DNA from: a bacterium
Lineage (GTDB): Bacteria; Electryoneota; JAOADG01
NCBI GenBank assembly: GCA_026417415.1
Contig: JAOADG010000003.1
Location: 1-17,705 of the forward strand
Reading direction: 5' to 3'
DNA: 17,705 nucleotides
Shown in pieces: positions 1-17,705 of the stretch (position 1 is the first letter of the stretch; each line of letters starts with the position of its first letter). Below the pieces are notes generated by a model that saw only the letters and a list, made by a program, of their open reading frames with translations, was not told the DNA's origin and did not search any database. Both the position numbers and the translations under genes were made by a program.

Positions 1-1
1 T

Positions 2-280
2 ATTTTTATTCATGGCACGTCTGCAACAATAGGATGTATTCCTATAGGGAATTTAGCCATTGAGGAATTGTACTGGTTAGCAGCATTGGCACGAGATCAT
101 TCAAAAGAGATACCGGTTCATATCTTCCCTTTCAGAATGACCCAAGAGCAAATTCAAAAACAATTTCAAAGTACTGGTAGTAACCAAGAGCTCATTGATT
201 TTTGGCAAGGTTTGGTCCCTATTTACAATGCTTTTGAAAGTACGCATAAAATCACGGGTACAAAGAAACAAAGTAAATAG
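2..280 (+). CDS. L,D-transpeptidase (YkuD/YafK-like), C-terminal fragment
   Basis: The reading frame is open from base 2 and stops at TAG 278-280, so only the last 92 residues are in the window; the start lies to the left. The fragment opens with IFIHGTSATIGCIPIG. That matches the catalytic core of L,D-transpeptidases of the YkuD/YafK type: a histidine in an HG motif (codon 4, bases 11-13) followed by the nucleophilic cysteine in GC (codon 12, bases 35-37). It continues with IPVHIFPFRM, a segment common after the catalytic Cys in YafK-like members. These enzymes act in the periplasm, cross-linking peptidoglycan or attaching proteins to it. The C-terminal tail is polar (ends KKQSK) with no sorting signal. 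The family is clear from the HG...GC motif; the exact substrate cannot be told from this fragment. Confidence 0.8.
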   Translation: MFIHGTSATIGCIPIGNLAIEELYWLAALARDHSKEIPVHIFPFRMTQEQIQKQFQSTGSNQELIDFWQGLVPIYNAFESTHKITGTKKQSK

Positions 281-656
281 AATTTATTCAGCTTGATTAT
301 ATTTCATAAAGAAGTTAGTTACTCTTCACCGTAGGGATAATAGTAACTATGAACTCGCACTTTACTTCAAGTGAAAATGTACATTTTAATTAAATTTTAA
401 TCAATTTTTATCAGGAATGACAACGAAATGGATAATACTTGTAAGATGAAAGGTACCATCACTTTATACGGATAATCGTACTTCCAAATCGCATTTCTTT
501 ATGATTGATTTTATTATACATATTGTTTAAAAATTTGGCATTTAAGGAATGCAATTTTAATCACATCATTATTTATTGATGATTCAATAAATTTTTATGT
601 AATAGTATGTTGCAAATTTTATTGTGAAGTGTACTCTTTTCGGTCTATTCTTACCC
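281..656. other. AT-rich non-coding stretch upstream of the TonB receptor
   Basis: No convincing gene is seen here. There is an 8-base inverted repeat, TAGTTACT at 316-323 and AGTAACTA at 342-349, with an 18-base gap. It lies 36 bases after the transpeptidase stop but has no T-tract, so it is a weak terminator candidate at best. The rest is very AT-rich. The 12-mer TAATCAATTTTT at 398-409 also occurs inside the repeat at 15006-15055, which may be chance in AT-rich DNA. Confidence 0.5.
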
Positions 657-684
657 TTAACAACTCTCATAGTTTCCTTATAAT
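657..684 (+). promoter_or_regulatory. Putative sigma70-like promoter for the TonB receptor operon
   Basis: TTAACA at 657-662 and TATAAT at 679-684 are separated by 16 bases. The -10 is a perfect consensus match and also contains TAATTTTG (681-688), which fits the Bacteroidota TAnnTTTG pattern. A transcript from about 691 would have a leader of about 100 bases to the preferred ATG at 796. The same TTAACA-16-TATA arrangement occurs in front of the ppx operon. Confidence 0.5.
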
Positions 685-795
685 TTTGTAACATCCAACC
701 GATACACTTGCTTCGTTCGGTGAGTGAACTCACTGAGCAGATTTTTTAATAACCTTCACAAATCGTTCAAATTTTTCAAACGAATGGAAAGTACT

Positions 796-3627
796 ATGAC
801 TTCATTAAAACGGATTGAACTTGTACAAGGAGTAGCATTGAACGCAATTCGCTGTTTCATTTTTTCAATTTGGATGTTACTAGGGTACACGATTGCACAT
901 TCTGCTGAAATCCGTGGCGTAGTGACGGATGCTAACAACGGCGAGCCCATGATTGGAGTTTCGGTGTTGGTGGAAGAGTTAAAGACCGGTGCAGTTACTG
1001 ATTTAGATGGGAACTACACCATTAAAAATTTACCCGAAGGTACTTATACCTTAAAATTTTCTACTGTGGGTTACGCACCTTCTATCATACGGAACGTGGA
1101 CGCTAAAGGCAATCGTCCTATCCAAATCAATGTACGCCTAAGTGAATCTTCGGTAGAATTCAAAGAGATGGTGGTTGAAGCCAAAGCGGTGGACAACACG
1201 CAAATTGCTATCATTAACATCCAGCGCAATGCTGCGAGTGTTTCTGATGGAATCAGTGCAGAACAGATCAAAAAGTCACCCGACAACGATGCTGGTGATG
1301 CGCTCAAGCGTGTTACCGGTGTCACTTTGGTAGGAGATAAATACGTATTCGTCCGAGGAATGGGCGAACGTTACAACAACACCCGATTAAATGGAATCTC
1401 TATTGCAAGCCCAGAACCACTAAAGCGTATAGTTCCCTTTGACATTATCCCAGCAGGTTTTTTACAAAATGTGATTGTTCACAAGACCTTTACTCCGGAT
1501 TTACCCGGCGATTTTGCTGGAGGTTCTGTTCAACTGAAAACCCAAGAGTTTCCTGAAAAATTGACCTTATCCGGAAGCATCTCAATGGGGTACAACAACA
1601 AAACCACCTTACGAGATTTTTGGTCTTATCAAGGCGGTCACCGTGATTTTTTAGCTACCGATGATGGTACACGTGCTTTGCCACGGTTCGTAAGAGAAAA
1701 TACCGGTGCTGCATACAATTGGATGGCAAATCCTCCGCTTCAAAAGGAGCTGGCAAAATCGTTTTCCAACATCTGGACACCAAGAATTGAAAGCGCGCCC
1801 TTCAATGCTAGTCGTAGTTTTTCCTTTGGTAATCAATCGTGGATAGGTACGATACCTATTGGTTATCTGTTATCGGTTAGCCAAAGCCAGAGTTATTCCA
1901 ACAAAAAAGAAAATTTACAAATGTACACGGTTGCAGGGAACAATATACAAAAATTCGCTGATTACCAAGTATCTCGTTCTACTGCCAGTTATGGTTTAGG
2001 AGGGGTGCTCGATCTTAATATCAAACCCTCACAAAACTATAAAATGGGCTTCAAATCCTTTTTTAGCCGATCCGCAGATGATGAAACCCGACTTTATCAA
2101 GGGTTAGGAAAAGAAGATATCCATTATCGTGGATACCGATTGCAATGGACCGAACGCACCTTACAATCCAATCAGATTTTAGGGACCTTGGAAACTCCAG
2201 CATGGTTGAACATCCGTACAGATTACTCAGTATCGGTCTCTAAAGCCATCTATTCGCAACCGGACCGCAGAGACATCTTGTACCGCATCTATGAGCCCGA
2301 CACTGTTTGGTATTTGCTGACTACCTCAGAGAGCCCATTCCGTAGGTTTGCACGGATGGATGATGATGTCAAAGAAGGGACAGTGAATTTTAGTATCCCG
2401 CTGGAATGGATTGGTAAGACCTCTAAGATTAAGACCGGGGTTGCTTATCGTACGATGAAACGTAAATTTGAAACCCGAAAATTTTATATCAATCCGGTTC
2501 GTGATCCGGGCGACCCCTATTTGGATTTTTCACTACCTACTGAACAAATTTTGCTTCCTAAAAATATAGACGATCAATTTGAACTGCGTGAGGTCACCAC
2601 CTCGCTTGATCCTTACGATGCGAAAATGAATGTGACTGCAGGTTACCTGATGGGGGATCTGCTTTTTGGTCCATTTTGGAGAGTAGTCGGAGGGGTACGT
2701 TTAGAAAAGACAGTACAAACCTTCCAAACCTATGCGGTCACTTCTGTGACCAGTGGTACCGAAAGTGGTGGTCCCATCCATACAGATATTTTACCATCTT
2801 TGAGCATCACCTACAAACTCAATACGGATATGAATTTGCGTCTTTCTGGGAGCAGGACCATTGCCAATCCGGATTATGCAGAAATTGTACCTACCGAGGA
2901 CTCAGATTATTACGAAGGTGAGACCAAATCAGGGAATCCCAAGATTAAACATACCAAAATCACCAATGCGGACCTACGTTGGGAGTGGTATCCACGGATT
3001 GGTGAAAACTTCGCTTTGGGTGTGTATTACAAATATATTCAGGATCCCATTGAAATGGTCAAACAAGCCAGTGGTGCAACGGAACGTGCTAAACCCGAAA
3101 ATTTGGTTGATGCAAGAAACATCGGTTTTGAATTGGAATTCAGAAAATCATTGGATCAATTGTCCCCTTGGGTGGGCAATTGGATCAAACCCTTGTCGTT
3201 CAGTGGGAACTACTCTTACACCCTTTCCCAGATTGAGTTTGATGGACTGCCTTATGATGCGAACAATGCTTCAAATACGACCATCTTGACTTCTAAAAAA
3301 CGACCGATGACCGGTCAGTCCCCTTATGCTATCAACGGAACCTTGGCTTATGAACCGATAGAATGGGGAACCAGCATTCGTCTCCTTTATCACGTGTTTG
3401 GAAGACGCATTGTGCAAGTAGGTGCTTACGGAATGGCAGATGCATACGAAGAGCCGTTCCACAAGTTGGACTTTTATGTTGATCAAAAGTTAGGGAAAAA
3501 TTGGACGGTAAAACTTTCTGGGACCAACCTCCTTGATCGTCCTGTCCGATATACCTTAAACGGAATTACTTATCACCACTATCGCACTGGCCGTTCAATC
3601 AGTGCGGGCATTTCTTATTCTTTGTAA
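796..3627 (+). CDS. TonB-dependent outer-membrane receptor with CarboxypepD-regulatory N-terminal domain
   Basis: This is a 943-residue outer-membrane beta-barrel transporter. The signal peptide ends near IAHSA (about residue 36). A carboxypeptidase-regulatory-like (transthyretin-fold) domain follows at about 37-115 ([20 protein letters not shown]...DLDGNYTI). The plug domain contains [20 protein letters not shown] and [16 protein letters not shown], then SPEPLKR and [11 protein letters not shown], typical of one widespread TBDT subfamily. A long barrel ends in ISYSL. There is no STN domain, so it is probably not a FecA-type signal transducer. The frame is open from GTG 724, and ATG 784 is also possible. 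I prefer ATG 796 because GGAAAG lies 5 bases upstream and the signal peptide is then compact. The barrel ends in Leu rather than the usual Phe. The substrate cannot be read from the sequence. It leads a run of three genes for exported proteins. Confidence 0.9.
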
Positions 3628-3644
3628 ACTTGAATTCACTTATT

Positions 3645-3649
3645 GGAGG
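3645..3649 (+). promoter_or_regulatory. Shine-Dalgarno fixing the start at 3657
   Basis: GGAGG lies 7 bases before ATG 3657. The frame is open upstream to a TTG at 3630, but that would put nine extra residues before a textbook signal peptide, so the ribosome site decides for 3657. Confidence 0.8.
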
Positions 3650-3656
3650 ATCATTT

Positions 3657-4367
3657 ATGAAAAACCTATTCTTATTGGCGATTTTGATTTTAGCACTCGC
3701 GTGGGTAGCGTTTGCTCAATCAACATCAGCCCCGTCAAAATCAGTCGGTGCAGTGAATCGTACCCTTCCTACTGGATGGTCGTTGGTTGCTTTGCCAATG
3801 GTTCCATCCAGCACCACCATCCAGACCGTCTTTGCAGATACCAACGGTCTGGGCAACCAGTTGAGCGGCGGAACCTCTGCAGGTACCTCGGATCAAGTAT
3901 GGAACGAAAGTGGTTCCTTTGCTTGGTATTACAGCGGTACACCGGGTAGCGGATGGTATGGCAGTTTAACGCAAGTGACTCCCGACGAAGGGTATTGGAT
4001 TCTTAACCGCACCGCTCCCAAGACCATCAAACTGTTGGGAGAAGTTTCAACAGTAGCACGTCAACAGACGGTTACAGGAAACAACACTTGGAATCTGGTA
4101 GGGGTTACCTTCCCGAAAAACTTTGCTTTAAGCGATGCAACCAATGGCCTTATCGCATCTGGTTTCAGTGGTGGATTAACCTCTGGAACGTCTAGCCAGA
4201 TTTGGAATGATGCCGGCCAATTTGCTTGGCTTTATGATGATGGTCCCGGCGGTGCTCCCACGACTTGGGCAGGATCGCTTACCACCCTTGAGTATGGTAA
4301 GGCCTATTACATTTTGAACCGTGGTTCCACTTTCATTTGGACCATTAACCCGCCAACCAGTTATTAA
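3657..4367 (+). CDS. Secreted protein with two tandem ~90-residue beta repeats
   Basis: The gene encodes 236 residues and begins with a clear signal peptide (MKNLFLLAILILALAWVAFA, then Q). The mature protein is two copies of one domain, at about residues 39-127 and 143-232. Each runs from a WxLVxV/LP strand, through GG.[ST]xGTSxQ[VI]WN and FAW.Y, to W.GSLT and a GYWILNR/AYYILNR strand. This resembles the all-beta W-L-V...Y-W-I modules common in large secreted FCB proteins, but I cannot name a Pfam family. It starts 29 bases after the TonB receptor stop and ends 10 bases before the next start, so it is probably co-transcribed with the receptor. There is no lipobox and no T9SS C-terminal domain, so it may be periplasmic, or surface-exposed by association with its neighbours. 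Function unknown. Confidence 0.82.
   Translation: MKNLFLLAILILALAWVAFAQSTSAPSKSVGAVNRTLPTGWSLVALPMVPSSTTIQTVFADTNGLGNQLSGGTSAGTSDQVWNESGSFAWYYSGTPGSGWYGSLTQVTPDEGYWILNRTAPKTIKLLGEVSTVARQQTVTGNNTWNLVGVTFPKNFALSDATNGLIASGFSGGLTSGTSSQIWNDAGQFAWLYDDGPGGAPTTWAGSLTTLEYGKAYYILNRGSTFIWTINPPTSY
3771..4352 (+). repeat. Internal duplication encoding two ~90-residue domains
   Basis: Bases 3771-4037 and 4083-4352 encode the two homologous domains of the gene at 3657-4367. The clearest matching blocks are SGGTSAGTSDQVWN against SGGLTSGTSSQIWN, and GYWILNR against AYYILNR. The DNA copies have diverged, so this is an old duplication. Confidence 0.8.
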
Positions 4368-4372
4368 GGAGG
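4366..4372 (+). promoter_or_regulatory. Shine-Dalgarno fixing the start at 4378
   Basis: AAGGAGG overlaps the stop codon of the preceding gene and sits 5 bases before ATG 4378. An adjacent in-frame ATG at 4375 would have only 2 bases of spacing. A longer in-frame start at 4321 (GTG) lies inside the upstream gene and is not needed. Confidence 0.8.
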
Positions 4373-4377
4373 TCATG

Positions 4378-5103
4378 ATGAAAACCAAGTTTCTGTTTCT
4401 TTCACTTTTGTTGGTACTGGTGGGTGTATCTCTGGCACAACCGCCGGTAAACATAACCTATGGCAACGAAACTTTAGCACCAGCCACCAATGAAAATGGT
4501 GCCATTTTACCTAACGGCTCATTGATCTACGTAATCAATTGTGGTCCTGACATGACCATTAATCCCCCTGAATTAAGCGGTCCAAACAAAGGACTCCCCA
4601 CGGGAGATGATTTTATTATACGAACCACCTACATAGGCGATAATTTGCCCCCTGTACCGGGTTTTGAAGGCAAATTTGTAAGTTCGGGTCAGGTCTTTTT
4701 CCAACCCACACAAGGACAAACGGGAGTTGGACACAATCTTTACATACGCTTTTTTAATACCAACGATCGCAATACTGCAACTTATTATGGCAACTCTACC
4801 ACGTACACCACCACTTCTATCAATGGACAAGCCATGGAACGTACCGGCCAGACCAATATTCCCTTAGCATTACCCATGCCGAGTGTAGTAAGCGGTTTAA
4901 CCATTACACGTACTGGAGATGGTACCGTGACCTTGAGTTGGAACCCTTCCAACCATGCAACGGGGTATAACATTTATCGGACGTCCAACATTTTATCATG
5001 GCCGACAACCCCTTATTCATCCAGTACGACTACTACCTGGACGGATCCTCAATCCACGCAGGGAACCAATTTTATGTACTATAGAGTGACTGCAACCAAC
5101 TAA
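4378..5103 (+). CDS. Secreted protein: uncharacterised ~100-residue domain plus fibronectin type III
   Basis: The gene encodes 241 residues, starting with a signal peptide (MKTKFLFLSLLLVLVGVSLA, then Q). Residues about 47-148 form a domain I do not recognise, with GPDMTINPPE, LPTGDDFI, PPVPGFEGKF, TGVGHNLYIRFFN and NTATYYGNS. The same domain is the N-terminal half of the protein at 8081-8854. Residues about 166-241 look like a fibronectin type III domain (VTLSWNPSNHATGYNIYR ... YYRVTATN). It lacks a T9SS tail, unlike its paralogue. It lies between two other exported-protein genes (10 bases after one, 30 before the next) in the receptor-led run. It may be a binding or adaptor protein in the periplasm or at the surface; no catalytic motif is visible. 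Confidence 0.82.
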   Translation: MKTKFLFLSLLLVLVGVSLAQPPVNITYGNETLAPATNENGAILPNGSLIYVINCGPDMTINPPELSGPNKGLPTGDDFIIRTTYIGDNLPPVPGFEGKFVSSGQVFFQPTQGQTGVGHNLYIRFFNTNDRNTATYYGNSTTYTTTSINGQAMERTGQTNIPLALPMPSVVSGLTITRTGDGTVTLSWNPSNHATGYNIYRTSNILSWPTTPYSSSTTTTWTDPQSTQGTNFMYYRVTATN

Positions 5104-5121
5104 GGATTGTTAAACATACTT

Positions 5122-5128
5122 GAAGGAG
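5122..5128 (+). promoter_or_regulatory. Shine-Dalgarno fixing the start at 5134
   Basis: GAAGGAG ends 5 bases before ATG 5134. An in-frame TTG at 5107 would add nine residues ahead of the signal peptide and has no comparable site. Confidence 0.78.
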
Positions 5129-5133
5129 TAAAA

Positions 5134-7335
5134 ATGAAACTAAGTAATTTTACAACATTGTTCGTTTTGGGAGCGTTGGTGATGCTGATTGCTATCGGCG
5201 CCTTTGCCCAAACGGGAGTCCCGCAAAACGTGACCATTACTAAAATGGGGAATGCGGGTTATCGTTTGAATTGGAATCCCGTTGCTGGTGCGACCAGTTA
5301 TTATATCTATCGTGACAATGCTCCAATTACCAACGTGGGTGGAATGATCCCAATTGATGAAGTGACCACCAACTCTTATTTTGACAACTATACCGCACCT
5401 GCTTTTTATGCTGTGGTTTCGGTTTTCCCAGCCGGTACTTTAAGTGGGACCGTATTTATGCCCAACGGAACTACCCCGCTGGACTGTGTGTTGGTGTATA
5501 TTAACGATTCAAAATTTACCTATACGCTTGCTGGGACGGGTTCCTATACCATTACCAATATCCCCGTAGGAACCTATACGGTGAAATTCTATCGTGTTTT
5601 ATATGCAGTGGGGACGGTAGCGAATGTGACCATTTCTGCAGGTCAAGTGACCACCCTAAATTATACTATGAATCAACCTCCTTTTACTGTAGTCAGTGGG
5701 ACATTACCAACTGGAACTACCAACTGGGTGAATACCAATATCTATCAATTGAGTGGGATGGTGCAAGTGCCCAATGGTGGGATTTTGAACATCCAAGAAG
5801 GGACCACAATCGTAGGAAGTTATCCCAGTTTAGCGTTTTTGGTAGTTTCGCAAGGTGGACGCATCTATTCCGTTGGTACCAAGTACATGCCCGTAGTTTG
5901 GACTTCAAACCGAAGTGTATCCACACGAAATGCGGGTGACTGGGGTGGAATCATCATCAACGGGTATGCTCAAAACAACCGTGGGATTGTACCCAATGGT
6001 GAAGGAAACTCTGGTCAATATGGTTCTACCGATACGTTAAGCAACAATGACAACAGTGGAATTATTCGTTACAACCGCATTGAATTTGCCGGTTATCGTT
6101 TTACCCCAACCAACGAATTGAACGGTTTAGCACTACAATCGGTTGGGCGTGGTACTGAAATTCGTTACGTTCAAATCACTCAAGGGTTGGATGATGCCAT
6201 TGAATTTTTTGGTGGGAGTGTAGATTGCGATCATATCGTGGCTACCGATGGTGGTGATGATGGATTTGATTGGACCGAAGGTTGGAATGGAAAAGCACAC
6301 CATGTATTAATTAGACAACGTGCAGCCGACTCGGATTGTGGTATTGAAGCAGATAACTTAGAACAAAATCATTCTGCCACCCCCTATGCACATCCCAATC
6401 TATCAAACTTTACCATTATTGGGAAAAAAGATTTAGCCAATCATCGTACAGGAACTAACCCGGGAATGAATCTTCGTCGTGGTACCGGCTTTAACCTCTT
6501 TAACTTTATCGTAACTCGTTCACGTGGGGGCGGGATTGACATTGACGACTCTGTCACTTGTTGGCGTGCCTCTTCTGCGATTGGTGTGTTAAACGGGTCC
6601 TCACGAATTGATTATTCAATTTTCTGGGATAATGCCCAGGGTGCGGCTGCCGAAGGGATTGATCCCACTACAGGCCCAGGTATTGGAGACGGTCACTTCT
6701 GGGTTGAAACCAATGAATGGCCGCCATCCAATCGTTTTCGTATCAATTCTCTTCATTTGGCTGCTCCCGTGGGTTGGACCCAAAATCTTCCCAGCAGCAA
6801 TTTTGCCGGTAGTGGGTTCATTGGTTCAAATGCCACCAATGCAGTGGTGGATCCATTGATTCCAACTTCGGCAACTACAGGTAATCCTGAAGTGAATGCA
6901 TTTTTTGATGCCCGTCCACCTGCCAACTCTCCAGCAGTGAACGGTGCCGTTACACCAGCACCAGCAGGTGTGTTAGCGCAATATGGTTTGCCTTATGCCA
7001 ACTATATTGGTGCTTTTAATGGTCCGAATGATGATTGGCATGTCGGTTGGACAGGATATATCTCTGCAGTTCCACCACCGCCATTCTATACCATCACCGG
7101 TTTTGTTAGGAATGCTGCAAATCAAGGAATACCGGGTGTAACCATCGCGTCAGATATTACCGATCCTGCTACTACAGGTCCAGATGGTTCCTATACCATT
7201 TATGTTACCCACGGCACTACGGTAACTTTAACTCCACAGCCAGTACCCGGCTATTCGTCCTTTACACCACCAAGCCGTACCCATACCAATGTGACGGGGA
7301 ACTTGTCAAACCAAAACTTTGTAGCCAATCCATAA
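5134..7335 (+). CDS. Large secreted beta-helix protein with FN3 and CarboxypepD-like domains
   Basis: The gene encodes 733 residues. The signal peptide ends near AIGAFA (about residue 25). A fibronectin type III domain follows (about 28-98: YRLNWNPVAGATSYYIYR), then a carboxypeptidase-regulatory-like domain (about 102-180: GSYTITNIPVGTYTVKFYR). The long middle part is rich in Gly, Asp and Asn (about 185-640) and looks like a right-handed beta-helix, with GDWGGIIINGYA, GEGNSGQYG, GLDDAIEFFGG, DDGFDWTEGW and GIEADN. This middle part resembles a family often encoded beside TonB receptors with the [12 protein letters not shown] plug, as here. A last beta-sandwich (about 650-733, YTITGFVRNAANQGIPGV) ends the protein. 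There is no lipobox and no T9SS tail. The Asp-rich loops could bind metal, but no catalytic site is recognisable. It is probably a surface or periplasmic partner of the receptor at 796-3627. Confidence 0.85.
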   Translation: MKLSNFTTLFVLGALVMLIAIGAFAQTGVPQNVTITKMGNAGYRLNWNPVAGATSYYIYRDNAPITNVGGMIPIDEVTTNSYFDNYTAPAFYAVVSVFPAGTLSGTVFMPNGTTPLDCVLVYINDSKFTYTLAGTGSYTITNIPVGTYTVKFYRVLYAVGTVANVTISAGQVTTLNYTMNQPPFTVVSGTLPTGTTNWVNTNIYQLSGMVQVPNGGILNIQEGTTIVGSYPSLAFLVVSQGGRIYSVGTKYMPVVWTSNRSVSTRNAGDWGGIIINGYAQNNRGIVPNGEGNSGQYGSTDTLSNNDNSGIIRYNRIEFAGYRFTPTNELNGLALQSVGRGTEIRYVQITQGLDDAIEFFGGSVDCDHIVATDGGDDGFDWTEGWNGKAHHVLIRQRAADSDCGIEADNLEQNHSATPYAHPNLSNFTIIGKKDLANHRTGTNPGMNLRRGTGFNLFNFIVTRSRGGGIDIDDSVTCWRASSAIGVLNGSSRIDYSIFWDNAQGAAAEGIDPTTGPGIGDGHFWVETNEWPPSNRFRINSLHLAAPVGWTQNLPSSNFAGSGFIGSNATNAVVDPLIPTSATTGNPEVNAFFDARPPANSPAVNGAVTPAPAGVLAQYGLPYANYIGAFNGPNDDWHVGWTGYISAVPPPPFYTITGFVRNAANQGIPGVTIASDITDPATTGPDGSYTIYVTHGTTVTLTPQPVPGYSSFTPPSRTHTNVTGNLSNQNFVANP

Positions 7336-7351
7336 TGAAAACTCAATCCCA

Positions 7352-7373
7352 AGGGGGCACTTCGGTGCCCCCT
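7352..7373 (+). terminator. Strong UUCG hairpin after the receptor gene run
   Basis: AGGGGGCAC (7352-7360), loop TTCG, GTGCCCCCT (7365-7373): a perfect 9-bp GC-rich stem with a C(UUCG)G tetraloop, 16 bases after the stop of the beta-helix gene. No T-tract follows (TAAAGGGAG). It could be a terminator, or a 3'-end stabiliser that partly separates the upstream genes from the lipoprotein gene at 7422. Confidence 0.65.
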
Positions 7374-7421
7374 AAAGGGAGTGATAGGAAGAGAATGAGT
7401 CAAATGAAACAGGATGGGTAG

Positions 7422-7907
7422 ATGAAAAAATACTTTACCGTTTTGATTCTCTTTTGGATGACTGCTTGTACCCCACACAAGACGCTGTATCAACATTCTT
7501 TTCAAACCCCAGAACGATTAGGTGAGACAATCCTTAAGGCGATCAGCGAAAACGATTCTTCACGATTAGCAAAAGTATTGATGACCGAAACCGAATACAA
7601 ACAGATTTTCTACAAATCTTTACCAGATTCAATTCAACAAGCCATGCCAGTGGATTTGGCGTGGGGGTTTGTAGAACAAGATTCACGAAAAGCCATCAGA
7701 CGATATTTGGCAGATTATGGAGGACAACACATTCGTTTGCAAAAAGTGTTTTTTCGCTTTGAACCTCATCGCTATGAAAACTTAGTGGTTCATCGGGGGA
7801 TGGTTATGGAAGTGCTACTCCCTAACGGTGAAACCGAAAGTTGGAGATTGGTCAATGTGGTGGTAGAACAAAACGGATATTTCAAGGTTGTTGCCTTTAA
7901 CGATTAA
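7422..7907 (+). CDS. Small lipoprotein of unknown function
   Basis: The gene encodes 161 residues. The N-terminus MKKYFTVLILFWMTAC is a type II signal sequence, with the lipid-carrying cysteine at residue 16. The mature part begins with helices (LGETILKAISENDSSRLAKVLM) and ends in beta strands (LVNVVVEQNGYFKVVAFND). This alpha-then-beta layout resembles NTF2-like lipoproteins, but I see no diagnostic motif and make no functional claim. A site AGGATGG lies 4 bases before ATG 7422. It is 86 bases after the beta-helix gene, with the UUCG hairpin between, so expression may be reduced relative to the upstream genes. About 170 bases with their own promoter candidate separate it from the next gene. 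Confidence 0.75.
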   Translation: MKKYFTVLILFWMTACTPHKTLYQHSFQTPERLGETILKAISENDSSRLAKVLMTETEYKQIFYKSLPDSIQQAMPVDLAWGFVEQDSRKAIRRYLADYGGQHIRLQKVFFRFEPHRYENLVVHRGMVMEVLLPNGETESWRLVNVVVEQNGYFKVVAFND

Positions 7908-7993
7908 ATGAGCATTCAATTTTTTATCCTAAACGAGCGGGTTTACTTGGCGATCATGGAAGGGGTGTAGGGGATAAACTTCTTAACCGATTA

Positions 7994-8023
7994 CTAACAA
8001 ATCATTTACGAATTTTTTATACT
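7994..8023 (+). promoter_or_regulatory. Putative promoter for the T9SS protein / pseudo-peptidase pair
   Basis: CTAACA (7994-7999) and TATACT (8018-8023) have an 18-base spacer; TAACAA one base later would give 17. The expected start near 8030 leaves a leader of about 50 bases with AAGAGGA (8068-8074) ahead of ATG 8081. The candidate is moderate because the surroundings are AT-rich. Confidence 0.4.
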
Positions 8024-8080
8024 TTTTTAATAATCACATTTTAACTTATATACGCATTACAAATTTTAAGAGGAAAAAGA

Positions 8081-8854
8081 ATGAAACATTTGCTTACGCT
8101 GATTGCATTATTGTTCATACTGACTGCGTCCTATGCACAACCGCCAACTCCAATTCTTTTTACTACGGATACTGCTTGGACCTCGGCTTCTGGTGCGCCT
8201 TTGCCGTTTGGTTGTTGGATACAAATCATCTGTGCAGGTCCCGATACCACCATTCAACCACCCGATTTTGATTTAAATTTTAGCGCTCCTACAGGCGATG
8301 ATTTTATAGTGACTACCGATACCATCGGTGCGGGTTGCCCGCCTATTCCGCCATTTTATGGCATTTTCAACATTGGAAGCATGGTTTATGCCAACCCAAC
8401 GGGCAACCAATTAGGGATTGGTTACCGTGTGTATGCACGAGTATGGAATGCTGCTCATCCTGCCAACGCAACCTTCTACTACGATTCAAGATTGCATCAA
8501 ACCACAGGAGGTGGTGAAACTGCGAATCTGTTGCAGCGACATTCTTATACAGTTTCGGTAGAGGAAAGCGAAAGAAGCAACACAATTAAGACCTTTGAAA
8601 TGAAGCCGATGTTTCCCAATCCAACCAATTCTGCTACAACCATTCGCTATTCTTTGCCGACAGCAAGCACTGTAGAGCTGGTGGTGTATGATGTTCAAGG
8701 TAGATTGGTTCACTCTGTTTTTCTCGGAAAACAAAATGCAGAACAACACTTGTACCATTGGAATATGAGTCAACTCGCTTCAGGTACCTATTTCGTACGG
8801 CTTCGCGTAAACAACGTAGAAGCAGGAATGCAACGCATCACCTTAATCCGTTAG
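8081..8854 (+). CDS. Secreted protein with T9SS C-terminal sorting domain, paralogue of 4378-5103
   Basis: The gene encodes 257 residues with a signal peptide (MKHLLTLIALLFILTASYAQ). Residues about 45-145 are homologous to the unnamed domain of the protein at 4378-5103: GPDTTIQPPDF, PTGDDFI, PPIPPFYGIF, LGIGYRVYARVWN and NATFYYDS line up in the same order. Residues about 177-257 are a type A T9SS sorting domain (FPNPTNSATTIRYSLP, VVYDVQGRLV, LASGTYFVRL, ending in ITLIR). The protein should therefore cross the outer membrane by type IX secretion and have its tail removed or anchored. Its paralogue keeps the domain but carries FN3 instead of this tail. The gene is followed 10 bases later by the clostripain-like lipoprotein, so the two are probably co-expressed. 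Biochemical role unknown. Confidence 0.85.
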   Translation: MKHLLTLIALLFILTASYAQPPTPILFTTDTAWTSASGAPLPFGCWIQIICAGPDTTIQPPDFDLNFSAPTGDDFIVTTDTIGAGCPPIPPFYGIFNIGSMVYANPTGNQLGIGYRVYARVWNAAHPANATFYYDSRLHQTTGGGETANLLQRHSYTVSVEESERSNTIKTFEMKPMFPNPTNSATTIRYSLPTASTVELVVYDVQGRLVHSVFLGKQNAEQHLYHWNMSQLASGTYFVRLRVNNVEAGMQRITLIR

Positions 8855-8864
8855 AAAGGCAAAT

Positions 8865-10505
8865 ATGAACAAGAAATACTTTCTTTTCATTCTACTCCTA
8901 TTGTTATTGATGGGATGGACTTCTTGTACTTATGAACGCAATACTACGGTTTCCAATGTACAAGAAATATCTCAAGGAGCACAATGGACCTTGATGTACT
9001 ACGGTCCCGGGGATAATGAATTGGACACGTTTGGACCAGAACAATCTTATACCCAATTTAATGTAGCTCAATTGGAACAAGTATCCAGTACTGACTTGGT
9101 GAATGTGGTAGCACTTACAAAATCAAGGATAGATAATTCTCCCCATGCGAAATATCAACGCATTACCTTTCATCCGGGCAATGGCATTCAATCTGAGACA
9201 ACAGAATGGCAGAATACCAATTTATCTGATCCTGCCACCTTATTGAGATTTATCCAAGAAACAGCTCAAAGATATCCTGCACAATACTATGCAATGGTGG
9301 TAACGGGTGGCGGAAGCGGTTGGCGAGGAGTATGTGAAGAAGAAAATACTCAGATGTTTATCCGTCAATTTGGAAATGCATTTATCCAATCAGGCGTCCG
9401 CTTTGAAGTGGTGGCGTTACTGGTGCCAGAGACCGGGATGATAGAAGTAGGTTATGAATTGCACGAAGCGGTCAATTATTTAATCGTCCCCTCCTATAGA
9501 AGCAGTCCTGCACCTTATTTTAGCGGACGAAGATGGTTTCAAGATTTGGTAAGTCAACCTTATTCAAATGGTGAACGGATCGGAAAATTGATGGTGGATG
9601 CATTCCATCAAGCAGCGATGGAACGAAGAGACACCACTCTATTTGTGATGGTACAACTTTCTAATCTTTCTATGTTAGGCAATGAAATCAATCAGTTGGC
9701 AGAGCATTTGCAAGGGATTGTACCCACGAGTTCACAAGAACTGTTTGCCCTAAGAAGAGCATGTTGGCAACGTCAGTTTGACGATTCTTCCAATGTTGAT
9801 ATACTTAAGTTTATCAAGAATCTACTCCGCAACAACAATCTTCTTCAACAAGATTCTGAAATTGAGACACATTGCCGAAACATCGTCAATCTTTTGCTAC
9901 AAACCAATGTATATCAAAGGCCCAACAGTTTGGATCGGTTTGCCATTACCCCTTCTTATTACGATCCGGATCGTGGTGGTATTTCTGTCTATTTTCCTGC
10001 TATTGCAGGACCAGTGCTGGAACTACCGGTTTATACCACCACCCGCTTTGCATCCGAGCAAAACAACTGGCCCAATTTCGTCAACTATTTTAACACCTAT
10101 GAATTGATGAATGGGATTGTGGTGACAGGAACAGTAAAACTTATTCAACGTCCGTTAGGTGGAAATACTTTCCAACCGTTGTATCTTTTTATTGATACCA
10201 CCACCCAACAACGTCCGCAACCTTTCCATACCATCCGTTTACCGATTCAGGTATCGGACTTGCGGCAACTTGCAGATACCACCTATGCGGACTTCACTGC
10301 GCGGTTTACTTTGGATCCAAGTGTTACCAGTGTGCGAGCACGGTTGTTTGTGTTTCAGGATATGGATCGCAATGAACTCTTTAATGGTGGTGACCGCTAT
10401 GGTTTCCATTATAGCCAAAGCCGATTCCGTCCAGATACTTTGCGAATAGCGCCGGGTGACAGCATACGCAACACCCGATACGTGTTATCTTGGACCTATC
10501 AATAA
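8865..10505 (+). CDS. Clostripain-like (peptidase C11 fold) lipoprotein lacking catalytic His and Cys
   Basis: The gene encodes 546 residues. The N-terminus ends in TSC, with a likely lipid-carrying Cys20 (Trp at -3 is unusual). WTLMYYGPGDNELD (40-53) is the opening strand of peptidase C11/clostripain domains, and AMVVTGGGSGWRG (142-154) and TGMIEVGYEL (189-198) match the two catalytic loops. In active members these read roughly WNHGSGW and DACLMG.IEVAYEL. Here the His position is Gly148 and the Cys position is about Pro187, so both dyad residues are missing and the protein is presumably a non-hydrolytic relative. The reading frame is intact and the fold motifs are well kept, which argues against random decay. 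The last ~125 residues look like a beta-sandwich (FVFQDMDRNELFNGGDRYG). It lies 10 bases after the T9SS-tailed gene and ends at the shared terminator. Confidence 0.8.
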   Translation: MNKKYFLFILLLLLLMGWTSCTYERNTTVSNVQEISQGAQWTLMYYGPGDNELDTFGPEQSYTQFNVAQLEQVSSTDLVNVVALTKSRIDNSPHAKYQRITFHPGNGIQSETTEWQNTNLSDPATLLRFIQETAQRYPAQYYAMVVTGGGSGWRGVCEEENTQMFIRQFGNAFIQSGVRFEVVALLVPETGMIEVGYELHEAVNYLIVPSYRSSPAPYFSGRRWFQDLVSQPYSNGERIGKLMVDAFHQAAMERRDTTLFVMVQLSNLSMLGNEINQLAEHLQGIVPTSSQELFALRRACWQRQFDDSSNVDILKFIKNLLRNNNLLQQDSEIETHCRNIVNLLLQTNVYQRPNSLDRFAITPSYYDPDRGGISVYFPAIAGPVLELPVYTTTRFASEQNNWPNFVNYFNTYELMNGIVVTGTVKLIQRPLGGNTFQPLYLFIDTTTQQRPQPFHTIRLPIQVSDLRQLADTTYADFTARFTLDPSVTSVRARLFVFQDMDRNELFNGGDRYGFHYSQSRFRPDTLRIAPGDSIRNTRYVLSWTYQ

Positions 10506-10524
10506 CGTTGAAAAGAAGTAAACC

Positions 10525-10560
10525 AAAAAGTAGCATCCAAACGGGTGCTACTTTTTTTTT
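10525..10560. terminator. Bidirectional intrinsic terminator between convergent units
   Basis: Arms 10525-10538 and 10543-10556 form a 14-bp stem (one G-T wobble) with loop AAAC. A run of nine T follows on the plus strand (10552-10560), and AAAAA precedes it, giving a T-run on the minus strand. It sits 19 bases after the stop at 10505 and overlaps the sixA stop codon, so it can end both transcripts. Confidence 0.88.
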
Positions 10561-11071
10561 ACTTTTTACGGGATTGAGCAATTCGTTGAAATTGTTCTGC
10601 GGTGAGGGACCACAACAACCTAGCACAAACTCCAAAATGGAGTTCATCGGTGAATTCAAGTGCAAACATTCCACCTTTGCGATGGCTTAAGCGTTCTGAA
10701 GTGGTCCCAATAAGGATGGCAACGGTCTCAGCCATTAGGGGCGCATGTCCAACTAAAAGCAACTCATTTGCATCCAAATGCTTGTCAATGAGGTACTCAA
10801 TCAAGTGTTTCGGATTGCTGGAAGGGGATAAGGTTTTCGTAATCTTGGGTTTCAGTGTATAGGGGAGTTGCAATTCTTGAAAAGTTTCTTTTGCACGGAC
10901 AAGTGGGCTTGTTAAAACTCGATCAAATTGCAATTCCATTAAAGTACAAGCCACACCGATCTGTTTCGCAGTTTTACGACCTTTGCGGGTTAGCGGGCGT
11001 AGTTCATCTTGTACAATCCCATTGACTCCTAAAGGTTCTGCTTGAGTATGTCTTAGAAAATACATTCGCAT
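10559..11071 (-). CDS. sixA: SixA-type phosphohistidine phosphatase
   Basis: This 170-residue, single-domain member of the histidine phosphatase (phosphoglycerate mutase-like) superfamily has the short SixA layout. The N-terminus MRMYFLRHTQAEP carries the catalytic RH (His8; Thr replaces the more usual Gly). RPLTRKGRKTA and VLTSPLVRAKET carry the family arginines, and LLLVGHAPLMAE carries the second histidine. SixA removes phosphate from phosphohistidine, in E. coli on nitrogen-PTS proteins or hybrid kinases, and acts in the cytoplasm. ATG 11071 directly follows the CHAD stop codon (11074-11072), with GAGG about 9 bases upstream. It is the last gene of the five-gene operon and ends in the terminator. 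Pairing of SixA with CHAD and Ppx recurs in bacteria, but its target here is unknown. Confidence 0.88.
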   Translation of the reverse strand: MRMYFLRHTQAEPLGVNGIVQDELRPLTRKGRKTAKQIGVACTLMELQFDRVLTSPLVRAKETFQELQLPYTLKPKITKTLSPSSNPKHLIEYLIDKHLDANELLLVGHAPLMAETVAILIGTTSERLSHRKGGMFALEFTDELHFGVCARLLWSLTAEQFQRIAQSRKK

Positions 11072-11881
11072 TTATGAGACCTCACCTTGAATGATTTGCT
11101 TAGGGGACAACTGAAGCAACCCTTTTTTGATGGATGGCAACTGTTGCAAAAGCGGTAGTTGTTGCTGGCGATAATGTTGTATGGGACGTTGTAAGTGGCG
11201 CGATTGTTTTCCGTAACGTTTTTGACGCCAATTCAAAAGAAACTCAATCAATACATCCAAATCATGGATATCCCCTAACAGCGTTTGGTAATGATGTAAC
11301 AGATCAAACGAAGCATTTCGTGAGAGTTCCATTAAATCAAAATACGATTCCATTTGGTAGCGATATTTTTTCAAAGCGATACGCAATTGATGGATACTTT
11401 CGGGATCGTTGAGTTGAAGTTTTCGTACATATGTCTTTACTACCTGAAAAGACGATTGAACGCAACGATCAATGGATGCTGTTTCTAAAGCCAAATTTGG
11501 GTGTTGGGAAAGTTTTTCAAAAAGTGACCGATGTTTTTTTAAGATTTGGCGAAGTGAGTTTTTTTGAAAAAATTTGCGTAGTTTGGACTTTTGTCGTTGT
11601 ATCTTTTGTTCAAGATCGTGATGGACTTCACTTAAACTTCGGTAACTTTCAACATCATTGGAAATTCGCAACTCCATCACCTGTAAGTCACGTAAGTCAG
11701 AAAATTGTTTAAATACTTGTTTCAAAGGTGATGTCAACTTGCCTTCAAACCATTGAGGATAGGCCTGTTGTAGCAATTGCAAAGAAAACAACAATCGCCG
11801 AAGGGCAACACGAATATCATGAATGGCAGGTTCACTTAGTTTTTGAGTACAGCGTTTCCATTCTTTACGAACGGTTTTCAT
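11072..11881 (-). CDS. CHAD-domain protein (polyphosphate-associated helical domain)
   Basis: The protein has 269 residues from ATG 11881, all alpha-helical and very basic. It carries the two hallmark CHAD repeats: IHDIRVALRRL (about residues 21-31) and IHQLRIALKKYRYQME (about 164-179), each with the conserved His and Arg/Lys face. CHAD proteins bind inorganic polyphosphate and can localise to polyphosphate granules, which fits the Ppx/GppA gene in the same operon. No CYTH domain is fused to it. The true start is doubtful. The same frame is open back to the stop of the preceding gene (TAA 11953-11951), the extra residues look like a CHAD first helix, and a perfect AAGGAGG sits at 11952-11946. 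Yet no ATG, GTG or TTG lies in that interval in frame; ATC 11938 has ideal spacing. ATG 11881 has no usable ribosome site. Confidence 0.85.
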   Translation of the reverse strand: MKTVRKEWKRCTQKLSEPAIHDIRVALRRLLFSLQLLQQAYPQWFEGKLTSPLKQVFKQFSDLRDLQVMELRISNDVESYRSLSEVHHDLEQKIQRQKSKLRKFFQKNSLRQILKKHRSLFEKLSQHPNLALETASIDRCVQSSFQVVKTYVRKLQLNDPESIHQLRIALKKYRYQMESYFDLMELSRNASFDLLHHYQTLLGDIHDLDVLIEFLLNWRQKRYGKQSRHLQRPIQHYRQQQLPLLQQLPSIKKGLLQLSPKQIIQGEVS

Positions 11882-11945
11882 CCGCCGTTTTAAGGTAAGA
11901 ACATAGTTGGTAACCGATTGATGCGTGCTTGTTTGGATTACTTGA

Positions 11946-11952
11946 CCTCCTT
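11946..11952 (-). promoter_or_regulatory. Perfect Shine-Dalgarno without a standard start codon behind it
   Basis: AAGGAGG on the minus strand overlaps the stop of the gene at 11951-12658. In the CHAD frame the next codons are GGT, CAA, GTA, ATC, CAA. ATC at 11938-11936 has a 7-base spacing. The nearest in-frame ATG is 57 bases further on, at 11881. The only other ATG in reach is out of frame and meets a stop after three codons. Confidence 0.6.
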
Positions 11953-12658
11953 AGGAATCACTTAAAAAAGCATTCAATTTCCCTTTAATTTCTTGGTTGA
12001 TTTCCATAATAGAGCGGTTACCGTCAATGATAAAAAAGTTGTACCGTTGATGCAACTGTTGGAAGACACGAAGCAATTTTTTTTGATACCGTAAAAAGCA
12101 TTTGTACATACTATCCGGAAAGAACAGATCCATACCCGATTCCCAATAATCCAGCCGACCGTTTTTCTTAAAATTGCGGAGCGCTAAATTTTCAGGAGAA
12201 ACACGCAAGTAAAACACAGCATCCGGTACCAAAGCGAAGCCATACAAATCGGTCACCCACTCTTCAGGGACACCGCGTACGATGTCTCGTGCCATCAGCG
12301 TGTAGATGTAACGATCCGCCAAAACGATAAAGCCGGCACGTAATGCAGGGATGATTTTATGCTCCAATTGATCACAGAAATCTGTGGCATAAAACAAGCC
12401 CATAGTGATTGGTCCTAAGGTATTGCCGGACATTGCGGTCTCTAACTCTTGGCTGACCAAATCCGAACGTTTAAGACCCACCACCACTGTGGGCAAGCCG
12501 TTCTTTTCAAACCAATCGGCTAATAATGAAATTTGAGTGGAGCGTCCGGAACCGTCCGAACCTTCAATAACGATCAACTTTCCGTTTAGTTGATCGGATT
12601 GGACTTGAGGTAATCCTTTTCCAAAAAAACGCTTTCCACTTGTTTTCCTTTTACCCAT
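11951..12658 (-). CDS. Thymidylate-kinase-fold protein with Arg in the Walker A motif
   Basis: The protein has 235 residues with a basic 25-residue N-terminal extension before the first strand. The P-loop reads GSDGSGRST (33-41), so the Walker A lysine is Arg39. ADRYIYTLMARDIVRG (114-129) corresponds to the DR[YH]xxS segment of dTMP kinases, but the AYQ that helps bind thymidylate is missing. The lid region has YWESGMDL (171-178), shared in form with its neighbour. Over the central 68 residues it matches the product of 12586-13335 at about 37 positions (hand count). ATG 12658 has GAGG a few bases upstream and lies 73 bases inside the upstream gene; the only other in-frame start before the P-loop is a poor TTG. 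It may be a kinase acting on another phosphate acceptor, or a regulatory subunit of its paralogue. The housekeeping dTMP kinase role looks unlikely. Confidence 0.78.
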   Translation of the reverse strand: MGKRKTSGKRFFGKGLPQVQSDQLNGKLIVIEGSDGSGRSTQISLLADWFEKNGLPTVVVGLKRSDLVSQELETAMSGNTLGPITMGLFYATDFCDQLEHKIIPALRAGFIVLADRYIYTLMARDIVRGVPEEWVTDLYGFALVPDAVFYLRVSPENLALRNFKKNGRLDYWESGMDLFFPDSMYKCFLRYQKKLLRVFQQLHQRYNFFIIDGNRSIMEINQEIKGKLNAFLSDS

Positions 12659-13335
12659 TTATACCTCGATAAATCTACTTTTTCTTGAATAATTTTGCGA
12701 ATTTCGGTCTGTTGAACGATGGGCGAACGCGTCGCATCAATGCGAATGAAATGGTATTCTTTGGATAATAACGAATACTCTTTCTGAATTCTGGCTTGAA
12801 ACAAACGAAACGATTCATACGGGTCGGGCGATAACCCTAAATCCATACCGGCTTCATAAAATTTAAGTTGGGGGCGACCATCCAAAATACGGGACAGCGC
12901 CACTTCCAAAGGGACATCAAAATAAAAAGTCAAATCAGGCAATTTGGCAAATTTGTAAACCTTGCGGATCCATTCGCGATCAATCCCGCGTACCACATCT
13001 CGTGCAAATGCTGTAAAGATATAGCGATCCGCCAAAACGATGAAACCTGCTTGGAGCAAAGGAAGAATCTGATTCTCATAACGGTCAGCTAAATCCGTCG
13101 CATGGATTAATGCAAACGTACTCGGGGTAAGCAGTTGTTTTTTCTTTCCGCGTCTTGTTGCACTTTTCACCAAAGGGGACGAATTCCATTCCGTAAAAAA
13201 GACCCGATAACCATTTAACTCCAACCACCGTTTAACCAGATAAATTTGTGTGGATTTTCCTGAGCCATCTAACCCTTCTACCGCGATTAGAATTCCGCTT
13301 TGTTCTTCTTGTTCGGTTGCTGATGAAAAACTCAA
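12586..13335 (-). CDS. Divergent thymidylate-kinase-like P-loop kinase
   Basis: The protein has 249 residues. Walker A is intact: GLDGSGKST at 21-29. LADRYIFTAFARDVVRG (101-117) carries the DRY motif of the dTMP kinase family, but lacks the AYQ residues of true thymidylate kinases. The lid has FYEAGMDLG (159-167) in place of the usual DRIE-type segment. The fold belongs to the same P-loop group as the PPK2 polyphosphate kinases, but no PPK2 signature is present. It starts at TTG 13335, which overlaps the ppx stop (TTGA) and has GGAGG at 13344-13340; no other start lies ahead of the P-loop. The C-terminus has about 20 residues after the last conserved helix that overlap the next gene. The context suggests a role tied to polyphosphate or nucleotide-phosphate balance rather than routine dTTP synthesis. 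Confidence 0.8.
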   Translation of the reverse strand: MSFSSATEQEEQSGILIAVEGLDGSGKSTQIYLVKRWLELNGYRVFFTEWNSSPLVKSATRRGKKKQLLTPSTFALIHATDLADRYENQILPLLQAGFIVLADRYIFTAFARDVVRGIDREWIRKVYKFAKLPDLTFYFDVPLEVALSRILDGRPQLKFYEAGMDLGLSPDPYESFRLFQARIQKEYSLLSKEYHFIRIDATRSPIVQQTEIRKIIQEKVDLSRYKWVKGKQVESVFLEKDYLKSNPIN

Positions 13336-14849
13336 AAGACCTCCTTTTTCTGTACAATCACTGGAATAGAAAACACTTGTTCAAATAAGGTGGATTTTTT
13401 CTTGACCGCCCATTGTTCTAACAGCAAATCATCTTCACCTTCAATGGTTAAATAAAGCCCATTTTTTTTCAGTTCAACAGTCAAGTGATGGACTTTGGAT
13501 TCATGCTCACGGTCTAAGGCATCGGCTATTCGCAGCAAACTGCATAACTGAATGACTGCGTCTCTATCGTGAGCAAGCAGTTCCCGATAACTTTCATGGG
13601 AAAGTGAAGGGGATGATTTTCGGTGATAGCGTGCGATGTTCCCGATGATTTTACGTTCGTATTCCGATAAACTTACCATTGGAATGGCTTCAATGATGTA
13701 TTGGGAATGTTTATGATGGGAGCTGGAATGGATAAAATGGCCAATATCATGTAAAATGGAAGCCACTTCTAAATAGAGGCGATAAGGTTCACTAAGACGA
13801 TGGAGCGGAGCAGTATGATCAAATAATTGTTTAGCAAAGTGTGCCACTTGTTTGATATGCTTTTCGTCAGCGTTAAAGCGCTTCGCTATTTGAAGTGCTT
13901 GCCGACATACCAAATCGTGTTTATTTTCTACTAAAGCGGGAAAGTGATGGTGATTGAGTTCTAACAAAATGCCATCACGTAATCCTGTGCGGGGAATGAG
14001 GATCTCTTTTGCACGTGTCAATTCCAATAAAATTTGCATTACAATAGCCGCGGGGACAATCACGTCGGCACGATCTGGCCGAAGTTGAAAACGTGAGATC
14101 CGCTCGCTTGGGGTTGAGCGTTGCAATTGCTCCACCATTATCCCCAGTTCATCTTTGAGCAAACGGTCGGTAGAATTTTTTTTGAAAAGGACAGCACGTA
14201 AATCGGCAAGAGCTTCATTGCTACCCCCAGTGCCGATGAACAATTCTATTTTTTTATGCCCAATCTCTTTGCGAACCCATCGTCGGACTACCGTGGTATA
14301 TTCTTTGACCAATTGGTAAAAATTTGTCTCACCATACTTTGGCTCTTCTAAAACTTTAAGCAAACGTACTGCCCCTAAACGAAAACTGTCTGCTGCAACA
14401 ATTTTTCCTTTACTAGAAAGAATTACTTCTACACTACCCCCACCAATATCCACAATCATGGAGTTTAGTTTAGAAAGTGGTATCTTGTGAGATACTGCCA
14501 AATGAATTAGCCGTGCCTCTTCTAATTCGTCAATTCGTTCTAAGCGGATCCCTGTTTGTTTGAACAGGTTGTCGCAAATTTCCTCTCCGTTGTTGGATTC
14601 ACGAAGTGCAGAAGTGGCTACTGCACGATAAGGGGGGTGTTCATACTTTTCCAAAATAGTCCGAAACTGTTGGAAAACAGCAATCAATTGTTTTTCGGTC
14701 TCTGGTGTAATCAGACCATATTCAAAAGCATCAGATCCTAAACGCAAGGGGACTCTCAAGGTCTCCACGATTTGCAGACGACCACGTGCTTCCGCTTTTG
14801 CAACCGCAAGTCGGATAGCATTAGAACCGGTGTCAATCGCTGCAATCAT
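13332..14849 (-). CDS. ppx: Ppx/GppA family exopolyphosphatase / pppGpp phosphatase with HD domain
   Basis: The protein has 505 residues. The N-terminal actin-fold half has the phosphate-1 loop AAIDTGSNAIRL (3-14), the EEAR segment (110-113) with the conserved glutamate, the phosphate-2 loop IVDIGGGSVEV (132-142) and GTGGSNEAL (206-214). The C-terminal half is an HD-type helical domain: ILHDIGHF (365-372), histidines near 378-381, and LRIADALDREH (439-449). This two-part layout is the usual long Ppx/GppA form. These enzymes release phosphate from the ends of polyphosphate chains and/or convert pppGpp to ppGpp; the sequence alone does not decide which. It is first in the five-gene minus-strand operon and overlaps the next gene by 4 bases. 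No ribosome site precedes ATG 14849, and a promoter-like element ends only 3 bases before it. Confidence 0.9.
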   Translation of the reverse strand: MIAAIDTGSNAIRLAVAKAEARGRLQIVETLRVPLRLGSDAFEYGLITPETEKQLIAVFQQFRTILEKYEHPPYRAVATSALRESNNGEEICDNLFKQTGIRLERIDELEEARLIHLAVSHKIPLSKLNSMIVDIGGGSVEVILSSKGKIVAADSFRLGAVRLLKVLEEPKYGETNFYQLVKEYTTVVRRWVRKEIGHKKIELFIGTGGSNEALADLRAVLFKKNSTDRLLKDELGIMVEQLQRSTPSERISRFQLRPDRADVIVPAAIVMQILLELTRAKEILIPRTGLRDGILLELNHHHFPALVENKHDLVCRQALQIAKRFNADEKHIKQVAHFAKQLFDHTAPLHRLSEPYRLYLEVASILHDIGHFIHSSSHHKHSQYIIEAIPMVSLSEYERKIIGNIARYHRKSSPSLSHESYRELLAHDRDAVIQLCSLLRIADALDREHESKVHHLTVELKKNGLYLTIEGEDDLLLEQWAVKKKSTLFEQVFSIPVIVQKKEVF

Positions 14850-14852
14850 ATA

Positions 14853-14880
14853 AGTATAAAATTTACAAATAATTTGTTAA
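14853..14880 (-). promoter_or_regulatory. Putative promoter of the ppx operon, possibly giving a near-leaderless mRNA
   Basis: On the minus strand, TTAACA (14880-14875) is 16 bases from TATACT (14858-14853). Only 3 bases separate this -10 from ATG 14849, and there is no Shine-Dalgarno, so a transcript would start at or just inside the start codon. AT-richness makes chance matches possible. Confidence 0.35.
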
Positions 14881-14898
14881 GAATTTATGATGATCCAG

Positions 14899-15055
14899 AA
14901 CTTATTCTAATAAATTTCGGTACCACTTTGCAATACAACTTGAATCAGAACCACTCAAATTGTAACTTAAAAATGCAATTGTTTGCCTGGTTTAGTATGG
15001 CCTAAAACCTCATCCTAATCAATTTTTGTACCATCTTGTGACAGAACGTCTATCA
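14899..15055. repeat. Imperfect ~50-base direct repeat, two copies
   Basis: Copy one is 14899-14947, copy two 15006-15055, 107 bases apart start to start. About 34 of 49 aligned bases match with one gap (hand alignment). The best core is CTAATmAATTT..GTACCA..TTG. The copies are unrelated to any coding sequence seen here. Confidence 0.45.
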
Positions 15056-15354
15056 AATAGGTTAAAATCATAACCCTTTTAAACAATTCATTATTTTGTA
15101 AATCAAAAATAGTACAAATGTGTGGATGGACAGATCAAAACGTTATCCAATTTTCTTTACTGAGTAAATTAAATAAATTTTATGATGGGCGTGCTGATGC
15201 AAATTACTATTGAAATTTCAGATTTGTGTCAATTCCAGACATGAATAGCATTTCGTGAATTTCAATTACACCCCTTATTCCCCATGCATAGCAGGGGGGT
15301 CAACGTTTGTCCCGTATGTTTCTACAAGGATAACGTAAAGAGAACTACCTTCGG

Positions 15355-15394
15355 TAAAGAAAGAAAAGTTTTTTTCTTTTATCTCCTTTCTTTA
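15355..15394. repeat. Inverted repeat TAAAGAAAG / CTTTCTTTA
   Basis: A perfect 9-base inverted repeat (15355-15363 and 15386-15394), with a further AAAAG/CTTTT pair inside after a 5-base bulge and a T7 loop. It could form a weak AT-rich hairpin. It lies beyond the rocA terminator, and no gene depends on it visibly. Confidence 0.4.
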
Positions 15395-15486
15395 GCAAAA
15401 GAAAAGTGTTGCCAAATCTCATTATCCCCCGTTTGAGAGGGGCAACATAAAGGCGATGTAAATTCAGCGCTGTGTTGTTGAAAGTG

Positions 15487-15519
15487 AAAAAAACACCGAC
15501 CTGCGGGTGTCGGTGTTTT
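15487..15519 (-). terminator. Intrinsic terminator of rocA
   Basis: Arms 15490-15500 and 15509-15519 (AAAACACCGAC and its complement) form an 11-bp stem with an 8-base loop. Seven A at 15487-15493 on the plus strand give a U-tract on the minus-strand transcript. It lies 30 bases past the rocA stop. Confidence 0.9.
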
Positions 15520-15548
15520 CAATGATACCATAGAAATGGTTGATGGAC

Positions 15549-17096
15549 TTAGAAACGCTCCGTAACGCTTTTGGCTTGTAAGAAGAGTTGCAAGTAATCT
15601 CGGCCACCGGCTTTGGAATCGGTACCACTCATATTGAATCCACCAAAGGGTTGCACGCCTACCAAAGCGCCGGTGCATTTGCGGTTGATGTACAAATTTC
15701 CACAATAGGCCTCGCGACGTACGCGTTCAATGCGATCCCGTCGTTTGCCAAAATAGGCACCGGTTAGTCCGAAAATAGTGTTGTTAAAGACCTTTAATCC
15801 CTCATCAAAATTTTTCACTTTGCATACAGCTAAAACGGGACCAAAGATCTCTTCTTGCATGATGCGTGCCGTGGGAGCAACATCGGCAATCACGGTCGGC
15901 TCAATGAACCATCCCGGGAAGCCAGCTTTATTTCCACCAGCCACCAATCGTCCTTCTTTTTTACCAATTTCAATATATTCTAAAATCTTTTCATAAGCAC
16001 CACCATCGGATACGGGACCGTGCCAGTTTTCAAAGTTTTCGGTATCGCCGGTTTTAATTTTCTTGACGCGTTCCACCACTTTTTCCAATAGGGTATCGTA
16101 CACTTTTTCGTGGATGATCAAGCGGGAGCATGCGCTACATTTTTGTCCTTGGAATCCGAAGGCGCTAATCACAATCTGTTCTGAAGCAAAATCCAAATCA
16201 GCATCATCATCAACCAAGATGGCATCTTTTCCACCCATTTCCAAGATGGTGCGTTTGAGCCACAATTGACCGCGTTGGACTTTGGCAGCACGTTGGAAAA
16301 TGCGTTGACCAATTTCCATAGATCCGGTAAAGGCAATAAATCGGGTAAGACGATGATCCACGATGGTATCGCCGATGGCACCACCCGGTCCGGGTAGATA
16401 GTTCACCACTCCTGCAGGCATTCCGGCTTCTTCAAGGATCTCAAAGAAACGGTAGGCAATCACGGGGGTAATGGATGCTGGTTTCAGAATTACGGTATTG
16501 CCGGTAACCATAGAAGCGCTGGTCATTCCAGTCATAATGGCATTAGGGAAGTTCCACGGTGGAATCACGGCACCCACTCCTAATGGGATATAGTACAAGT
16601 TGTTCTCTTCACCGGGGTAATCCACTACCGGTTGACGTTCGTGGAGCCGCATCATTTCGCGGGCATAAAATTCTAAAAAGTCAATGGCTTCTGCGGTATC
16701 CGCATCGGCTTCCATCCAATTTTTGCCGATTTCATAGACCATCGTAGCGGAGAATTCATGTTTACGTCGGCGCATAAGGGCAGCAGCGCGCAAAAGAATT
16801 CGGGCACGGGCATCCGGGTCATAGTATTTCCAAGTTTGGAAGACGCGATCTGCAGTACGAATGGCAAGCAATGCATGCTCTTTGGCCCCTTTGGATACAT
16901 AAGCCATCACCACATCGGGATTGGCAGGGCAGGTATCTTTGATGGTATCATCGGTGTAAATGCGTTCACCACCGATGACGAGTGGAATTTTTTCGCCGAA
17001 GCGGCTTTTGACAAGTTTCAATGCATCTTCAAATGCTGCTCGCTGAGCAGGGTCATTGAAGTTGGTCAGCGGTTCATTTTTGAATGGAGGTAACAT
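15549..17096 (-). CDS. rocA: Delta-1-pyrroline-5-carboxylate dehydrogenase
   Basis: This 515-residue NAD(P)-dependent aldehyde dehydrogenase has the length of Bacillus RocA-type enzymes. It oxidises glutamate-5-semialdehyde/P5C to glutamate, the second step of proline and arginine breakdown, in the cytoplasm. Visible features are the cofactor-site strand GVGAVIPPWNFP (173-184), KPASITP (205-211), FTGSMEIG (256-263), the general base Glu286 in LEMGGKD, the catalytic Cys320 in FGFQGQKCSACSR, and QEEIFGPVLAV near the C-terminal third. The N-terminus (FKNEPLTNF...) is typical of P5C dehydrogenases and unlike generic aldehyde dehydrogenases. No proline dehydrogenase domain is fused, and no putA/prodh gene is in the window. 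AGAAGGA precedes ATG 17096. It is a single-gene unit with its own promoter and terminator. Confidence 0.95.
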   Translation of the reverse strand: MLPPFKNEPLTNFNDPAQRAAFEDALKLVKSRFGEKIPLVIGGERIYTDDTIKDTCPANPDVVMAYVSKGAKEHALLAIRTADRVFQTWKYYDPDARARILLRAAALMRRRKHEFSATMVYEIGKNWMEADADTAEAIDFLEFYAREMMRLHERQPVVDYPGEENNLYYIPLGVGAVIPPWNFPNAIMTGMTSASMVTGNTVILKPASITPVIAYRFFEILEEAGMPAGVVNYLPGPGGAIGDTIVDHRLTRFIAFTGSMEIGQRIFQRAAKVQRGQLWLKRTILEMGGKDAILVDDDADLDFASEQIVISAFGFQGQKCSACSRLIIHEKVYDTLLEKVVERVKKIKTGDTENFENWHGPVSDGGAYEKILEYIEIGKKEGRLVAGGNKAGFPGWFIEPTVIADVAPTARIMQEEIFGPVLAVCKVKNFDEGLKVFNNTIFGLTGAYFGKRRDRIERVRREAYCGNLYINRKCTGALVGVQPFGGFNMSGTDSKAGGRDYLQLFLQAKSVTERF

Positions 17097-17175
17097 AGGC
17101 GTATCCTTCTTTTTGGTTCAACAAAGTCACTTTTTTTAGTAAAAATAAAGTCAACTATGGACATAAAGGAAACAA

Positions 17176-17204
17176 AAAGTACAAAACCCAACCCAATTTG
17201 TCAA
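17176..17204 (-). promoter_or_regulatory. Putative rocA promoter
   Basis: On the minus strand, a perfect TTGACA (17204-17199) is 17 bases from TACTTT (17181-17176), a weak -10. The expected leader is about 70-75 bases. It lies back to back with the promoter of the Sel1 gene. Confidence 0.45.
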
Positions 17205-17237
17205 GTGGCACTTTTCACAAAAATAGTGCATAGGATC

Positions 17238-17266
17238 TTGATTAAGCAAATGATTTGAACTATATT
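17238..17266 (+). promoter_or_regulatory. Putative promoter of the Sel1-repeat gene
   Basis: TTGATT (17238-17243), a 17-base spacer, then TATATT (17261-17266). The expected start is near 17273, giving a short leader that contains AAAGGAG (17284-17289) ahead of ATG 17297. Confidence 0.5.
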
Positions 17267-17296
17267 AACATTGTACAGGATGAAAGGAGTTATGCT

Positions 17297-17705
17297 ATGA
17301 AACGCATCATCATTATGATAGTACTATCCTTTTCAGTTTATCAAGTAGGATTAGGGCAAAGTTTTTTCGAATCTTATGTTGATTCTGTAAGAAAATTAGC
17401 AAAGCAGGGTAATGCAGAAGCCCAGTTCAATCTTGGTGTGATGTACGTTATAGGACTAGGTGTTTCTCAAGATTATGCGGAGGCGGTGAAATGGTATCGC
17501 TTAGCAGCCGAGCAGGGTGTTGCAGAAGCCCAAAACAATCTTGGTGTGATGTACGATAAAGGACAAGGTGTTCCTCAAGATTATAGGGAGGCATTGAAAT
17601 GGTATCGCTTAGCAGCCGAGCAGGGTGTTGCAGTTGCCCAATACAATCTTGGTTTGATGTACGATGAAGGACAAGGTGTTCCTCAGGATTATAGGGAGGC
17701 GGTGA
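17297..17705 (+). CDS. Secreted Sel1-repeat (TPR-like) protein, 3' end outside the window
   Basis: The frame runs from ATG 17297 to the window edge without a stop (136 full codons). AAAGGAG lies 7 bases upstream. A signal peptide (MKRIIIMIVLSFSVYQVGLG, then Q) is followed by a short linker and Sel1-like repeats of 36 residues, each of the form G.AEAQ.NLG.MY..G.GV.QDY.EA.KWYR.AAEQ. Two full repeats and most of a third are present. Sel1 repeats form alpha/alpha solenoids that bind other proteins; secreted versions in other bacteria act as scaffolds or adaptors, so no enzyme activity is expected. It is divergent from rocA across about 200 bases. The partner is unknown, and the number of repeats cannot be given because the gene is cut. 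Confidence 0.88.
   Translation, partial: MKRIIIMIVLSFSVYQVGLGQSFFESYVDSVRKLAKQGNAEAQFNLGVMYVIGLGVSQDYAEAVKWYRLAAEQGVAEAQNNLGVMYDKGQGVPQDYREALKWYRLAAEQGVAVAQYNLGLMYDEGQGVPQDYREAV
17408..17705 (+). repeat. 108-base tandem coding repeats (Sel1 units)
   Basis: Units begin at 17408, 17516 and 17624 (exact 108-base period). Units two and three differ at about 8 of the 82 bases visible, so they are similar in DNA as well as protein. That suggests recent expansion or gene conversion. Confidence 0.85.

Follow-up and report, generated by a model that had tools for sequence, protein, structure and literature searches.

The window analyzed here, an entire contig of 17.7 kb, carries a compact five-gene operon that probably encodes a polyphosphate cycle, in which two paralogous kinases of the thymidylate kinase (TMK) fold, KinA and KinB, would together act as a polyphosphate kinase (KinAB) that replaces PPK1, with KinA as the catalytic subunit and KinB as its partner. 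The genes ppx/gppA, kinA, kinB, CHAD and sixA lie head to tail on the minus strand from 14849 to 10559, as the original prediction for this DNA had stated, and the overlaps, the abutment and the common terminator that it described are all correct on the coordinates. The first gene, ppx/gppA (13332–14849), encodes 505 aa. kinA (12586–13335) starts with TTG at 13335 and overlaps the ppx stop in TTGA, while kinB (11951–12658) overlaps kinA by 73 nt. The CHAD gene (11072–11938, 288 aa) probably starts at a rare ATC codon at 11938, 12 nt from the kinB stop and 7 nt after a perfect AAGGAGG. An alternative ATG at 11881 would give a protein of 269 aa; the ATC start is favored because the 19 extra residues equal the length of the N-terminus in the relative from G001, the other member of the host family. 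Finally, sixA (10559–11071, 170 aa) abuts the CHAD gene, and the operon ends at a strong palindromic terminator (10525–10556, a 14-pair stem with T/A tails). The terminator is shared with a convergent plus-strand gene at 8865–10505, which encodes a clostripain-like (PF03415) protein of lipoprotein type.

The host genome (2.2 Mb) is rated 100% complete. A mis-binned contig was ruled out, as the tetranucleotide profile of the window fits the main host contig (r = 0.92) and the sister genome G001 has the same operon, in the order sixA-CHAD-kinB-kinA-ppx. That order, together with the adjacency of kinA and kinB in 80/80 distant loci and the near-invariant sequence features of the two kinases described below (replacement of AYQ and an E[AS]GMD lid), argues that the arrangement is not due to chance. 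The plus strand from 724 to 8854 encodes a TonB-dependent receptor and, after it, secreted proteins, of which one (8081–8854) ends in a Por secretion tail of the type typical of FCB-group bacteria. A promoter scan of the window returned sites no more frequently than in shuffled sequence, and no Rfam families or tRNAs were found in the 17.7 kb.

Each of the family assignments is backed by Pfam or NCBIfam profiles. The ppx/gppA product matches PF02541 (1.4e-39), PF21447 (1.4e-26, domain III) and an HD profile (4.8e-8); its C-terminal domain III is of the HD type. Its match to the exopolyphosphatase model TIGR03706 (2.2e-63) lies under the family cut-off, and the protein is likely an exopolyphosphatase. 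The CHAD protein matches PF05235 (1.4e-29) and is predicted to bind polyphosphate; CHAD domains bind this polymer and are frequent in polyphosphate gene clusters (PMC6537752). The last protein matches PF00300 (7.7e-9) and has the active-site motifs LRHT and VGHA. Since it scores 69.7 bits (2.4e-19) against TIGR00249, where the equivalog cut-off is 74.5 bits, and its phosphohistidine motif reads RHT, not RHG, we refer to it as SixA-like.

The kinase pair is widespread. A scan of one genome per species across 84,980 species yielded no fewer than 557 relatives. The 80 best matches come from more than 10 phyla and include Acidobacteria, Verrucomicrobia, Chloroflexi, Geobacter-type deltaproteobacteria, Sumerlaeota, Latescibacterota, Zixibacteria, Omnitrophota, KSB1, Neomarinimicrobiota, Ignavibacteria and others. 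In all of these best 80 loci kinB directly follows kinA on the same strand, and in 40 of them ppx, CHAD or sixA lies near the pair, with many of the loci ending at contig edges. Two more distant genomes of the host phylum have the order sixA-kinA-kinB-ppx. In several loci a two-domain PPK2 gene adjoins kinAB, and within the class of the Geobacteraceae member PPK2 lies at most 5 kb from the pair in 5 of the 15 kinAB genomes, a proximity with a chance probability of ∼1e-8. The genes do travel together across phyla, in agreement with the linkage to polyphosphate that had been proposed, and this association is a direct observation.

The replacement of PPK1 is also observed directly. Profile searches find neither PPK1 (PF02503) nor PPK2 (PF03976) in the host genome or in G001, though both genomes retain ppx, CHAD and kinAB. 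In the class of the Geobacteraceae member (226 genomes), PPK1 is present in 0/15 genomes with kinAB vs 136/211 of the others (Fisher 4.7e-7). When only the PPK2-carrying genomes of this class are considered, the separation sharpens to 0/14 with kinAB vs 126/132 without (Fisher 3e-15); both values ignore shared ancestry, and many of the genomes counted are incomplete metagenome-assembled genomes. Because genomes with kinAB and genomes with PPK1 are interleaved along the taxonomic listing of the class, several switches between the two are suggested. In the host phylum the counts point the same way (0/4 kinAB genomes vs 5/35 others) but are too few for significance in the Fisher test. Among 50 kinAB genomes drawn from many phyla, 15 have PPK1. 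It is present in 12 of the 19 that belong to Verrucomicrobia and in 3 of the remaining 31, including one Ignavibacteria and one Acidobacteria genome. The exclusion is strong outside the Verrucomicrobia and absent within them; a strict exclusion everywhere is ruled out, since 12/19 Verrucomicrobia carry both.

Where the original prediction had the kinase pair make, use or sense polyphosphate, these data narrow the choice to making it as the most likely role. The opposite direction would have KinAB mainly consume polyphosphate, rephosphorylating NDPs for ATP regeneration, with the main synthase being another enzyme. Many PPK2 enzymes prefer polyphosphate-driven rephosphorylation of NDPs. In addition, KinAB and PPK2 fall in one group of P-loop folds (PMC8776046). 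However, it is PPK1 and not PPK2 that the pair replaces, as PPK2 is present alongside kinAB in 14 of the 15 genomes of the class that carry the pair, and under a consuming role the host would be left with no recognizable source of polyphosphate. We therefore regard consumption as an unlikely main function, and synthesis by KinAB as the better reading of the distribution.

The sequences of the kinases themselves bear on whether they still act on nucleotides. Both match PF02223 (KinA 7e-24, KinB 1.7e-20), and both score just above the equivalog cut-off of the dTMP kinase model TIGR00041 (94.8 and 84.5 bits vs 83.25), so that automated annotation is expected to name them dTMP kinase. AlphaFold models of KinA (pLDDT 89.4) and KinB (pLDDT 90.4) have the TMK fold. 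For both, the best structural matches are to Sulfolobus tokodaii ST1543 (Z 27.6–28.2 for KinA and 26.9–27.4 for KinB), ordinary TMKs are next (Z 22–28 overall), and no PPK2 structure appears among the best 50 matches listed. Neither protein matches the PF03976 profile, which rules out membership in PPK2. KinA and KinB share fold and family with the canonical TMKs, but they differ in their signature motifs and form a separate clade. We aligned 83 KinA and 79 KinB sequences with 17 canonical TMKs. All 17 canonical enzymes share the REPG loop, an Arg downstream of it and the YQ pair, and these residues are replaced in the 83 KinA and 79 KinB sequences. The Walker-A Lys is kept in 83/83 KinA homologues, while Arg occupies this position in 79/79 KinB homologues. 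KinA has in addition invariant WNS and HxTD motifs and has gained an invariant Lys within a basic GKK[KR] stretch. KinA of the window shows an intact Walker A (GLDGSGKST), a TEWNSS loop, an RRGKKK basic stretch, ADRYxxTAFARD and an EAGMD lid; KinB shows GSDGSGRST, with Arg for the Walker-A Lys, a GLKRS loop and an ESGMD lid. The loss of AYQ after DRY, noted earlier in both kinases of the window, proves near invariant across the homologues. Of the shared GMDL lid described with it, the GMD core is conserved, as E[AS]GMD, and the L varies. The description of the two proteins as altered TMK relatives holds as well, although it had overlooked the change from Lys to Arg in KinB.

The possibility that both proteins are genuine nucleotide kinases, for dTMP or another NMP, that lie beside polyphosphate genes by chance is favored by the PF02223 and TIGR00041 calls and by the TMKs among their nearest structures. 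Nevertheless, a canonical tmk is located elsewhere in the host genome (C38:195999-196562, 6.2e-41, DRYRLSTEIYQG), so that KinA and KinB are not its sole TMK candidates, and one is found in 33/35 other kinAB genomes. The separate tmk, whose absence would have spoken for a housekeeping role, and the replaced signature residues rule out the pair as the housekeeping dTMP kinase, as had been predicted from the altered specificity residues. With the invariant Arg of KinB, the linkage to polyphosphate genes and the anticorrelation with PPK1 also to be accounted for, any nucleotide kinase role seems very improbable, and the database name "dTMP kinase" is probably wrong for the pair. Also very improbable is that KinAB is a sensor of polyphosphate or of the phosphate state, or that it produces a small phosphate-containing signal for which SixA and Ppx/GppA would be the phosphatases: relatives of SixA and GppA do act in signaling, and PhoB/PhoR-, PhoU- and Pst-like genes, recognized by sequence reading, lie near some Verrucomicrobia loci, but the replacement of PPK1 and the CHAD and PPK2 neighbors would be left unexplained.

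A polyphosphate kinase of this kind was probably first recognized in archaea. In the tree, KinA and KinB are sister clades separate from the canonical TMKs, and ST1543 falls within the KinA clade (support 0.77 for KinA with ST1543 and 0.98 for KinB). KinA matches the ST1543 structure (PDB 2plr) at 1.4e-63 with 50% identity. ST1543, annotated as a dTMP kinase (PDB 2plr, 4nzy, 4rzx, 5h70), resembles KinA in its EWNSS, KKK, ARD and EAGxD motifs and in fold (Z ∼28). It differs in being a single archaeal protein, and the titles listed for its entries name ADP and no TMP complex. The crenarchaeal polyphosphate kinase of Hofmann and co-workers is reportedly TMK-like. Polyphosphate accumulates in Sulfolobales, which lack PPK homologues (PMC7831078), and a conserved Sulfolobales cluster of SixA, PPX, dTMP kinase and CHAD is given in the legend to Fig. 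2 of PMC10892726. A distinct crenarchaeal family of polyphosphate kinases, the archaeal "family 3", with the synthesizing enzyme characterized in S. acidocaldarius, is attributed to Hofmann et al. (bioRxiv 2024, 10.1101/2024.08.28.610084; JBC 2026, 302:111283) by the papers that cite it (PMC11677633, PMC13318637). The module is well supported as polyphosphate-linked by the separate tmk, the specificity residues, the linkage with ppx, CHAD, sixA and PPK2 and the absence of PPK1, but it can no longer be called wholly undescribed, as the original prediction had it. The window operon shares the Sulfolobales gene set and the affinity of KinA to ST1543, but it belongs to a bacterium and encodes two paralogues side by side, one invariantly with Lys and the other with Arg, and the pair extends over more than 10 bacterial phyla. 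Judged against the crenarchaeal family as its citing papers present it, the new points are how widely the pair occurs in bacteria, its invariant combination of Lys and Arg, and the displacement of PPK1.

From these observations we infer that polyphosphate is synthesized, that the two kinases form a heteromer and in which direction the reaction runs in vivo. KinAB would be a third kind of polyphosphate kinase. We propose, from the conserved motifs, that KinA is the catalytic subunit, a TMK-fold protein that would no longer fit dTMP and would carry the working P-loop, and that KinB, with Arg always in place of the P-loop Lys, is a noncatalytic or modified partner. Together they would extend a polyphosphate chain at its end with the γ-phosphate of an NTP, in a reaction that would be reversible, as it is for other PPKs. 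KinB may act within a heterodimer or higher complex, in a role comparable to that of the inactive domain in class II PPK2. The PPK2 enzymes have a common ancestry with thymidylate kinases, and in those of class II one domain is active and the other inactive (PMC8776046). The likeness to PPK2, above all to the class II polyP:AMP phosphotransferases, lies in the TMK-related P-loop kinase and in this pairing, whereas KinA and KinB have no PF03976 match, are encoded by separate genes and are of TMK-type sequence. With PPK1, in whose place KinAB stands in genomes lacking it, the apparent functional role is shared, but PPK1 has an unrelated fold and a phosphohistidine mechanism (PMC8776046) and is missing from the host. 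The CHAD protein would bind the polymer, Ppx would remove phosphate at chain ends, and the SixA-like phosphatase may have an accessory role.

A more specific form of this proposal, about as likely as not, is that bacterial polyphosphate can be made by an obligate two-subunit polymerase of the TMK fold, in which KinA is catalytic and KinB is an Arg P-loop pseudokinase that shapes the chain channel or primer site, and that this enzyme has repeatedly displaced PPK1 while hidden under the name dTMP kinase. If so, many bacteria seemingly unable to make polyphosphate could do so, surveys of polyphosphate metabolism based on PPK1 and PPK2 would overlook an entire family of enzymes, and the "dTMP kinase" label, which is very widespread, would be wrong for genes of the kinAB type. 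It would also offer a clean case in which a nucleotide kinase fold became a polymer-making enzyme through gene duplication and one active-site change.

Sugar kinases of the ROK family, which includes the polyphosphate-dependent glucokinases, are repeatedly found next to kinAB (4 of the 84 neighbors scanned, for example, L035:7806-8810). One genome in the class of the Geobacteraceae member (G238) has two complete kinA-kinB pairs, at C1:2969581-2970952 and C1:3067582-3068941.
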